A DNA stretch of 64,000 bases from Exiguobacterium sp. s124 (GTDB lineage: Bacteria > Bacillota > Bacilli > Exiguobacteriales > Exiguobacteriaceae): NCBI RefSeq assembly GCF_018617485.1, contig NZ_JACSKH010000003.1, positions 62,001 to 126,000 of the forward strand, in the 5' to 3' direction. The translations under genes and the position numbers were made by a program. Position 1 is the stretch's first letter. Each line of letters starts with the position of its first letter. The notes below the pieces were generated by a model. That model had not been told where the DNA came from. It saw only the letters and a list, made by a program, of their open reading frames with translations, and did no database searches. Below are positions 1-64,000 of the stretch, one piece after another.

Positions 1-1
1 A

Positions 2-1126
2 CAAAAGCGGCAAAATATTTTACGACGCGAACTCGCCTGGTTGCGTCGAGGTGCAAAAGCACGAACAACGAAACAAAAAGCACGCATTCAACGCGTTGAA
101 GACTTAAAGCACCAAGAGAGTTTAGCCGAAGAGGAATCACTCGACGTCTCTGTTGGGTCTCGACGTCTCGGTAAAAAAGTCATTGAGGTCGAGGATTTAT
201 CTTTCGGATACGACGACTCGCTTCTGATTCAGCAGTTCAATTGGATTTTCGGTCGCCGTGAACGCTACGGCATTGTTGGACCGAACGGGAGTGGGAAATC
301 AACGCTCATGAACTTGCTTGCCAAACGTTTGGAACCGACGAGCGGCACGATTGTTCACGGAGAAACAGTCCATCTAGGCTATTACGGCCAGCAGGTTGAG
401 TTTGAAGACGAATCCCGACGCGTCATTGACGAAATCGAGCGGATTGCGAAAGTGATTTATACGCCGGACGGCGAGACGATCACGGCCGGTCAAATGCTCG
501 AACGTTTCCTTTTCTCGCCGGATGCGCAATACAAACCGATTACGAAGCTATCTGGTGGAGAAAAACGGCGTCTTGTCCTTCTGCGCATTCTTATGGACGA
601 GCCGAACGTCTTGTTCCTAGATGAGCCGACAAACGATTTGGATACGGAAACGTTGTCCGTATTAGAGGATTATCTTGAATCGTTCCCAGGTACGGTCATC
701 GCTGTCAGCCACGATCGTTATTTCTTAGACCGTATCGCCGGGCAGTTGATTGCATTTGAAGACGGGACGATCCAGGTGTATCACGCAGAATACAGCGACT
801 ACTTGACGATGCGTCAAGAAGAGGCTCGTCAAGTGAAGAAAGAGAAAGAACCGAAAGAAAAGAAAGAACGCGCGAAGTCAGAAGTCGTCAAATTCACCTT
901 CAAAGAACAGAAGGAGTGGGACACAATCGAGGAAGACATCGCCGCGCTTGAAGAACAGATTGAAGCGCAAGAAGCAACGCTTGCGACAGCAGGCAGCGAC
1001 CTCGGTAAAGTCAATGAATTGTATGCAACGATTGCATCACTGAAAGAGACACTCGATGCGAAGATGGAACGCTGGACGTACCTATCTGAAATCGACGAAC
1101 AAATTCAAGCACAGAAAAAAGGTTAA
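2..1126 (+). CDS. ABC-F family ATPase (YfmR/Uup-like), 5'-truncated by window edge
   Basis: The reading frame is open from base 2, so the gene begins upstream and only the last 374 residues are visible. The visible part starts in the basic inter-domain linker (RRELAWLRRGAKARTTKQKA) and continues into the second ABC domain: Walker A GPNGSGKST, signature LSGGEKRR, Walker B VLFLDEPTNDLD and the switch His in AVSHDR. A charged C-terminal coiled coil follows, as in YfmR/Uup proteins. No membrane segments are seen. ABC-F proteins of this type act on ribosomes rather than in transport (family knowledge). A TTG at 41 could look like a start but lies inside the linker. Confidence 0.9.
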   Translation, partial: QKRQNILRRELAWLRRGAKARTTKQKARIQRVEDLKHQESLAEEESLDVSVGSRRLGKKVIEVEDLSFGYDDSLLIQQFNWIFGRRERYGIVGPNGSGKSTLMNLLAKRLEPTSGTIVHGETVHLGYYGQQVEFEDESRRVIDEIERIAKVIYTPDGETITAGQMLERFLFSPDAQYKPITKLSGGEKRRLVLLRILMDEPNVLFLDEPTNDLDTETLSVLEDYLESFPGTVIAVSHDRYFLDRIAGQLIAFEDGTIQVYHAEYSDYLTMRQEEARQVKKEKEPKEKKERAKSEVVKFTFKEQKEWDTIEEDIAALEEQIEAQEATLATAGSDLGKVNELYATIASLKETLDAKMERWTYLSEIDEQIQAQKKG

Positions 1127-1152
1127 CCTAAGCCTTTCAAATAAAATAAAAC

Positions 1153-1197
1153 AGAGGTGGATTCCCGATGTATGTTCCGGAAATCCACCTCTTTTTG
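1153..1197. terminator. Bidirectional terminator between ABC-F gene and oxidoreductase
   Basis: An 11-bp perfect inverted repeat (1153-1163 with 1182-1192) is followed by a T run on the plus strand and by a T-rich stretch on the minus strand. It sits between two convergent genes. Confidence 0.85.
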
Positions 1198-1198
1198 A

Positions 1199-2128
1199 TC
1201 ACTTCACTTTGATGATGATTTTCCCTTTCGCGTGCCCTTCTTCTCCGTAGTCATGCGCTTGTTTCGTGTCTTCCAAATCAAAGACACGGTCGATGACTGG
1301 TTTCAGTTCATTTTTTTCAACCGCTTCCGCAATTTTTTTCAAGCGTTCCCCTGTCGGTTGCATGAAGACGTACTCGGCGCGAGCCTTCGCCTGTTCGGCT
1401 TCCTCTTCATTCGGTGGTGTTGAGATCGAGACGAGCATCCCGTTTTCTTTGAGCATTTGGTAGAGTTTGCTCTGCCCGTCGCCCCCCATCGTATCAAACA
1501 CGAAGTCAAAATCGCGGACGATTTCTGCCGGATTTTGCTGTTTATAGTCGATGACCTCGTCAGCTCCAAGTTTTTTGATCCAATCCACGTTCGGCGTACT
1601 TGTCGATGTGACGACATACAAACCGTGTGCTTTCGCGAGCTGGATGGCTACCGTTCCGACACCACCTGAACCGGCTCCGATGAAAATCCGATCACCCGGT
1701 TTGGCATCCATCACTTCGAACATGACTTGCCATGCCGTATGCGCGACGAGCGGCAGTGAAGCGGCCTCCTCAAAACTAAGCGAAGCTGGTTTTTTGACGA
1801 CAAGATGGGCATCGACTGCGACGTACTCGGCATATGTGCCTTGGCGCGCAATATCGGGACGGCTGAACACTTCATCTCCAACTTTCAATTCGATCACATT
1901 CGCCCCAACTTCTTGAATGACACCCGATACATCCCACCCGATGACGAGCGGCATCTCGTAATGGAGCATCTCTTTTAAGTATCCTTCTCGAAGTTTCCAG
2001 TCGACCGGATTGACGCTTGCGGCATGAACCTCAATCAATACGTCATCTGCACCGATTGTCGGTTGCTGCAGTTCACCTACTTTGAATTGATCCGATCCAC
2101 CATACTGTTCGATATATGCAGCTTTCAT
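1199..2128 (-). CDS. NADP-dependent MDR-family oxidoreductase (quinone reductase/zinc-less alcohol dehydrogenase type)
   Basis: This 309-aa protein belongs to the medium-chain dehydrogenase/reductase superfamily. An N-terminal GroES-like domain (HAASVNPVDWKLREG) is followed by a Rossmann domain with the nucleotide-binding loop GAGSGGVGTVAIQLAK near residue 150. The Cys/His zinc ligands of true alcohol dehydrogenases are absent, which suggests a quinone-oxidoreductase-like enzyme using NADPH. The start is preceded by AAGGAGGG. It is a single-gene unit between convergent terminators. The substrate cannot be read from sequence. Confidence 0.88.
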   Translation of the reverse strand: MKAAYIEQYGGSDQFKVGELQQPTIGADDVLIEVHAASVNPVDWKLREGYLKEMLHYEMPLVIGWDVSGVIQEVGANVIELKVGDEVFSRPDIARQGTYAEYVAVDAHLVVKKPASLSFEEAASLPLVAHTAWQVMFEVMDAKPGDRIFIGAGSGGVGTVAIQLAKAHGLYVVTSTSTPNVDWIKKLGADEVIDYKQQNPAEIVRDFDFVFDTMGGDGQSKLYQMLKENGMLVSISTPPNEEEAEQAKARAEYVFMQPTGERLKKIAEAVEKNELKPVIDRVFDLEDTKQAHDYGEEGHAKGKIIIKVK

Positions 2129-2195
2129 TTCATCGCCCTCCTTTGAGTGAATGACTCACCTTTACTCGGTTCCCATTTTGTTTATCTCACAAACG

Positions 2196-2227
2196 AAAAA
2201 GCACACCACGCGTAATGCGGGTGTGCT
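2196..2227 (-). terminator. Terminator of the lia operon
   Basis: A GC-rich hairpin (GCACACC arm at 2201, GGTGTGC arm ending at 2226) is followed on the minus strand by TTTTTCG. It lies directly after the GNAT gene, the last gene of the lia block. Confidence 0.8.
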
Positions 2228-2778
2228 CAAATCGACGGATGAGTCAGTTCGGTTGTCATATAGCTATATACATAGACGTCATGGGCTTGTCCCCGCTGCC
2301 GCATGTAATTATGTAGTCGACCTTCTTGAATAAATCCATTCTTCTCCAACATGCGTTGTGATGCGACATTCTCGACATAGACAATCGCACCGACACGTTC
2401 AATCTCACGCGTCTTGGCAAATTGGAGGGCTGCATAAAGGGCCTCGGTCGCATAACCCGAACGCCAATATTCTGGTCTGAGTTCATAGCCGACTTCGGCA
2501 CGCCGGTGTGACGGCGCCCGATTGTGAAACCCAATCGTTCCGATCAACGCTTTTGATTCACGATGCTCAATTGCAAATCGGATGATTGCTCCGGTTTCGA
2601 TTTGATCGAGCATATGCGTAAGCATCTGTTCCGTTTCTTCTAATATTTGATGCGGCTCCATTCCATAGTGATGGAGCACCTGTTCATTTGAGAAAATGGC
2701 GAATACGTGTGGACTGTCCTCCATTTGGAGAGGACGCAGTCGAAGGCGGTCTGTCTCAATTACCGGGAGCCCGTTCAT
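2227..2778 (-). CDS. GNAT family N-acetyltransferase (RimJ/RimL type)
   Basis: This 183-aa protein opens with the classic RimJ/RimL entry ETDRLRLRPLQ and has later motifs typical of this GNAT subgroup: a GTIGFHN strand, a YELRPEYWRSGYATEA acetyl-CoA loop, and VYVENVASQRMLEKNGF. It probably acetylates an N-terminal amine or a small molecule. Its ATG overlaps the liaR stop codon (ATGA), so it is translationally coupled as the distal gene of the lia operon, an unusual passenger. The target is unknown. Confidence 0.88.
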   Translation of the reverse strand: MNGLPVIETDRLRLRPLQMEDSPHVFAIFSNEQVLHHYGMEPHQILEETEQMLTHMLDQIETGAIIRFAIEHRESKALIGTIGFHNRAPSHRRAEVGYELRPEYWRSGYATEALYAALQFAKTREIERVGAIVYVENVASQRMLEKNGFIQEGRLHNYMRQRGQAHDVYVYSYMTTELTHPSI

Positions 2779-3413
2779 CCTTTACTGACCAAGTTGTGTT
2801 GGAATGCATAGACGACCGCCTGTGTCCGGTCGTAGACGTCAAGTTTCGTCAAGATGTTTGAAACGTGTGTCTTCACCGTTTTCAGTGAGATGAACAGTTC
2901 ATCCGCGATGACCTGATTTGACTTCCCTTCTGCCATCAGTTGCAAAATTTCTCGTTCCCGCGCAGTCAAGCTTTCGTGGAGGGTCATCTCCGGATGACGC
3001 AACCGCTCGAGCATCTTCCCAGTCACTTGGGCAGCCATGACAGGGTTGCCGGCAGCCGTCTGACGAATCGCGTCCGCAATTTCATTAGCGTTTGCCGTCT
3101 TGAGGACATAACTCATCGCACCGGCTTCAATGACGGGATATACTTTCTCATCATCCAAGAAACTCGTCACGACTAAAATCTTAGCCTCTTTCCAGCTTGC
3201 TTTGATTCGTTTCGTCGATTCAACACCGTCAACAGGCTCCATCACTAAGTCCATGAGGACAACGTCTGGTTTTTCTGCGATCGCGAGCTCCGCTCCCGTT
3301 GCGCCATCCGATGCCTCACCGACGACTTCGATGTCCGGTTGTGTCGATAAAAAGGCAGACACGCCCGCTCGGACCATTTCATGATCATCAATTAATACAA
3401 CTCGAATCATCAT
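2775..3413 (-). CDS. liaR: LiaR-type response regulator (NarL family)
   Basis: A 212-aa response regulator. The receiver domain has acidic DD residues near 9-10, the phospho-acceptor Asp in DVVLMDLVM, and a conserved Lys in YVLKTA. A LuxR-type helix-turn-helix follows (SLTAREREILQLMAEGKSN, then LFISLKTVKTHVSNILTKL). The N-terminus IRVVLIDDHEMVRAGVSAFL matches Bacillus LiaR. The start overlaps the liaS stop by one base; a second ATG three bases on has better ribosome-site spacing. It would be activated by LiaS during cell-envelope stress. Confidence 0.93.
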   Translation of the reverse strand: MMIRVVLIDDHEMVRAGVSAFLSTQPDIEVVGEASDGATGAELAIAEKPDVVLMDLVMEPVDGVESTKRIKASWKEAKILVVTSFLDDEKVYPVIEAGAMSYVLKTANANEIADAIRQTAAGNPVMAAQVTGKMLERLRHPEMTLHESLTAREREILQLMAEGKSNQVIADELFISLKTVKTHVSNILTKLDVYDRTQAVVYAFQHNLVSKG

Positions 3414-4435
3414 TACCCCTCCACTTGTTGTTTCACACGTACTTCAATTTGTGTTCCGACATTCGGCACACTGACCAATCGTAACGTTCCACCGACTTCC
3501 GCCGTGCGCTCTCTTATCGATTGTAATCCATATGAGGCGACTTGTGTATCGTCCACGTTAAATCCGATTCCATCATCATTAATCTTTAAAATGACCGTCT
3601 GCTGCACCGTTCGCATCTCGATTTCTAGACGAGTCGCCTTGGCATGTCGCAACGTATTACTGATGGCCTCCTGGACGATACGGAACAGCTCATTTTCGGT
3701 ATGGCGTGACAGCTTCACTTCTTCTAAACGCCAGACGAGCTCGGTCGACTGTTTACGCGATAATTCTTCTAATAGACGCTCGATCCCAGTCTTTAACGTC
3801 ATACCTTCTAATTCCACTGGTCTGAGTTGTAAGAGCAACGAACGCATCTCTGCCTGTGCCGTTTGAGCCATCAACTCGACTTGCTCCATTTGTTTACTCG
3901 CTAATTCCGGTTTCGTCTGCATCGTCTGCTTGACCGCAGTCGTCATCATCGAAATGGCGTAAAGCTGTTGACTTACCGAGTCATGAAGTTCCCGCGCGAC
4001 ACGGCGTCTTTCTTCGACAACGGCTTCACTACGCGCCTCTTCGACACTGACCGGACGCTCCCCTACCCGCTTCGCCATCTCAATCATCTCTTGGCGCTGT
4101 TTCGACACGCGAACGATTCGTTCGAGTGTATCTCGGTAAGGAGACAACGGTCTGAACGTGATTTCCTTTTGGTTCTCTAGTTTCCATAGGGCGTTCGCGA
4201 CCTCTCGAAAGTCTCGACGCAAATAAAAATAGGAAGCGACTCCGAAGATACTACCGATTAAGACGGCAATCACTAAAATGGACACACCGAAAGGCAACCC
4301 TTCTTCACGCGAAAATAAGTCGCTCAGTGAAGTCGAGTCACCTATGAGAAACGCTACTGTAATCAAGAAAGCCGTCAAGAGGCTACTGAACAATTGATGC
4401 CAGACGACCGTTCGTGGATATGAATCTTTTTTCAT
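3413..4435 (-). CDS. liaS: LiaS-type sensor histidine kinase
   Basis: A 340-aa membrane histidine kinase with two N-terminal transmembrane segments (about residues 13-30 and 48-68) and very little extracellular sequence between them, as expected of an intramembrane-sensing kinase. The HisKA_3 phospho-acceptor box is ARELHDSVSQQLYAISMM, and a HATPase domain ends the protein (N box FRIVQEAISNTLRHA, G box INDDGIGFN). It overlaps liaF by four bases (ATGA). In Bacillus, LiaF holds LiaS inactive until lipid II-cycle antibiotics are present. Confidence 0.93.
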   Translation of the reverse strand: MKKDSYPRTVVWHQLFSSLLTAFLITVAFLIGDSTSLSDLFSREEGLPFGVSILVIAVLIGSIFGVASYFYLRRDFREVANALWKLENQKEITFRPLSPYRDTLERIVRVSKQRQEMIEMAKRVGERPVSVEEARSEAVVEERRRVARELHDSVSQQLYAISMMTTAVKQTMQTKPELASKQMEQVELMAQTAQAEMRSLLLQLRPVELEGMTLKTGIERLLEELSRKQSTELVWRLEEVKLSRHTENELFRIVQEAISNTLRHAKATRLEIEMRTVQQTVILKINDDGIGFNVDDTQVASYGLQSIRERTAEVGGTLRLVSVPNVGTQIEVRVKQQVEG

Positions 4436-5121
4436 ACCGTCATCACCTCGACACTTCCGCTCATGAGCACGATATGAATCCGCACTTTCCGCGTAGCCTG
4501 GACATAATCATCGGACGCCGTATAGAAGCGACGGTTGAACACCGGTGAATAGTTCGAATCATCGACTTGAACTTTCCCAAACCCGATGGATGCATCAATC
4601 GAATAATCATAACCTGCCGGAATGAGGATACGAATGTCTCCCGCAAGTCCGTTTAGGAGTAAGAATGTCTCTCCTTCCGGAATGATGGCTTGCGATAAAT
4701 CCATCTCGACATCACGCAGTAAAAAGAATTCATTCGTATCACGTAACACATAGTGACCCGCTTCTTTCATGCCGAACGAGAAAGCTTGCTCCTGGCGAAG
4801 GGGTGTTCGAATTTTTGCTTCGACTGGTCGATTTTTATAGAGTCGGTATCCGAATAACAATAACAGTCCAGAGAGCACAAATCCGAACGCGGCCGATGAG
4901 AAAATCAAACCAATCAAGAGATTGCCCCCGATTGCGTAAAAAATGTAGCTAGCCGACTGCTTGCCTCGACGACTGAAACGACGTCCAATATAAAGAAGAA
5001 GCAATGGGAGGATCATGCTGAATAAGACGCTATTCCCACCCGTCACGATATCGATAAAGAGTCCCACCGAAAATAAGATAATCATGAATCCAATAATTTG
5101 ACGTGTGTTCCAACGTTCCAT
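4432..5121 (-). CDS. liaF: LiaF-type negative regulator of envelope-stress signalling
   Basis: A 229-aa protein from the preferred start. The N-terminal half is hydrophobic, with about four membrane helices (IIGFMIILFSVGLFIDIV onward). The C-terminal half is a beta-rich domain (FLLLNGLAGDIRILIPAG, then HIVLMSGSVEVMTV) typical of cell-wall-active-antibiotics response proteins. I chose the second ATG (MERWNTRQ) because the first, six bases upstream, is almost in contact with the GGGG ribosome site. It lies directly before liaS-liaR, the conserved order. Confidence 0.9.
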   Translation of the reverse strand: MERWNTRQIIGFMIILFSVGLFIDIVTGGNSVLFSMILPLLLLYIGRRFSRRGKQSASYIFYAIGGNLLIGLIFSSAAFGFVLSGLLLLFGYRLYKNRPVEAKIRTPLRQEQAFSFGMKEAGHYVLRDTNEFFLLRDVEMDLSQAIIPEGETFLLLNGLAGDIRILIPAGYDYSIDASIGFGKVQVDDSNYSPVFNRRFYTASDDYVQATRKVRIHIVLMSGSVEVMTV

Positions 5122-5162
5122 GTCCATTCCCCCTTTCTAATCATATGTATGAAGCAAAGAAA

Positions 5163-5187
5163 GCGATGACCTTATGCAGGTCATCGC
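5163..5187 (-). terminator. Internal hairpin between liaH and liaF
   Basis: A perfect 10-bp inverted repeat (GCGATGACCT with AGGTCATCGC, 5-base loop) lies in the 78-bp gap. On the minus strand it is followed only by a weak T-rich stretch (CTTTCTTT). It looks like a partial terminator or mRNA 3'-end stabiliser that would give more liaIH than liaFSR transcript. Confidence 0.6.
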
Positions 5188-5199
5188 CGAACCGTCACC

Positions 5200-5844
5200 T
5201 CACTCTTGTTTAAAGCGACGCTCCAGTTCTTTTAGTTTTGCTTCAAAATCATCTTCGTCTTCTTGCGTATCTTGCTTCTCTTCAGCAGGTTGTTCTTTCT
5301 TTTCTTCCTCTGTAAACGGATGAGACTGCGACGTGTTTTGACCAAAGATTTGGTCAAGTGCTCCTTTTAAGAGATCAAGATTTTCACGCATCGCAAATTC
5401 ATATCGTTTATTTTGCATCTCATCGAGTTTAAGTTTCATCTCGAGCGCACGACGCTCCAACTCATCTAATTCACGCTCTCCCTCATCGATCAACCCTTCG
5501 AAGTAACGATATTGTTCTCCGTAGTGTTTCGATTCAAGCGCTGCACGTTCTGCTAGCTTCTCTTCACCGGCTTGTTTCGCCAGTTCTGTCTGTTCATATC
5601 GTTTATCTGCCATCTTCTTGGCCTCATCACGTTTCCCAGCCAATTCTGCAAGCAGTGTACGTTGACGTTCAACGAGACGCTCAATCGATAACGCTTCCTT
5701 CTCTGCTCCGCGGATATGACGGTTCAATTCCGCTTCTCCACTTGAACGCGGCATTTCTTTATCTTGATACTTCTTCACTTCTTTCGAAATCTCTTTCGTC
5801 AATTCATTCGCTAATTCACGAAACTGATCAAACGGTGTCTTCAT
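5200..5844 (-). CDS. liaH: LiaH-type phage-shock protein A (PspA/IM30) family protein
   Basis: A 214-aa, highly charged, almost wholly helical protein with long coiled coils (KDEAKKMADKRYEQTELAKQ; ERELDELERRALEMKLKLDE). It has no membrane segment. This is the PspA/IM30/LiaH architecture, which forms large oligomers on the inner face of the stressed membrane. The C-terminal tail (about residues 175-205) is very rich in Glu, Lys and Gln. It follows liaI after 22 bases with a clear AAGGAGG site. The family call is firm; LiaH identity rests on its place in the lia locus. Confidence 0.87.
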   Translation of the reverse strand: MKTPFDQFRELANELTKEISKEVKKYQDKEMPRSSGEAELNRHIRGAEKEALSIERLVERQRTLLAELAGKRDEAKKMADKRYEQTELAKQAGEEKLAERAALESKHYGEQYRYFEGLIDEGERELDELERRALEMKLKLDEMQNKRYEFAMRENLDLLKGALDQIFGQNTSQSHPFTEEEKKEQPAEEKQDTQEDEDDFEAKLKELERRFKQE

Positions 5845-5866
5845 GGTGAATCCTCCTTATGAAATC

Positions 5867-6256
5867 TTAACGACGATTAACAAATTTTTGCCACACTTGA
5901 TCGAACTGTTGGAAGCTGCTACGGCTAGCACGCGTTCCGTCGGCATTCAAAATTTCGACTTCTGGGTCGCGTTTTTCACCTGTATACATCATATACCCTT
6001 TAAACAACAACCACGCGACAATGATTCCGACGAGTGCCCAAATGTTTGAGAGCATCGTCCCAATCCCGATGACGGCAAGGATCCCGAAACCAACTTTAGC
6101 ACCGATGTGTGTCACAGCCTGAAAACGGACTCCAGCCCAAAGCGTCAAGAGCGCTCCTAATCCGAATAAAATCATATTCGGTAAAGAACCGATCAACACG
6201 AGCACTAGAGCGATCGCGGCTACGATGAACAACACCTTTTTCACTTGGTGATTCAT
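5867..6256 (-). CDS. liaI: LiaI-like small membrane protein
   Basis: A 129-aa protein with four closely spaced hydrophobic segments in residues 7-90 (VLFIVAAIALVLVLIGSL; MILFGLGALLTLWAGV; VGFGILAVIGIGTML; IWALVGIIVAWLLF) and a short basic or polar C-terminus. It is the first gene of the lia block. In Bacillus, LiaI anchors LiaH to the membrane. The protein is longer than the short LiaI forms, so orthology is inferred from topology and context. Ribosome site AAGGAGGG. Confidence 0.75.
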   Translation of the reverse strand: MNHQVKKVLFIVAAIALVLVLIGSLPNMILFGLGALLTLWAGVRFQAVTHIGAKVGFGILAVIGIGTMLSNIWALVGIIVAWLLFKGYMMYTGEKRDPEVEILNADGTRASRSSFQQFDQVWQKFVNRR

Positions 6257-6286
6257 CTGTCATCCCTCCTTGTTAAGTACACTCTT

Positions 6287-6315
6287 ATCATAATACGTTA
6301 TTTTGTATAGGTCGA
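6287..6315 (-). promoter_or_regulatory. Candidate liaI promoter
   Basis: On the minus strand, TCGACC (6315-6310, 4/6 match to a -35) is followed 17 bp later by TATGAT (6292-6287, 5/6). The predicted start is near 6280, which puts the palindrome at 6337-6354 around -65. Confidence 0.5.
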
Positions 6316-6336
6316 CGAGCGGAAGGCTTGTTTTGC

Positions 6337-6354
6337 CTCGGTCTATAGACTGAG
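6337..6354. promoter_or_regulatory. Palindrome shared by liaI and rsgA promoters, candidate LiaR operator
   Basis: CTCGGTCTATAGACTGAG is an 18-bp inverted repeat with one mismatched pair around a perfect 10-bp core (6341-6350). It lies in the divergent region, about 65 bp upstream of the predicted liaI start and about 50 bp upstream of the predicted rsgA-leader start. LiaR/VraR proteins bind inverted repeats at such positions. The assignment is inferred from location, not from a verified consensus. Confidence 0.5.
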
Positions 6355-6417
6355 ATGTTATCGTTTTCAATTCCTGTGGTACACTTATGCTATCGAACAA
6401 TGAAAGGATGATGTTTT

Positions 6418-6486
6418 ATGAGCAACATGATGAATGCACGCCAACTAGTATCAGCGAATCGGAGGGCTGACGTCCTCCATCATTAA
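6418..6486 (+). CDS. 22-aa leader ORF upstream of rsgA
   Basis: ATG at 6418 preceded by GAAAGGATG opens a 22-codon frame (MSNMMNARQLVSANRRADVL then HH) that ends three bases before the rsgA Shine-Dalgarno. Its last codons contain the CCTCC segment that can pair with either of two GGAGG segments (see the switch feature). Size, position and RNA context resemble translational attenuation leaders. No homolog is recognised. It could also be a chance frame; its own ribosome site is moderate. Confidence 0.5.
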   Translation: MSNMMNARQLVSANRRADVLHH

Positions 6487-6494
6487 AAGGAGGA
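6461..6494 (+). promoter_or_regulatory. Possible translational attenuator controlling rsgA
   Basis: Segment A GGAGGGC (6461-6467) can pair with segment B GTCCTCC (6472-6478), a 7-bp stem with one G-T pair and a TGAC loop. Segment B can instead pair with the rsgA Shine-Dalgarno GGAGGA (6489-6494). The two pairings exclude each other, and segment A lies inside the leader ORF where a ribosome would cover it. Confidence 0.5.
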
Positions 6495-6501
6495 TTCTAT
6501 T

Positions 6502-7467
6502 TTGTTTCAACAAACTGAAACGGGACGTGTCACGGCACAGTTCCAACATCTTTATACGGTATCTGTCGGAGAAAATGCGTATATGTGCGGGGTTTCCGGA
6601 AAATTCCGACATGAGGCGACGAGCGAACGGGATTACCCGGTCATCGGCGACTATGTCACGATTCAAGTTCGCGAGCATGGTCAAGGTACGATTCACCATC
6701 TCCTTGAGCGTCGGACCGTTCTTTCACGAGCGGCCGCCGGCAACGAGACACGTGAACAACTGATCTGTGCGAACGTCGACTACGTCTTGATCACAATGGC
6801 GTGTGGACACGATTTCAACATCCGTCGTTTAGAGCGCTATACGCTAGCCGCCTGGGACACCGGGGCAATCCCTATCATCGTTTTGACGAAGACCGATCAA
6901 GTCGATTCTGTCGACACATTGCTTGAAGACATTCAGCTGAATGCACCAGGTATTGACGTATTCGCGGTCAGTGCCGTGACAGGAGAAGGTATGGCTGAAC
7001 TTCGTCATGCGTTACCGAGTGAGAGCACAATCGCTTTCGTCGGTTCGTCCGGAGTCGGAAAATCTACACTGACGAACGCTCTCGCCCACGAGACACTTGC
7101 CGTCAGACAAGCCGTCCGGGCACAGGACGAACGCGGAAAGCATACGACGACACACCGCGAATTGTTCCGAATCGATGACTTATATGTCATCGACACACCG
7201 GGTATGCGCGAGTTTGGCCTATGGGAAGGAAGCGAGCACCTCGATGAGACGTTCCGCGATATCGAAGCGCTTGCCGAGACATGCCGTTTCCGCGACTGTT
7301 CTCATAAGAAAGAACCTGGATGTGCCGTCCAAGAGGCGCTCACGAGCGGTACGCTAGATGCGAAACGCTATGCGAGTTACGTCAAACTTGAGCGGGAACT
7401 TCTCTATATGGAGAAGAAACAGGCAGAACATGCCCGTGTGTTAGAAAAGAAAAAACGACGAATATAA
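6502..7467 (+). CDS. rsgA: RsgA-type circularly permuted ribosome-assembly GTPase
   Basis: A 321-aa protein with an N-terminal OB-fold, then GTPase motifs in permuted order: G4 LTKTD, G1 GSSGVGKST, G3 DTPGMREFG. The C-terminal zinc motif CRFRDCSHKKEPGC is intact. RsgA acts in late 30S subunit maturation. The TTG start is fixed by the AAAAGGAGGA site eight bases upstream. The gene stands alone rather than in the usual prpC-prkC-rsgA-rpe cluster, so it may be a second paralog, as known in Listeria; I cannot check the rest of the genome. Its leader could regulate translation. Confidence 0.92.
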   Translation: MFQQTETGRVTAQFQHLYTVSVGENAYMCGVSGKFRHEATSERDYPVIGDYVTIQVREHGQGTIHHLLERRTVLSRAAAGNETREQLICANVDYVLITMACGHDFNIRRLERYTLAAWDTGAIPIIVLTKTDQVDSVDTLLEDIQLNAPGIDVFAVSAVTGEGMAELRHALPSESTIAFVGSSGVGKSTLTNALAHETLAVRQAVRAQDERGKHTTTHRELFRIDDLYVIDTPGMREFGLWEGSEHLDETFRDIEALAETCRFRDCSHKKEPGCAVQEALTSGTLDAKRYASYVKLERELLYMEKKQAEHARVLEKKKRRI

Positions 7468-7477
7468 ATTCGTTGGC

Positions 7478-7509
7478 CTGTGAGCGAAACTGCTCGCAGT
7501 CCTTTTTAT
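7478..7509 (+). terminator. rsgA terminator
   Basis: An 8-bp stem (7478-7485 with 7492-7499, one G-T pair) is followed by CCTTTTTATT. Confidence 0.8.
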
Positions 7510-7515
7510 TGTAAT

Positions 7516-7544
7516 TTGACAGTTTCTCTAGGCAGGCGTAAACT
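7516..7544 (+). promoter_or_regulatory. mntH promoter
   Basis: TTGACA (7516-7521, perfect -35) and TAAACT (7539-7544, 4/6) are spaced by 17 bp. The predicted start is near 7551, immediately upstream of the 18-bp palindrome. Confidence 0.65.
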
Positions 7545-7560
7545 TGCCATATACTTAAAA

Positions 7561-7578
7561 TGTTTACCTAGGTAAACA
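7561..7578. promoter_or_regulatory. Candidate MntR operator before mntH
   Basis: TGTTTACCTAGGTAAACA is a perfect 18-bp palindrome just downstream of the predicted start. Related half-sites (CTAGGCA near 7529, TTAGGCAAG at 7588) flank it. Position and sequence fit Mn-dependent repression by MntR, whose sites contain TTTGCC/GGCAAA-like arms. The arms here carry TTTACC, so this is a variant. Confidence 0.6.
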
Positions 7579-7611
7579 AATTAACCGTTAGGCAAGAAAG
7601 AAGGATCTGTC

Positions 7612-8862
7612 ATGTTGAATGAAGTCGAATCAATTCGGACACATCGCTCGATGACTCAAAAACTTAAAACACTTCTCCCTTTTCTAGGTCCAGCTTTTGT
7701 CGCTTCGGTCGCATACATCGACCCCGGAAACTATGCAACTAACATTGCAGCAGGTTCTCAATTTGGTTATTTACTCTTATGGGTCATTTTAATCGCAAAC
7801 TTGATGGCCGGATTAATTCAAACGCTGTCTGCCAAAATTGGAATCGCGACCGGGAAAAACTTACCTGAAATTTGTCGTGACCGTTTCTCTAAGAAGACCG
7901 CTATCTTTTTATGGATTCAAGCCGAATTGATGATTATGGCCACTGATTTGGCAGAATTTGTTGGTGCGGCACTCGGGATCTACCTCGTGTTTGATGTGAC
8001 GCTCATTCAAGCAGCACTTCTTGCCGCTGCCGGTTCTTTTGCCATTTTAGAAGTACAAAGACGTGGCTATCGACCACTTGAAACGCTTGTGACCGGGATG
8101 CTACTCGTCGTTGCTCTCGCGTTTGCCATTCAAACGTTTAGTGCCCAACCCGAAGTGAAGCCTCTTTTATCAGGTCTCCTCATTCCTCGTTTTGACGGGA
8201 CAGAGAGTATTTTACTAGCTGCCGGGATCTTAGGTGCAACGGTCATGCCGCACGCTATTTATTTGCACTCCGCTTTGACACAACGACGAATCAAGGGAAA
8301 AGATGTGGTAGCACGAAAGCGTATCATGAAATTTGAACGAATTGATGTGACAATCGCAATGGTCCTCGCTGGCGCAATCAATGCCAGTATGTTGATTATC
8401 GCAGCCGCCGTCTTTTATAAGAATGGGATGATCGTAAACGATTTAGAAATCGCTCACCAGCAGTTTGACTCTTTTTTAGGCTCACCAATTGCCATGCTAT
8501 TTGGCATCGGCTTAATGGTTGCCGGATTATCAAGTGCATCCGTGGGGACATTGGCCGGAGATGTCGTCATGCAAGGGTATATTCAAAAGCATATTCCGAT
8601 TTATGTACGTCGTGTAATTACGATGGCCCCGCCACTCTTACTCATCCTGTCCGGTGTCAACTTGTCAAACGCTCTCGTTTGGAGTCAAGTTGTTCTTTCT
8701 TTCGGTATTTCATTCGCCCTCATTCCTCTGCTTCTCTTTACGAGCAATAAAGAGTTAATGGGTGGGCTCGTGAATCATCGCTTTACGACATGGATTGGAT
8801 GGGGCATCACAGCGATTGTCATCGCATTAAATCTATTTTTGATTGTCCAAACCTTTATCTAA
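7612..8862 (+). CDS. mntH: Nramp-family divalent metal (Mn2+) transporter
   Basis: A 416-aa integral membrane protein with about 11 transmembrane helices. It has both Nramp signatures: the metal-binding helix 1 motif YIDPGNYATN and the helix 6 motif MPHAIYLHSAL. MntH imports Mn2+ (and Fe2+) with protons. Length is normal. It is a single-gene unit, and the palindrome over its 5' leader suggests repression by manganese through MntR. Ribosome site AGAAGGAT. Confidence 0.95.
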   Translation: MLNEVESIRTHRSMTQKLKTLLPFLGPAFVASVAYIDPGNYATNIAAGSQFGYLLLWVILIANLMAGLIQTLSAKIGIATGKNLPEICRDRFSKKTAIFLWIQAELMIMATDLAEFVGAALGIYLVFDVTLIQAALLAAAGSFAILEVQRRGYRPLETLVTGMLLVVALAFAIQTFSAQPEVKPLLSGLLIPRFDGTESILLAAGILGATVMPHAIYLHSALTQRRIKGKDVVARKRIMKFERIDVTIAMVLAGAINASMLIIAAAVFYKNGMIVNDLEIAHQQFDSFLGSPIAMLFGIGLMVAGLSSASVGTLAGDVVMQGYIQKHIPIYVRRVITMAPPLLLILSGVNLSNALVWSQVVLSFGISFALIPLLLFTSNKELMGGLVNHRFTTWIGWGITAIVIALNLFLIVQTFI

Positions 8863-8875
8863 TCTCTGAATCTAT

Positions 8876-8912
8876 AAAACAAGCGCAGGCCACATCGGCC
8901 TGCGCTTGTTTT
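8876..8912. terminator. Bidirectional terminator between mntH and pflA
   Basis: A perfect 16-bp stem (8876-8891 with 8897-8912), GC-rich in the centre and A/T-rich at the ends, serves both convergent genes. It overlaps the pflA stop codon. Confidence 0.9.
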
Positions 8913-9627
8913 ATACGGTTCCCTGCAAAATCCCTTCCGCCCATTCGACTTCATCGGATGTCGGAGGCTTCGTACCTTTGAGCGGATAATCCAGTCCGAG
9001 CGCCTCCCATTTATAGACGCCCATCTCATGGTACGGCAAAATCTCGACTTTCTCGACATGGTCTAGCTTTTGAATGAACGCCGCAGTACGACGAAGCGCA
9101 CCTTCTTCAAGCGTCCATCCAGGTACAAGGACGTGGCGAATCCACATTTTCGTTCCGCGCTCGGAAAGGTGTTCGGCAAGCGCGAGCGTGTTGGCATTGC
9201 TACGTCCCGTCAATTTTTTACACATGTCATCGTCGATATGTTTGATATCGAGTAAGACGAGATCAGTGTGATCTAAAATGGCATCTAAATTAGGAGGACG
9301 GAGTGCACCGGACGTATCAAGCGTCGTGTGAAGCCCATGCTTTTTCGCTTCGCGTAATAGCGCCTCTAGAAATTCTGGCTGGGCAAGTGGGTCACCACCT
9401 GAAATGGTGATACCGCCATTGGATGCTTCCATGAACGGACGGTAGCTGAGCGCCTCTTGAATAACGTCTTCAGCCGAACGGTGATTATTCTTTTTGAAAT
9501 CCCACGTGTCCGCGTTATGGCAATAGAGGCAACGTAACGCACAACCTTGTAAAAAGACGATGAAGCGAATACCAGGGCCGTCAACTGTTCCGAATGATTC
9601 GACCGAATGTACATATCCCATTGTCAT
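8911..9627 (-). CDS. pflA: Pyruvate formate-lyase activating enzyme (radical SAM)
   Basis: A 238-aa radical-SAM enzyme. The N-terminus SVESFGTVDGPGIRFIVFLQ leads into the 4Fe-4S motif CALRCLYCHN, followed by the glycine-rich SAM-binding GGITISGGDPLAQ. It installs the glycyl radical on PflB under anoxic conditions. It is downstream of pflB in the usual order, with a hairpin in the 56-bp gap, so it is probably made in smaller amounts than PflB. Ribosome site AGGAGGT. Confidence 0.95.
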   Translation of the reverse strand: MTMGYVHSVESFGTVDGPGIRFIVFLQGCALRCLYCHNADTWDFKKNNHRSAEDVIQEALSYRPFMEASNGGITISGGDPLAQPEFLEALLREAKKHGLHTTLDTSGALRPPNLDAILDHTDLVLLDIKHIDDDMCKKLTGRSNANTLALAEHLSERGTKMWIRHVLVPGWTLEEGALRRTAAFIQKLDHVEKVEILPYHEMGVYKWEALGLDYPLKGTKPPTSDEVEWAEGILQGTV

Positions 9628-9650
9628 CGAAATGACCTCCTAACGAATGA

Positions 9651-9672
9651 GCGGCCCTCCGTGGAAGGCCGC
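9651..9672 (-). terminator. Intercistronic hairpin in pflB-pflA
   Basis: GCGGCC (9651) pairs with GGCCGC (ending 9672), with a further partly paired stem. It has no long T run, so it more likely tunes read-through or protects the pflB transcript than ends the operon. Confidence 0.55.
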
Positions 9673-9683
9673 TAAGCCTTTAC

Positions 9684-11930
9684 TTACAACGAACCGTGGA
9701 ACGTACGGTTGATGACGTCGATCTGTTGCTCACGTGTCAACTTGATGAAGTTGACCGCATATCCTGATACGCGGATTGTGAGTTGTGGATACTCTTCTGG
9801 ATGTTCCATTGCGTCTAGAAGCGTCTCGCGGTTAAAGACGTTGACGTTCAAGTGATGTCCTTTGTGTTCTCCGCTCATATACCCATCGAGAAGTGCCGCC
9901 AAGTTAAGTTCGCGTGCGATTTCTTCTTTTCCGAGTGCTTTCGGTACGATTGAGAACGTGTATGAGATTCCATCTTGCGCGTGTTCAAATGGAAGTTTCG
10001 CAACAGATGAGAGCGATGCAGCCGCACCTTTCGTATCCCGTCCATGCATCGGGTTTGCACCTGGAGCGAACGGTTCACCGGCACGGCGACCGTCTGGCGT
10101 GTTCCCTGTTTTCTTCCCGTAAACGACGTTTGATGTGATGGTGAGGACCGATTGTGTGTGAAGCGCGTCACGGTATGTTTTATGCTTCCGTACTTTTTCC
10201 ATAAACGATTCGACGAGTTCGACGGCGATTGAGTCGACGCGATCATCATTGTTTCCGAATTTCGGGAAGTCGCCTTCCGTTTCGAAGTCGACAATGATGC
10301 CTTCTTCGTTTCGGATCGGTTTGACGTTTGCGTATTTGATTGCTGAGAGACTATCAGCCGTTACCGAGAGACCCGCAATCCCACAAGCCATCGTCCGCAA
10401 GATTTCTGGATCGTGAAGCGCCATTTCGATTCGTTCGTACGCATATTTGTCATGCATGAAGTGAATGACGTTGAGTGTGTTGACGTATAGCTCTGCCAAC
10501 CAGTCGAGTGTACGGTCAAAGTCGGCATATACTTTTTCGTACGTGAGCACATCCTCTGTGTTCATTTCCCAAGACGGAGCGATTTGAGCGCCACTCTTCT
10601 CATCTCGTCCACCGTTCATGCTATAAAGAAGGGCTTTTGCCATGTTTGCGCGCGCACCGAAGAACTGCATCTGTTTCCCGATCTTCATCGGTGACACACA
10701 ACATGCGATCCCGTAGTCGTCACCGAATTGCGGCATCATCAAGTCATCGTTCTCATATTGAATCGCTGAAGTTTCAATCGACATTTTCGCACAGTATTGT
10801 TTGAAGCCTTCTGGAAGCTTCGTCGACCAGAGAACCGTCAAGTTCGGCTCTGGAGCAGGACCGAGGTTCGTGAGTGAATGCAAGAATCGGAACGAGCTCT
10901 TCGTGACGTTCGAGCGACCATCTTCACTCATCCCACCGATTGACTCCGTTACCCAAGTCGGGTCACCTGAGAACAATTCGTTATAGTCCGGTGTCCGTAA
11001 GAATTTGACGATTCGAAGCTTCATGATGAAGTGATCGACGATTTCCTGAACGTCTGACTCTGTTAAACGACCAGCTTCAAGGTCACGTTCAGCGTACACA
11101 TCAAGGAATGTTGAGACGCGTCCAAGTGACATCGCAGCACCGTTTTGTTCTTTAATCGCAGCAAGGTATGCCAAGTACACCCATTGATACGCTTCTTGCG
11201 TGTTTTCCGCAGGACGACCGAGGTCAAATCCATAAGCGTCCCCGAGTTGTTTAAGTTCTTGGAGGGCACGAAGTTGTTCATTCAGTTCTTCGCGATCGCG
11301 AATATCCGACTCGGATAAGAACCCACCGCGTTTCGCCAAATCTTTTTTGCGTTCTGCCATCAAGAAGTCAATTCCGTAGAGGGCGACGCGACGATAGTCA
11401 CCGATGATGCGTCCACGACCGTAAGCATCGGGAAGACCTGTGATGATTCCTGATTTACGAGCTGCTCGCATTTCCGGCGTATAGGCATCAAAGACACCTT
11501 GGTTATGTGTTTTGCGAATCTCTGAGTAAATTTTTGTAATTTCTTCATCTGGTTCGAAACCATATGATTCGAGTGCGGCATCGACCATGCGAATACCGCC
11601 ATTCGGGTGAATCGAACGTTTGAACGGCTCATCCGTCTGAACGCCAACGACTTTTTCTAACTCTTTGTTTAAGTAACCTGGTCCATGCGACACGATTGTC
11701 GACGGTGTGTGTTGATCGACGTCCCAAACGCCGCCGCGCTCACGCTCTTCTTTTGTCAGTTCCATCACACGGTTCCAAAGAACGTTTGTCGCTTCTGTCG
11801 GACCTGCCAAGAACGTATCGTTCCCTGTGTATTCATGACGGTTCAAACGGATAAACTCACTGACATTTACTTCATTCGTCCACTGACCAGGCACAAAACC
11901 TGACCATGCGGATTTGATTTCAGTTGCCAT
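9684..11930 (-). CDS. pflB: Formate C-acetyltransferase (pyruvate formate-lyase)
   Basis: A 748-aa glycyl-radical enzyme that converts pyruvate and CoA to acetyl-CoA and formate in fermentation. The active-site Cys pair is in GIACCVSP and the glycyl-radical loop RVSGYAVNF lies close to the C-terminus. Length is normal. The upstream 360 bp carries an Fnr-like site about 63 bp before the likely start, consistent with anaerobic induction. Formate produced here can feed the formate-tetrahydrofolate ligase (40.0 kb). Ribosome site GAGGAG. Confidence 0.97.
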
Positions 11931-12018
11931 GTTGATTCACTCCTCATTCTCGAAAGTAACTGCGTGTTATCTATACTGTGAGTGTACGTGAAAACGTGAA
12001 CAATATGTTTTACATTCT

Positions 12019-12034
12019 TGTGAAACTTGTAACA
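12019..12034. promoter_or_regulatory. Fnr-like site upstream of pflB
   Basis: TGTGAAACTTGTAACA matches TGTGA-N6-TCACA at 9 of 10 positions. Its centre is about 63 bp upstream of the predicted pflB start (near 11963), close to a class I activator position. Confidence 0.5.
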
Positions 12035-12064
12035 ATCTTATGAACGTGATGAAACAGCCGTTTT

Positions 12065-12078
12065 TGAAAGCGTTTTAC
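12065..12078. promoter_or_regulatory. Partial cre-like site
   Basis: TGAAAGCGTTTTAC agrees with the CcpA consensus core except at the last two bases. It may link pflB to carbon status, but is weak alone. Confidence 0.35.
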
Positions 12079-12193
12079 GAACTGTTACATCTACTAGTTT
12101 ATCTATTTTGAAACAGCTGATTCCCATTTGAATAGGGTTGAACGATCATCTGTACTAATTTGATTGTTCTGTGACGAACTATACAGTTTTTAG

Positions 12194-12209
12194 GGTGATA
12201 AATCTCACA
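12194..12209. promoter_or_regulatory. Fnr-like site upstream of the 140-aa gene
   Basis: GGTGATAAATCTCACA matches TGTGA-N6-TCACA at 9 of 10 positions and is almost identical to the site before the ba3 oxidase. Its centre is about 58 bp upstream of the predicted start of the 140-aa gene. Confidence 0.5.
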
Positions 12210-12224
12210 TCATTCGGTTAGAAC

Positions 12225-12253
12225 TTGAATTTTTGTGTCGTATCAGACACAAT
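12225..12253 (+). promoter_or_regulatory. Promoter with embedded inverted repeat, 140-aa gene
   Basis: TTGAAT (12225) and CACAAT (12248) are spaced by 17 bp. A perfect 7-6-7 inverted repeat, TTGTGTC/GACACAA (12233-12252), fills the spacer and overlaps the -10, a position typical of a repressor operator. Confidence 0.55.
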
Positions 12254-12291
12254 GAAGGCAGAACATTGCATAAGAGGAAGGGGTTCTACTC

Positions 12292-12714
12292 ATGACGTAT
12301 GAACCATTAACAACAAGCCACGCCTTTCAAGTCGGCGATCGCATCTCACTGAAAGTTGACGAAGCTGGTGAAAAGCGTGACGGATTTATCACAGAATTTG
12401 AAGACGGAGGGTTTTGGATTCGCTTTGACGATGACATCGAGAATGAAGATTTTATCGATTACCGCGACCAGTTACTTGCCGTACTTTTGTCGCGTCCAAT
12501 CCATGTCATCACGGTACATCCGGAACTGAAACCGTTCGAGCAAATGACGTCCGAGTTACAGTATCGCGTCTACCAAGGATTCACGATTGAGAAAGTTGAA
12601 TTGACAGCAGAAGGTGCAGACGCCCACATCAAACTCATCGAAGACGGTCAGACGTTCACACAGACGTTACGTTCTTCAATGGAAGATGGTCAGGAGCATG
12701 TTCGCTATATTTGA
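12292..12714 (+). CDS. Hypothetical protein, 140 aa
   Basis: I do not recognise this family. The protein is acidic and soluble with no signal peptide. The N-terminal 55 residues (FQVGDRISLKVDEAGEKRDG, ending in DDDIENEDFIDYRDQ) look like a small beta-barrel. The rest is mixed alpha/beta. It has a good AGAGGAAGGGG ribosome site, its own promoter with an Fnr-like site and an inverted repeat, and a terminator right after the stop, so it is probably a real, separately regulated gene. Confidence 0.75.
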   Translation: MTYEPLTTSHAFQVGDRISLKVDEAGEKRDGFITEFEDGGFWIRFDDDIENEDFIDYRDQLLAVLLSRPIHVITVHPELKPFEQMTSELQYRVYQGFTIEKVELTAEGADAHIKLIEDGQTFTQTLRSSMEDGQEHVRYI

Positions 12715-12717
12715 CGA

Positions 12718-12745
12718 GGGAGCGCTTTCGCTTCCTTTGTTTTTG
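12718..12745 (+). terminator. Terminator after the 140-aa gene
   Basis: GGGAGCG pairs with CGCTTCC (one G-T pair) over a CTTT loop, followed by TTTGTTTTT. Confidence 0.75.
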
Positions 12746-12767
12746 CCTAAAGATAAGGAGACCTATT

Positions 12768-13934
12768 ATGAATTTTACAAAACCTTTTATTAACGAAACG
12801 TGGGAACGGATGGGCTTTAACGAGCCGATGCCGGTCCAAAAAGAAGCGTTCCCCCTACTATTAGATGGAAAAGATGTGACAATCGAAGCACCTACCGGGA
12901 CGGGTAAAACGCTCGCCTACCTGCTTCCAGCGATTGAAAAGATTGACCCATCGAACGAACGGATCCAAGTCGTCATCGTCGCCCCGACTCGTGAACTTGT
13001 CATGCAGATTCAACAAGTCGCACAGCGCTTCACTGAAAAAGGTGATGTCCGTATCGGTTCATTCATCGGTGGCGTCGAATTGAAACGCCAAATCGACCGA
13101 ATCAAGAAAAAGCCTCATTTGATTGTCGGGACACCGGGACGTCTCGTTGAATTGATCGACAAGAAAAAACTGAAACTCCATGAGACGCATACCGTCATTT
13201 TAGACGAAGCCGATCAAATCATCGACAGCGGTTTAACAGAGGCAGCGGAACGTATCATCAAGCATACTTCGCACGAACGTCAGCTTGCGCTCGTCTCGGC
13301 AACACTCACCGATTCACTTAAAGAATGGTCGGCACCATTCATGGACGAACCAGCACACATCAAAATCGAGCGTGCTGTCAGCGATCAAGTGACATACGGC
13401 TATATGTTGACGACGCGTCGGTACAAACCAGAACTCTTACGCCGTCTTTCGCACGTCGATGGCGTGAAAGCACTCGCGTTCATCAATAACCGCTCGTTCT
13501 TACCACCACTTCGTGGAGAGCTTCAGAAGTTGAAAGTGAACTATCGCATGCTTGACAGCTTGAAAGGAAAACGCGAACGCGTCGAGACACTCCGTGAATT
13601 CCGTAAAGGCGAATACCCGCTCCTCATCACGACAGGTCTCGCGGCGCGCGGTCTCGATATCGAAGATGTGACACATGTCGTCCATTTCGACTTACCGGAA
13701 TCCATCGATGACTTCATCCACCGTTCAGGCCGTACGGCTCGCGGTAATGCAGGCGGAACGGTCCTCTCCCTCGTGACGACAGACGATTTGCCACACTTGA
13801 AATCATTCGCACGTCAACTCGGTGTCGAGTTGAAAGAACTCGAGATTTATCGTGGCGATGTGATTGAGAAACGAATCGAGGAGAAGCCTCCTGTCGTCAA
13901 ACGTCCTGCGAACAAGCGAGGACCGCGCCGATGA
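12768..13934 (+). CDS. DEAD-box RNA helicase (YfmL-like)
   Basis: A 388-aa helicase with motif I APTGTGKT, Ia PTRELV, Ib GTPGRL, II DEAD, III SAT, and C-terminal motifs ARGLDIEDVTHVVHFD and HRSGRTARG. The front end (WERMGFNEPMPVQKEAF) holds the Q motif. There is only a short basic tail and no RNA-binding appendix, like Bacillus YfmL, which is linked to ribosome assembly and cold growth. I start it at the ATG behind AAGGAG rather than at 12711, which has no ribosome site. Its stop overlaps the next gene by four bases. Confidence 0.92.
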   Translation: MNFTKPFINETWERMGFNEPMPVQKEAFPLLLDGKDVTIEAPTGTGKTLAYLLPAIEKIDPSNERIQVVIVAPTRELVMQIQQVAQRFTEKGDVRIGSFIGGVELKRQIDRIKKKPHLIVGTPGRLVELIDKKKLKLHETHTVILDEADQIIDSGLTEAAERIIKHTSHERQLALVSATLTDSLKEWSAPFMDEPAHIKIERAVSDQVTYGYMLTTRRYKPELLRRLSHVDGVKALAFINNRSFLPPLRGELQKLKVNYRMLDSLKGKRERVETLREFRKGEYPLLITTGLAARGLDIEDVTHVVHFDLPESIDDFIHRSGRTARGNAGGTVLSLVTTDDLPHLKSFARQLGVELKELEIYRGDVIEKRIEEKPPVVKRPANKRGPRR

Positions 13935-14575
13935 AAAAAGACCGGAAAGTAATTCCCTTCCCTTTGCTCGTCGAAGAGTCCGAATTGCTTGCCGAACTGA
14001 AAAAGTTGTATGAGCAAGCGGCTCTCGCGCGAAGCACGCAATGGACAAATTATATTCAAGAGATTGCATCGGAAGGGACATGGCATTTAAAAGATGCCGA
14101 GCTCTTCCGCGACCTCTTCATCGATTGGGCCGTCTTCTTTGAGACGGACGAGGAGGGGATGACGCCACATGGTCGCTACTTGGCCGACCATAAAAGCGAT
14201 ATGTCACCTGCCCTATATCACGCACTTCGTGGACTTGCCGTCCCGCGTTGCAGCATCTTTGAAGTGACGGAAGACGGTCAGTTGAAAGACTGGGAGTCGA
14301 AAGAGACGTACGCTGTCCAGTTACCGGAAGAACGTGAGACTGGTGACCTCGTCCTCGGGAAGTTACTCGATATCCGAGGCAGTTGGCGCTTCGGCTCGGC
14401 GTTTCTCGCCTTACCTGCGAAAATGTCTGGAAACGTGTCCGATCTTTATATCGACTTTACGGATGAAGTCGGTCCCGGTGCCTTTTTGGAGCAGTTCCCG
14501 GAGTTTTGTGCGGAACTGATCGACTTGTTGCTGGATTTAGAAGAAGGCGTCATCATACCGAAACCATCAAAATAA
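13931..14575 (+). CDS. Hypothetical protein, 214 aa, coupled to helicase
   Basis: Not recognised. The protein is acidic, mostly helical at both ends, soluble and without a signal. The N-terminus is basic (MKKDRKVIPFPLLVEE). The middle (LYHALRGLAVPRCSIFEVTE, later LVLGKLLDIRGSWRFGSAFL) reads as a beta-rich core, and the C-terminus is a run of Leu-rich helix. The ATG overlaps the helicase stop, so the two are translated together, which suggests a role near RNA or ribosome metabolism. That is inference only. Confidence 0.75.
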   Translation: MKKDRKVIPFPLLVEESELLAELKKLYEQAALARSTQWTNYIQEIASEGTWHLKDAELFRDLFIDWAVFFETDEEGMTPHGRYLADHKSDMSPALYHALRGLAVPRCSIFEVTEDGQLKDWESKETYAVQLPEERETGDLVLGKLLDIRGSWRFGSAFLALPAKMSGNVSDLYIDFTDEVGPGAFLEQFPEFCAELIDLLLDLEEGVIIPKPSK

Positions 14576-14605
14576 GCAAAGGGCCGCGGCCCTTTGCTTA
14601 TTTTT
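14571..14605. terminator. Bidirectional terminator
   Basis: A perfect 15-bp stem (14571-14585 with 14588-14602), followed by TTT on the plus strand and A/T-rich sequence on the other, lies between convergent genes. Confidence 0.88.
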
Positions 14606-15704
14606 GTCTAACGTATACATCAACCTGATCGAGCATCGCTTGCGCTTCCTCGTTTTCAGGCGTGACCGATGCACTCGAGATTTGTTTCCCATCCTCGTAT
14701 ACATCAATGACGACACCGTCTTTCGCTTGACGCGTTTGGTACAGACGACCGTTTGCATAGAAGGCGTGATCCACCGAGTCGAGAACGTTCCGCGTCATCT
14801 GCTCACCTGTTTTTAAATCAATGACAGTTTCTTCGCCATCCGTATTTAGTGTGAACAGTTTATTTTCGAACACTGTATAGTCCCAAAAGTCTTGATTTCC
14901 TGCCAACTGAACAACTTGTCCTGTTTCCGTATCATAAGCGAATTGGCCCGGCATCGTAATTCCACTATAATAGGTTTCTTCCCCTTCTCTAATTGTCTCA
15001 TAGGCACTGACACCGACTGGGACATAGCGTGTTTCGGACATTGATGGTGATTCACTTGTTCCATAAAAACGACTTGTTCCACTTACGTGCGTGATAAATC
15101 CATTATCCAACTTTATTTCTTTGACAGTGACGTCATCCATCGTTTGATTGAATGTCGCAAGCATCGTCGTTTCATCACCATCATAGCCTTCTCGATAAAT
15201 CAAATTTAGTTGACCATCATTTATGAACAAACCTGCCCACACACCTGTCAAGATCTCGTAAATTTGACGATCTTTTGCATCGAACTCATAAGTGGTTATC
15301 TCTTTTCCGTCTAACTGGTTAAAGATTATGAGCTCTTCATTTCTATTTTGGCCAATTCCTATGAATCCATTTTCCGTTTGAATTGATTGTGCAAACGTCA
15401 ATCCGTTCATTTGTCGGTGCATCGAGCGCTCTTCTTTGTTTAAACGTTCTCGATAACGAATTCCTTCAGCGATATAATTCAAATTCGAGGTGACTCGACT
15501 CTCCTCAGAAGTGACTTCAAACCTTTGAGCAACATCATTCTCTGCGTTATAACCAAATTCAACGACCGCGTCTTTCCAAACAGATGGATTCGAACTGATG
15601 TTTAACGACCACTTCGCTTTTGGTTCCATTGCGTCAACGGCAAATGTTCCAAGCCCTATCACAATGACCGCACCAAGTGCGACCACATTCCACATTCGCT
15701 TCAT
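14598..15704 (-). CDS. Exported, membrane-anchored protein of YtrA-type ABC operon
   Basis: A 368-aa protein with one N-terminal hydrophobic segment (VVALGAVIVIGLGTFAVDAM). The remainder is extracellular and beta-rich with repeated four-strand blocks (FIGIGQNRNEELIIFNQLDG; VFENKLFTLNTDGEETVIDL; FYANGRLYQTRQAKDGVVID) suggesting a beta-propeller. It follows the ABC permease by nine bases. Function is unknown; the context suggests an accessory of the transporter that senses or binds something at the surface. Confidence 0.75.
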   Translation of the reverse strand: MKRMWNVVALGAVIVIGLGTFAVDAMEPKAKWSLNISSNPSVWKDAVVEFGYNAENDVAQRFEVTSEESRVTSNLNYIAEGIRYRERLNKEERSMHRQMNGLTFAQSIQTENGFIGIGQNRNEELIIFNQLDGKEITTYEFDAKDRQIYEILTGVWAGLFINDGQLNLIYREGYDGDETTMLATFNQTMDDVTVKEIKLDNGFITHVSGTSRFYGTSESPSMSETRYVPVGVSAYETIREGEETYYSGITMPGQFAYDTETGQVVQLAGNQDFWDYTVFENKLFTLNTDGEETVIDLKTGEQMTRNVLDSVDHAFYANGRLYQTRQAKDGVVIDVYEDGKQISSASVTPENEEAQAMLDQVDVYVRQK

Positions 15705-15713
15705 CTTTTCACC

Positions 15714-16520
15714 TCACACATTCAATTTGCTTTGTAAAAATCTTCGACTGAGCCAAATTGTCACACTTGCCCATACGATTAACACAACACCCACATATAC
15801 GATTGTCTCATCATAAATCAATCGATTCGACAAAAGGGCATAGCCCAATATCGGAATAGTCAGTATGACCATCAAGGTAGATAAGCTAAGTACGGGTGAC
15901 CACATCGTCCGTTGCCAGAAACTCCGTTCAATCAACACAAATGTGAAAACAAATAATACGACGATGACAATAAACAATTGATGGATGACAAAGTTGACGA
16001 CTGAAGTAGGATACATCATGGCCAATATTCCGTTAATAGATAGAGCTTGATCAAATGATCCGTTTATCGGTATCATCTTCCCATCAAACCAACTTGTGAA
16101 CGCTATGTATTGTAATTTGAGGGCAATCCATTCGATGGCCAATAACCCCAACGTCATCATCAAAATTGTAGCAAACTTGGCGAAAAACAAAGTCATCCGT
16201 TTTTGCGGCATCGTGAGTAGTCGCAATATGAACGTCCCTCGTCCTTGAAAATCGCGATACCAGATCCAGGCGCTATATAACAACATCGCTGCGACCGCAA
16301 TCCCGAGTGACAAGAGATATGGTGTACCTCCAAGATAGTCTGAAAAGGACATTTGATAGTCTGCATCTCCTGTACGTCTCAACTGTTCATAAAAGTTCTT
16401 CTCATCCCATAAAAAGTACCCGAGCCACCCAAACTGAACGACAATGAGACCTGCGACCAACATCAAATATGGTTTCGTGACACGCTCGACTTCCCAACTC
16501 AATAGTTTCAATAGATTCAT
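15714..16520 (-). CDS. ABC-2-like transporter permease
   Basis: A 268-aa protein with six predicted membrane helices (for example LMLVAGLIVVQFGWLGYFL, LLSLGIAVAAMLLYSAWIW, LFIVIVVLFVFTFVLIE). The RDFQGRGTFILRLLTMPQKR segment between helices 2 and 3 is typical of the coupling region of ABC exporters related to YtrC/D. The start overlaps the ATPase stop (ATGA). The substrate is unknown; operons of this class respond to cell-wall antibiotics in Bacillus. Confidence 0.85.
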   Translation of the reverse strand: MNLLKLLSWEVERVTKPYLMLVAGLIVVQFGWLGYFLWDEKNFYEQLRRTGDADYQMSFSDYLGGTPYLLSLGIAVAAMLLYSAWIWYRDFQGRGTFILRLLTMPQKRMTLFFAKFATILMMTLGLLAIEWIALKLQYIAFTSWFDGKMIPINGSFDQALSINGILAMMYPTSVVNFVIHQLFIVIVVLFVFTFVLIERSFWQRTMWSPVLSLSTLMVILTIPILGYALLSNRLIYDETIVYVGVVLIVWASVTIWLSRRFLQSKLNV

Positions 16521-17197
16521 GCCCCGTACTCCTCTCTCATCACATCGACGATGGACTTCCCATGAATGAAACGGACATCCTCGACATCAAACTCACGGAC
16601 GATGCGTCCGTTATTCAACATGACCGCCTTGTCGATCAAGTACTCGATATCTTCAATCTCGTGTGTCGTAATGAGCACGCCACGATTCTCCATGACCTCA
16701 CTCGAAAACAGTTCGACAATCTGTTCTTTCGAAAAGACATCGATTCCTGAGAACGGTTCATCGAGTAATAAATAATCTGGGTCTTGGGCAATCCCGAGTG
16801 CGAGGTTCGCTTTGGCGAGCGTCCCTTTCGATAACTCGCTCAACTTGTCTTCCGGGAACAATTTAAAGTCTTCAACAAGGCGGGCGAATAATGTCGAATC
16901 AAATGTCGGGTAAAAGTCTTTCATGAACGCCTCACATTGCTCGATTGTGAAGTGAATCGGGAACATCGCATGGTCGGCGACGAAAGCGACACGATTCAAA
17001 TCGATTGGTTTCCCATCAATCAATACCGAACCTTTATCAAAAGGCGTCAACCCCATGATGCCTTTCAATAACGTCGATTTCCCTGTACCGTTCAGTCCGA
17101 TGAGACATGTGATTTCCCCTTTATTCGCTGTGAACGAAACGTCTTCAATGACTTGTTTTCGGCGATAGCGCTTCTTAACTCCCAACACTTCGATCAT
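16517..17197 (-). CDS. ABC transporter ATP-binding protein (YtrB-like)
   Basis: A 226-aa ATPase with Walker A GLNGTGKST, an LSKGTLAKANLALG signature region, Walker B LLLDEPFSGID and switch His in TTHEIED. The signature is LSKGT instead of LSGGQ, as is common in the YtrB/EcsA group. I place the start at ATG 17197 behind AAGGAGGG; this overlaps the end of the GntR gene by 23 bases. It partners the permease directly downstream. Confidence 0.92.
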   Translation of the reverse strand: MIEVLGVKKRYRRKQVIEDVSFTANKGEITCLIGLNGTGKSTLLKGIMGLTPFDKGSVLIDGKPIDLNRVAFVADHAMFPIHFTIEQCEAFMKDFYPTFDSTLFARLVEDFKLFPEDKLSELSKGTLAKANLALGIAQDPDYLLLDEPFSGIDVFSKEQIVELFSSEVMENRGVLITTHEIEDIEYLIDKAVMLNNGRIVREFDVEDVRFIHGKSIVDVMREEYGA

Positions 17198-17561
17198 CGT
17201 ACATTCCCTCCTTGTACTGTCGTTTGATTTTCTCGACAAGTTCGTCTACCGAGACGTCAAGCTCTTGAATTGATTCCACAAATACCGCGACCGCGTCATC
17301 TACAATCTCGGAGCGGATTTGTGCCAATATCGTTACATCTGTCGTCACGCGACTCGGTCGATTTCGTTCGGTCGTAATCAATTGTTGATCCTCCATTTCC
17401 TTAAACGCTTTTTGAACCGTGTTCGGATTAATCTTCAAATCATTCGCAAGCTCTCGCCGAGATGGCATCTCATCTCCAGCTTTTAATTCACCGAGCGCCA
17501 TCTTCTTTTTAAAGTAGTCGACGACCTGTAGATACACCGGTGCCCTCGTATTGAATTGCAT
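17175..17561 (-). CDS. GntR-family regulator, YtrA subfamily
   Basis: A 128-aa repressor with a winged-helix DNA-binding domain (APVYLQVVDYFKKKMALGEL, PSRRELANDLKINPNTVQKA) and only a short helical C-terminal region, the YtrA layout. I choose the third possible start (MQFNTRAP) because it is the one spaced eight bases from AAAGG. It heads the ABC operon, and two AGTGTA-containing inverted repeats lie in its promoter, so it very probably represses itself and the transporter. Confidence 0.92.
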   Translation of the reverse strand: MQFNTRAPVYLQVVDYFKKKMALGELKAGDEMPSRRELANDLKINPNTVQKAFKEMEDQQLITTERNRPSRVTTDVTILAQIRSEIVDDAVAVFVESIQELDVSVDELVEKIKRQYKEGMYDDRSVGS

Positions 17562-17576
17562 GTTCATCACCTTTCT

Positions 17577-17640
17577 AAGTGTATGACATGGTTAATACAC
17601 TTTCTAACTGTATTATTAGTGTAATACACTTCTACGTCAA
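17577..17640 (-). promoter_or_regulatory. Autoregulated promoter of the ytrA-type operon
   Basis: On the minus strand, TTGACG (17640-17635) and AATAAT (17617-17612) are spaced by 17 bp. The odd palindrome AGTGTAATACACT (17618-17630) sits in the spacer, and a second inverted repeat, AAGTGTAT (17577-17584) with ATACACTT (17595-17602), covers the transcript start. Both are likely GntR operators. Confidence 0.7.
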
Positions 17641-17662
17641 TCATTTTTTCAATTTTTCTCCA

Positions 17663-17693
17663 AATAAAAAACATCTGACGAACGTGTCAGATG
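17663..17693 (-). terminator. Terminator of uridine-kinase-like gene
   Basis: CATCTGAC (17672-17679) pairs with GTCAGATG (17686-17693); the minus strand continues with TGTTTTTTATTT. Confidence 0.8.
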
Positions 17694-17706
17694 CTGAGAC
17701 ATTCAG

Positions 17707-18297
17707 TTATAGCACGATGTGTGCAGTGTTTTTCGGGTCTATTCGTTCAAGATAAAGGTCTTCGCCCGGCCAATAGCGACGCTTGTATTTCGCAAGCCGT
17801 TCCGCCGGATTGCCGAGATATGTATCACGATTCAATACCCGTTCGTACCGAACCTCGCGTGGACAATCGAGATAAATCACATAGTCAAAATAAGGCTGCC
17901 ATTCCGGGCGTTGTAGAAAGATTCCTTCCACGACAACCGTATGAGCAGATGATACGTCCACGACCTGTTCTGTAATGACGTCTCGTTCCTGATCATATCG
18001 CGGTAATACTAACTTCGTAACCCCTTCAGTTAAGGGACGAAACAGTTCACGCTCAAGACGCGACACGTCCCATTGGAGTGCATAATACTCGGTCGGTTCA
18101 GATTGTCCGGTCTCATAGCGTTTTGCACGTTCGACGATATAATCATCGATATGAAGCACAAGTAAATCGGACTCCCCATTCAAATTTGAGACGAGCGTCG
18201 TCTTGCCCGCTCCGCTCAACCCATCAATTGCTACGACAAACGGACGATTCCCCGCGTGCGTCGCTCGTGCAGAACGAATCACATCCAATACGTTCAT
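17707..18297 (-). CDS. Uridine kinase family P-loop protein
   Basis: A 196-aa nucleoside kinase-like protein: P-loop AIDGLSGAGKTTLV, DDY in LLVLHIDDYIVER, a lid region rich in Arg (RYDQERDVITEQ) and VVVEGIFLQRPEW. These are features of the uridine kinase/phosphoribulokinase superfamily, but it is not the canonical Udk, so the substrate is uncertain. The start is the ATG after GGGGAGG (MNVLDVIRS), not the upstream frame extension. Confidence 0.85.
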   Translation of the reverse strand: MNVLDVIRSARATHAGNRPFVVAIDGLSGAGKTTLVSNLNGESDLLVLHIDDYIVERAKRYETGQSEPTEYYALQWDVSRLERELFRPLTEGVTKLVLPRYDQERDVITEQVVDVSSAHTVVVEGIFLQRPEWQPYFDYVIYLDCPREVRYERVLNRDTYLGNPAERLAKYKRRYWPGEDLYLERIDPKNTAHIVL

Positions 18298-18316
18298 GTC
18301 GTTCCTCCCCACACAA

Positions 18317-18343
18317 AAAGTCAGCTCACGAATGAGCTGACTT
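18317..18343 (-). terminator. Terminator of the ba3 oxidase operon
   Basis: AGTCAGCTCA (18319-18328) pairs with TGAGCTGACT (18333-18342); TTTTTGTGTG follows on the minus strand. Confidence 0.82.
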
Positions 18344-18347
18344 TAGT

Positions 18348-20033
18348 TTACCAGAGTACCCAACCACGCGCTCCTGGAGGCGCGCTTTCAATCAAGTGCC
18401 AGATTGGAACCGTATATGCAAATGCGATCAAAACAAACGTCACGGTGATCCACAGTTTCCAATTCTCGAAATAGCGCGGTGTGTCCATCGCTGCTTCTTC
18501 CGTCTCGGCGAGCGGGAATTCCTCTTCGCCTTTCGGTGCGAGGAACGACAGGTTGAACATCGAATACACGAAGATGAGAACCGAGATGAACAAGATTGTT
18601 CCCCCAATCGCCATCATGACGTGGTATGGGATCCATTCCCGTGTCAATGCATCCGAGAAGTAAGTCGCTGGACCTGTACGACGCGGGTTCCCGTTCAATC
18701 CTGAAATATGCATCGCATACGACATGATGGCCATACCGAACGCCCAAGTCCCTGCTTGAATCAATCCAAGTTTGTTCATTGCCTTCGTCAACGTACGACC
18801 ACGAAGTACCGGCACAAGCCAGTAGGCCGTTCCGAAGAACGTCAAGGCGACAGCCGTCCCGACTGTAATGTGGAAGTGCCCCGTGACCCAAAGCGTATTG
18901 TGGACCATCGCGTTCAATTGGTGCGAAGCGTTGATGATTCCACCTGCACCGGCTGGAATGAAGAATAACATCCCGACGAATGGTGCAAGGAAACGAACAT
19001 CGCCATACGGCATTTTCTTCACCCATCCGAACAACCCTTTCGCGCCGAGCGCACGTCCACGAAGTTCGAACGTCGCAAAGAGCGAGAATGCTGTCATGAA
19101 TGACGGGATAACGACCAAGAACGTCAAGATGACCTGTACGAACTTCCAGAACGGTTCAATGCCCGGTTCTGTCAATTGATGGTGGAAGCCGACCGGGAAT
19201 GAGAAGAGTAGGAATAACAAGAATGCCATCCGTGCCAACGCATCTGAGAAGATCTTCCCACCGATGACTTTCGGTACGACCGTATACCATACAATGTATG
19301 CTGGCATGAGCCAGAAATAAACGAGCGGGTGACCGAAGTACCAGAACAATGTACGTGACAACTCGATTCCGACTGTATCCGTCCATCCTAATGAGAGCGG
19401 AAGGAGTTGGAATAAAATCGTTGCTGCTACACCGAGTGTCGCAATGTCCCATAGAAGCATTGTCATAATACTCATATAAGCCGGGAGCGGTGGATGAACG
19501 CCTGGATTGTCACGTTTATAATCCGCATACATACGGAACATCGCGAACGACGACAACCACGTTCCGACTACGAACAAGACGAGTCCGACATAGAAGAGCG
19601 GATCTGCCATGAGCGGTGCATAAAACGTATACAAGACCGTCCCTTTGTTGGCCAAAATCATGACCGTTACCATGACGGCACCGATAATCATCGTCCAAAA
19701 GCCGAGCCACGCGACACGTGTCGGGAATGATTCAAAGCGACCGAACGACTTCGCCAGTAACGCATATAAGAGACCAATGATGAACATCGTCGTGAAGACG
19801 ATCCCGAGCATGATACCGTGAGCCGTTAGCAATTGATAATATCCAAAGATTTCAGGGATGACCCCGGTCCGAATCAACGTCTGTGTCAAACCAGCCAACG
19901 CACCGATCAAGACGGCGAGAATCGATACGAGAACGTGACCGTAAGCAAGACGCGCCTCTTTCGCTCCGATACTCGGAACAGGAACCCCTCGTTCCATCTC
20001 CCATTGTTTCAGTTTAGATGATACGTCGTTCAT
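18348..20033 (-). CDS. Cytochrome c oxidase subunit I, ba3 type
   Basis: A 561-aa heme-copper oxidase catalytic subunit with about 13 transmembrane helices. It has heme a/CuB ligands in the expected places: an early His in LLTAHGIMLG, the FWYFGHPLVYFWLMPAY helix with the CuB/cross-link His and Tyr, HH in FPVGFHHQLTEPG, and HFHITVG near residue 380. The sequence is of the B (ba3) class, which works at low oxygen. It begins right after the subunit II stop. It reduces O2 to water and pumps protons. Confidence 0.95.
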   Translation of the reverse strand: MNDVSSKLKQWEMERGVPVPSIGAKEARLAYGHVLVSILAVLIGALAGLTQTLIRTGVIPEIFGYYQLLTAHGIMLGIVFTTMFIIGLLYALLAKSFGRFESFPTRVAWLGFWTMIIGAVMVTVMILANKGTVLYTFYAPLMADPLFYVGLVLFVVGTWLSSFAMFRMYADYKRDNPGVHPPLPAYMSIMTMLLWDIATLGVAATILFQLLPLSLGWTDTVGIELSRTLFWYFGHPLVYFWLMPAYIVWYTVVPKVIGGKIFSDALARMAFLLFLLFSFPVGFHHQLTEPGIEPFWKFVQVILTFLVVIPSFMTAFSLFATFELRGRALGAKGLFGWVKKMPYGDVRFLAPFVGMLFFIPAGAGGIINASHQLNAMVHNTLWVTGHFHITVGTAVALTFFGTAYWLVPVLRGRTLTKAMNKLGLIQAGTWAFGMAIMSYAMHISGLNGNPRRTGPATYFSDALTREWIPYHVMMAIGGTILFISVLIFVYSMFNLSFLAPKGEEEFPLAETEEAAMDTPRYFENWKLWITVTFVLIAFAYTVPIWHLIESAPPGARGWVLW

Positions 20034-20504
20034 TTATTCCACCACCTTGATTTTAGTCGACATCATGTGATGCCCTGTTCCACAATACTCGTTACAAAGA
20101 ATCAAAAATTCGCCAGCTTCCTCGAACGTGTACGTCAATGAGTTGATATGTCCTGGGACAACCATCATGTTGACCGGTGTACCCGTTAACTGGAATCCGT
20201 GGACGACGTCTGGTGACGTCACAAGGAACGTCACTTTTGCACCTTTTGGAATCTCAACATTCCCTGGCGTGAACGTAAATGCTTGCGCGATCATGACGAG
20301 TTCGTATTCATTGTCGCCAATTTGATGTAGCCCAGGTTTGTCGAACGGAGCCGTCTGATTCACTTTTGCTGGATCAATCAAGTCCGCATCTGATGCTGGC
20401 TGATTCCCTGCTGCGAATGCCGATACCCCGAGGACCGTCAAGAAGACCGCGAGTAGGATAATACCAAATGTAAGCCAATATTTTTCTAGTTTATGAATAT
20501 GCAC
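20034..20504 (-). CDS. Cytochrome c oxidase subunit II, ba3 type (CuA)
   Basis: A 156-aa protein with a single N-terminal membrane helix (FGIILLAVFLTVLGVSAFAA) and a cupredoxin domain with the full binuclear CuA set: His in SPDVVHGFQL and LCNEYCGTGHHMM. It receives electrons from cytochrome c. It is short, as in ba3 enzymes. Assembly of CuA needs copper chaperones; nosDLYF and the TlpA-like thioredoxin elsewhere in the window are possible partners (inference). Confidence 0.95.
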   Translation of the reverse strand: MHIHKLEKYWLTFGIILLAVFLTVLGVSAFAAGNQPASDADLIDPAKVNQTAPFDKPGLHQIGDNEYELVMIAQAFTFTPGNVEIPKGAKVTFLVTSPDVVHGFQLTGTPVNMMVVPGHINSLTYTFEEAGEFLILCNEYCGTGHHMMSTKIKVVE

Positions 20505-20528
20505 GATGAGACTCTCCTCCCTACATGT

Positions 20529-20684
20529 TTATCGAGTGACGAATAAGTAAAAGACTGATGACCACATGGCAATGATGACACCCGCAACGATCATGACCGA
20601 TGTAAACGTTCCTTTTAGGTTCGGTTCTTGCCCATCTTTATGTTCCACGTGTAAGACCCCTTTCGCTTGTTTTTCCATCTTCAT
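20529..20684 (-). CDS. Cytochrome c oxidase subunit IIa-like small membrane protein
   Basis: A 51-aa protein from the most likely start (MKMEKQAKGVLHVEHKDG), with one transmembrane helix (FTSVMIVAGVIIAMWSSVFY). The order small subunit-II-I is that of ba3 oxidase operons, where subunit IIa replaces a helix missing from subunit II. No strong ribosome site is seen; a start two codons later is equally possible. A longer frame open to 20771 lacks support and would cover the promoter. Confidence 0.75.
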   Translation of the reverse strand: MKMEKQAKGVLHVEHKDGQEPNLKGTFTSVMIVAGVIIAMWSSVFYLFVTR

Positions 20685-20710
20685 TGTATGCAATCGTCTA
20701 GGTGATAATA

Positions 20711-20726
20711 TGTGATATTTATCACT
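20711..20726. promoter_or_regulatory. Fnr-like site before the ba3 oxidase operon
   Basis: TGTGATATTTATCACT matches TGTGA-N6-TCACA at 9 of 10 positions. It lies 27 bp upstream of the first oxidase gene, close to the expected promoter, a position more like repression than activation. The fnr gene is just upstream. Confidence 0.6.
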
Positions 20727-20799
20727 CCAAAAGTGACAATCACATCGATTTTGCGTAGTTTCAACACACAAAATTCACATTTCGATAAAAGAAGCCCAC

Positions 20800-20825
20800 A
20801 AAAAAACCGTCTCCTGATGAGACGG
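20800..20825 (-). terminator. fnr terminator
   Basis: CCGTCTC (20807-20813) pairs with GAGACGG (20819-20825); the minus strand continues GGTTTTTTTG. Confidence 0.88.
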
Positions 20826-20826
20826 T

Positions 20827-21537
20827 TTATAAACGACATATACCTGCAGGGCAACCTTCGCAGTGACAAAGCTCTTTCAAAAAATCAACATCATGAATGA
20901 CAATCGATTTGGCCGTCGTGCTAATGACCCCTTCTTTTCGCCACTGACTAATCAATCGGTTCACCGTCTCGCGTGGCGCTCCGATCAATTGCCCGAGTTC
21001 ACCGTCTGAAGGATGACGTGGAATGACGATTGTCCCCTCTTCCTCGACACCGTGCATAGCTGCCATACGGAGCAACGTTGAAGCCAACGCCCCTGGCTTT
21101 CCGTACAATAATAAGTCACGTACCTTCATTTCTGAATGCTTGCGCATCATCGACGTCCATCGTAAAATTTCTCCGGCAAATCGAATATCGCGTTGCATGA
21201 GCGATTCCAATTCTCGTTTTGAAATGGTACCAATCGTACTTTCTTCAGTCGTTTCGATGCTGTATGAACTAGGGAAAGTTTCCACGATATCAAACTCACC
21301 AAAGAAATCATCCGAACCATACATGAACATGACGAGTGGATTTCCCTTTTTCGTGATTTTCGTGAATTTGACAGAACCACTCTTCAAGTAAAAGAACTTA
21401 TCACACTTCTCACCTTCCCAACACACGATACTCGCTTTCGGATGATGTTGAATCGTCATCATTTCTAGTAGCAATTGTTTCGTTTCATCTGAGAATACAA
21501 AACTGTTCGGTTGGGTCGTTCCACATTGCATTGACAT
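20827..21537 (-). CDS. fnr: Fnr/Crp-family anaerobic regulator
   Basis: A 236-aa regulator with an N-terminal cyclic-nucleotide-like beta barrel (YLKSGSVKFTKITKKGNPLV, GEFDIVETFPSSY), a long dimer helix, a Crp-type helix-turn-helix (LGQLIGAPRETVNRLISQW), and a C-terminal cysteine cluster CHCEGCPAGIC. A C-terminal 4Fe-4S cluster is the mark of Bacillus-type Fnr. I start at MSMQCGTT, behind GGAGGGAG, rather than at an upstream TTG. Fnr-like sites before the adjacent oxidase operon and near pflB are likely targets. Confidence 0.9.
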   Translation of the reverse strand: MSMQCGTTQPNSFVFSDETKQLLLEMMTIQHHPKASIVCWEGEKCDKFFYLKSGSVKFTKITKKGNPLVMFMYGSDDFFGEFDIVETFPSSYSIETTEESTIGTISKRELESLMQRDIRFAGEILRWTSMMRKHSEMKVRDLLLYGKPGALASTLLRMAAMHGVEEEGTIVIPRHPSDGELGQLIGAPRETVNRLISQWRKEGVISTTAKSIVIHDVDFLKELCHCEGCPAGICRL

Positions 21538-21651
21538 AGGTCGGTGCTCCCTCCACGTTTCATTCGTACGTTCCAATTATGACTTTATTATACAGGAGTG
21601 TGACAGGGAGTATCGAAAAAGTATGTGACATTTCAAACAATCTTTTTCAAA

Positions 21652-21682
21652 AAAAGAGATTCGGCGTTCATACCGAATCTCT
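21652..21682 (-). terminator. Terminator of aldehyde dehydrogenase gene
   Basis: AGAGATTCGG (21655-21664) pairs with CCGAATCTCT (21673-21682); the minus strand then runs TTTTTTTG. Confidence 0.85.
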
Positions 21683-21691
21683 CTACAGTAT

Positions 21692-23077
21692 TTATCGTTG
21701 AATCAATCGAATCAATTGTTCGGCCGGCTTAAAGTTCGGATACCGGACCGGTAAATCGAATTTCGTCGTGTTCTTTAAAATTGATTTGGCGTGACTAAAC
21801 GTCTCAAAGCTCGTCCGCCCATGATAGGCCCCCATGCCGCTTTCGCCCACTCCACCAAACGGGAGATTTGGATTCGTCAAATGCATGATGACATCGTTCA
21901 CACATCCTCCCCCAAAGGAAAGATGTTTCATGACCGTTTGTTCCACGTCTTTCGATTCCGTAAATAGATACAGAGCAAGTGGATGCGGTCGGTCAGAGAT
22001 GAACTCGATCACTTCATCTAGCTGACGATATGGAATGACCGGTAAAATCGGACCAAAAATTTCATCTTTCATCACATCGGCATCTTCGTGGAGATTCGTC
22101 ATAACGGTCGGTGCAATTTTTAGTTCATCCCGGTTCGTCTCACCGCCGAAAGCAAGCTCACCTTCTGTCAAATAGTGAGATAAACGGTCGAAATGCGATT
22201 CGTTGACGATGCGCGTGTATCGTTTCGTACCGACACCGTTCCCAAACATCGCAAACGCCTCCTGTTTGATCGCTTCTAAAAGTGCTTCTTGTTGAGATTC
22301 ATGTACGAGCACATAGTCTGGCGCGACGCATGTTTGACCGGCGTTCATCCATTTCCCCCAGGCGATACGTTTTGCCGCAATCGAAACGTTCGCATCTCCG
22401 TGAACGATCACAGGTGATTTACCACCGAGTTCGAGTGTGACCGGTGTCAAATGTTCTGCTGCCGCCTTATTGACGATCCGTCCGACTTGCGTCGAGCCTG
22501 TGAAGAAAATATAATCCCATTTTTGATTCAATAGTTCTTGCGCCGTGTCTTTATCTCCTTCGACACTGGCCACATATCGATCGGTAAAGGCACGCTCTAA
22601 CACCTGCGTCAGGACACGTGCGACATTCGGGGTCAGTTCTGAAGGTTTGACGACCGCTGTATTCCCCGCTGCGATGGCACCGATGAGTGGCGCGACCGCA
22701 AGTTGGAACGGATAATTCCACGGAGCGATGATCAATACCGTACCGTACGGCTCATATTGAACCTCACTCTTCATTCCTAAATGGATGGCGGTTCCACGAA
22801 CACGTTTCGGACGCATCCATCGCTTCAGTTCACGTGTCGTACGTGAAATCTCATCGTAAATGAATCCGATTTCTGTCGTATACGCATCCATCTCCGACTT
22901 ATTCAAGTCTTCGCGAAGGGCTTCTAGCAAGTCCGCTTCATGATGCTTAATCGATTCCTTCAAAAATGTCAGCATACTCAAACGGAATGCCATCGATTTT
23001 GTCGCCTGCGTTTTAAAGAAGCGACGTTGTTTCTGGACAAGCTCGTCAATCGTCAACTGTTCAATCGGTGCCAGCAT
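21692..23077 (-). CDS. NAD(P)-dependent aldehyde dehydrogenase (YwdH/fatty aldehyde type)
   Basis: A 461-aa ALDH superfamily enzyme with cofactor motif FFTGSTQVGRIV, catalytic Glu in VTLELGGKSPVIV and catalytic Cys in MNAGQTCVAPDYV. The short length and a hydrophobic-basic C-terminal tail (LPVRYPNFKPAEQLIRLIQR) fit the class 3 fatty or coniferyl aldehyde group. It oxidises aldehydes to acids. The 150-bp upstream gap has a cre-like site and an 18-bp palindrome. Ribosome site AAGGAGGA. Confidence 0.93.
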   Translation of the reverse strand: MLAPIEQLTIDELVQKQRRFFKTQATKSMAFRLSMLTFLKESIKHHEADLLEALREDLNKSEMDAYTTEIGFIYDEISRTTRELKRWMRPKRVRGTAIHLGMKSEVQYEPYGTVLIIAPWNYPFQLAVAPLIGAIAAGNTAVVKPSELTPNVARVLTQVLERAFTDRYVASVEGDKDTAQELLNQKWDYIFFTGSTQVGRIVNKAAAEHLTPVTLELGGKSPVIVHGDANVSIAAKRIAWGKWMNAGQTCVAPDYVLVHESQQEALLEAIKQEAFAMFGNGVGTKRYTRIVNESHFDRLSHYLTEGELAFGGETNRDELKIAPTVMTNLHEDADVMKDEIFGPILPVIPYRQLDEVIEFISDRPHPLALYLFTESKDVEQTVMKHLSFGGGCVNDVIMHLTNPNLPFGGVGESGMGAYHGRTSFETFSHAKSILKNTTKFDLPVRYPNFKPAEQLIRLIQR

Positions 23078-23140
23078 GAACTTTCCTCCTTGTGATTCAT
23101 CACATTGATTTCATTTTATCATCGTGAGAAAAGCGAATCA

Positions 23141-23154
23141 AAAAAACGCTTTCA
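23141..23154. promoter_or_regulatory. Cre-like site upstream of aldehyde dehydrogenase gene
   Basis: On the minus strand TGAAAGCGTTTTTT matches the CcpA core except for the final CA. Confidence 0.35.
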
Positions 23155-23178
23155 TCGATGTGGGTTATATCATACGTT

Positions 23179-23196
23179 TAAATGTTTAAACATTTA
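23179..23196. promoter_or_regulatory. Perfect 18-bp palindrome upstream of aldehyde dehydrogenase gene
   Basis: TAAATGTTTAAACATTTA is exactly self-complementary. It lies about 100 bp upstream of the aldehyde dehydrogenase start and 30 bp after the MFS gene. It has no T run or GC core, so it is more likely an operator than a terminator. The regulator is unknown. Confidence 0.5.
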
Positions 23197-23226
23197 ATCA
23201 TAGATTAATCGATTATTTTCATCGTG

Positions 23227-24372
23227 TCAAAACATACGCCCGCTCTTCATTCCACTGATAAGAAAGAGGAGGCTTGCCCCCCATAAAATCAGGCCGGTCA
23301 GCATGAACTGCTGAACGATGGAAAGCGGAAGAGCGCTTAAAAACGATGACCCCGCTACCGTTCCGAGAGAGAAAAATGCATAGAACGCCCCGTATGCTTT
23401 CCCTCGGTTTTGCGGAGATGTCGATTGAATCAATTGCGTATTGATGGCCGGGAATAAAATCGCAAATCCCACTCCATATAAGGCAAGTACCCCATAAAGA
23501 CTGGTTTGTACACTTGCTTGTCCAATCAATATCTGACACGTCCCAATGATTGCGACTCCAAGTGCGGTCAATTTAGTCGGTGAAAACCGATCGAACACTC
23601 GGTTCGTCGGTAATACAAAGAACAAGACGGCGACCACGCCGAACATGCTGAGTAACGTACCGCTCAATCGTGAATCAAATCCAAGTTCCTGCACGTGAAG
23701 CGGTAATAAAAAGGCGAGTGCTCCTTGGGAAAACATGAGGAAGAATGCCCCCCAATAGGCCCGAATCACTTTCGGATCCGGTTTTGTCAGTTCCAGATCG
23801 GACTCTTTCTTTTCCTCGATCTTTTGAGTTCGTCGCATCGTCACGACTGTCACGGACAACATCACCCATCCGAACAAAGAAACGAATAAAAAGACCGTCG
23901 ATGGGGACGTGACACTGGCGATGATTCCACTAAAGGCAGGACCAATGATGGCCGCCAATCCGACGAAACTTCCGGTAATCGCGACTTTCTTCCCTTGACG
24001 GTTCGTTGCGGTGACATTCGCTGATAACGTAAATGCAGCCGGTACGATAAGCCCAGCCACAAATCCGTGGACACATCGGACAAACAGCAACATGGAGGGC
24101 GAGTCAACAAATTGATAAGCGAGTAAACTTAAGCTCGTCAAGAATAAGCCGAGCACCAAAACGCGATAGGGACCATTTCGATCGGTCCATATACCAGAAA
24201 GCACATTTCCAAACGTGTTCGTCAACGAATAGACAGCGATGGAAAAACCAGCGATGAACGAAGATGCGCCAACAGATACCGCAAACGTACTCATGATCGG
24301 GAGTTGAGCGAACAAATCAAAAAAAGCAAAAAATACGATGCCATATAATATAAAACGTGATGGAGTTTTCAT
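23227..24372 (-). CDS. MFS transporter, 12 transmembrane helices
   Basis: A 381-aa major facilitator protein. The first helix FILYGIVFFAFFDLFAQLPI is followed by an MFS loop (GIWTDRNGPYRVLVLG) carrying the acidic-basic motif A between helices 2 and 3. About 12 helices with a charged central loop (RTQKIEEKKESDLELTKPDP). I set the start at MKTPSRF behind GAGGA; the upstream frame extension is soluble and has no ribosome site. The substrate is unknown; drug or sugar efflux is typical. Confidence 0.88.
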   Translation of the reverse strand: MKTPSRFILYGIVFFAFFDLFAQLPIMSTFAVSVGASSFIAGFSIAVYSLTNTFGNVLSGIWTDRNGPYRVLVLGLFLTSLSLLAYQFVDSPSMLLFVRCVHGFVAGLIVPAAFTLSANVTATNRQGKKVAITGSFVGLAAIIGPAFSGIIASVTSPSTVFLFVSLFGWVMLSVTVVTMRRTQKIEEKKESDLELTKPDPKVIRAYWGAFFLMFSQGALAFLLPLHVQELGFDSRLSGTLLSMFGVVAVLFFVLPTNRVFDRFSPTKLTALGVAIIGTCQILIGQASVQTSLYGVLALYGVGFAILFPAINTQLIQSTSPQNRGKAYGAFYAFFSLGTVAGSSFLSALPLSIVQQFMLTGLILWGASLLFLISGMKSGRMF

Positions 24373-24459
24373 TTGGACAAATCCTCTTTCTCGTGATCTT
24401 ATCCTTAGTCTAGCTGGAGCTCCATACGTTTCATAGGGATGAATCGGTTTGGACACAAA

Positions 24460-24487
24460 AAATCCCTACAGCCATGGACTGTAGGGA
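24460..24487 (-). terminator. deoD terminator
   Basis: TCCCTACAG (24463-24471) pairs with CTGTAGGGA (24479-24487); the minus strand continues TTTTTTGTG. Confidence 0.85.
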
Positions 24488-24494
24488 AAATCGT

Positions 24495-25208
24495 TTAGTT
24501 CGTTACTTCAACGGCTGTATCGAGTGCGACACGAATCATTTCATCAAATGTCGTTTGGCGCTCTTCTGATGTCGTCTCTTCACCTGTCAACAAGTGGTCA
24601 GAGATTGTGAGGATCGTCAACGCATTCACTTTGTGCTTCGCTGCAAGCGTGTATAGACCCGCTGCTTCCATCTCAATAGCGAGGCAACCGAAGTCAGCCC
24701 ATTTTTTGAAATGGTGGAAATCATCTTGATAGAATTGGTCCGCTGTGAAGATTTGTCCGACTTTCACCGGGATGCCCGCTTTCTCTGCATTCATATATGC
24801 ACGATGTAGGAGGTCGAACGTCGCTGTTGGCGTATAGTCCATTCCGTTGAAGCGGACACGGTTTTGACCCATCTCACTTGACGCGCTCATGGCGATGACA
24901 ACATCACGCACTTTGACATCTTCTTGAATCCCGCCAGCTGTTCCGACACGAATCAAGTTTTTTGCGCCGTACGACATAATGAGTTCATTCACATAGATCG
25001 ACATCGAAGGCACACCCATCCCTGTTCCTTGAACTGAGATGCGCTTACCTTTATACGTACCCGTGAAGCCGTACATCCCACGAACTTCATTATATAATTC
25101 GACGTCTTCTAAAAACGTCTCCGCAATGTATTTGGCGCGAAGCGGGTCCCCTGGAAGTAATACCGTTTCTGCAATTTGTCCTTCTTGAGCTCCAATGTGT
25201 ACACTCAT
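24495..25208 (-). CDS. deoD: Purine-nucleoside phosphorylase, DeoD type
   Basis: A 237-aa hexameric-type phosphorylase. Phosphate and nucleoside motifs are present: [18 protein letters not shown], the [16 protein letters not shown] loop, [19 protein letters not shown], and catalytic Asp in ISDHLLTGE. It splits purine (deoxy)nucleosides with phosphate. Only 15 bases separate it from the response-regulator gene upstream, so it is cotranscribed with the YesMN pair, an unusual partner. Ribosome site AAGGAGG. Confidence 0.96.
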
Positions 25209-25223
25209 GTTTGAATTCCTCCT

Positions 25224-25934
25224 TTAAGCTTGTCGTTGAACCTTTTCCCGAAATTCGTTCGGAGTAACACCGACTTGTTTTTTAAAGACCTTCCGGAAAT
25301 ACTTATCGTCCGAAAAGCCCACTGCTTGGGCGACTTCATAGATACGCTGTCTACTCGTCTCTAACAGGCGCTTCGCTTCGTTCATCCGAATCGTCAACAC
25401 GTATTCAGACAAGTTCACGCCATATTGTTGTTTAAAACGTCGCGAGATGTACTCTCGACTTAAGTAAAATCGTTCACTCATACCTTGCAAACTCAGCTCT
25501 TCCGAAAAATGTTGTTCAATGAACATTCCAATCTGAGAAATCGGGTCACCACTCGATTCATTGACCACGTCCCCTAATGCGCGTGCCAACGTATCATTCA
25601 ATACATCGGGGTCAATCGGTTTCAACAAATAATCAAAGCTTCCATATTGGATGGCCCGTCGCATATACGAATATTCATCGTATCCTGTCAGTACGACAAG
25701 CTTAGCAAATGAAGCATGGTCGTGTACCCACTCCATCAGTTCGATGCCATCACAATGGGGCATTTGAATATCGGATAAAATGAGCGCTGGACGTTCCTGC
25801 TCGATGAGCGTCTGTGCTTCACGCCCATCCCTTGCTTCAAGTACGATCGTCACACCGAATCGTTCCCATTCACCGAGTAATTTCACCGCTTCCCTTACCG
25901 GAGATTCATCATCTACAATCAACACTTTCGTCAT
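25224..25934 (-). CDS. YesN-type response regulator with AraC DNA-binding domain
   Basis: A 236-aa regulator: receiver domain (VDDESPVREAVKLLGEWE, Asp in ILSDIQMP, Lys in YLLKPID) followed directly by a two-helix-turn-helix AraC domain (FYLSREYISRRFKQQYGVNL; VGFSDDKYFRKVFKKQVGVT). It is shorter than many YesN proteins because the middle linker is minimal. It pairs with the kinase immediately upstream (ATGA overlap). Such pairs normally control sugar ABC transporters. Confidence 0.93.
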   Translation of the reverse strand: MTKVLIVDDESPVREAVKLLGEWERFGVTIVLEARDGREAQTLIEQERPALILSDIQMPHCDGIELMEWVHDHASFAKLVVLTGYDEYSYMRRAIQYGSFDYLLKPIDPDVLNDTLARALGDVVNESSGDPISQIGMFIEQHFSEELSLQGMSERFYLSREYISRRFKQQYGVNLSEYVLTIRMNEAKRLLETSRQRIYEVAQAVGFSDDKYFRKVFKKQVGVTPNEFREKVQRQA

Positions 25935-27682
25935 GACGCCACCCCCTCAGAAGAAGCGGGGAAACGCATCACAATTCGAAAACCGCCTGTTTCAGGTGTA
26001 GCCAACATAAATTTTGCCTCCCGATTATAGTTTAACATGAGTCGATCACGAATGTTTCGTAATCCTGTGCCTTCTGTGTCATAAAATGTCGAATCGCTTT
26101 GCTCGATTCGTGACATGACCCGTTCCCATTCCTCGGCCGTCAGCGAACGACCACTGTTCTCACAGCGAATCACAAGTGACGTATGATCCATACAGGCCGT
26201 CACCTCAAATCGATTTGCTAATGCAGACCCGTCCCGTTCGAAACCGTGTTTAAAGAAGTTCTCTGCCAACGGCTGTAAAATCATCTTTGGGACAATCAGT
26301 TCATGTAGTTCCTCAGGGATTGAGACAATCACTTGAAACTGATTTGGAAACCGTACGTCTTGAAGACGAATGTATGAGTTCAAATGCTCGATTTCTCGCT
26401 TTAGCGTAACCATCGACTCTTCTGGATGCATCGTATAGCGCATCATCGAAGAGAGTTGCGTAATCAATCGATAAACCGTTTTGCCCTCTCCTTTTAACGC
26501 CAACGTTCCAATCGACTGCAACGCATTGAATAAGAAATGCGGGTTGGTTTGCGCCTGAAGTGTGCGCAGCTCGTTCGTTCGATTCTCTAAGGCGAGCTTA
26601 TACTCTCGTTGAATCAAATCATCGATCCGTTCAATCATTCGCTTGAACTGTCTCCCAAGTACGCCAAACTCATCATTTCCGAGGGAATCAAATGAGACGG
26701 TCATGTCTCCTTGCTCGATTCGCCAAATGTTCGAGGTCAATGTCTTGATTGGAGTCGTCAATTTCATCGAGGCATACGTCGCTCCGATCAATGCCAAGAT
26801 GAGCGAGACAATCCCGACAAGCAAGATGATGAACGACGTTCGTGAGGCCGGTTCGGTCAAGAGTTCATCCGGGATCGATTTACCGACATAAAACTGTTGA
26901 TGGTCGAACTCGAAGGTTTTCGTGATCTGATGGTGTTTTCCGTCTGTCGAAATCGACCGCGGTTGAAACGAAGTCGGGATCTCCCCTTCACCGAGGTGGG
27001 CGAACACGCGGTTATCCTCACCGACAAACCATAAACTTTCTTCCGGATTATTCTGCAGAGAGGCCAACTGTCCGATAAATAAATTTTCAGGGATATCAAG
27101 CGATAGAATAGCAAGCGGTTCATCCGTTTCAATTTTATCGAGTCTAAAATGAAGCGTCACGACGTCCTCTTGCGTCATAATCGGTCCAAAATCATGATAA
27201 GGAATGAGTGGATGGGAAGCTTCCAATAGAACACGACTTTTTGGATTCTCTAAAAGCTGTTGCTGGACGACACTTGGTTCTTTTTTCGAGCGCGGGGATA
27301 CTTTCATCTTGTACGCTGCGAACGAATCCATATCTTCGAGCATCAACAGCTGAATTTGCGCCACGTCTTCACGGGACAAATACATCGCAAGTAGAGCACG
27401 TCGCACTTCAATCTCCGTTTCTCTTAATGAAAGACCCGGTCCGTACTCTAAAATATCCAATACATCGCGGTCGGCATATAGACTCGTGGGAAGCCGACTC
27501 AAATCAGAGATGTAGCGCTCCATCTGACGTGTGCCTCGTTCGAGCGACCATTCGGTCATCTCGAGACCACGTTCACGCTCCCGATCTTTTACATACCAAA
27601 ATGAAACAATCGTCGCTAAAATGACTGGCACGATAATCGTCAACGCAATCATTCCCGTTAACTTTGTCCGAATGCTATTCAC
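25931..27682 (-). CDS. YesM-type sensor histidine kinase
   Basis: A 583-aa kinase. Two membrane helices (IALTIIVPVILATIVSFWY near residue 15; FIILLVGIVSLILALIGA near 285) bracket a large extracellular sensor domain, followed by HAMP (TTPIKTLTSNIWRIEQGDMT), a His_kinase box with QTNPHFLFNALQSIG, and a C-terminal ATPase domain (GTGLRNIRDRL). GTG start behind GGAGGG. The ligand is unknown; family members sense oligosaccharides or peptides. A near-perfect cre palindrome lies 38 bp upstream. Confidence 0.93.
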   Translation of the reverse strand: MNSIRTKLTGMIALTIIVPVILATIVSFWYVKDRERERGLEMTEWSLERGTRQMERYISDLSRLPTSLYADRDVLDILEYGPGLSLRETEIEVRRALLAMYLSREDVAQIQLLMLEDMDSFAAYKMKVSPRSKKEPSVVQQQLLENPKSRVLLEASHPLIPYHDFGPIMTQEDVVTLHFRLDKIETDEPLAILSLDIPENLFIGQLASLQNNPEESLWFVGEDNRVFAHLGEGEIPTSFQPRSISTDGKHHQITKTFEFDHQQFYVGKSIPDELLTEPASRTSFIILLVGIVSLILALIGATYASMKLTTPIKTLTSNIWRIEQGDMTVSFDSLGNDEFGVLGRQFKRMIERIDDLIQREYKLALENRTNELRTLQAQTNPHFLFNALQSIGTLALKGEGKTVYRLITQLSSMMRYTMHPEESMVTLKREIEHLNSYIRLQDVRFPNQFQVIVSIPEELHELIVPKMILQPLAENFFKHGFERDGSALANRFEVTACMDHTSLVIRCENSGRSLTAEEWERVMSRIEQSDSTFYDTEGTGLRNIRDRLMLNYNREAKFMLATPETGGFRIVMRFPASSEGVAS

Positions 27683-27719
27683 CGATCTCCCTCCTACTCC
27701 AACAGTATATCACGCGTTA

Positions 27720-27733
27720 TGCAAACGTTTGCA
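27720..27733. promoter_or_regulatory. cre-like palindrome before the YesMN-deoD operon
   Basis: TGCAAACGTTTGCA is a perfect 14-bp palindrome matching the CcpA/LacI-family core (TGNAAACGNTTNCA). It sits 38 bp before the kinase start, overlapping the expected promoter, so catabolite repression is likely. Confidence 0.6.
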
Positions 27734-27740
27734 AAAAAAC

Positions 27741-27774
27741 CTAAAAAAAAACCCTCGTCTCTTTTGAGACAAGG
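27741..27774 (-). terminator. Terminator of the M48-ankyrin gene
   Basis: A 9-bp stem with one mismatch (27753-27761 with 27766-27774) is followed on the minus strand by a run of nine T. Confidence 0.8.
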
Positions 27775-27783
27775 AGATTTCCG

Positions 27784-29001
27784 TTATTCATAGGATTCCA
27801 TTAACTCAATGAGTTCAGGACCATGACCCCAATCACGTGCCGTGTCAATCGGTGTCATCCCGCTGTCGTTTTCGAGTGTGACGTCAGCTCCGTTATCTAG
27901 CAAGAGTTGAACCGTTTCTTCATCAACCTCATCATTGTAGAACAAGTTGTGAAGGGGTGTTTCGCCGTACTCGTCTTGGACGTTCACGTCAGCACCGTTT
28001 AATAGTTCCGCTTCAATCTCTTCATAGCTCGCATTGTTATACGTCAATTCTTGAATCGGTTCTTCCCATTCAAGTGCCCAGTCATCTCCAAAGTCTTCGG
28101 TCATGCCTGCTGATACGATTTCGGTCAAATCATCACTCATCACGAGTAAGGCGATGATGGCTCCGTTCCCGATCACCGTCAACAACACCATCGAAATGAT
28201 TGAAGCTTTCACATATCCAGCCGTCTTGAATACCGGAACGTTTTCTTCACCGGCAGATGTTGCAATCGATGCGATTCGCTTCGGCAACGTTGGATGTGTC
28301 GACAACAATTCACTATACTTCGCAATAAATCCGTTTTCCCGACTTGCTTCATATAAATAGTCAAACTCATTCACTTCTTTCGCGAGCGGCCCCCCGATCG
28401 CGAGAACCGTTAATGCACGTTTCGCCGCCCCGAAATCTTGAATGTAATGGGCAGCCATCCGGTCACACGTATATTCACAAGCGCGTGAATAGGCAGAACC
28501 TAAGAAAGGAATGATACTTCCTAGCAAGATGACCCACTGTTTTTGGACATGGTTTCGGCGAATGTGCGCCAGCTCGTGCGCGATGACGAACTCCACTTCT
28601 TTCGTCTGACCCGTCCGTGTCAATTCCACAACATCCGAATACAAAATGACCATATTCTTTTGGAAGAAACGAGTGGCAAAAGCGTTTAGCACACCGCCCG
28701 CTTGTAAAATATACACATCCGGTAACAAGCGGATGCCCATATCTGCCCCGACACGTTGGACCATGTCATGGAGTTCTGTGAACTGACGAGCCGTCACTTT
28801 GACACCGTTCGTCCGAATGTACCCGATTTGAATCCAGTGCGTAAAGAGCGAGAGCGATACGATTGTACCGATGATCCATAAAAATAGACCAAATGAGGCT
28901 ACCGTCAACACGACCCCGAGGATCAACACGAGTACGCTTGCTGCAACTAAAAGTGAGAAGTATAATTTTTCTCGTTTATGTACCAAGTTTGAATGATTCA
29001 T
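27784..29001 (-). CDS. M48-family membrane metalloprotease with C-terminal ankyrin repeats
   Basis: A 405-aa fusion. Residues 15-55 hold two membrane helices; residues 70-270 form a peptidase M48 domain with zinc motif HELAH (142-146), a third-ligand Glu near 176 (CEYTCDRMAAHY) and THPTLPKRI; residues 270-290 are another helix. From about 318 to 400 come two to three ankyrin-like units (NGADVNVQDEYGETPLHNLF; LLDNGADVTLENDSGMTPID). HtpX-like proteases degrade misfolded membrane proteins; the ankyrin tail could recruit substrates or partners. Single-gene unit. Confidence 0.88.
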   Translation of the reverse strand: MNHSNLVHKREKLYFSLLVAASVLVLILGVVLTVASFGLFLWIIGTIVSLSLFTHWIQIGYIRTNGVKVTARQFTELHDMVQRVGADMGIRLLPDVYILQAGGVLNAFATRFFQKNMVILYSDVVELTRTGQTKEVEFVIAHELAHIRRNHVQKQWVILLGSIIPFLGSAYSRACEYTCDRMAAHYIQDFGAAKRALTVLAIGGPLAKEVNEFDYLYEASRENGFIAKYSELLSTHPTLPKRIASIATSAGEENVPVFKTAGYVKASIISMVLLTVIGNGAIIALLVMSDDLTEIVSAGMTEDFGDDWALEWEEPIQELTYNNASYEEIEAELLNGADVNVQDEYGETPLHNLFYNDEVDEETVQLLLDNGADVTLENDSGMTPIDTARDWGHGPELIELMESYE

Positions 29002-29068
29002 CTAAATTCTCCTTCTTTTTCCAAAATACATGTTTAATTATACCGTTACTTCCAGAAGAAACAACGAA

Positions 29069-29100
29069 AAAAATAGAAACTGACAAAGTCGTCAGTTTCT
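29069..29100 (-). terminator. Terminator of sugar dehydrogenase gene
   Basis: AGAAACTGAC (29075-29084) pairs with GTCAGTTTCT (29091-29100), followed by TATTTTTTT on the minus strand. It overlaps the stop codon. Confidence 0.85.
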
Positions 29101-30199
29101 AGCGAATCGTTACTTGATAGAGTTGATCATCTTGCGGCTGCGGGGTGCCTCGTCCGTCCGTATTATTCGAAATAAAGTACAATGTGTCGTCTTCTAACCA
29201 CACATCACGAATCCGACCCACATCTTCGACAATCGTCGTCACTTGTTTCGTTTCTCGGTCGATGGCGACGAGACGCTTGTTCCGAAGGGTAGCCATATAG
29301 ACGTATTGCTCATCTGTCGCAATACCAGAAGGTGCCCACGACGTGTCACCTACTTCAAACCATGGTGTGACAAGGCCCTCTTGTTCTTGATTTGCCTCAA
29401 TGATCGGCCATCCGTAATTATTTCCTTCTTCAATCATATTGACCTCGTCATGCCCGCTCGCCCCATGCTCACTCGCATAAAGCATGTCGTCAATCCGACT
29501 CAGACCTTGGGGATTCCGATGACCTAGGGAATAAATCCAGTCGGTCGGTTCACCTTCACCCGATAATGGGATTCGTATAATCTTTCCGGCTAACGATGAT
29601 TCGTCTTGTGCGAGTTCAGGCACGAGCGCATCTCCCGTCGTCACCCAAAGGTTCTCACCGTCCAGCAATAGGCGACCCCCGTTGTGGAAACGCGCACCAG
29701 GAATCTCATCAAGTAAGACATTCGTCTCTTCAAAGCGTTCTCCATCCCACGTCAACTCGACGACACGATTTTGAACATTTCTTCCTGACGATCCGTACGT
29801 GTGATACGCGTAAAGTTTACCGCTCGATTCAAAATCTTCGCTTAACGCAAGACCAAGGAGTCCTCCTTCACCAATCTCGAACACGCTTTCCTCGAAGTTC
29901 ACGTCTTGTCGGGTTACGCCACCCGAACCGTCAATGACGGTGATGGTACCACCACGTTCTGATACGAGCCATCCGTCCTCTGTCCGAACGAGTGACCACG
30001 GGATGGCCAAGTTCTCGGCAACTGTCGTCACCTCACCAATTTCGAGTCCCGATTCTTTCGTCGTGCCCGTCTCACGATCAGTCTCTGACTCATTACGTGT
30101 CGACTCTTCTGAAACTCGTGGTTCTGTTCCTTCGTTCGTTTGTTCTGGCGTACATCCCATCAGAAACAACAATGTCACAATCCCGATTTGACGTTTCAT
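29099..30199 (-). CDS. PQQ-type sugar dehydrogenase family lipoprotein (GSDH)
   Basis: A 366-aa secreted lipoprotein: signal with lipobox LFLMGC (Cys near 16), a Ser/Thr/Glu-rich linker to about residue 48, then a six-bladed beta-propeller of the glucose/sorbosone dehydrogenase family (VAENLAIPWSL, YTYHTYGSSG-like block, the GARFHNGGRLLLDGENLWVT and LGHRNPQGLS motifs, ASEHGASGHDEVN). Related soluble enzymes oxidise aldoses with PQQ. Whether this organism makes PQQ is unknown, so the activity may differ. Confidence 0.88.
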   Translation of the reverse strand: MKRQIGIVTLLFLMGCTPEQTNEGTEPRVSEESTRNESETDRETGTTKESGLEIGEVTTVAENLAIPWSLVRTEDGWLVSERGGTITVIDGSGGVTRQDVNFEESVFEIGEGGLLGLALSEDFESSGKLYAYHTYGSSGRNVQNRVVELTWDGERFEETNVLLDEIPGARFHNGGRLLLDGENLWVTTGDALVPELAQDESSLAGKIIRIPLSGEGEPTDWIYSLGHRNPQGLSRIDDMLYASEHGASGHDEVNMIEEGNNYGWPIIEANQEQEGLVTPWFEVGDTSWAPSGIATDEQYVYMATLRNKRLVAIDRETKQVTTIVEDVGRIRDVWLEDDTLYFISNNTDGRGTPQPQDDQLYQVTIR

Positions 30200-30236
30200 G
30201 TCGGTTCGCCTCCCTTTTCCTCATCATACCCTTGTT

Positions 30237-31697
30237 TCACGAGCGTTGTGAAGGTTCCGGTGGGCGGGCTGGCAAGCGAGACGAGATGACGAACGCGATG
30301 ATGGCCGCGACCATCGCCCCGATAAAGATGCTGTTCAATCCGGTCGCGATGATTTGTTCTCCTTGCAGTCGAACAGATGCGTTCAACGTCTCCGTGACGC
30401 TCTGATTGAAGAAATCTTCTAATGAAACTTGAGATAACGCCTCGCCGTTCTTAAAGTCATTGAGTACGACAAAGTTAAAGACGGCCCCAAACACGGCAAC
30501 GCCGAGCGTTTGACCAACCGTACTCAAAAATGAGTTGGTCGCCGTCGCTGTTCCACGCTGTTGATACGAGACGACAGTTTGCAGGACAACGATAAACATC
30601 GGTTGAGACAATCCGAATCCGACGCCAATCAGCGCCACTGCACCGTATACCCACACATCCGCACTCGATTGCGATAACAGTGTCAACGTGAGTGTCCCGA
30701 TGATCAGTAAACCCATTCCAATCAAGGCGCGCCGTCTCGGAGAAGCCACACCAAGTGTACGTCCACCGATAATCGATGTGAACGTCCACGCGACCGATAA
30801 TGGCATCAACATAAATCCAGCCTCTGTCGCTGATTTCCCTAACACAGCCTGTGCCCAAATCGGGATGTATGCGGACATCGAGACGAGCACCCATGCTGCA
30901 AAAAAGACTGACCCGTTGATGGCAGCAATCGTCGGTTGCTTCAATAATTCAAACGGTAACAACGGAGATGTCGCTTTTCGTTCGGATACGAAGAAACCAA
31001 CTAATAAAACGATACTGAATAGTCCACTGGCAACAATGGTCGTCGTCCATTCATTCGTCTCACTGAATGTAATGAGCGCATATAGAAATGCGGTCGTCCC
31101 ACCCGCGAACAAAAGAGCGCCTTTCAAGTCAATCCGTTCAGTCGTCTCAGCGACTTTCTCTTTATAGAAGATGACGATCATGATGAACGAAAGTAACGCG
31201 AATGGCACGTTCAACAAGAAGACGTAGCGCCATGACAACGTTTCGACCAAAAAGCCGCCGATGACCGGACCGAGTACACCCGATACGCCCCATACGGCAC
31301 TTAAAATCCCTTGAATCTTTCCACGTTCCTCATATTTGTATAGATCACCGATAATCGTCATCGAAATCGGAAGCACCGCACCAGCCCCTAGACCTTGCAA
31401 CGCCCGAAAGACAATCAACTGTTCCATCGACGTGGCTAACCCACATAAGAGTGAGGATAACGTGAACAACCCGATTCCAAACAAGAGGACACGTTTTCGT
31501 CCGAATAAATCCGCAACTTTCCCATAAATCGGAGTCGATACGGCCGTAAATAGTAAGAAGGCCGCAAACACCCAGCTGACGAGCGTTGCCCCGTTCAACT
31601 CACTGGCGATTACAGGAGTCGCAACCGATACGACGGTCCCTTCAATCGCGGCTAAGAAGGTCGCCAACAAGAGGGCAACCGTCACATTTTTTCTCAT
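30237..31697 (-). CDS. MFS multidrug exporter, DHA2 (14-TM) family
   Basis: A 486-aa protein with 14 predicted helices. It has motif A (GKVADLFGRKRVLLFG), motif C-like GVSGVLGPVIGGFLVE in helix 5 and an acidic residue in helix 1 (FLAAIEGTVVSVATPVIA), all marks of proton-coupled drug exporters such as Mdr/EmrB. The start is MRKNVTVA behind GGGGAG. The substrate is unknown. Last gene before the nos block, but separated by a terminator. Confidence 0.9.
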   Translation of the reverse strand: MRKNVTVALLLATFLAAIEGTVVSVATPVIASELNGATLVSWVFAAFLLFTAVSTPIYGKVADLFGRKRVLLFGIGLFTLSSLLCGLATSMEQLIVFRALQGLGAGAVLPISMTIIGDLYKYEERGKIQGILSAVWGVSGVLGPVIGGFLVETLSWRYVFLLNVPFALLSFIMIVIFYKEKVAETTERIDLKGALLFAGGTTAFLYALITFSETNEWTTTIVASGLFSIVLLVGFFVSERKATSPLLPFELLKQPTIAAINGSVFFAAWVLVSMSAYIPIWAQAVLGKSATEAGFMLMPLSVAWTFTSIIGGRTLGVASPRRRALIGMGLLIIGTLTLTLLSQSSADVWVYGAVALIGVGFGLSQPMFIVVLQTVVSYQQRGTATATNSFLSTVGQTLGVAVFGAVFNFVVLNDFKNGEALSQVSLEDFFNQSVTETLNASVRLQGEQIIATGLNSIFIGAMVAAIIAFVISSRLPARPPEPSQRS

Positions 31698-31712
31698 ACA
31701 TTCCATCTCCCC

Positions 31713-31749
31713 AAAAAAATAGTGGCGTCGGAAGGTTCCGAACACCACT
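31713..31749 (-). terminator. Terminator of the nosDLYF operon
   Basis: An imperfect stem (AGTGGCGTCGGAA at 31721 with TTCCGAACACCACT ending 31749) is followed on the minus strand by ATTTTTTTGG, directly after nosF. Confidence 0.78.
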
Positions 31750-31760
31750 TCAACTGTCTA

Positions 31761-32480
31761 TTATTTTGTGCGAGCCACGTGCATTTGACAAGTGTCATCT
31801 TGCGATTCGAAAAAGAATTCTCTTAGCCGTTCGTAAGCGGCTTGTTGTTCATGAACGTTTACCTTCCCACAAATGGTACCCGCTCTCATCATCCAGACTT
31901 CATCTGACAACATAGCCGCCACATCTAATTGGTGAGTTGAAAACACAATCGTCGCCCCTCGTTTCGCCTCTTCGCGTAGTAAGTCTTGAAGCATTCGCAT
32001 CCAGATGGGGTCCAATCCGTTCGTCGGTTCATCTAATAGTAGGATATCTGCCGCATTGACGAGTGCTTGTGCCAAAAGGAGGCGTTGTCGCATTCCTTTA
32101 GATAGTTCGGTGACGCGCTTCTGCTTATGCTCGTACAACCCGACCCGCTTTAGAGTCTCGGGAGTCGGTCGTGCCTCTTGTAGGATCGCATAATAGGCGA
32201 ACGTCTCTTCAACCGTCCATGTGTCATCAAACGAAAAGTCGTCAGGCATATACCCAAAGCTTTGATTGTATTTCCTTCGTTCTGTTGTCGTGTAGCCGTT
32301 CAACTGAATGACCCCGGTGCTTGGTTCGATTGTACCGTTCATCAGATTCAAAAGCGTCGACTTCCCAGCTCCGTTGCTCCCGCATAAAGCAACGATTCGC
32401 CCCGATGCAATCTCTTCACGAATCGGATAGAGCGACCACGTATCGCCATATTTTTTACCTACGTCTATACAATGAATCAT
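31761..32480 (-). CDS. nosF: NosF-like ABC transporter ATPase
   Basis: A 239-aa ATPase: Walker A GSNGAGKST, signature LSKGMRQRL, Walker B ILLLDEPTNGLD and His in STHQLDVAAML. I start at MIHCIDVGKKYG behind GGAGG; this ATG overlaps the permease stop by four bases. Adjacent nosD, nosL and nosY homologs identify it as the NosF energiser of the copper/sulfur module that in denitrifiers matures N2O reductase. No nosZ is present nearby. Confidence 0.85.
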   Translation of the reverse strand: MIHCIDVGKKYGDTWSLYPIREEIASGRIVALCGSNGAGKSTLLNLMNGTIEPSTGVIQLNGYTTTERRKYNQSFGYMPDDFSFDDTWTVEETFAYYAILQEARPTPETLKRVGLYEHKQKRVTELSKGMRQRLLLAQALVNAADILLLDEPTNGLDPIWMRMLQDLLREEAKRGATIVFSTHQLDVAAMLSDEVWMMRAGTICGKVNVHEQQAAYERLREFFFESQDDTCQMHVARTK

Positions 32481-33268
32481 GATGTTTTCCTCCAAGCCAT
32501 TTTCGAAGCAAGCCATAACAAGAGACCACTCGTCGCTAATAAGGTAGCCCAGACTACGACAGATCCAACCGGTTGATTCATCCAAGTTAATAACTGAAGG
32601 TAGACACTTCCGAAAATATCGGGAGACGACACTGATGTACTTGCCCAAATTCGCATCAAATCAAATCCATTCACGAACAGCGAGGCAATCATCCCATTCA
32701 CTTGTATGCCGTAAGGAAGCCAGGAAATGATTGTCACGAGAATCGTCGGCCACAATAACACGAAGACGACCCACGTTAAAAAGGCGAGCAACATCGCCCG
32801 GATTCTCTTACGACCAAGCAATCCAAGCAACGTACCGAGTGCCGTCGCATAAATTGTTAATCCGGTCGCGTATGCGAACAGAATGATCCATGTTGTAAAC
32901 GATTGCCCGACAACGAGCGACGCGATGAGGAATGCTAGTAATAGAACGAGCACTTGTGTGACCAAAAACGAACTGAAGCGAATGAAAATGAACTTCCATT
33001 TCGGATACGTGAATGTCGAAAGCAAGTTCAATCGCTTCGACTCCCGCTCTTGTCCCCAATGAAGCGCAGTCGTCAATAAGATAAAGAGCGGAAGTAATAG
33101 TCCGAGCACTGTGATGAGCGTCGCACTGATATTCGTATAGTCCGCAGCAATCGGCAGAGCTTGTCCGATTCCCCCGAGTAGAACGAGCGTGATGACCCAT
33201 GTCAGGAGAAAGGCATAGTTCTCTCGCTTTCGAAGGCTACGTGCCCATTCCATTCTCCATAAAGACAT
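32477..33268 (-). CDS. nosY: NosY-like ABC permease
   Basis: A 263-aa membrane protein with six predicted helices (for example FLLTWVITLVLLGGIGQAL, FLVTQVLVLLLAFLIASLVV, LLATSGLLLWLASKMAW). The VNGFDLMRIWA segment near residue 205 resembles the NosY signature before the last periplasmic region. It starts three bases after the nosL stop. With NosF it would form a transporter whose periplasmic partner is NosD. Confidence 0.83.
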   Translation of the reverse strand: MSLWRMEWARSLRKRENYAFLLTWVITLVLLGGIGQALPIAADYTNISATLITVLGLLLPLFILLTTALHWGQERESKRLNLLSTFTYPKWKFIFIRFSSFLVTQVLVLLLAFLIASLVVGQSFTTWIILFAYATGLTIYATALGTLLGLLGRKRIRAMLLAFLTWVVFVLLWPTILVTIISWLPYGIQVNGMIASLFVNGFDLMRIWASTSVSSPDIFGSVYLQLLTWMNQPVGSVVVWATLLATSGLLLWLASKMAWRKTS

Positions 33269-33271
33269 CAG

Positions 33272-33832
33272 TTACTGCCCTTCTTCTTCCGTATCCATCT
33301 CCATGTCCATCTCACTATCTTGGTCCATTCCGTCCATCGAACCTTCGCCGTCCATCATCATATTCATCTCGCCGCGTTCCCATGTATGATCTTTCAATTG
33401 ATCAAAGTCCATCATTTCGCCACCGTTTTCTTCCATATACGCTTCTGCGTCTGCTTCTTTTGCGAATGAAAGAATATTGTAAGCCATCGGTGTTTTCGAC
33501 TCTTTGTCATAAACGAACATCGCCTCGTCTAATTCGACCCAATCTTTCGTATTGAAGTCTTTTACATACATGGCAGCAATATCTTCTTCTTTTTGTTCAG
33601 GATACCAATCACGCATCAAACATCCGATATCATCGAACGCATATCCTTTTTCATTCTCCATAATCGCTTCCGCCGCAAACTGTTCATCCATGATCTTCAT
33701 CTTACACACTTCGCACTCTGTTTCTCCCCATTTGATGTCAAACGGTTCTGCCGATGCACTTGAACATGCCCCAAGCGCTAAAGATAATCCTGCTACTGAT
33801 AATAGTCCTGCTACTTGTTTATACGATTTCAT
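33272..33832 (-). CDS. nosL: NosL-like copper-chaperone lipoprotein with Met-rich tail
   Basis: A 186-aa lipoprotein: signal with lipobox LALGAC (Cys 23), NosL domain with the metal motif CEVCKMKIMDEQFAAE (Cys 40 and 43), GYAFDDIGCLMRDW and KTPMAYNILSFA. Residues 155-180 form an unusual Met/Asp/Glu-rich tail (nine Met in 26 residues), a likely extra Cu(I) site. I start at MKSYKQVAG behind GGGAGGA. The start lies inside the end of nosD (14-base overlap). NosL delivers copper in N2O reductase assembly. Confidence 0.88.
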   Translation of the reverse strand: MKSYKQVAGLLSVAGLSLALGACSSASAEPFDIKWGETECEVCKMKIMDEQFAAEAIMENEKGYAFDDIGCLMRDWYPEQKEEDIAAMYVKDFNTKDWVELDEAMFVYDKESKTPMAYNILSFAKEADAEAYMEENGGEMMDFDQLKDHTWERGEMNMMMDGEGSMDGMDQDSEMDMEMDTEEEGQ

Positions 33833-35003
33833 GTCGTTTCCTCCCAAATATCCAAATGATGATGAGTAAAAAGATACTCCCTACGCTCCAGATTGACCCG
33901 TTCCAATGCCAGATCGCCGAATCAGTTTGTGGTGATCCGTCCGTCAACGATACGTCTTCCGGGCTTCGTAATATGTTTTCTAATAGAAGAAGCCCCGGTG
34001 ACCCGTACAACAACTCGAATGCTTCATATGAATCCGTCAATAAGAACAAATATGGATCGGTCCGGAATGGAATCTCACTATAGCCGTCACGATTCAGATC
34101 AAGTGTCGTACCACCCCAAACATTTCCTTGCACCACGTTTTCCGATGACTTGAACATCGTCACGGGTTCTCGATTCCCCAATAGATTGTTTCGAAGAATC
34201 ATCATCCCGCTTGCTTGCTTCAATTGAAAGCCAATATCGTTGCCGTTGATTGCATTCCGTTCAAGGATTGTCCCTTCTGACTGTTCTGCATATAAACCGA
34301 TATGATTTCCGTAAATATGCGTCATCTCGATGATTGTGTCGACAGCTTCATATAACATCAGCCCCGTCGCCGTTCCGCCAAATTGGTCGTGTACATTCCC
34401 ATTTTGAAAAGTGACTCGATCGGTCCCCATAATCATCGCACCTGTCAGGTTATGATGTAGTTCAGGTACCGAAATCACAACATCGGTCGGAAACATCAAG
34501 TGAATGCCGTAACGGGAATGCGAAATGATTGGTCGAACAATCTTGTGCCTAGACCCGTTTTCTATGTATATCCCATCTCGCACTTCTTTCGCGACGACTC
34601 CTTTGAGTTCTGATGCTTCGCTGTTAAGAAGTACGATTCCATCCGCCTGTCCGTTCCCTTGAATCAATGTTCGAATGACCCGCACGCCGTAACTATTCTC
34701 AATCAATAGTCCAGTTCCCGAGGACTCAATGGATACATCGATTAGTTGATGTCCGAGACCTGATACTTGAACGGCTGGGACATCGTCGCCCTCACACTGT
34801 TGAACCGATACATGTTCAAGAACAGCACCCGTCCCCCGAAGAATGAACGCAGGATGTCCACAACTCGTATACATTTCTCCATCCCCATCGAACAATTCGT
34901 TTGATTCGATGACGATTGGTTCAGTCAATGGAGTCCGTGTTTCTTCCGCATTCACATAAGGCATCCAACACATAAACAGAATACTGACTAATAATCGTTT
35001 CAT
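33819..35003 (-). CDS. nosD: NosD-like periplasmic beta-helix protein
   Basis: A 394-aa exported protein: signal peptide (LLVSILFMCWMPYVNAEE), then from about residue 40 to 330 a right-handed parallel beta-helix built of CASH-type repeats (GTGLLIENSYGVRVIRTLIQ; GIYIENGSRHKIVRPIISHS; HIGLYAEQSEGTILERNAIN; DIGFQLKQASGMMILRNNLL), and a C-terminal membrane anchor (IFLLIIIWIFGRKRHE). NosD works with NosFY in metal-centre maturation. First gene of the operon; a CsoR-like copper site lies about 45 bp upstream. Ribosome site AAGGAGGGGG. Confidence 0.88.
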   Translation of the reverse strand: MKRLLVSILFMCWMPYVNAEETRTPLTEPIVIESNELFDGDGEMYTSCGHPAFILRGTGAVLEHVSVQQCEGDDVPAVQVSGLGHQLIDVSIESSGTGLLIENSYGVRVIRTLIQGNGQADGIVLLNSEASELKGVVAKEVRDGIYIENGSRHKIVRPIISHSRYGIHLMFPTDVVISVPELHHNLTGAMIMGTDRVTFQNGNVHDQFGGTATGLMLYEAVDTIIEMTHIYGNHIGLYAEQSEGTILERNAINGNDIGFQLKQASGMMILRNNLLGNREPVTMFKSSENVVQGNVWGGTTLDLNRDGYSEIPFRTDPYLFLLTDSYEAFELLYGSPGLLLLENILRSPEDVSLTDGSPQTDSAIWHWNGSIWSVGSIFLLIIIWIFGRKRHEIV

Positions 35004-35045
35004 GCCCCCTCCTTCTCTCAACCGCTTACACCCCCCATTTTACTG

Positions 35046-35061
35046 AAACCCCCATAGGTAT
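35046..35061 (-). promoter_or_regulatory. CsoR-like copper operator upstream of nosD
   Basis: On the minus strand ATACCTATGGGGGTTT closely resembles CsoR/CstR-type operators (an ATACC-T-A-GGGGGTAT-like pseudo-palindrome, from family knowledge). It lies in the short nosD leader where repressor binding would block transcription. Confidence 0.5.
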
Positions 35062-35100
35062 GTGTGTGGTTTATATGGGATTCTTGTGACAGTTTCTTCA

Positions 35101-35144
35101 TAAAAAAAACACAGACGGCGAAGGGGTCGTTTCACCGTCTGTGT
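35101..35144 (-). terminator. Terminator of the sugar-binding protein gene
   Basis: ACACAGACGG (35109-35118) pairs with CCGTCTGTGT (35135-35144), with additional GAA/TTC pairs; the minus strand continues with eight T. Confidence 0.88.
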
Positions 35145-35149
35145 CTCGC

Positions 35150-36442
35150 TTATTTCACTTTGTCTTGCCATACTTTCGTGAAGTCTTGAAGCATCTCTTC
35201 ACCTGTTTTTTGTCCACCCACGTATGCCTGCATAAGCGCACCGTATTCATTCACCGCACCATCTGGATACTTGAACCAGTTCCATGAGATGGTCTTCCCT
35301 TCATTCGAATACGCCAAGATATCATCTGCGAGCGGTCCGAGGTCGTTCGCTTCAATCGACTTGAATGCAGGGATAAATTTAAACTTGTTGACCATATAGT
35401 CTTTTCCAGTATCAGACGTCGCCATCCACTCTAAGAAGTCTTTTGCTTCTTCCTTATACTTCGAGTTCTTGTTGACGACCCAGTTGTTCGGCACGCCAAC
35501 CGGAAGGCGATCCATCTTCTCGGCATCGTCGTTGATCGGGATTGGAACGAAGCCCATCTCCATATCCGGATTCACATCGAGAATCATCTGTTGCGCCCAG
35601 TTCCCTTGTTGGAGCATCGCTGTCTCTCCTTGGGCGAACTGTGTGACTTGTGTATTGTAGTCTGTCGTCAACGGGTTCTTATTCCCGTATTTAATTGTTA
35701 AATCAAATAGCTTCAAAAATTCTTGGAACTGTTCGTTGTCTTCAAATTTCGCTTTATTTTCATTAAGTGCTTGAATGAACGCGTCCGGATCGTCTTGTTG
35801 CGCCATCGGAATGTTCAACAAGTGGATTCCTAAAATCCAGAACTCTGCATAACCGACAGAGAATGGTGTGATGCCTGCCTTCTCAAGTTTTTCAGCAGCA
35901 TCTGTCAGTTCAGAGAGCGTTTTCGGCAACTCTTTGATACCCGCTTTTTCAAATAGTTCTTTATTATAGATGAATCCGTACCCTTCGAGGTTCATCGGCA
36001 TTCCGTATAATTTACCATCCATCGTCATCGGTTCTTTAGCAACTTCCGTCAAATCACCGACCCACTTCTCGCTCGATAAGTCTTCGAGTTTGTCTTTCCA
36101 CGTCTGCGCTTCTGTGAAGCCACCGTTGTTGAAAATGTCTGGTTCGTTGCCTGAAGCGAATTGCGATTTGAGGGCCGCACCATAGTCCGCACCGCCACCG
36201 ACTGTTTGGACGGTGACTTTCACACCTGTTTCTTCTTCATACTCTTTTGCCATCGCTTCAAGATCTTTCGCAATCTCCGCTTTGAATTGGAAGACGTTCA
36301 ACGTGACGTCTTTCTTGTCGCCATTATCCGCATTTCCTTCAGAAGAACCTTCATCCGTGAGTGATCCTCCGCCACAAGCCGTAAGTGTTAGGACCATTCC
36401 AGCCGTCATGACCGCTGTTGACAATTTCCACTTCCGTTTCAT
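35150..36442 (-). CDS. Sugar ABC transporter substrate-binding lipoprotein
   Basis: A 430-aa family 1 extracellular binding protein. The signal ends in lipobox LTAC (AVMTAGMVLTLTACGGGS), followed by a Gly/Asp/Lys linker. The body has AKDLEAMAKEYEEETGVKVT, a GKLYGMPMNLEGYGFIYNKE hinge, ETAMLQQGNWAQQMI and a C-terminal LLQDF-like helix. It would feed the two permeases at 38.0-39.8 kb, from which it is separated by asnA. I start at MKRKWK behind GGGAGGA. A cre site and the shared 25-bp element lie upstream. Confidence 0.92.
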   Translation of the reverse strand: MKRKWKLSTAVMTAGMVLTLTACGGGSLTDEGSSEGNADNGDKKDVTLNVFQFKAEIAKDLEAMAKEYEEETGVKVTVQTVGGGADYGAALKSQFASGNEPDIFNNGGFTEAQTWKDKLEDLSSEKWVGDLTEVAKEPMTMDGKLYGMPMNLEGYGFIYNKELFEKAGIKELPKTLSELTDAAEKLEKAGITPFSVGYAEFWILGIHLLNIPMAQQDDPDAFIQALNENKAKFEDNEQFQEFLKLFDLTIKYGNKNPLTTDYNTQVTQFAQGETAMLQQGNWAQQMILDVNPDMEMGFVPIPINDDAEKMDRLPVGVPNNWVVNKNSKYKEEAKDFLEWMATSDTGKDYMVNKFKFIPAFKSIEANDLGPLADDILAYSNEGKTISWNWFKYPDGAVNEYGALMQAYVGGQKTGEEMLQDFTKVWQDKVK

Positions 36443-36491
36443 CTCATTTCCTCCCTTAAACTCATCCATTCTTTACAAAATCAACTTTAAA

Positions 36492-36505
36492 TGAAAACGC
36501 TTCCA
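36492..36505. promoter_or_regulatory. cre site of the sugar-binding protein gene
   Basis: TGAAAACGCTTCCA matches the CcpA consensus at 13 of 14 positions, about 50 bp upstream of the start codon. Confidence 0.65.
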
Positions 36506-36522
36506 CTATGTAGGTGTCAAAA

Positions 36523-36547
36523 TTGACGGATAGGGTGGAAAATGTTG
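36523..36547 (-). repeat. 25-bp element, copy 1 (binding-protein promoter)
   Basis: TTGACGGATAGGGTGGAAAATGTTG (25 bp as read on plus, split here as TTGACGGATAGGG + TGGAAAATGTTG) recurs at 39862-39886 with two differences, in the same position relative to a transporter gene. It is a candidate site for a common activator. Confidence 0.7.
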
Positions 36548-36549
36548 CA

Positions 36550-36583
36550 CAGAAAAACAGGACTCATATTCTCGAGTCCTGTT
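36550..36583 (-). terminator. asnA terminator
   Basis: AACAGGACTC (36556-36565) pairs with GAGTCCTGTT (36574-36583); TTTTTCTG follows on the minus strand. Confidence 0.85.
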
Positions 36584-36603
36584 CCGTGTTTCTTCTTATT
36601 ATA

Positions 36604-37584
36604 TTACAACAAGCTGATGCCAGCTTCTTTGCACGACTGCATCACTTCTTCTGGCCAGACCGACGTTTGCACCTCTCCGATGTGACGCGCACGCAAGAGG
36701 TACATCGCCATGCGGGATTGTCCGATGCCTCCACCGATTGTCAGCGGGAGTGTCCCTTCGAGAACACCTTGGTGGAACGGGTATGCCCGTTTCTCATCAG
36801 CGTCTGCTTTTTTCAACTGCGCATCAAGAGCCGTTTCATCTACCCGGATTCCCATCGACGATAATTCAAATGCCGATTCGAGTTCCGGATGCCAGACGAG
36901 GATATCACCGTTGAGCGACCAGTCATCATAGTCTGCTGCACGGCCATCGTGTTTCATGCCAGAAGCGAGAAGATCTCCAATTTGCGAGATAAAGACAGCG
37001 CCATATTCTTTACAGATTGCACTCTCACGCTCTTTCGGTGTCATCGTCGGATATGTGTCCTCCAACTCTTGACTCGTGATGAAATGGATTGCTTCGGGAA
37101 GAATCGCTTCAATGCCATACGTTGTTTCCACTGCCGACTCTGTTTCACGGAGTGCCGCATAAATCGACTCGACCGTTGCTTTTAAATACCCCATCGTTCG
37201 CTCTTCCCGAGCGATGACTCGTTCCCAGTCCCACTGGTCGACGAAGAGCGAATGTGTCGCATCAAGTTCTTCATCACGGCGAATGGCTCGCATTTGAGTA
37301 TACAAACCTTCCCCGACACCGAACCCATAACGTCCGAGTGCCTCACGTTTCCATTTCGCAAGCGATTGTACAATCTCGAGCTCATGGCCCGGATACATCG
37401 TATCGAACTGAATGATTCGCTCCACTCCGTTTAGATGATCGTTGACCCCACTTGCCGATTCAACGAATAGCGGTGCCTGTACTTGAGTGAGTCCGAGTTC
37501 ACGTGAGACTTTCTCCTCGAAGAGTGCCTTTACTGCTGCGATTGTCTGCTGTCTTTCCTTCATCGTGCTTGTTGCTGTTGTCAT
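36604..37584 (-). CDS. asnA: Aspartate-ammonia ligase (asparagine synthetase A)
   Basis: A 326-aa class II aminoacyl-tRNA synthetase-like enzyme that makes asparagine from aspartate, ammonia and ATP. Motifs: [20 protein letters not shown], the [20 protein letters not shown] segment, [32 protein letters not shown] and the C-terminal [18 protein letters not shown]. Start [11 protein letters not shown] is behind GGAGG; the frame extension upstream overlaps the T-box terminator and is not translated. The T-box leader gives control by uncharged tRNA. Confidence 0.96.
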
Positions 37585-37624
37585 TTTCCGTTTCCTCCAA
37601 TTGTGGAATATTTGAAAATGAAGC

Positions 37625-37890
37625 CATGAAAAAAAAGCCCTCCATTCCCATCGAACATGGGACGGAAGACTTCGGTTCCGCGGTGCCACCCAAATTAGTA
37701 GACAAATCTACTCACTTTTTCGAGACAATCATCTCGTAACTCCGATAACGGGGAGCGGTCCGGCTACGTCTACTGGCAAAGCGTTCGGGTAGCGACTCCA
37801 GGAAGTTTTTCGACGAAGGGTTAAGACCGGGCTCACACCACCCCCGGATCGCTTGACTCACTACCTTCGTGTACTCGTCCTTTCGACGTC
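37625..37890 (-). ncRNA. T-box riboswitch controlling asnA
   Basis: On the minus strand the conserved T-box AATTTGGGTGGCACCGCGG (37693-37675 region) is followed by a terminator hairpin (CCCAT/ATGGG with GGAGGGC) and eight T ending near 37632. Stem I lies near 37885-37770, with an AGTA motif in GGACGAGTACACG and its partner CCTTCGTCG. AAC triplets, the asparagine codon, occur on the 3' side (AAAAACTTCC), consistent with a tRNA-Asn specifier, though I cannot fold it. Uncharged tRNA-Asn would favour antitermination. Confidence 0.92.
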
Positions 37891-37952
37891 GTTCACAATT
37901 GAATTGAGTTCATTATTATAAATATTCAGACTAATGTCAACGACTTTTTTCA

Positions 37953-37987
37953 AAAAAATTAATCCTCCGTGTAGCGAACGGAGGATT
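37953..37987 (-). terminator. Terminator of the sugar permease operon
   Basis: AATCCTCCGT (37961-37970) pairs with ACGGAGGATT (37978-37987); the minus strand continues AATTTTTTTG. Confidence 0.88.
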
Positions 37988-37999
37988 CCCTTGGGAGGG

Positions 38000-38902
38000 T
38001 TATTTAATCGAGCCACTTGTGATCCCCTTGATGATATGTTTTTGCATACCAAAGAAAAAGACCAGAAGCGGAACGATTCCTAGCACTAAACCAGCTAACG
38101 CAAGATCCCATTGCTTCGTGTACTGTCCAAAGAAATAGAACGTCGCGAGCGGAATCGTCCGTAATTCGACGTCACGGAGAACAAGCGATGGCAATAAGAA
38201 GTCGTTCCAAATCCATAGACTATTCAAGATGACAATCGTCACCGTGATTGGCTTAAGTAATGGGAAGACGATGCGCCAAAATACACCCCATGTCGAACAG
38301 CCATCAATGATTGCCGCCTCTTCAATCTCTTCAGGGATCGATTTCATGAACCCGTGATACAGGAACACAGAGATTCCGGAACCAAATCCGAGATACATGA
38401 CCATCAGTCCCCAGTGACTGTTGAGTAACCCGAGAATGCTCGAGACTTTCACGAGTGGAATCATGATGGATTGAAATGGAATGACCATCGCTGCCACGAA
38501 TAAGAAGAAAATCATCGTGGAAATCCAATGCTTCGTCCGAACAAGTTTCCACGCTGCCATCGATGTGAAGATGACGATGATGGCATTCGCACCGACCGTA
38601 ATGAGAAGTGAGTTCAGAAACACACGCCCATAATTCATCGCTTCCCACGCTTCTGTATAGTTCGACGTCAACCATTCATTCGGTAACGCCGATGTATTCG
38701 TAAAGATTTCAGCCATCGATTTGAACGAGTTGGCGACGACGTAATAGAACGGGACCAAATAGAGAAGTCCGAGTAAGATGGCGACAAGTTCAATGACTCC
38801 AAGATTCCAAGAATACATTCCTGAGCGCAGTGGACGCTGCGGGGCGCGCTTCGGTGTCTTCTCTACGCCTCTCTCGACATGTTCCAATTTCTCAGTGGTC
38901 AT
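38000..38902 (-). CDS. Sugar ABC transporter permease (MalG/CUT1 type)
   Basis: A 300-aa permease with six helices and the EAA loop EEIEEAAIIDGCSTWGVFWR. Start ATGACCACTG overlaps the stop of the partner permease. Together with the protein encoded upstream and the lipoprotein at 35.2 kb it forms a CUT1 sugar importer. No ATPase gene is present, so a shared MsmX-type ATPase elsewhere is expected. The substrate is unknown. Confidence 0.93.
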   Translation of the reverse strand: MTTEKLEHVERGVEKTPKRAPQRPLRSGMYSWNLGVIELVAILLGLLYLVPFYYVVANSFKSMAEIFTNTSALPNEWLTSNYTEAWEAMNYGRVFLNSLLITVGANAIIVIFTSMAAWKLVRTKHWISTMIFFLFVAAMVIPFQSIMIPLVKVSSILGLLNSHWGLMVMYLGFGSGISVFLYHGFMKSIPEEIEEAAIIDGCSTWGVFWRIVFPLLKPITVTIVILNSLWIWNDFLLPSLVLRDVELRTIPLATFYFFGQYTKQWDLALAGLVLGIVPLLVFFFGMQKHIIKGITSGSIK

Positions 38903-39804
38903 GCTTCCACCTCCCGTTTCTTAGTCACATACACTTGCGTCACCGTAATCGCAGCTACGACCAAGAAGAAGATGACCGCTTTCGCCGACCCGAGACCATA
39001 GTTGTTATTGACGAAGGATTCCGTGTAAATATTTAACGCCAACATTTCCGTTGATTTGAACGGTCCGCCGTTCGTGAGTGACAAGTTCGTATCAAACACT
39101 TTGAATGACCAGGAAATCGTCAAGAACAAACAAATCGTGATCGATGGCATGATCATTGGCAACGTGATGTGACGTAGCATTTTGAAGCGATTTGCCCCGT
39201 CAATCCGCGCCGCCTCCATCAAGTCGGTCGGCACATTTTGTAACGCTGCGATGTAGATGACCATGACATACCCGCCACCTTGCCAGATCGCGACAATGAC
39301 GATTCCCCAGAATGCTGTTTGCGCATCTCCGAGCCATGGTAATTCAAACAGACTCCAACCCGTCAACGCCCCGATTGAGGCGAAACCTTTCACATAAATG
39401 AACTGCCAAATAAACCCGAGGATTAATCCACCAATCAAGTTTGGCATGAAGAATATCGTCCGTAAGAAATTTCGTGTCTTAATATTCATCGTTAATAACA
39501 AGGCCAATGAGAATCCGACGATGTTTGTCAGTAAGACCGATACAATTGTGTATTTGGTCGTAATCCAAAATGAAGCTCGGAACTGCTCATCTTCAAGGAA
39601 TAAACGTTGATAGTTGTCAAATCCGACAAAATTCAATTCTCCTGTCACACCGTTCCAATCTGTGAAACTATAGTAGATTCCGTTAAAAAACGGGATGAGA
39701 ACGATAGCGACGAACGCTAGAAAAGCTGGTCCGACAAATGCTATGAAACTCGCTGGCTTCTTCCAATTTCGTCTTCGTTTCATCCGTTTCGAAGTTTCTG
39801 TCAT
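38899..39804 (-). CDS. Sugar ABC transporter permease (MalF/CUT1 type)
   Basis: A 301-aa permease: the first helix FIAFVGPAFLAFVAIVLIPF, the SFTDWNG segment, and the EAA loop LMEAARIDGANRFKMLRHIT. Start MTETSKRMK lies behind GGAGGCG; the seven upstream codons lack support. It heads the permease operon, and a copy of the 25-bp element is about 58 bp upstream. Confidence 0.93.
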   Translation of the reverse strand: MTETSKRMKRRRNWKKPASFIAFVGPAFLAFVAIVLIPFFNGIYYSFTDWNGVTGELNFVGFDNYQRLFLEDEQFRASFWITTKYTIVSVLLTNIVGFSLALLLTMNIKTRNFLRTIFFMPNLIGGLILGFIWQFIYVKGFASIGALTGWSLFELPWLGDAQTAFWGIVIVAIWQGGGYVMVIYIAALQNVPTDLMEAARIDGANRFKMLRHITLPMIMPSITICLFLTISWSFKVFDTNLSLTNGGPFKSTEMLALNIYTESFVNNNYGLGSAKAVIFFLVVAAITVTQVYVTKKREVEA

Positions 39805-39861
39805 GTGTATCGCCTCCACTATCAATGTATCGTGAAGAACCTTTTATGAAAACGGATACAT

Positions 39862-39886
39862 TTGACGGAAAGGGTGGAAAATATTG
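39862..39886 (-). repeat. 25-bp element, copy 2 (permease promoter)
   Basis: TTGACGGAAAGGG followed by TGGAAAATATTG matches copy 1 (36523-36547) at 23 of 25 positions. An ATGAAAACG tract also precedes both copies, at 31 bp upstream in copy 1 and about 15 bp in copy 2. Confidence 0.7.
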
Positions 39887-40045
39887 AACGGAATGAATGA
39901 ATTTCACGCTCTGATGAGTTATGATAAAATCAATGACAATACGAACGGATTGTATGTCAATCGATTCGTCTCGTCCTTTAAAACGCCAAATCCGAATATT
40001 AATTGATATATAAAACACATCGTTCGAAAATGGAGGTACTTTCTC

Positions 40046-41731
40046 ATGACAACAACGAAACCATTATCTGATCTAACGATCGCGCAACAAGCTAAAACAT
40101 TGCCAATAAAAGAGATCGCAGCAAAAATCGGACTACAAGAAGACGATCTTGACCTTTACGGAAAATACAAAGCCAAACTTTCTTACGATGTCCTTGATCG
40201 TGTGAAGACAAAACAAGATGGAAAACTTGTACTCGTCACAGCCATCAATCCGACGCCAGCTGGAGAAGGCAAATCAACGGTTACGGTCGGACTCGGCCAA
40301 GCCTTGAACCAGTTGAATAAGCAGGCAATCGTCTGTCTTCGCGAACCGTCACTCGGACCGACGATGGGCTTGAAAGGTGGAGCTGCTGGCGGTGGTTTCA
40401 GCCAAGTCCTCCCGATGGAAGACATCAACCTCCATTTCACGGGAGACATGCATGCTATTACGTCAGCCCATAATACAATCAGTGCTATGATTGACAATCA
40501 TCTTCACCAAGGAAATGACCTTGGCATCGATGTCCGCCGTATCGTCTGGAAGCGCGTCCTTGATTTGAACGACCGTGCTCTCCGTCACGTCACCGTCGGT
40601 CTCGGAGGTGCTGCTCACGGCGTACCGCGCGAAGAAGGTTTCGACATTACCGTTGCATCTGAAATTATGGCAATTCTTTGCCTCGCTGACTCCTTAAAGG
40701 ATCTTGAAGATCGGATTAAAAGAATTGTCGTTGCCTACGACCACCAACAGGAACCAATTACTGCTGAGCAAATCGGTGCGGCCGGAGCGGCAACATTGCT
40801 TTTGAAAGAAGCGTTCAAGCCGAACTTAGTCCAAACAATCGAACAAACTCCTGCCCTCGTCCATGGTGGACCGTTTGCGAATATCGCCCACGGCTGTAAC
40901 TCGCTCATTGCGACAAAAACAGCTTTGAAACTTGGTGAATATGTCGTGACGGAAGCAGGCTTCGGCGCCGACCTCGGAGCTGAAAAGTTCTGTCACATCA
41001 AGTCTCGAGTGGGAGAGTTAAATCCAGATGCGGTTGTGCTTGTTGCGACCGTTCGTGCTCTGAAGATGCATGGCGGCGTATCAAAAGATCAACTTCACAT
41101 CGAGAATGTCGGTGCAGTTGGTAAGGGAATGAAATTGCTCGCGAAACATATCGATACGATGAAAAAGCTAGGTCTCCCAACCGTCGTGGCCTTAAATCGA
41201 TTCAATTCAGATACTGAAGAAGAGATTGCGACAGTACTTGACTGGTGCAAAGCGCACGATATTCGCGCTTCGTTAAGTGAAGTGTGGGCAAATGGTGGAA
41301 TGGGCGGCCAACAGCTCGCTGAAGCCGTCATTGATGCGGTTGAATCAAACGAAAGTAAGTTATCGCCACTTTACGAGTTAACCGATTCGATTGAACAAAA
41401 AATTAAAACGATTGCCCGGGAAGTATATGGAGCGGCTGATGTCACGTTCACCGCAAAAGCCAAAAAACAAATGCTTGAGATTCAACAGAAAGGCTGGGCA
41501 GACTTACCAATCTGTATGGCGAAGACACCGTTTTCTCTATCAGACGATCCTTCCAAGTTCGGTTATCAACAAGGATTCACCATCACGGTCCGCGAATTAA
41601 AACCATCAGTAGGAGCAGGTTTCCTCGTTGCTCTCACAGGAAACGTTTTAACGATGCCAGGCTTACCGAAACATCCAGCCGCTCTCAATATGGGCATTGA
41701 TGAATCTGGAAAAGCAATCGGACTTTTCTAA
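40046..41731 (+). CDS. fhs: Formate-tetrahydrofolate ligase
   Basis: A 561-aa enzyme that makes 10-formyl-THF from formate, THF and ATP, feeding purine synthesis and formyl-Met. The P-loop-like motif [20 protein letters not shown], the [17 protein letters not shown] loop and [20 protein letters not shown] are all conserved. Length is normal. It can consume formate from PflB. A 15-base gap links it to the following hydrolase. Ribosome site GGAGGT. Confidence 0.97.
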
Positions 41732-41745
41732 TAGGAGGATGACAC

Positions 41746-42654
41746 ATGGTTCTTTCGGAGTTGACGTATCCAGACGGATATCAAACAGAAGTGATGGAAA
41801 TTCGGGCAGAGCAGTCCATTGGAAAAATATTCATCTTTCACGGGATGCTTGAACACCATGAAAGATATATTGAATTCGCTCACTTTCTAACAGAAAATGG
41901 ATATGATGTATTCATATGTGACTTACGAGGAGCGGGATCAAGCGCCCACGACCAACAGACATACGGGCACCTCGCTCCTGGCGATGGGTTTCAGCAACTC
42001 GTCGATGATGCTCAGTACTTGATCAACCGTTATGAGGATGATCGCCCTACGTATGTATTAGGTCATAGTTTCGGTTCTCTTCTTGTTCGTCGACTCGGTC
42101 AAACTATGGGACACGCCTTGGCTGGTGTGATTGTCGTCGCCCCGCCCCCACATCCAGGGGTCGCGGGTGAAGTTGGACATCGTTTGATCGCTACTGCCAT
42201 GAAACGAAAAGGCGCTACACATCAATCCCGTTTCTTTGAACGTCTTTTGTTCGGGCGCTACAACCTTAAATTTTTACCTGCTCGAACGGATAGTGACTGG
42301 CTTTCAAGCGTTCCCGAAGAAGTCGACTCGTATTTAGATGATTCGAATTGCGGCGGCCTCCCCTCACTCGGCTTTTTACACGAAGTAACCCGGGCCTCCC
42401 TTGATGTCACAACCTCTGCGCGCATTCATGAACATCCGAAGTCTCTCCCGGTGTTGTTTGTCGCTGGGATGGACGATCCTGTCATACATGATGGGGAAGG
42501 GTTGAACGGGATCATCGAAAAATATCGTAAGGCGGACGTCGAACTTTCCGTCGCAACTTATGACGATGCTCGACATGAAATTCTGCGTGAAGCGGACCGG
42601 GAACAAGTATGGTCAGACATACTGATGTGGATGAAGCAAAACAAAATCCAGTAA
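41746..42654 (+). CDS. Alpha/beta hydrolase (monoacylglycerol lipase-like)
   Basis: A 302-aa serine hydrolase of the Hydrolase_4 group: oxyanion region IFHGMLEHHERY, DLRGAGSS, nucleophile elbow LGHSFGSLLVRR, then an acid in AGMDDPVIHDGEG and His in DARHEILRE, giving a Ser-Asp-His triad. It probably cleaves monoacylglycerol or lysophospholipid. It is cotranscribed with fhs; the reason is unclear. Confidence 0.9.
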   Translation: MVLSELTYPDGYQTEVMEIRAEQSIGKIFIFHGMLEHHERYIEFAHFLTENGYDVFICDLRGAGSSAHDQQTYGHLAPGDGFQQLVDDAQYLINRYEDDRPTYVLGHSFGSLLVRRLGQTMGHALAGVIVVAPPPHPGVAGEVGHRLIATAMKRKGATHQSRFFERLLFGRYNLKFLPARTDSDWLSSVPEEVDSYLDDSNCGGLPSLGFLHEVTRASLDVTTSARIHEHPKSLPVLFVAGMDDPVIHDGEGLNGIIEKYRKADVELSVATYDDARHEILREADREQVWSDILMWMKQNKIQ

Positions 42655-42662
42655 TCAGTAAA

Positions 42663-42705
42663 AAAATGAGACACGCGCCTATGACTTGGCGTCGTGTCTC
42701 ATTTT
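42663..42705. terminator. Bidirectional terminator
   Basis: A 13-bp outer stem (42663-42675 with 42693-42705) encloses a CGCC/GGCG inner stem, with T runs on both strands. Confidence 0.85.
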
Positions 42706-43117
42706 ATGTCCATTCGACTGAGTCGATGATAGATTCGATCTCCATCTTTTCATTCGTCACTTGATCGGCGACATACGTCAAGAACAAAAGACGTTTTCCG
42801 TCCGTCAACGACCATACATCTAGATGCATCCCGTCTTCGATCCCGCTTGCGTAAGCTGTCGTCATGTTACCCGTCTCATCCGTCACGCTCGGCGCCACTT
42901 TTACATCGATCGGGAACTCTCCTAAGAACGTATTGAGTTCGCGTAAGACGGCTTCTTTTGGTTCTTGTGAATCTTCAGATTCGTAGATGGAAATTTGAAG
43001 CGTTCCTTGCGCATCCTCTTCTGTTGAATAGAAGCTCACGTAGTCTTCTTCTTCATTGTATTCGTAATGTTCCGGATACGTCAGGCGGAACCACCCATCG
43101 ATTTCATACTCTTTCAT
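42704..43117 (-). CDS. Small acidic PsbP/DcrB-like protein (hypothetical)
   Basis: A 137-aa very acidic soluble protein (WFRLTYPEHYEYNEEEDYVS, ending KMEIESIIDSVEW). The strand pattern 'FxLxYPxxYxxxEEEDYVSFYSxE' and the terminal 'ESIIDSVEW' resemble PsbP/MOG1-like or DcrB-related folds, some of which act as immunity proteins. The ATG overlaps the stop of the gene upstream. The assignment is by pattern only. Confidence 0.65.
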   Translation of the reverse strand: MKEYEIDGWFRLTYPEHYEYNEEEDYVSFYSTEEDAQGTLQISIYESEDSQEPKEAVLRELNTFLGEFPIDVKVAPSVTDETGNMTTAYASGIEDGMHLDVWSLTDGKRLLFLTYVADQVTNEKMEIESIIDSVEWT

Positions 43118-43668
43118 GCTGTTTTCTCCTTTACTTGCTTAAATGCCAGTCCTGTGACCATTTTTGCTTGTAATGCGTACTTTAGTCGTTCGGTCACGTA
43201 AAGACGTTGGCTATTTACATCTTGGGCAATCATATGTCCGAATAAATTCATTCGAACCGTTTGATTGGATAGGAAATAGAATCGATCCGTACTTAACGGA
43301 CGATACTCATTCGAGTGTTCGAGGTATTCGATTTCAAAGCGTCGAAGTACATTAAGCGCGCAATATCGATCGGTCTTCCCTGTGCTTGTATGAAGCTCGA
43401 CACGGACGAGCTGAACGTCATATGGACAGACATTCATAAAGATTGGACTTACCCGCTCATGGATCAAGAGGATGCCCATATCCGTTTCAATTAGATCAGG
43501 TAAGGATCCTTCATCTTGCGAGATACTCAATACGACATACGGTCGGTTCGATGGTGCGAGCAATTCCCCTTTGTAAAATCGAAATCGCTGAATCCCTGTC
43601 AGAACTCGTGCACGCCAAGCACTCCCTCGTGCTTCCGCTTCCATTCGATACAACCTCTCTCCACTCAC
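43114..43668 (-). CDS. Hypothetical protein, DUF1629/Imm11-like pattern
   Basis: A 184-aa soluble protein. The central block LPDLIETDMGILLIHERVSP, the following PYDVQLVRVELHTSTGKTDR YCALNVLRR region and the end AQDVNSQRLYVTERLKYALQ AKMVTGLAF repeat the layout of DUF1629-type immunity proteins (a strand, an S/T-x-R loop, then 'VTERLKxALxxxxxTGLxF'). I chose the GTG after GGGGGAG. It is in a tight three-gene unit. Toxin partner not seen; assignment tentative. Confidence 0.6.
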   Translation of the reverse strand: MSGERLYRMEAEARGSAWRARVLTGIQRFRFYKGELLAPSNRPYVVLSISQDEGSLPDLIETDMGILLIHERVSPIFMNVCPYDVQLVRVELHTSTGKTDRYCALNVLRRFEIEYLEHSNEYRPLSTDRFYFLSNQTVRMNLFGHMIAQDVNSQRLYVTERLKYALQAKMVTGLAFKQVKEKTA

Positions 43669-43670
43669 GC

Positions 43671-44030
43671 TTACTCCCCCTTCACTTGTTTGAGCGCATC
43701 GACGAATGTTTCCCATTCTAGGTTGTCACAAACAACCTTATTTTCCAATCCCCATTCTTCATCGATTGTCAAACGTACTTCGTTCGATTCAGGGTGACGT
43801 ATCATTCGAAGATCTCCAATTTGAATCGTATCAGGTGAAATGGCAAATGTACGACTCGGCAATCCGACCCACTTGACCCGATTCGAGCGTAATACAACAT
43901 ACCATTCTTCATCGCGATGAATGGAAAACGTCCAGTTTCGGAGAGACACTGCCGTGTCTGTTTGTTTGGACTGCTTCAACATTCGAAATCCTTCGCCCAT
44001 CAGTCGTAAATATGATTTTCGTTCATTCAT
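43671..44030 (-). CDS. Hypothetical protein, 119 aa
   Basis: A basic N-terminal helix (MNERKSYLRLMGEGFRMLKQ) is followed by beta-strands (WTFSIHRDEEWYVVLRSNRV; IQIGDLRMIRHPESNEVRLT) and a C-terminal helix (LEWETFVDALKQVKGE). No signal or membrane segment. Not recognised. First gene of the three-gene unit, ribosome site AAGGGGAG. Confidence 0.65.
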   Translation of the reverse strand: MNERKSYLRLMGEGFRMLKQSKQTDTAVSLRNWTFSIHRDEEWYVVLRSNRVKWVGLPSRTFAISPDTIQIGDLRMIRHPESNEVRLTIDEEWGLENKVVCDNLEWETFVDALKQVKGE

Positions 44031-44108
44031 ATTTGATTTCTCCCCTTTTTTCTATTATCTTCGTTGTGGATAGGATTCTGCAACCTAAAAAGTTTTTTAA
44101 AAAAGGGT

Positions 44109-44136
44109 TTGCAAATAGAATCTGATATGCTATTAT
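44109..44136 (+). promoter_or_regulatory. Promoter of the tRNA-Gly pair
   Basis: TTGCAA (44109) and TATTAT (44131, 5/6) with 16-bp spacing; the start is expected about 18 bp before the first tRNA. Confidence 0.6.
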
Positions 44137-44160
44137 ATCAAAGTAACGTTAAGACGTTTC

Positions 44161-44234
44161 GCGGGTGTAGTTTAATGGTAAAACCTCAGCCTTCCAAGCT
44201 GATGACGAGGGTTCGATTCCCTTCACCCGCTCCA
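44161..44234 (+). tRNA. tRNA-Gly (TCC anticodon)
   Basis: GCGGGTGTAGTTTAATGGTA opens the acceptor and D arm. The anticodon loop CTTCCAA carries TCC. The T arm is GAGGG TTCGATT CCCTT, the acceptor closes with ACCCGC plus T, and CCA is encoded. All stems pair. First of a tandem pair 13 bp apart. Confidence 0.97.
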
Positions 44235-44247
44235 TATTCTTTTTCAT

Positions 44248-44321
44248 GCGGGTGTAGTTTAATGGTAAAACCTCAGCCTTCCAAGCTGATGACGAGAGTT
44301 CGATTCTCTTCACCCGCTCCA
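44248..44321 (+). tRNA. tRNA-Gly (TCC anticodon), second copy
   Basis: Identical to the first copy except in the T stem, GAGAG TTCGATT CTCTT, where a G-C pair became A-T by a compensatory double change. CCA encoded. Confidence 0.97.
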
Positions 44322-44380
44322 ATATCGACATATACGCGAGAGCCTCTCGCACACATACAATGCACGGTTGAGACCTTGCA

Positions 44381-44413
44381 AAAGCAGAAAGTCATCTGAC
44401 TTTCTGCTTTTTT
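44381..44413 (+). terminator. Terminator of the tRNA-Gly operon
   Basis: A 14-bp stem (44381-44394 with 44397-44410) is followed by TTT and TTTG. Confidence 0.85.
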
Positions 44414-44477
44414 GTTGTTCCTTCGATTGTTTTGGGGAAAAGAGTGAATGAACCTAATCAGATGAGGAGGAACTCTT

Positions 44478-45278
44478 TTGATTCAAGCGAAACTGCAATC
44501 ATTCACGATTTACGAAAGTGCATTAATGCGAACCACATCGACTTTGATTGATACACCAGACGCCATTCTCTTGATTGACCCGACGTGGCTTCCTGAAGAG
44601 ATCGCCACGATTCGTCGGGATATCGAGCTAAACCGTAATGATCGCCCACTTTACGTCATCTTCACTCACCATCATTTTGATCACATTATCGGGGCTTACG
44701 GCTTTAAAGATGCGACGACGATCGCTTCACAGGCGTTTGTTGATGCCGATTCATCTGATCAGTTAGATGAGATTCGAGAGTTCTATGAGCAGCACTATAT
44801 CGATCGCCCGATTCAAAAACCCGAAATTGATATCGTGGTTCAACCGAACCAGACACTTCAACTCGGTGCTGTTCCTGTTACATTTATTTCGACACCCGGT
44901 CATGATGCGACACACTTGTCCATTCTGATTGAATCGATGAATCTACTTGTTTGTGGAGATTACGGTTCGAATATCGAGCCCCCCTTTATCGAGCATGACC
45001 CGAGCGCTTATCTCGAGACACTCCAAACGTTACAAACTATCATTTATGAACATGAAATTCAATGGTTCGTGCCGGGACATGGTGACCTGTGCGACAATCG
45101 TAGTAAGATGATTGAACGATTGAGCGCAGGTGAAGAATACATTTTGGCACTTCCCGAAAACCGTCATTGGTCTCCTATGTGGCCAGAGCATTCCTTTTTC
45201 GACCGTGTTCATGAACGCAATCGAAAAATGGTGGAACAAAAAGAGACCGATCGCCGGTCTCGTCAACAAGATTACTAA
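44478..45278 (+). CDS. MBL-fold metallo-hydrolase
   Basis: A 266-aa metallo-beta-lactamase-fold protein with the metal motif HHHFDH (residues 64-69), further ligands in STPGHDATHLSI and CGDYGSNIE, and FVPGHGDLC. It is probably a hydrolase of the glyoxalase II/quorum-lactonase type. The TTG start is set by GATGAGGAGGA. The substrate is unknown. Confidence 0.87.
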   Translation: MIQAKLQSFTIYESALMRTTSTLIDTPDAILLIDPTWLPEEIATIRRDIELNRNDRPLYVIFTHHHFDHIIGAYGFKDATTIASQAFVDADSSDQLDEIREFYEQHYIDRPIQKPEIDIVVQPNQTLQLGAVPVTFISTPGHDATHLSILIESMNLLVCGDYGSNIEPPFIEHDPSAYLETLQTLQTIIYEHEIQWFVPGHGDLCDNRSKMIERLSAGEEYILALPENRHWSPMWPEHSFFDRVHERNRKMVEQKETDRRSRQQDY

Positions 45279-45280
45279 AA

Positions 45281-45313
45281 AAATCGCAACGTCTCCCCAA
45301 GACGTTGCGATTT
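45281..45313. terminator. Bidirectional terminator
   Basis: A perfect 13-bp stem (45281-45293 with 45301-45313), with A/T runs on both sides, lies between the MBL gene and the small ORF on the other strand. Confidence 0.85.
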
Positions 45314-45327
45314 CCCCCTATGTAGAC

Positions 45328-45432
45328 CTATTTCTTTGTGACGCGTTCTGAGCGGACCGTGAACATACGGTCAACCCCATAGATCGTTACTCCCGTCAGA
45401 GCGAGTAACCCAATCATTGCAGAAGAAAACAT
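45328..45432 (-). CDS. Small membrane protein, 34 aa
   Basis: A frame too short for usual gene callers: one helix (SSAMIGLLALTGVTIYGVDR) then a basic tail (RSERVTKK). ATG with GGGGGA five bases upstream and a strong terminator directly downstream. Not recognised; the combination supports a real gene. Confidence 0.5.
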   Translation of the reverse strand: MFSSAMIGLLALTGVTIYGVDRMFTVRSERVTKK

Positions 45433-45686
45433 GACCATCCCCCCATTGTTCACAGTTTCGTCATAATCACCCCGTGTTTTCATTATAGAAGACCATTTTA
45501 AAAAAAGAAAGCGTTTTCTTCAAACTTCCTTCACATTTATCAAACTTAATCTCTTTCGCTTCTTGAAACAACTTCCTCTTTCTGATTAGACAGACACTCG
45601 TAAAGATGTGTAGCTTTTGTGGAATATGGGAATACATGATGTAAGGATAAAAAGAGACAGAAGATGCTCGTCGAGGAGGAAGAGGC
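45433..45686. other. Intergenic, AT-rich, cre-like site
   Basis: Nothing coding is supported. AGAAAGCGTTTTCT (45506-45519) matches the cre palindrome core at 12 of 14 positions. The promoter of the 68-aa gene should lie near 45620-45660. Confidence 0.4.
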
Positions 45687-45893
45687 ATGATTAAGTACGG
45701 TACATTGGTGCGAATCGAGGGAAAATATGCCGTATTGAGATGGAATAACGGCTCAAGTTTCATTCCTAGACGATTCCTACCTTCCGAAGCACGTGTTGGT
45801 GATACAATCATTCGAGACAATCATCATTATTATCTTGAAGAAGATATGACCCCAAATTTTGATGCATTGATCAAGCAACACTATAAAAGCTGA
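45687..45893 (+). CDS. Small basic protein, 68 aa (hypothetical)
   Basis: A compact beta-strand-rich protein (GTLVRIEGKYAVLRWNNGSS FIPRRFLP, then VGDTIIRDNHHYYLEED), resembling small SH3-like or DUF3006-type folds. No signal. Strong GAGGAGGAAGAGG ribosome site and a 21-bp terminator downstream. Function unknown. Confidence 0.75.
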   Translation: MIKYGTLVRIEGKYAVLRWNNGSSFIPRRFLPSEARVGDTIIRDNHHYYLEEDMTPNFDALIKQHYKS

Positions 45894-45933
45894 ACGATCT
45901 GCCCTCCCATAAAGGGCAGATCGTTCAGCTTTT
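45885..45933. terminator. Strong bidirectional terminator
   Basis: A perfect 21-bp stem (45885-45905 with 45913-45933), with T runs on both sides, overlaps the end of the 68-aa gene and serves the TlpA-like gene on the other strand. Confidence 0.92.
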
Positions 45934-45941
45934 TTGAAATA

Positions 45942-46508
45942 TTACATTGACGTCTTTTCGATTTGTTGCTGAATCCAGGCTTCATCAACGGGACCGGTCT
46001 TCTTCGCCACAATTACACCGTGTTCATCTAACACATACGTTGTCGGTAACGCGACGACGCGATATTGTTGCTCTACGACAGCCTCTTCATCTAACAAAAT
46101 TGGAAAATCAACCGGGTACTCCTTCAAAAAAGCCTCGACGTCTGCTTTTCCACGTCGTTCATTTTTCGTGACGTTCACCCCAAGGACAGGGATTCCTGTC
46201 GCTTTTTCAAATGACACAAGTTCAGGAAACTCATCTCGACAAGGCGGGCACCATGAAGCCCAAAAATTAATGACTACCGGCGTTCCTTGGAACTGCGAAA
46301 GGGTGAGACCCTCCTCGTCCAACGTATTCAAGGCGAAGTCTGGAGCTTGTTGCCCCACTTCGAGTCCTCCTAAGGCTGATTCATTTTGGACGATAGGAAC
46401 CGCTTCTTCTTGCTTTTGCGACATCATATATTCTTCGTATCCTTTGTAAACGAGCCCAGCAATCAATAGAAGGATGAGCGTTCCGATTACGATTCTTTGT
46501 AAGCGCAT
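45942..46508 (-). CDS. TlpA/ResA-like membrane-anchored thiol-disulfide oxidoreductase
   Basis: A 188-aa protein with an N-terminal anchor (IVIGTLILLLIAGLVYKGYE) and an extracytoplasmic thioredoxin domain: active site WASWCPPC, cis-Pro in VALPTTYVLDEHG. It reduces or shuttles disulfides outside the membrane, typically in cytochrome c or CuA maturation. Second ATG (MRLQRI) has better spacing than the first. Single-gene unit. Confidence 0.92.
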   Translation of the reverse strand: MRLQRIVIGTLILLLIAGLVYKGYEEYMMSQKQEEAVPIVQNESALGGLEVGQQAPDFALNTLDEEGLTLSQFQGTPVVINFWASWCPPCRDEFPELVSFEKATGIPVLGVNVTKNERRGKADVEAFLKEYPVDFPILLDEEAVVEQQYRVVALPTTYVLDEHGVIVAKKTGPVDEAWIQQQIEKTSM

Positions 46509-46582
46509 CATTTACCCCTTGTTTGTTTTACTTAAGATTTCTACACTTAACTTATCACAAACCGCAAAGGAGCGTATGTATC

Positions 46583-47437
46583 GTGCAACTTCAAAACGAA
46601 AAAATTCAGATTACATTAAAAGCACAGGGTGCGGAAATGACCAGTTGGAAAGTATCCGAGAAGGAATATTTATGGCAAGGTGATCCGACATATTGGGGAC
46701 GACAAGCCCCAATCCTTTTCCCGATTGTCGGGCGCTTATTAGATGACCAGTATATATACGAAGGCAATACGTATACGATGAGTCAGCACGGCTTTGCTCG
46801 TGACGCAATTTTCGACATTGAATCGTCGACTACTACTTCCGTCCGTTTCACCTTGAAAGATACACCAGAATTACGTCAACATTACCCCTTCCCGTTCGTG
46901 CTGAACGTATCGTATCAACTCGTAGGCGAAGAAGTGATTGTCACATATCGTGTCCATAATCCGGGTGAAACCGTTTTACCATTCAGTATCGGTGGTCACC
47001 CCGCTTTTAACATCCCTTTCATGGGTGGCGCGTTCGAAGACTATACACTCGACTTCGGAGAGGTGCGTACACTTGACCGTTACTTATTAGAGGGTCCTTA
47101 CCTGACAGGAGCCTATCAACCATTAGGTGAACGCCAATATATCCCGCTCACCCGATCGCTATTTGACGACGATGCATTGATTTTCGAAAATGTCGAGTAC
47201 GCTGCACTACGTCATCAGCCCTCAGGCACTGCGATTGTGATGGAGAGCCCCTCGTTTACTCATTTTGGCATTTGGTCCCCACCCCATAAAGATGCTCCAT
47301 TCGTTTGCCTTGAGCCGTGGTTCGGTCACGCAGATTATAAAGGACATCGGAAAGATTTTCTGCACAAAGAAGGAATACAACTCCTTGCCCCAAACGAAAC
47401 GTTCGAAGCGAGCTATACTCTATATATTGAACACTAA
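46583..47437 (+). CDS. Aldose 1-epimerase family protein
   Basis: A 284-aa galactose mutarotase-superfamily protein: ITLKAQGAEMTSWKV, the HGFARDAIFD loop with conserved His and Arg, IGGHPAFNIPF, and C-terminal CLEPWFGHADYKG with catalytic Glu. This matches the YihR/LacX-type subgroup acting on sugar anomers. The GTG start is behind AAAGGAG; the 20-codon upstream extension has no support. Confidence 0.88.
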   Translation: MQLQNEKIQITLKAQGAEMTSWKVSEKEYLWQGDPTYWGRQAPILFPIVGRLLDDQYIYEGNTYTMSQHGFARDAIFDIESSTTTSVRFTLKDTPELRQHYPFPFVLNVSYQLVGEEVIVTYRVHNPGETVLPFSIGGHPAFNIPFMGGAFEDYTLDFGEVRTLDRYLLEGPYLTGAYQPLGERQYIPLTRSLFDDDALIFENVEYAALRHQPSGTAIVMESPSFTHFGIWSPPHKDAPFVCLEPWFGHADYKGHRKDFLHKEGIQLLAPNETFEASYTLYIEH

Positions 47438-47471
47438 AAAACAATCCGACGATCATCGTCGGATTGTTTTT
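47436..47471. terminator. Bidirectional terminator
   Basis: A near-perfect 17-bp stem (47436-47453 with 47455-47471) ends in TTTTTTT, between convergent genes. Confidence 0.9.
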
Positions 47472-47475
47472 TTCG

Positions 47476-47694
47476 TTAGAAACGATCTTCTTGTTCCGCC
47501 TCATATTCTGATGGCGGTTTTTTCATAATGATTGCCAAGACAATATAAATGAGAAGTCCTGGCCCACCGAGAAGTGCCATCGCCACAAATAGAACACGCA
47601 TGATGGTGACGTCCACCCCTAGATAATTCCCGAGCCCTGAACAGACTCCAGCAATCATTTTATTATTTTCATCTTTATACAACTTGCGTTCCAT
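47476..47694 (-). CDS. PspC domain membrane protein
   Basis: A 72-aa protein matching PspC: KLYKDENNKMIAGVCSGLGN YLGVD, one helix LFVAMALLGGPGLLIYIVLA, then KKPPSEYEAEQ. PspC senses membrane stress and pairs with PspA-type proteins; liaH (5.2 kb) is a possible partner. Ribosome site GAGGAGA. 20 bases downstream of the reductase. Confidence 0.9.
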   Translation of the reverse strand: MERKLYKDENNKMIAGVCSGLGNYLGVDVTIMRVLFVAMALLGGPGLLIYIVLAIIMKKPPSEYEAEQEDRF

Positions 47695-47714
47695 ATCATC
47701 TTCTCCTCAACTCG

Positions 47715-48422
47715 TTATGATCGTTGTGGTCGGCGTAACGTGGTTCTACCTCCGTTTGCCACTTCTCCACGGCCTTCAAAATCAAGCGCTTCATTAATCG
47801 GTGTACTACCCGACTTAATTTCGATTCGGCGACCGTATAATCCACGGTTGTCAAGAGATGCAGCGATGACAGTCGCGACATCCGTCTCGGAAATCGTCGC
47901 ACCATCCGCATCGTTCAAATCTTCAGATGCTTCGATGGAGCCTTTACTCGGTTCATCAACAATGGTCACTGGGCAAATGATCGTATAGTTCAAACCGCTA
48001 TGTTCGATATATTCGTCGGCGGCATTGTTGGCTGACAGAAAATTAAAGAGTTCCTTTGGTGCGGCATTCGGTTGGTCCGCGCCATATGCGCTGAGTAAGA
48101 CGACGTGACGTACTCTTTCCTTTTTAGCAGCGTCGATCGCGTTCATTGCGACGTTTCGGTCGAGCAGTTCAATTTCGGTACTCGATCCGTCTGCGCCAGC
48201 AGTCGCCGCAATGATGACTGCATCTTGTCCACTTGTCGCCTCATGAACTTTTTTCTCAAGTTCTTTCTCGACATCAACCGTCAACACATGCGCACCCATT
48301 TTCTCGTACTCTGCTTGTAGTTCAGGATAACGAATTAAAGCGGTCACTTGATGGGTCTTCGCTAGACTTTTCAATACACGTTTCCCGATCTTTCCTGTTG
48401 CTCCAATGACTAATACTTTCAT
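47715..48422 (-). CDS. NAD(P)H-binding SDR-a5 family protein (YwnB-like)
   Basis: A 235-aa atypical short-chain reductase: nucleotide motif VIGATGKIGKRVLKSL, VIIAATAGADG, VLLSAYGADQPNA, and a Gly-free C-terminus. Lacks an obvious Tyr-x-x-x-Lys, as in NmrA/YwnB relatives that bind NAD(P) for regulation. Forms a two-gene unit with pspC. Confidence 0.85.
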   Translation of the reverse strand: MKVLVIGATGKIGKRVLKSLAKTHQVTALIRYPELQAEYEKMGAHVLTVDVEKELEKKVHEATSGQDAVIIAATAGADGSSTEIELLDRNVAMNAIDAAKKERVRHVVLLSAYGADQPNAAPKELFNFLSANNAADEYIEHSGLNYTIICPVTIVDEPSKGSIEASEDLNDADGATISETDVATVIAASLDNRGLYGRRIEIKSGSTPINEALDFEGRGEVANGGRTTLRRPQRS

Positions 48423-48501
48423 TCAAATTTCCCTCCTCAAAAGAGTAGTTCATTTGTTTAAAATTCCTCTTTCAAGTCAGAATCAAACCCTTTTCTTAAA
48501 A

Positions 48502-49704
48502 TTATCTCACCGTGCCCCACATCGACAAATCGAGAGCCTCGCGAATGGATTGCACACTTTCTTCTAACGGTTCGTAGTAGTACACATTGTTAATATAGGC
48601 ATCTTGTCCCTCGACCTGCATCTTATTCACGTCCGGGTTCGAGATCATCGTGAGTCCGACAGAGGCCATTTGCAAGATGTTCATCTCAAGACCCATTTCC
48701 TCTTTCATGAAACGATACATTGCCGGAATTTTCGTCCATCCCGATGGACTAGCCAACTTCTCCGCAACAGCCGTCATGACTTCGGTTTGACGATTCGAAC
48801 GAGCACCGTCCGTATCCGTCTTGCGGTGTCGCGCATAGGCAAGCGCCATGTCTCCATCCATTGCGTAAGAAACACCTTCCGTATACTCATATGTTTGGTT
48901 GAACCCCTTCTCACTGAACGAATGCGTTGCCGTCACATTGACACCACCAATCAAATCAATCAATTCCATAAACGATTCGAACGTAATCACGACTTGTCCA
49001 TCGACCGACGCATCGGTCAACCCTTCAACAGCACCGACCGTACAGTCTGCTCCCCCATAAGCGAAGGCATGGGTGATTTTATCACCCTCTCGGTCTGGCT
49101 CACACGGAATGGCCGTGTACGTATCGCGCGGAATCGACACGTTTTGCACCGTGCGCGAGCGAGGGACAAACTCCATCAATTGTAAAGAATCTGTACGAGA
49201 ACCTGATAATGATTCTCCAACCCTTGCATCACTTCCCATGATGAGGAACGTGAACGGCGAGGTCGCCACATACCCCGCGACAAGCAACATCAAAATGAGA
49301 AGAAGGGCAACTTTCCCTTTCCACTTACGCTTTCGTTTACTTGATGGTTTTGGTGATTGATCGACTTCTCGTCTTGACGGCTTTGACGATTTCGGTTGTT
49401 GCGTCGCATGATTCGACTTCGGTCGAGAGGTCTTGCGTTTCGGTTTTGAGAATGACGGCATTCGAAGCATCCGCTTTCTCCGTTTTTTTGACGCTTCTTG
49501 GTTTGGTTTCGAGGTCTCTGGCGATCTCTCGTTTAAGAAAGGATGCTCCGCCCCTTCATCCGGCTCTTTGAGTCGTGATGCTTCATTTATATCTGTTCTC
49601 TCGTTTGATGATTGCTCATCATTCAAACGAGACGCCTCAAGCTCTTGTTGTTCGAGTTCGCGCTTTCTACGTTCTATACGCGATAAACGTTGATCATCTT
49701 TCAT
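48502..49704 (-). CDS. LytR-CpsA-Psr family phosphotransferase
   Basis: A 400-aa protein with a very charged N-terminal cytoplasmic region of about 110 residues (repeated Ser/Lys/Arg/Glu), one helix (KVALLLILMLLVAGYVATS), then the LCP domain: MGSDARVGESLSGSRTDSLQ, SIPRDTYTAIPC, and YARHRKTDTDGARSNRQTE. LCP enzymes link teichoic acids or capsule to peptidoglycan. I start at MKDDQRLS behind TTGAGG; an upstream in-frame ATG has no ribosome site. The long tail is unusual. Confidence 0.93.
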   Translation of the reverse strand: MKDDQRLSRIERRKRELEQQELEASRLNDEQSSNERTDINEASRLKEPDEGAEHPFLNERSPETSKPNQEASKKRRKRMLRMPSFSKPKRKTSRPKSNHATQQPKSSKPSRREVDQSPKPSSKRKRKWKGKVALLLILMLLVAGYVATSPFTFLIMGSDARVGESLSGSRTDSLQLMEFVPRSRTVQNVSIPRDTYTAIPCEPDREGDKITHAFAYGGADCTVGAVEGLTDASVDGQVVITFESFMELIDLIGGVNVTATHSFSEKGFNQTYEYTEGVSYAMDGDMALAYARHRKTDTDGARSNRQTEVMTAVAEKLASPSGWTKIPAMYRFMKEEMGLEMNILQMASVGLTMISNPDVNKMQVEGQDAYINNVYYYEPLEESVQSIREALDLSMWGTVR

Positions 49705-49900
49705 ATTTTCAATCCTCAACTTTATCAATTTTTCTCTATTATCCCGAACCCTCATTGATCTGACAACGTTTCTACTGAAAATCCGTCTTAAGCATGAGAC
49801 CGTATGATTGTTTCAGATGAAATCCGGGAAAGGAATAATAATTGGTGTCTGCCCAAATCAAGGATGCATGCAACAAGTATGAATGAAAGGAGGAGAGCTG

Positions 49901-50815
49901 ATGCGCATCGGAAAATTACGCATGTTGTTGGAGCAGTATGGTGAGGCGACGTTACGTGATTTATTGGTTGAAATGTACCGTCATACTCCTAAAGATGTGA
50001 TTGACGATCAAGACTTTGATTTTATGATCAGCCAGTTCACGCGTTATAAAGAAAAAAAGCATTCAGAAGAGCGTCATTCGCTCTCACAAACGATTACGTT
50101 AGCTGAACGCTTTGTCGATTCGGCATATGAACATTTATATATCCGCCCCAATCAAGTTATGTCAGATCGTGACCAGAAAAATTGGTATATCCACGCAAAA
50201 AAAATCATCCGTGATTTAGCCCACTATGCCGAAGAATACACAGAAGCGCGTACGATGTATGAAGAAATGTTCTATCTTCTGTCGACGTCGGCTGGAGAAG
50301 AACCGCTTTTTTCAACGAGCGACCCGTTTCGTCTTTTAAAAATCTCACAAGTCACCATGCTTCAAAAACTCATCCACTACTATCAACTAGACGCACCGAT
50401 TGATACCGTCTGGATTGACCGCGCCCTATACACTGCCCTTCACGTGCCAAAAGATGTTGATTCTACGCGAATCGACTTGCTGTCTACCTTGCCGATCGAA
50501 CACAGTCAAACCAACACGAGAAAAATTCTTCACGCACGCATCCTCAAACTTTGCGAGCGCATGTTAGAGAAATCCCAAACAGAAGATACCGCACTCGAAA
50601 ACTATCAAGCCCTTAAAATGTTAGAACTTCGCCTCCTTGTCGCAGAAGGGAATTTACAAGAAGCTGAACAAAAACTGTTTTCGGAGTATATTCCATTCTT
50701 TTCACATCGTTCCGAACCATTTCGTTTCTATGTTGATTTCTTAGAAAGTCATGGGCATACGGATGAGACAAAGCGATTAAAACGATTAGCAAAAGAAAAA
50801 CGAATTCGATTTTAG
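49901..50815 (+). CDS. Hypothetical protein, 304 aa, all-helical
   Basis: Not recognised. No membrane or signal segment; a long helical solenoid is suggested by repeated helices with charged faces (IGKLRMLLEQYGEATLRDLL; ARILKLCERMLEKSQTEDTA; EAEQKLFSEYIPFFSHRSEP). Strong AAAGGAGGAG site and ATG 49901; the six codons upstream are unlikely. TPR-like adapters have this shape. A plus-strand terminator is not clear after it. Confidence 0.75.
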   Translation: MRIGKLRMLLEQYGEATLRDLLVEMYRHTPKDVIDDQDFDFMISQFTRYKEKKHSEERHSLSQTITLAERFVDSAYEHLYIRPNQVMSDRDQKNWYIHAKKIIRDLAHYAEEYTEARTMYEEMFYLLSTSAGEEPLFSTSDPFRLLKISQVTMLQKLIHYYQLDAPIDTVWIDRALYTALHVPKDVDSTRIDLLSTLPIEHSQTNTRKILHARILKLCERMLEKSQTEDTALENYQALKMLELRLLVAEGNLQEAEQKLFSEYIPFFSHRSEPFRFYVDFLESHGHTDETKRLKRLAKEKRIRF

Positions 50816-50816
50816 A

Positions 50817-50854
50817 CAAAAAAAGGGAGTCAATCGATGACATCGGTTGACTCC
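50817..50854 (-). terminator. Terminator for the 76-aa gene
   Basis: A 14-bp stem (GGAGTCAA at 50826 with TTGACTCC ending 50854) is followed on the minus strand by TTTTTTTT. It is oriented for the minus-strand gene at 51 kb. Confidence 0.65.
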
Positions 50855-50997
50855 AATACATGATATGAACGAGGGGTGTTCATTTGAAAAGGAGGACAGA
50901 AAGTTGGTGCAGAACTTTCTTCCTACACATATAAGTATAAAGTAACGATTGTAACCGTTACCAAACGACTTATTGCATTTTTGTGAACGTTTTCACG

Positions 50998-51228
50998 TTA
51001 TTCGATCGTATTCATGATTCCTAAACCGACGACTGATAATAATACGATTAATACGAAGACATACACCATCTCATTGGGTGATTGAAATCCTTCGTGAATC
51101 TCTAACTCTTCTTCGACAATGATGTTCTCATGAATAACTACTGGTTCTGTTTCGGCCATAACCGTCGTGGGCGCACCGATCATGAACAACATAGATACGA
51201 GAATCAGTTGATAAATATATTTCATCAT
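50998..51228 (-). CDS. Small exported or membrane protein, 76 aa
   Basis: Signal-like N-terminus (MMKYIYQLILVSMLFMIGAP), an acidic middle (EPVVIHENIIVEEELEIHEG), and a C-terminal helix (VYVFVLIVLLSVVGLGIMNT). Either a single-pass or signal-processed protein. A second ATG three bases on is better spaced from TAGGAG. Function unknown. Confidence 0.6.
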   Translation of the reverse strand: MMKYIYQLILVSMLFMIGAPTTVMAETEPVVIHENIIVEEELEIHEGFQSPNEMVYVFVLIVLLSVVGLGIMNTIE

Positions 51229-51499
51229 AAACTCCTAATTGATTGGTTTCATTGTGATTAAGTATATCATTTCTTCGACGCACGTCACGTCTGACATTTG
51301 ACGAAACTCACAGATCCATCAGCGTAACTAATCAGTTTTTCTGAATCAGGTGCTTACACTCTATTTTATTTCATGTTTTTATAAAAGTTGTTGATTATTT
51401 TCATCAATCAGGTGTCATGAGAATGCCATACAACTTTAAGTAAGATAACGCTTACAATTTAAATGTACTTATTATCTCATTCAGAAAGAAGGATTCTCC
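51229..51499. other. Intergenic, cre-like site, inverted repeat
   Basis: Divergent 271-bp gap without a gene. AGATAACGCTTACA (51443-51456; minus-strand TGTAAGCGTTATCT) matches cre at 13 of 14 positions. TTGAT/ATCAA around 51391-51407 forms a short inverted repeat. Confidence 0.5.
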
Positions 51500-52372
51500 T
51501 TGAAACGAGCGCTACGCTTTGTAGAATGTAGGCAATTAGTTATGCAGGAACGCATCTCCATTCAATCGTTATACCCCTTATCAAAGACACCCCCGCTCCT
51601 TTCCTTACCTCCTCATCAGCACGTGTACATCGCTTTAAACAAAAATATTCCGTTGGCTGCTTTCGTTGCAAATGACGAGCATTTAGAAGCGTTTCAAATC
51701 ATTCAACTCTCAAAAGCGACATATACCGATCGCCATGTATTTAGAGGATTGCTCGACCGTATCATGTATGAACGAAGTCGAGAAACCACATATCCGATTA
51801 CGTACTATCTTCACGAAGAGGATTTCCATAATCAAGATAAGCTTCGAATGTACGGAGCATCCGGGTTTCAAGTGTTCCATCAAACAAATACGTATCACCT
51901 ACCATTCATTCCGTGCGAGAAAGCATCGCATACGTATTGGACACTCGAATTGATGGATTATTCAAGAAGATCGGAGTGGCTTACATTTCGAAATGCACAT
52001 TGCCATGTCTTACCGGGAGCCATTCCGATGACAGATGAACAATTTTCGCAAGAAATTCGTCAACAAACATTGTTTTACACGATAAGCTGGTGTCACCGTC
52101 CAATTGGAATCATGAAAGTTCGATTACATATGTATCACGCTTGCGTCCAAGAAATTCAGTTGGATTGTGACGAGTCGCTGATACGAGAAGCTCTTTCCTT
52201 CCTCCAACAGAAGTTTTTCGATTCGTTCAGATATATCGACGAGGCTCATATTTCTACGACTAACCTGCAATCCGACTTGAATTTCGCACTTCGAAAGCAA
52301 GGGGCTCAAGTATCGTCCGGTGGTACATATACACTTACGCAACAAGTACTACCAACCCCACTCTATTCATAA
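51500..52372 (+). CDS. Hypothetical protein, 290 aa, possible double GNAT fold
   Basis: Not recognised with confidence. Two halves of similar length each read like degenerate acetyltransferase folds (N-terminal FRGLLDRIMYERSRETTYPI followed by 'KLRMYGASGFQVFHQTNTY', a GNAT-like end; C-terminal WLTFRNAHCHVLPGAIPMTD, GIMKVRLHMYHACVQEIQLD). TTG start behind AGAAGGAT. Preceded by a strong cre-like site. Confidence 0.6.
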   Translation: MKRALRFVECRQLVMQERISIQSLYPLSKTPPLLSLPPHQHVYIALNKNIPLAAFVANDEHLEAFQIIQLSKATYTDRHVFRGLLDRIMYERSRETTYPITYYLHEEDFHNQDKLRMYGASGFQVFHQTNTYHLPFIPCEKASHTYWTLELMDYSRRSEWLTFRNAHCHVLPGAIPMTDEQFSQEIRQQTLFYTISWCHRPIGIMKVRLHMYHACVQEIQLDCDESLIREALSFLQQKFFDSFRYIDEAHISTTNLQSDLNFALRKQGAQVSSGGTYTLTQQVLPTPLYS

Positions 52373-52376
52373 ATGA

Positions 52377-52437
52377 AAAAGACGTCGATTGCATCAACTC
52401 ATTCTCGCAGGAAAAAGTTGTTCATTCGACGTCTTTT
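52377..52437. terminator. Bidirectional terminator
   Basis: A 12-bp outer stem (52377-52388 with 52426-52437) encloses a partly paired inner segment, between convergent genes. Confidence 0.7.
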
Positions 52438-52807
52438 ATTCTGCAGCAGTTGTCGATTCCATCGCCAAAGGCGGCATTTCCTTAAACAGTTCTGTCCGCA
52501 GTCCCGTGTCTCTCAAATCGAGCGATTCAATCCGATCAAATTTGATTTGACGATCGACGACATTGAACCAATACGTGATGTTCGGCTCATCCTTGAAACG
52601 AATCGCATAATTCGATCCATTCAAATGAAAATCGACCTCAGTAGACAGCAACTCCGTCGGACCAATCTGTTTATGGGTGGTTAACCGTTCGAGCACAACT
52701 TGCTCTTCATTGATGCGATAATCGACAAACGTCGCAAGCGAGAGTCCAAACACAAATGATACTAGGGCGAACGTGCCCACCAATCCCATCGTGATTTTTC
52801 CGTTCAT
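52436..52807 (-). CDS. Hypothetical membrane-anchored protein, 123 aa
   Basis: One N-terminal helix (MGLVGTFALVSFVFGLSLAT) then an extracellular beta-rich domain (LLSTEVDFHLNGSNYAIRFK; ITYWFNVVDRQIKFDR). Resembles DUF3139-type small proteins. Start MNGKITMG is behind GGGAGGGA; the upstream 39 codons have no support. Function unknown. Confidence 0.68.
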   Translation of the reverse strand: MNGKITMGLVGTFALVSFVFGLSLATFVDYRINEEQVVLERLTTHKQIGPTELLSTEVDFHLNGSNYAIRFKDEPNITYWFNVVDRQIKFDRIESLDLRDTGLRTELFKEMPPLAMESTTAAE

Positions 52808-52909
52808 TTCGCTGTCCCTCCCTCTCTTATTATATCGGATGTGGTTGAAACGTTGTGAAGTGACATTTTGTTCAACTTTAGGCAAACTGAAGGTTGAGGA
52901 GGAATGTTC

Positions 52910-53323
52910 ATGCAAATCGATCATACTGGGATCGCCGTCCGCGATTTAGACGAAGCGATCACATTTTATACAACGGTGCTTGGCGGAAAACTGATTGACC
53001 GTTACACAAATACTGCCATCGGGGTTGAAACCGAGCTGGCCGTCATTCATATCGGAGAGGATGTCATTGAGTTATTACGACCGACGAGTAACACGAGTCC
53101 AATCGCTCGTTTCATGAAAGCTCGAGGGAAAGGCGTCCATCATATCGCATACCGTGTCGACGATCTGGACAAAGCAATTGCCGCTCACAAACAGAACGGC
53201 ATTACATTTTTAGAAGATACCTTGCGTACTACCGCAAAAGGTCGACGATTGATCTATATGGATCCACGTCATTCAGGCGGTGTCATCACTGAGCTCTGTG
53301 ATTATCCTATGCAAAAACAGTAA
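52910..53323 (+). CDS. VOC-family protein, methylmalonyl-CoA epimerase-like
   Basis: A 137-aa glyoxalase/VOC fold with paired beta-alpha-beta units: IDHTGIAVRDLDEAITFYTT and GVHHIAYRVDDLDKAIAAHK. Metal ligands His in HTGIAV and His in VHHIAY, Glu in GGVITELCDYP. It resembles methylmalonyl-CoA epimerase, but without a mutase gene nearby the substrate is uncertain. Start MQIDHTG is spaced better from GGAGG than the upstream ATG. Confidence 0.85.
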   Translation: MQIDHTGIAVRDLDEAITFYTTVLGGKLIDRYTNTAIGVETELAVIHIGEDVIELLRPTSNTSPIARFMKARGKGVHHIAYRVDDLDKAIAAHKQNGITFLEDTLRTTAKGRRLIYMDPRHSGGVITELCDYPMQKQ

Positions 53324-53334
53324 GAGAGGTCCCC

Positions 53335-54381
53335 TTACTGCTTCAACAAAGTTTCTTCTATGATTTGACGGTTCTTCTCTTTTAATCGCTCGTTATGAGA
53401 AGAGACCATTGCTGTAGCGGTCGCGTTCGGGTCAATATACGTTTTGGCCCGATTCACCGCGTTCGCCGCATCTTGGAATGCCCCCGCAATCAAATGGACC
53501 TTCCCTTCATGCGTCAGAATATCACCAGCAGCATATAAGCCAGGAACGGATGACTCGCTACCTGCATTTCCTTTCACGTAAAATCCATTCACCATCTCTA
53601 CGTTTAATTCACTGTTTCGAAGAAGTTCTGCATCTTGTTCGTACCCATGATTGATCACGACCTCATCGATATCGACCACACTTGTTTCTCCCGTGTCGAT
53701 CTGCGTTAACAGCACTTGCTGAATCGATTGTCCATCGTGAGAAATCAAGTCCGTGACTTTCGACTGCGGACAACAATCGACTCGGCTTTGTTTAATTTTT
53801 TCGACTTGTGCCTCATGGCCTCCGAGCTCTTCTTTTCGGTAAACCAATAGAACGTTCTCTGCAATCGGTTCGAGTGCATTGGCCCAATCGACAGCGCTAT
53901 TTCCGCCACCCGAAATCAAGACCCGCTTCCCTTTGAACCGTTCAAGTGATTTGACCGTATAGTGAAGGTTTGACAATTCAAAGCGTTCGGCCCCACTCAC
54001 TTCGATTTTGTGAGGTCTCAAAATACCGCTCCCGGTCGCGACGATGACGGTTTTGGATACGTGATGACCATTCGACGTGTCGATACCAAATAATCCATCC
54101 TGACGTTTTAAAATCGACTCCACTTTCTCCCCTAGGATGACCGTCGGCGAAAAAGTGAGACCTTGTTGTACGAGTTGATCAATCAGGTTTGCTCCTGAAG
54201 TCGGAAGGAGTCCGCCCACATCCCACACCATTTTTTCTGGATAAACGTGAAGTTTTCCACCCAGGTGAGGCTGAAATTCGATTATTTTCGTTTTCATGCC
54301 TCGCAACCCGCTATAAAAAGCAGCATATAACCCTGCCGGACCTCCACCGATAATCGTCACGTCGAATTGTTCCTCACCCAT
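53335..54381 (-). CDS. Ferredoxin/flavodoxin-NADP reductase, thioredoxin reductase type (YcgT/YumC-like)
   Basis: A 348-aa FAD enzyme: FAD motif IIGGGPAGLYAAFYSGLRG, NADPH motif ISGGGNSAVDWANALEPIA and the C-terminal AAGDILTHEGKVHLIAGAFQ. No redox-active Cys pair of true thioredoxin reductase. It reduces ferredoxin or flavodoxin with NADPH. A near-perfect Fur box lies upstream, as for Bacillus YcgT, so it is likely iron-repressed. Confidence 0.92.
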   Translation of the reverse strand: MGEEQFDVTIIGGGPAGLYAAFYSGLRGMKTKIIEFQPHLGGKLHVYPEKMVWDVGGLLPTSGANLIDQLVQQGLTFSPTVILGEKVESILKRQDGLFGIDTSNGHHVSKTVIVATGSGILRPHKIEVSGAERFELSNLHYTVKSLERFKGKRVLISGGGNSAVDWANALEPIAENVLLVYRKEELGGHEAQVEKIKQSRVDCCPQSKVTDLISHDGQSIQQVLLTQIDTGETSVVDIDEVVINHGYEQDAELLRNSELNVEMVNGFYVKGNAGSESSVPGLYAAGDILTHEGKVHLIAGAFQDAANAVNRAKTYIDPNATATAMVSSHNERLKEKNRQIIEETLLKQ

Positions 54382-54427
54382 CGTCGTATCCTTCCCTTCT
54401 ATGTACGTGATGTCTACATTTTAAAAA

Positions 54428-54442
54428 TGATAATCATTCTCA
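54428..54442. promoter_or_regulatory. Fur box before ferredoxin-NADP reductase gene
   Basis: TGATAATCATTCTCA matches the 7-1-7 Fur box TGATAATNATTATCA at 14 of 15 positions, 47 bp before the reductase start. Confidence 0.75.
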
Positions 54443-54560
54443 TTAGATGATAACCTGTTTCTTCGCCTTTGACAAACTTTTTCCCAACACCATCCTCCCT
54501 TGGTTTTTCTTCATCGAAGGTCGGGTAAGGAAAGATGAATCAAAAGGAAGGATGTGTGCT

Positions 54561-55115
54561 ATGGAGTGGATGGATCTTTTACTGATCATCGTGTCCGGTT
54601 TTTGGCTTGTGGAGACATGGAAATTTCGTAATCGTAAAGAGGCAACGGATGGTTCTGTCGAGCGGAAAAGCTTTTATTTCGTAGCGACGACGATGATCGT
54701 CATTTTCACTTTGTCGATCATTTATTCAATCTTTGTCGAGACGCGCCCATCAATCACTCAACGATTGCTTGCCCTTTCGTTTTACATAGCGGGTGTATCG
54801 TTACGGTACTGGGGGATTTTTCATCTCCGTCATCAATTTACTCGACACGTTGTCGTTCGTCCGCAAGATGAGCTCGTCAGCTCTGGGCCTTACCGTTTCT
54901 TACGCCATCCTTTATACACAGGATTACTATTGATTACGCTAGGCTTCTCCTTGTATTTTCTTCATTGGGCAGTCGCTTTGATTGGCACCGTTCTTACGTC
55001 TCTTGCGTTACTATATCGGATTCGGATCGAGGAAGGGATGCTGACCCGCCACTTCGGTCAATCGTATGTATCATGGTCAAAGTCTCGCAAACGATTATTT
55101 CCGTTTATCTATTAA
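54561..55115 (+). CDS. Isoprenylcysteine carboxyl methyltransferase-like membrane protein
   Basis: A 184-aa protein with about five helices and the ICMT signature region: SSGPYRFLRHPLYTGLLLI, RIRIEEGMLTRHFGQSYVSW. These are integral-membrane methyltransferases acting on lipid or isoprenoid groups (family inference). I start at MEWMDL, nine bases after AAGGAAGG; the upstream frame overlaps the Fur box region. Confidence 0.85.
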   Translation: MEWMDLLLIIVSGFWLVETWKFRNRKEATDGSVERKSFYFVATTMIVIFTLSIIYSIFVETRPSITQRLLALSFYIAGVSLRYWGIFHLRHQFTRHVVVRPQDELVSSGPYRFLRHPLYTGLLLITLGFSLYFLHWAVALIGTVLTSLALLYRIRIEEGMLTRHFGQSYVSWSKSRKRLFPFIY

Positions 55116-55117
55116 AA

Positions 55118-55144
55118 AAGGAGTCCGGGGATCCCGGACTCCTT
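55118..55144. terminator. Bidirectional terminator
   Basis: A 12-bp GC-rich stem (55118-55129 with 55133-55144). The T run is better on the minus strand (TTTTTT). Confidence 0.85.
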
Positions 55145-55150
55145 GCTGTT

Positions 55151-55960
55151 TTATACAGAGTAACGACTAAGTAATCGGACGACAACAATCCCCGCGATAA
55201 ATGCGATGATACTAAGTGCCCACATGAGACCAGTGGCCGGCACTCCCGGAAATACGACGGCGAGTGAACCAACTACCAAACCGATGATGACCGAAAACGT
55301 CATTCCTGGGAAATTTGATAGCAAATAGCGAATTACCTTACTGCTGACAATAAAGCCGACCGCCACTCCTGCCCCGACGATTCCAATAATGAGCAAATTG
55401 AAATTTGAGATGGCGCTGATAACCGTCGGATAAACCCCAATCAGCAATAACACGAATGATCCGCTGATTCCCGGGAGTAGCATCGCCATACTTCCTAACC
55501 ATCCAGAAAAGAACAAGAGAAGCGCCGTCCCAAAGGTCACATCCGTGATGACGGATGAATCGACCGGATTAAGAAACGCCATACTCGCCACGAGAATCGT
55601 TGCTACAATCATCGCGATGACATGGATTGGTCGAATCGATGCGCGCGATTTAAACTCTACAAAGAGTAAAGGAATGATTCCTAAAATCAATCCGATAAAG
55701 AAAAACTGTGTCGGCGCATAATACTCAAGTAACAAGTACTCGATTATTCGACTTAAGGCGATGATGGCTGTGCCCATCCCGATTGCTAGTGGAATTAAGA
55801 AACCAATATACTTTTTCCAATATCGGCTGAATACACCGCTAATTGCTTCAATCAATTGATCATAGATGCCTAAAATAACTGCGATGGTACCGCCACTTAC
55901 ACCAGGAATCAAGTCACTCGTCCCCATGGCCATCCCTCGCCAAATATTCTTCCACTCCAT
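55151..55960 (-). CDS. popT: DUF368 undecaprenyl-phosphate transporter (PopT family)
   Basis: A 269-aa protein with about eight helices in two repeats. Both halves carry the DUF368 signatures: MAMGTSDLIPGVSGGTIAVI and GSMAMLLPGISGSFVLLLI. DUF368 proteins move undecaprenyl phosphate back across the membrane for cell-wall synthesis (published for PopT). The start MEWKNIWR is behind AAAGGAG. Possibly related to lia-type stress, but no regulator link is visible. Confidence 0.88.
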   Translation of the reverse strand: MEWKNIWRGMAMGTSDLIPGVSGGTIAVILGIYDQLIEAISGVFSRYWKKYIGFLIPLAIGMGTAIIALSRIIEYLLLEYYAPTQFFFIGLILGIIPLLFVEFKSRASIRPIHVIAMIVATILVASMAFLNPVDSSVITDVTFGTALLLFFSGWLGSMAMLLPGISGSFVLLLIGVYPTVISAISNFNLLIIGIVGAGVAVGFIVSSKVIRYLLSNFPGMTFSVIIGLVVGSLAVVFPGVPATGLMWALSIIAFIAGIVVVRLLSRYSV

Positions 55961-56033
55961 AACGTATCTCCTTTGCATATATCTTTCCTCAAGCACTTAG
56001 TATAGTCGAGAAAGGACGTTTGTGCATCCGCTT

Positions 56034-56609
56034 TTAGACCGAGAAAAGAGTCGAAGATGTCTCTTTTTTCATATAGTCAAATCGAGCTCCTGAAATATTG
56101 ATTTCTTTTTCTTTTTGAAATCCGAGTCGCGTATACAAGCGATGGGCTGCTGGATTCGCTTGGTCTACGTTCAAGGTGACCGCTGGGATACCACGCTCTG
56201 TCGCGACGGTACAGATATGTTCGATTAACTTCGTCCCAATGCCACGGCCACCATATGCCTCTAATACAGCGAGCGAGTCGATGTATTGGACGAATCCTTC
56301 TGTCTCAACATCTAATTCTTCTTCACTCCCATGTGCCGTCAACCATTCCCGAATCGGTCGATCCAATTCTTCCGCCTCGTCTCCTCGATACGAAATGATC
56401 ATTCCTGCTACTTCCCCTTCAATCTCGGCCACCCATATGTTTTCGTGGCTTAATCGATTTTTCGGCTTTTCCACCCACATCGCCAATCGTTCCAACACTT
56501 CATCCGTATTTGTTGACCCCGTCAACGTATATGCGATTTCATGTATTGCCTGATACATGAGTGGCGCGATTTTTGTACAATCCTGCTTCGTTGCTTGTCG
56601 AATATTCAT
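56034..56609 (-). CDS. GNAT family N-acetyltransferase
   Basis: A 191-aa acetyltransferase: N-terminal MNIRQATKQDCTKIAPLMY, VAEIEGEVAGMIIS, the acetyl-CoA site GGRGIGTKLIEHI and C-terminal AAHRLYTRLGFQKEKEI. The RIxI family of small-molecule or protein acetyltransferases. Start chosen seven bases after GGAGGG. Substrate unknown. Confidence 0.9.
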   Translation of the reverse strand: MNIRQATKQDCTKIAPLMYQAIHEIAYTLTGSTNTDEVLERLAMWVEKPKNRLSHENIWVAEIEGEVAGMIISYRGDEAEELDRPIREWLTAHGSEEELDVETEGFVQYIDSLAVLEAYGGRGIGTKLIEHICTVATERGIPAVTLNVDQANPAAHRLYTRLGFQKEKEINISGARFDYMKKETSSTLFSV

Positions 56610-56709
56610 CATTGATCCCTCCATCATCTACTCTAGCATAGGACAGCACATCGATTGTTTGTTTACGCCCATTTTGTGGCATCATATAGAGAGAAAGGGG
56701 CGAAACGAA

Positions 56710-57459
56710 ATGAAAGCAATCATTACTGGAATGAATGGTACGGTAGCGCCCGTTGTTGCCGAAACGTTACAACATCATGGCATTGAGGGGATTGCGTGGA
56801 ATCGTGAGCAAGTGTCCACGACGGATGAACAGGAGATGCGACAATTTATCGAAAGCATCCGACCGGACTATTTTTTACATATCGGCATGGGGCCGGTTGA
56901 ATGGGCCGAGACACTCGCTCGTTTATGCGGGGAAATGAAAATTCCGTTCTTGTTTACGAGTACAGTGTCGATTTTTTCAGATGACGTGACTGGACCCATC
57001 TCACCGGACACGACACCGGATGCTGAAGATGAATACGGAAAGTATAAGCGTGACTGTGAACGAGCCATCGTTCGCGTCAACCCGGGCGCTCAGATTGTTC
57101 GTCTTGGATGGCAGATTGGGGATGAAGCCGGATCGAACAATATGATGGACTATTTTACGAACGAGATGAAACAACGAGGTGTCATTCAAGCGAGTGAGCA
57201 TTGGTATCCATCTTGCTCGTTTTTACCAGATACGGCGGAAGCTTTATTCGAAATTTTGACAAAACGCGGACCTGGTATTTATCAGCTAAACGGAAATGCG
57301 AACTATTCCTTATACGACATTGCGGTCGGGCTAAAAGAGCTTCATGACGCCGATTGGCAGATTGAATGCACGGATGAACCAAAACGGGATAATCGGATGA
57401 TTGATCCATCCGTCCCAATCCGTCCGATTTCAAAACGTCTTAATCTACAAGCGAAATGA
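56710..57459 (+). CDS. RmlD-like NAD(P)-dependent sugar epimerase/reductase
   Basis: A 249-aa extended short-chain dehydrogenase: ITGMNGTVAPVVAETLQHHG, FTSTVSIFSDD, an active-site YGKYKRDCE (YxxxK) and GIYQLNGNANYSLYDIAVGL. It resembles dTDP-4-dehydrorhamnose reductase but is short and stands alone, so the substrate is uncertain. Start ATG 56710 behind GAAAGGGG; the upstream frame overlaps the divergent GNAT gene. Confidence 0.85.
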   Translation: MKAIITGMNGTVAPVVAETLQHHGIEGIAWNREQVSTTDEQEMRQFIESIRPDYFLHIGMGPVEWAETLARLCGEMKIPFLFTSTVSIFSDDVTGPISPDTTPDAEDEYGKYKRDCERAIVRVNPGAQIVRLGWQIGDEAGSNNMMDYFTNEMKQRGVIQASEHWYPSCSFLPDTAEALFEILTKRGPGIYQLNGNANYSLYDIAVGLKELHDADWQIECTDEPKRDNRMIDPSVPIRPISKRLNLQAK

Positions 57460-57473
57460 ACCGCATTCCATAC

Positions 57474-57505
57474 AAAACGCCTACTCAACCAAGAGTAGGC
57501 GTTTT
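57474..57505. terminator. Bidirectional terminator
   Basis: A perfect 13-bp stem (57474-57486 with 57493-57505) with A/T flanks, between convergent genes. Confidence 0.88.
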
Positions 57506-57515
57506 CTTATGAGAT

Positions 57516-58745
57516 TCATTTTACATCAGTCAATCGCAGTTTACTTTTTGGCAGACTCGGCATATCGACAAAGCTATAGCTCAAGTCTTGAGGAGGGACG
57601 GTATACGAGAACTCTTCGGTAAACAACTCAATCACTTGCTCGAGAATCGCAATCGTCACATGCTCTCCTGCACAACGATGCCCAAAATCTACGTCCCCGC
57701 CACCTTGCGGAATGAAATTGAACGGACTCTCCTTCCAATCTGTAAAACGGGAAGGGACGAACAGATCAGGTTCTGCCCAAATGGAAGAATCATGGTTCGT
57801 TCCATAGAGATCAAGAAGCGTCAGCGTTCCTTCTGTAAATGTATATCCCTCCCAGTCAAAGTCGGTTTTGACTCGAGCTGCCGCTACGGGGAAGAATGGA
57901 TAAAAACGTCTCACTTCTTGGACAAATGCTGTTTTCGTGACCTGTCCTTGCTTCACTTGTTCTGCTTCTTCAGGGAATTGATGCAATGCTAGGACCGTGA
58001 ACAGAACATAAACCGAGATCGCGACAGTCGGGCGTAGAATATTTAAAACTTCGACAGCCACCACTTCTTCAGGCAACAACTCACCTGATTCATCTCGATG
58101 CCATGAGAATTCATAAAGCGCCGTCTGTTCATTCGGCAATAATTGATTCGACCGTACTTCTTTCACCATCTGTCGAATCCAAGCTTCAGCCGAACTTCTT
58201 GCCTTCCGACCTTGCAAATACGTCAGACCAAGAGACGTACCTGATTCAAATAGCAATCTCATTTCATCGGTCCGCTTCGCCACCTCGTCTCGTGCAAGCG
58301 GGACCCCCGCCCATTCACATACGGCCTTCATCAACACCTGTTGGGCTACATCATATAAAACAAGTTCTTCCGTCTGTTTGATTCGTTTCCACTCGCGACC
58401 CGTCAGCCGGAGCAGACGATCGATGTTTTCTTTCGTCATCAATGACATGAACATACGTTTCCGGTGCGTATGTGCCGTCCCATCTAATGTTTGCACTCCA
58501 TCTTCTCCGAATAGTGTTTTGAGAAGACGCTTCGGTGCAGCATCCTGACGTGTAAATTTGTCCGCCACATAAAACAAGGAAGCGGCGTCCTCTCCTCCAA
58601 GACAAATCACGCGTTCCCCGAGCAAACGAGTCTCAAAAAGATCTGACTGAAAACTTTTACGTCGATTGGCGACGAATAAATAACCTTCCCGTAAAAAATC
58701 GACACTGTGGTCGAGCCCTTCTTGCTTCGGAATGACTTTCCCCAT
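57516..58745 (-). CDS. Fatty-acid peroxygenase cytochrome P450 (CYP152-like)
   Basis: A 409-aa P450 with the heme-binding region FIPQGGGDVDFGHRCAGE (axial Cys) and the I-helix segment ILRPTVAISVYVLF, whose Arg-Pro is the mark of CYP152 peroxygenases such as Bacillus P450-BSbeta. These use H2O2 to hydroxylate or decarboxylate fatty acids and need no redox partner. The I-helix acid-Thr pair of ordinary P450s is replaced. Start ATG (MGKVIP) nine bases after AAAGG; the ORF also begins three codons upstream at GTG. Confidence 0.9.
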   Translation of the reverse strand: MGKVIPKQEGLDHSVDFLREGYLFVANRRKSFQSDLFETRLLGERVICLGGEDAASLFYVADKFTRQDAAPKRLLKTLFGEDGVQTLDGTAHTHRKRMFMSLMTKENIDRLLRLTGREWKRIKQTEELVLYDVAQQVLMKAVCEWAGVPLARDEVAKRTDEMRLLFESGTSLGLTYLQGRKARSSAEAWIRQMVKEVRSNQLLPNEQTALYEFSWHRDESGELLPEEVVAVEVLNILRPTVAISVYVLFTVLALHQFPEEAEQVKQGQVTKTAFVQEVRRFYPFFPVAAARVKTDFDWEGYTFTEGTLTLLDLYGTNHDSSIWAEPDLFVPSRFTDWKESPFNFIPQGGGDVDFGHRCAGEHVTIAILEQVIELFTEEFSYTVPPQDLSYSFVDMPSLPKSKLRLTDVK

Positions 58746-58832
58746 CCAACTCACCCTTTCTCTTTTTTCGAACTATAAAGGATGTTCCCGTGTTATTGGC
58801 GAACAAACCTAATATCGAAAGGAGCGAGTGAC

Positions 58833-59198
58833 ATGTTACCGTTCTTACTGACATTACGCCGGATTGTACGTGGAATTTGGCGCGGTCTACGGGACCCTGA
58901 GTTCCAAGTCTTATTCAGCCTTGCCTTTCTCACCATCCTATCTGGAACACTTTTTTATGCTCAATTTGAGGCGATGCGATGGCTCGACGCGCTCTACTTC
59001 AGTGTCATCACATTAACGACCATCGGCTATGGCGATTTTGCCCCTCAGACCGATATCGGGAAAATTTTCACGATTGGCTATGTGATCACGGGTGTCGGCA
59101 TTGTGGTCGGATTCGTTACTAAAGTGTTCGACCACCTTCAAAAGGCACGGCTAGATGAACTAGAAGCAAAACAAAAGACGCCACCCTCTGATTCATGA
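58833..59198 (+). CDS. Two-helix potassium channel subunit
   Basis: A 121-aa channel with two transmembrane helices and the pore filter TTIGYGDF (TVGYG-type K+ selectivity filter). Short basic N-terminus (LRRIVRGIWRGLRDPEFQVL) and C-terminal charged coil (DHLQKARLDELEAKQKTPP). Four subunits would form a pore. Start is after AAAGGAG; the upstream frame lacks support. No RCK domain seen. Confidence 0.9.
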   Translation: MLPFLLTLRRIVRGIWRGLRDPEFQVLFSLAFLTILSGTLFYAQFEAMRWLDALYFSVITLTTIGYGDFAPQTDIGKIFTIGYVITGVGIVVGFVTKVFDHLQKARLDELEAKQKTPPSDS

Positions 59199-59208
59199 GG
59201 ATGGCGTC
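59177..59208. terminator. Terminator, alanine symporter and K+ channel genes
   Basis: GACGCCA (59177-59183) pairs with TGGCGTC (59202-59208), with an inner CCCTC/GAGG pair; the minus strand has TTTTGTTTTG, so it fits the symporter gene best. Confidence 0.75.
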
Positions 59209-59215
59209 AACCTGT

Positions 59216-60568
59216 TTAGGACACTTTTCGATTTTCAATTTCAAGTTGTTGATTGAATCGCTTCGTCTCTGCAATGACAACGCCCGACAAGAACAAGAGA
59301 CCAATCAAGTTCGGGATGGCCATCAAACCGTTGAAGACGTCGGATAACGCCCATACTAAGTTCAAGTTGGTCGTCATGGCACCTAGTCCAGCGACAAGCA
59401 CGAAGGCAATTCGATATGGCAGAATCGACTTTTGTCCAAACAAGTAATGGATGGAACGTTCTCCATAATACGACCAACCGAGAACGGTCGAATAGGCGAA
59501 TAAAACAAGTCCGATTGTCACAATGTAACCACCCGCCGGACCGAGGAATAATTCAAATGTGGCCGAAGTCAATTCAACCCCTTCTAACCCGGTCCCGATT
59601 TGACCACCCATGACGAGTGTCAAACCGGTCACCGAACAGACGACAAGCGTGTCTAAGAAGACTTGCGTCATCGAGACGAGTGCTTGACGACCCGGCATAT
59701 CCGTCTTCGCAGCAGCCGCTGCAATCGGAGCAGAACCGAGACCTGCCTCGTTCGAGAAGACACCACGCGCGACACCATATCGAATGGCTGCTCCGATGGC
59801 TCCCCCACCGATGGCTTCCGCACTGAACGTACTGCTAAAGATGAGTGTGAACGCATCTGGAATAAGCGTGTAATTCATGATCATGATCAAGAGACCGCTA
59901 CCTAAGTAGAAGGCAATCATGACCGGGACGAAGTAGCTGACCACTTTCCCGATAGAACGTACGCCCCCAAGAATGACCGCGCCTGTAAAAATCATGATGA
60001 GAATTCCTGATATGTAGAGTGGTACGTCGAATGTCGTTTTCAGCGCGAGCGCGACAGAGTTCGTCTGAACCCCGTTCCCAATCCCAAACGCCGCAATCGA
60101 GGCGAATGCAGCAAACGCCACCGCTAACCAACGTTGATTCAAACCTCGTTCTAGATAATACATCGGTCCCCCAGCCATTTGACCGCGTTCATCGGTCACC
60201 CGATATTTAACAGCCAGAACAGCTTCCGCATATTTCGTTGCCATCCCAAAGAACCCAGACACCCACATCCAGACAATGGCTCCTGGTCCTCCTAATACAA
60301 CTGCTGTCGACACCCCGACGATATTCCCCGTACCGACGGTCGCCGCCAGCGCGGTCATGAGCGCCTGGAAGTGACTGATATCCCCTTTTGAGGATTGATC
60401 CTGATTTTTCGAAAATGCCAATTTCAATGCATACGGTAATTTGGTAATTTGAATACCACCTAGACGCACCGTCAAGTAAATGCCTGTCCCCACAAGCAAA
60501 ATTAAAAGCGGTGGTCCCCATACAAAATTGGATGCCGTACTCACCCATTCACTAAATGATTGCCCCAT
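59216..60568 (-). CDS. Sodium:alanine (AGCS) symporter
   Basis: A 450-aa AGCS-family protein with about 11 helices and the signature regions TALAATVGTGNIVGVSTAV, GGPGAIVWMWVSGFFGMATK, and GVARGVFSNEAGLGSAPI AAAAAKTD. It imports alanine or glycine with Na+. Ribosome site AAAGGGG. Single-gene unit. Confidence 0.95.
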   Translation of the reverse strand: MGQSFSEWVSTASNFVWGPPLLILLVGTGIYLTVRLGGIQITKLPYALKLAFSKNQDQSSKGDISHFQALMTALAATVGTGNIVGVSTAVVLGGPGAIVWMWVSGFFGMATKYAEAVLAVKYRVTDERGQMAGGPMYYLERGLNQRWLAVAFAAFASIAAFGIGNGVQTNSVALALKTTFDVPLYISGILIMIFTGAVILGGVRSIGKVVSYFVPVMIAFYLGSGLLIMIMNYTLIPDAFTLIFSSTFSAEAIGGGAIGAAIRYGVARGVFSNEAGLGSAPIAAAAAKTDMPGRQALVSMTQVFLDTLVVCSVTGLTLVMGGQIGTGLEGVELTSATFELFLGPAGGYIVTIGLVLFAYSTVLGWSYYGERSIHYLFGQKSILPYRIAFVLVAGLGAMTTNLNLVWALSDVFNGLMAIPNLIGLLFLSGVVIAETKRFNQQLEIENRKVS

Positions 60569-60685
60569 ACAAAGTATCCCCTTTCCCCGAAAATAGTGTA
60601 CACCTCTATTTTTTCAGAATACTTAGAACAATGCAAAAGTATTGTGCTAAAACAACTCCGGATCTTTTCATCTGTATACAAACAA

Positions 60686-60707
60686 CGAGACGAACTTAAT
60701 CGTCTCG
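60686..60707 (-). terminator. yidD terminator
   Basis: CGAGACGA (60686-60693) pairs with TCGTCTCG (60700-60707), overlapping the yidD stop region; TTGTTTGT follows on the minus strand. Confidence 0.6.
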
Positions 60708-60965
60708 CTGTGATTCAGGCTTCTCTCGTTGTAAGGGCGCTTTCCAATCAAATGTATCCGGGACGTAATCGAGCCCGCCCGGATGAAACGGTTGACAACG
60801 GATGAGCCGGCGAGCGGTTAAATAACTTCCTTTGACGGCTCCATGTTTCTCAATCGCTTCGATTCCGTAGTGTGAACAACTCGGATAAAACCGGCATGTC
60901 GGCGGCTTTAATGGTGAAATAAAACGTTGATAACCTTGAATCCCTTTTACTAGTACACGTTTCAC
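60696..60965 (-). CDS. yidD: YidD membrane protein insertion efficiency factor
   Basis: An 89-aa protein (preferred GTG start giving [18 protein letters not shown]) with the YidD core [35 protein letters not shown]. It assists YidC in membrane insertion. The start is the GTG seven bases after GAGGCG; an upstream GTG gives a longer form. Single-gene unit. Confidence 0.9.
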
Positions 60966-61157
60966 GCGATTTCGCCTCACTCTGTTGAATTAGTGCCATC
61001 ATAGCGCGATTTGAAACGTTTGTCATGTTCACCGCTCCATATGTCAAATCGTTTTCCATCTCTTAACAAATGAGCAAGATGGGCGATATTCGACAGCAGG
61101 TTTGTTATGATAGTCAACATAACTATTGACCGAATCGAATAGAAGAGGTGACGAATG

Positions 61158-61946
61158 ATGAAACATTTACTAATGGTCGGTGCAGGATCAATGAGTGAAG
61201 CGCTCGTTCGAGGGTGGATTGACTCAGGAATCGAACCGACACAAATTACCATGACGAACCGAAGTGATCGGGAACGCTTGAACTTCCTACAAGATGAACT
61301 CGGCGTACACATCGTCGAAGCAGAAAACGTGAACGACTATGACATCGTCGTACTAGCGATGCAACCGGACGGCGTCATTCCTTACGTGGAATCAAAAGAG
61401 TGGAAGACCCCACTACTTGTATCGGTTGCGGCACATATCGAACCGAGCCAATTAGAAGAAGCTTCAGGACTTCCTGCCGTATGCGCGATGCCAAACACGC
61501 CGGTCGCATATCGGAGCGGGATGACAGGCTTATGGTTCGGTCCTGAAACAGATGAGGCCGATCGCGCGAAAGCAACTGCCCTCTTTGAGCGTGTCGGTCG
61601 AACGGCCATCACGGATGCAAAGACGATGTCAGCATTCATGGCAGCCGCGGGATGTAGCCCGGCCTTCTTTTATGAGATCGTCGGGGCGATGACTCCGGTC
61701 TTGACCGATGTCGGATACGACGAAGCGACGGCTCGTCAAATTGTGGCTCAGGCGATGAAAGGCTCTGCAGAGTTACTGTCACATGAAACACGTGAGACGA
61801 ATGAACTCATTGCTGACGTCGCTGCTCCAGGTGGACCGACCGACCGTGGTGTCGGCGTGTTACGAGACCGCAACCTTGCCGACGTGATGGCTTCAGCCTT
61901 ACGTGAAAGTGCCAAAGAAGATCATGAAACGATTGAAGAAGCGTAA
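61158..61946 (+). CDS. proC: Pyrroline-5-carboxylate reductase
   Basis: A 262-aa proline-biosynthesis enzyme: NAD(P) motif LMVGAGSMSEALVRGWI, VVLAMQPDGVIPYV, the C-terminal signature AAPGGPTDRGVGVLRDRNLAD (T/S-rich), and NTPVAYRSGMTGLWFG. Reduces P5C to proline. Start MKHLLMV is better spaced from GAGGTG than the ATG three bases before. Single-gene unit. Confidence 0.95.
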   Translation: MKHLLMVGAGSMSEALVRGWIDSGIEPTQITMTNRSDRERLNFLQDELGVHIVEAENVNDYDIVVLAMQPDGVIPYVESKEWKTPLLVSVAAHIEPSQLEEASGLPAVCAMPNTPVAYRSGMTGLWFGPETDEADRAKATALFERVGRTAITDAKTMSAFMAAAGCSPAFFYEIVGAMTPVLTDVGYDEATARQIVAQAMKGSAELLSHETRETNELIADVAAPGGPTDRGVGVLRDRNLADVMASALRESAKEDHETIEEA

Positions 61947-61968
61947 ACGATACTCGTTTACGCTTCTT
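61939..61968 (+). terminator. proC terminator
   Basis: AAGCGTAAACGA (61939-61950) pairs with TCGTTTACGCTT (61954-61965), followed by CTTTATG; it overlaps the proC stop codon. Confidence 0.75.
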
Positions 61969-62056
61969 TATGTTCACTCGACCTTATTATTTATTAATAA
62001 TAACTTTTTACGTGAACAATATTTTACTTTCATCTTGAACATGATAAGATATCAAA

Positions 62057-62071
62057 TGAGAATCGTTATCA
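62057..62071. promoter_or_regulatory. Fur box before feoAB
   Basis: TGAGAATCGTTATCA matches TGATAATNATTATCA at 13 of 15 positions, 20 bp before feoA. Confidence 0.7.
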
Positions 62072-62091
62072 AAAGATAGGGAAGGTTACTT

Positions 62092-62328
62092 ATGAGTCTA
62101 TTACGACATGTCGCGTTGAATCAAACCGTCATTCTATCTGATTTGACTAAAATTGATGATCGCTTGCGCCGCCGAATGATTTCTCTTGGTTTTTACGAGG
62201 GATGCTCTGTACGTGTGAAGCGCAGAGCTATTTTTTCAGGACCGCTCACCATTGAACAAGTCGATCATCAACAAATTATCGCCATCCGAAGATCAGATGC
62301 CGAAAAAATCGGAGTGATTGTACCATGA
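62092..62328 (+). CDS. feoA: FeoA ferrous iron transport protein
   Basis: A 78-aa SH3-like protein: SLLRHVALNQTVILSDLTKI, MISLGFYEGCSVRVKRRAIF. FeoA helps FeoB import Fe2+. Its stop overlaps the feoB start (ATGA). A Fur box precedes it. Ribosome site AGGGAAGG. Confidence 0.9.
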   Translation: MSLLRHVALNQTVILSDLTKIDDRLRRRMISLGFYEGCSVRVKRRAIFSGPLTIEQVDHQQIIAIRRSDAEKIGVIVP

Positions 62329-64000
62329 ACCAACGTATCGCATTGATTGGCAATCCAAATACAGGTAAAACTTCATTGTTTAATCGATTAACAGGTTCAT
62401 TCGCGCATGTGGGCAACTGGGCCGGTGTCACAATCGAACAAAAAATCGGTCAGTTACACGGGAAAGTCGGACAATTAATCGATTTGCCTGGAGTGTATGA
62501 TTTAGATCCGCTCTCGGCAGATGAAGCGATTGTTTCCCGTTTCTTATTGCATGAACCATTTGACGGGATGATCAATATTGTCGATGCCTCACAATTAGAA
62601 CGGAACTTACAACTTACTTTGCAACTTCTAGAGATGGGACGACCGCTTCAAATCGGTTTAAATATGGTCGACGTCGCAGAAAGCCGTGGGATGCACGTCC
62701 ATCTCGATAAATTAAAAACACTCCTCCAAGTAGATGTCTTCCCGATCACCGCACGAACAGGTGATGGTTGTGACTTCTTGCTTTCATCGATTCAAATAGA
62801 GAAGCGTCAACCTTTCGAATTAAACTATGGGCCAGAGACCGAAGAAGCGATTACACGCATCCTTCGTTTAATTGGTCGATCGAGAACGGATCGTTGGATC
62901 GCGATTCAATATTTAGCAGGCAACCGGATTGTCGTTGACCATTTAGAAGCATCATCTCCAGAGATTGTTGCCGTCCGAAAAGAACTCGAAACGGCTATAG
63001 GACGCTTTGCACACGCACACATCACTGAGCGTCGTCGCGATTGGGCGAAACAGATTCGATACCAAGTCATTGAAAATCAAAATGTACAAGACGTGACGAT
63101 GACAGATCGCATCGATGCGGTTGTGACGCATCCGATCTTAGGCTTACCCATTTTCTTCGGGGTACTCTATGCGCTTTTCCACGTGACGTTTAATTGGATT
63201 GGTGCACCAATCTCCGATTTATTAGACGGCCTATTGTCTGGTCCGATCACATCAGGAACGGTTTGGATGTTAGATGCTGTAGGAGCTTCTCCATTCATTC
63301 AAGCCCTTCTCGTAGACGGTGTCATCGCAGGCGTCGGTGGCGTGCTGGTTTTTGTTCCGCAAATCTTTGTCCTCTTTTTCTTTATCTCATTTTTAGAGGA
63401 CTCCGGATATATGGCGCGAGTCGCCATCGTGATGGATCGTTTCATGCAACTCGTCGGACTGAATGGAAAAAGCTTTATCCCGATGATTATCGGATTCGGA
63501 TGTAACGTTCCTGGAATCATGGCCGCTCGAACGGTAGAAGAGGAGAGAGAACGCCTCGTCACCATCTTCATCTCACCATTCATGTCATGTTCGGCCCGAC
63601 TTCCAATTTACGCTGTGTTCGCGGCGAGTTTCTTCTCTACTCATCAAGCACTCATCGTTCTCTCGCTTTATATGTTGGGAATCTTCCTTGCCTTGATTGC
63701 CGCGAAAATCTTTACGAAGGCATTGGCCGCTGAAGATCAGACAAGTTTATTCATCGTCGAACAACCCCCATACCGCGTTCCCCAAGGACTTACCTTATGG
63801 CGTAGCACTTGGCAAAAAGCGAAAGGATTCGTTCGAAAAGCAGGTACATTTATTTTTGGTGGCTCTGTGTTCATCTGGCTACTTGCCTATTCAGGTCCAA
63901 GCGGCTTTGATGTACCGATGAACGAGAGCTTCTTGGCAATGATCGGTGGATTGATCGCAACAGTACTCATTCCTCTCGGATTTGGAACTTGGCAAGCCGG
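62325..64000 (+). CDS. feoB: FeoB ferrous iron transporter, 3' end beyond window
   Basis: The frame is open from ATG 62325 to the window edge, 558 codons seen. G domain: G1 GNPNTGKTS, G3 DLPGVYDL, G4 NMVD. Then the membrane core begins: FVPQIFVLFFFISFLEDSG, GFGCNVPG. FeoB is a GTP-dependent Fe2+ importer of about 660 residues, so roughly 100 are missing. Coupled to feoA by overlap. Fur-controlled. Confidence 0.96.
   Translation, partial: MNQRIALIGNPNTGKTSLFNRLTGSFAHVGNWAGVTIEQKIGQLHGKVGQLIDLPGVYDLDPLSADEAIVSRFLLHEPFDGMINIVDASQLERNLQLTLQLLEMGRPLQIGLNMVDVAESRGMHVHLDKLKTLLQVDVFPITARTGDGCDFLLSSIQIEKRQPFELNYGPETEEAITRILRLIGRSRTDRWIAIQYLAGNRIVVDHLEASSPEIVAVRKELETAIGRFAHAHITERRRDWAKQIRYQVIENQNVQDVTMTDRIDAVVTHPILGLPIFFGVLYALFHVTFNWIGAPISDLLDGLLSGPITSGTVWMLDAVGASPFIQALLVDGVIAGVGGVLVFVPQIFVLFFFISFLEDSGYMARVAIVMDRFMQLVGLNGKSFIPMIIGFGCNVPGIMAARTVEEERERLVTIFISPFMSCSARLPIYAVFAASFFSTHQALIVLSLYMLGIFLALIAAKIFTKALAAEDQTSLFIVEQPPYRVPQGLTLWRSTWQKAKGFVRKAGTFIFGGSVFIWLLAYSGPSGFDVPMNESFLAMIGGLIATVLIPLGFGTWQA

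Follow-up and report, generated by a model that had tools for sequence, protein, structure and literature searches.

The 64,000-nucleotide stretch of Exiguobacterium sp. s124 DNA analysed here (the window) carries at positions 31761-35003, on the minus strand, four intact genes in an operon-like row with the order nosD-nosL-nosY-nosF. The genes, their flanking features and the ba3 oxidase genes of the same window are as follows:

33819..35003, minus strand: nosD, 394 aa, ATG at 35003; secreted right-handed beta-helix protein with a C-terminal membrane anchor (predicted)
33272..33832, minus strand: nosL, 186 aa; lipoprotein of the Cu(I)-binding type
32477..33268, minus strand: nosY, 263 aa; ABC permease subunit
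31761..32480, minus strand: nosF, 239 aa; ABC ATPase
35046..35061, minus strand: ATACC-N6-GGTTT dyad, ~58 bp upstream of nosD, from an alignment of 13 upstream regions
35106..35147, minus strand: terminator of the upstream sugar-binding-protein gene, a 17-pair stem with a T run
30237..31748, minus strand: MFS transporter gene, 12 nt after nosF, retained upon deletion of nosDLYF
20034..20504, minus strand: ba3 oxidase subunit II, CuA motif CNEYCGTGHHMM intact; possible client, outside the module
18348..20033, minus strand: ba3-type oxidase subunit I, read from sequence alone

Overlaps of 14 bp (nosD/nosL) and 4 bp (nosY/nosF) and a gap of 3 bp (nosL/nosY) join the four genes, and the ATG at 32480 is a likelier start for nosF than the listed TTG at 32648, which falls within nosY. 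NosD matches TIGR04247 with an E-value of 1.4e-42 and 145.6 bits, under the curated cut-off of 300 bits, and PF05048 above the family cut-off; its family profile retrieves the NosD of PDB 7o0y (E 1e-73). The AlphaFold model of NosD (pLDDT 88) has a predicted fold consisting of a right-handed beta-helix and a C-terminal membrane helix, and its top PDB fold matches, with a modest TM-score (0.53), are the NosD subunits of NosDFYL and NosDFY. NosL matches PF05573 in a profile search (E 4.5e-20), and its family profile retrieves the NosL of PDB 7znq (E 1e-11). It carries a lipobox Cys, CxxCxM and DDIGC motifs and a Met/Glu-rich tail, and residues C28, C45, C48, M50 and C76 (numbered from the TTG start at 33847) are invariant in 13 homologues. 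The sole match of the NosY family profile is chain D (NosY) of PDB 7o0y (E 2e-24). NosF matches PF00005 and shows the Walker and signature motifs; its sequence by itself retrieves the PDB NosF (E 8.8e-30), which generic ABC ATPases outscore. With a NosD homologue, a Cys/Met lipoprotein NosL, and NosY and NosF encoded in the same operon, the module belongs to the NosDFYL machinery, and the complete NosD-L-Y-F set proposed in the initial annotation is indeed present as four intact genes with family matches. The accompanying description of the module as shortened fits NosD, which lacks ~45 N-terminal residues of its relatives, and does not hold for the other three genes.

The dyad upstream of nosD aligns across all 13 Exiguobacterium genomes that have the module, matches once in the window against 0.29 matches expected, and may represent a metal-responsive operator. 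A CsoR/MerR-like dyad sought in the upstream regions of other Bacillota is not conserved beyond Exiguobacterium. The terminator that divides the sugar-binding-protein gene from nosDLYF is likewise conserved in 13 genomes. At the other end, the 3' end of nosF (31763-31791) possibly serves as promoter of the MFS gene. The latter is of the DHA2 type, and such a gene adjoins or lies near nosF also in G033, where the module occupies another locus (L096:4541-6001), and in G057 (L093:4801-6363).

Published descriptions assign NosL and NosDFY exclusively to N2O reductase. A NosZ profile search covering the window and the whole genome (2.82 Mb in 15 contigs, 100% complete) identified no NosZ, its single weak match falling on the CuA domain in the ba3 subunit (20.0 kb); NosZ is also missing from all 37 family members sampled. 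The sensitivity of this search was sufficient, since the same profile detects true NosZ at E < 1e-120 in other Bacilli. Inspected by eye, the window's larger reading frames likewise include no denitrification gene. Both the earlier statement that the window holds no nosZ or other denitrification gene and the question whether a nosZ lies elsewhere in the genome are thereby answered in the sense of a nosZ-free host. Because the genome is devoid of NosZ, building the CuZ centre cannot be the task of the module here.

A scan of the NosL alignment over 84,980 species returned 322 relatives. Among the best 80 of these 322 loci all belong to Bacillota, nearly all have the order D-L-Y-F, and none shows NosZ within up to 10 kb per side. 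Across 399 Bacilli genomes, NosD was found in 114 and NosZ in 21, with 94 genomes encoding NosD and no NosZ. The nosZ-linked modules are nearly all of the form Z-D-Y-F without nosL (present in 2 of 18), whereas unlinked modules are D-L-Y-F, and both kinds occur together in six genomes. The NosF tree divides the modules into nosZ-linked and unlinked ones with 3 changes, the fewest possible, versus 27 in shuffles. The Exiguobacterium clade lies near Geobacillus, Anoxybacillus and Thermoactinomycetaceae, its exact place being less sure than the separation itself because some branches of the tree are long. The module is therefore a member of a widespread nosZ-independent NosDFYL variant, real, and neither artefact nor unique, and this lineage forms an ancient branch of its own among the machines of this type in Bacillota. 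All four subunits are homologous to those of the NosDFY(L) machinery of N2O reductase (PDB 7o0y, 7osf, 7znq) and have the same roles, with a lipoprotein NosL, a beta-helix NosD, a permease NosY and an ATPase NosF. The Exiguobacterium module differs from that machinery in having no NosZ, in its D-L-Y-F order, in the shorter N-terminus and C-terminal membrane helix of NosD, and in a NosF that falls outside the nosZ-linked Bacilli groups. Since genome and family are without NosZ and the lineage is nosZ-independent, the module serves a target other than NosZ, as had been surmised; and since the nosZ-free lineage is common, nosD and nosL alone are no sign of N2O reduction.

Modules of this kind have been noted before, in 2012 and 2026, as the nosD4L4Y4F4 cluster of Bacillus azotoformans (PMC3475470) and in Parageobacillus thermoglucosidasius (PMC13068155). 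These clusters comprise the same kind of gene set without linked nosZ, and by NosF the Exiguobacterium clade has Geobacillus and Anoxybacillus modules among its closest relatives. The suggestion of a new, re-purposed copper-delivery system is not supported: with nosZ-less nosDLYF in print, the module is neither new nor ad hoc. In the literature searched, which establishes the existence of nosZ-less modules, we found no account of the whole lineage or of the CuA-assembly neighbourhood described below.

Within Exiguobacterium, 13 of 19 genomes carry the module, always at one locus 12-15 kb away from ba3. Five further genomes have the same flanking genes on either side and no module, with the last 35-45 bp of nosF left. 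The unchanged flanking genes and the remaining nosF 3' end identify these as deletion scars. A sixth genome (G002) holds a decayed remnant in which the N-terminal part of nosD is fused to nosF, nosL and nosY being gone. As the scars are of three types, the module was deleted at least three times. An identical scar is found in G005, G011 and G013 (L100, L101, L102), with the nos+ genomes G007 and G018 (L107, L108) interleaved in the neighbourhood tree; because one scar type is common to non-sister genomes, alleles with and without the module may be exchanged by recombination. Where present, all four genes are under purifying selection (dN/dS 0.05-0.10 within the close group, well under 1), and NosD, NosY and NosF evolve faster than most neighbouring genes. 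Genomes of the genus that lost the module retain caa3, ba3 and Sco. No gene gained or lost in step with nosDLYF was found in Exiguobacterium, and Sco copy number does not track the module, with two strong copies in the genus irrespective of its presence and one in the sister genus. Plasmid linkage was limited to five distant matches, with 0 in Exiguobacterium. Pairs of Exiguobacterium species that differ in carrying the module constitute a natural test set.

The search for copper proteins that could be clients in the s124 genome returned exactly two COX2-type proteins, those of the caa3 and ba3 oxidases, with intact CuA motifs in both. No NirK/multicopper oxidase match was obtained at E 1e-10 in this genome or at 1e-10 in the other listed nos+ members of Exiguobacterium, the sole match in the genus being in a nos- genome (G017). 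A search for Cu,Zn-SOD throughout Exiguobacterium, own genome included, found none, and a cupredoxin search of the own genome and the nos+ members yielded nothing beyond the CuA subunits. Of the typical extracytoplasmic copper proteins, the searches of the genome thus found the two CuA subunits and no others; besides CuA, the CuB sites remain. Across Bacilli, a CuA-type protein accompanies NosD in 113 of 114 genomes, compared with 178 of 285 genomes lacking NosD (counts uncorrected for phylogeny). The one NosD+ genome without a COX2 match (G328) matches a MAG record, and the majority of CuA genomes are without NosD.

The commonest neighbours of the module in relatives are a YtkA-like lipoprotein gene upstream of nosD (PF13115 match marginal or absent), a TlpA/ResA-type thioredoxin gene after nosF, Sco, and a NarXL-type two-component system. 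In a sample weighted to Paenibacillaceae, a Sco, YtkA-like or TlpA gene lies within 5 kb of 46 of 84 unlinked loci and of 0 of 18 nosZ-linked loci (p 7e-6, uncorrected for phylogeny). G047 encodes a nosZ-DYF cluster plus, elsewhere, a CopC-Sco-YtkA-nosDLYF-thioredoxin-CopCD array. Sco, CtaK/YtkA and TlpA function in CuA assembly, and Bacillus subtilis lacking Sco or CtaK (YtkA) is rescued when copper is added to the medium (PMC9145763; PMC13344008). These factors resemble the module in adjoining it in relatives and in their expected action outside the membrane; unlike nosDLYF, none is an ABC machine, and none is linked to the Exiguobacterium module, which no Sco, YtkA or TlpA gene adjoins.

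As the best reading of these observations, with about even confidence for and against, we propose that nosDLYF is an auxiliary machine that inserts copper into CuA oxidases (caa3 and/or ba3) when conditions demand it. Copper as the cargo is inferred from the known family, and CuA as the target is likewise an inference. Cu(I) would be passed on from NosL to NosD and thence to a target outside the membrane, with the NosF ATPase powering copper transfer by the NosDFY-type ABC machine. In Exiguobacterium this target would most likely be the CuA site of heme-copper oxidases, caa3 and/or ba3, and the route would be an accessory one needed under some conditions only, such as copper scarcity or low oxygen. 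In copper-limited P. denitrificans lacking NosL, neither the CuA nor the CuZ site of N2OR is filled (PMC6530538). A conditional role like that of Sco and CtaK would make loss of nosDLYF tolerable. A requirement of the module for keeping CuA oxidases is ruled out, as the oxidases persist in genomes with the deletion. The initial annotation had named the CuA site of ba3 as a possible client. The CuA part of that proposal fits the neighbourhoods of relatives and the failure to detect another copper enzyme at home; the specific link to ba3 does not stand, for ba3 occurs in all 38 sampled family members and nosDLYF in 14, module deletions leave ba3 intact, and a small-CuA match is missing in 29 of 94 NosD+/NosZ- genomes (odds ratio for the association 4.4, uncorrected for phylogeny). 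With caa3 and ba3 both persisting after deletion, ba3 is not an obligate client. More tentatively, and with the balance of our judgement against it, the whole nosZ-independent D-L-Y-F lineage could be a dedicated ATP-driven CuA assembly machine of Bacillota heme-copper oxidases, a second route beside Sco/CtaK and a sister of the CuZ-building NosDFY. Given how common the nosZ-free lineage is, bacteria may load copper into other enzymes by an ATP-driven route, plausibly into the oxidases of aerobic respiration.

Delivery to CuA has to be weighed against broader or different uses of the module. Supply of copper to any extracytoplasmic copper protein of the host (NirK, multicopper oxidase, SOD, CuA), without a dedicated client, appears rather unlikely. 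Earlier authors named NirK as a possible client of the B. azotoformans and P. thermoglucosidasius clusters (PMC13068155, PMC3475470), and 12 of 94 NosD+/NosZ- genomes have NirK; however, 11 of those 12 are from one genus, NirK is missing in the other 82, and the association falls short of significance (p 0.09). Exiguobacterium differs from those two hosts in having no detectable NirK, which was rejected as client at home with 0 matches at 1e-10. Since only CuA proteins were found in Exiguobacterium, general supply and delivery to CuA coincide there.

It is also unlikely, in our view, that Exiguobacterium has an overlooked copper (or copper-sulfur) protein as the client or that the module handles excess copper. 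Repeated loss is compatible with a niche-specific client, yet the copper-protein families searched (NirK/multicopper oxidase, Cu,Zn-SOD, cupredoxin) offered no candidate. With its likeness to a metal-responsive operator, the conserved nosD upstream dyad might point to induction by excess copper; against this, the operator is only putative, and the frequent neighbours in relatives are assembly factors, not efflux genes. That the module is what remains of an earlier nosZ cluster and is itself disappearing is very improbable. The repeated deletions and the decayed remnant in G002 would agree with such decay, but purifying selection acts on the four genes, the metal motifs are intact, and the lineage to which the module belongs is unlinked to nosZ and occurs alongside nosZ-linked copies in six genomes. 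On the NosF tree and the selection data, we rejected nosZ-cluster debris as an explanation.

Several further observations were made in the window and among the relatives. A CRP/FNR-type regulator with a Cys-rich C-terminus (20827-21576, minus strand) is encoded directly upstream of the ba3 genes, which suggests oxygen- or redox-dependent control of ba3. A membrane-anchored thioredoxin of the TlpA/ResA type (CPPC; 45942-46511, minus strand) lies 11 kb from nosD, and its relatives adjoin nosDLYF in Paenibacillus. In G057, heme-copper oxidase genes lie within the same 20 kb as nosDLYF (L093:4-3325). The locus L034 encodes a full-length NosZ, although its genome (G058) yields no match to NosD at E 0.001. 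At L213, L214, L218 and L238 the module has a second NosL gene, giving the order L-D-L-Y-F. Finally, a Thermus brockianus plasmid (NZ_AP025594.1; L239) carries nosD together with two nosL genes and a gene for an ABC ATPase, with no annotated nosZ within ~9 kb, and nosZ-free modules may therefore occur outside Bacillota.
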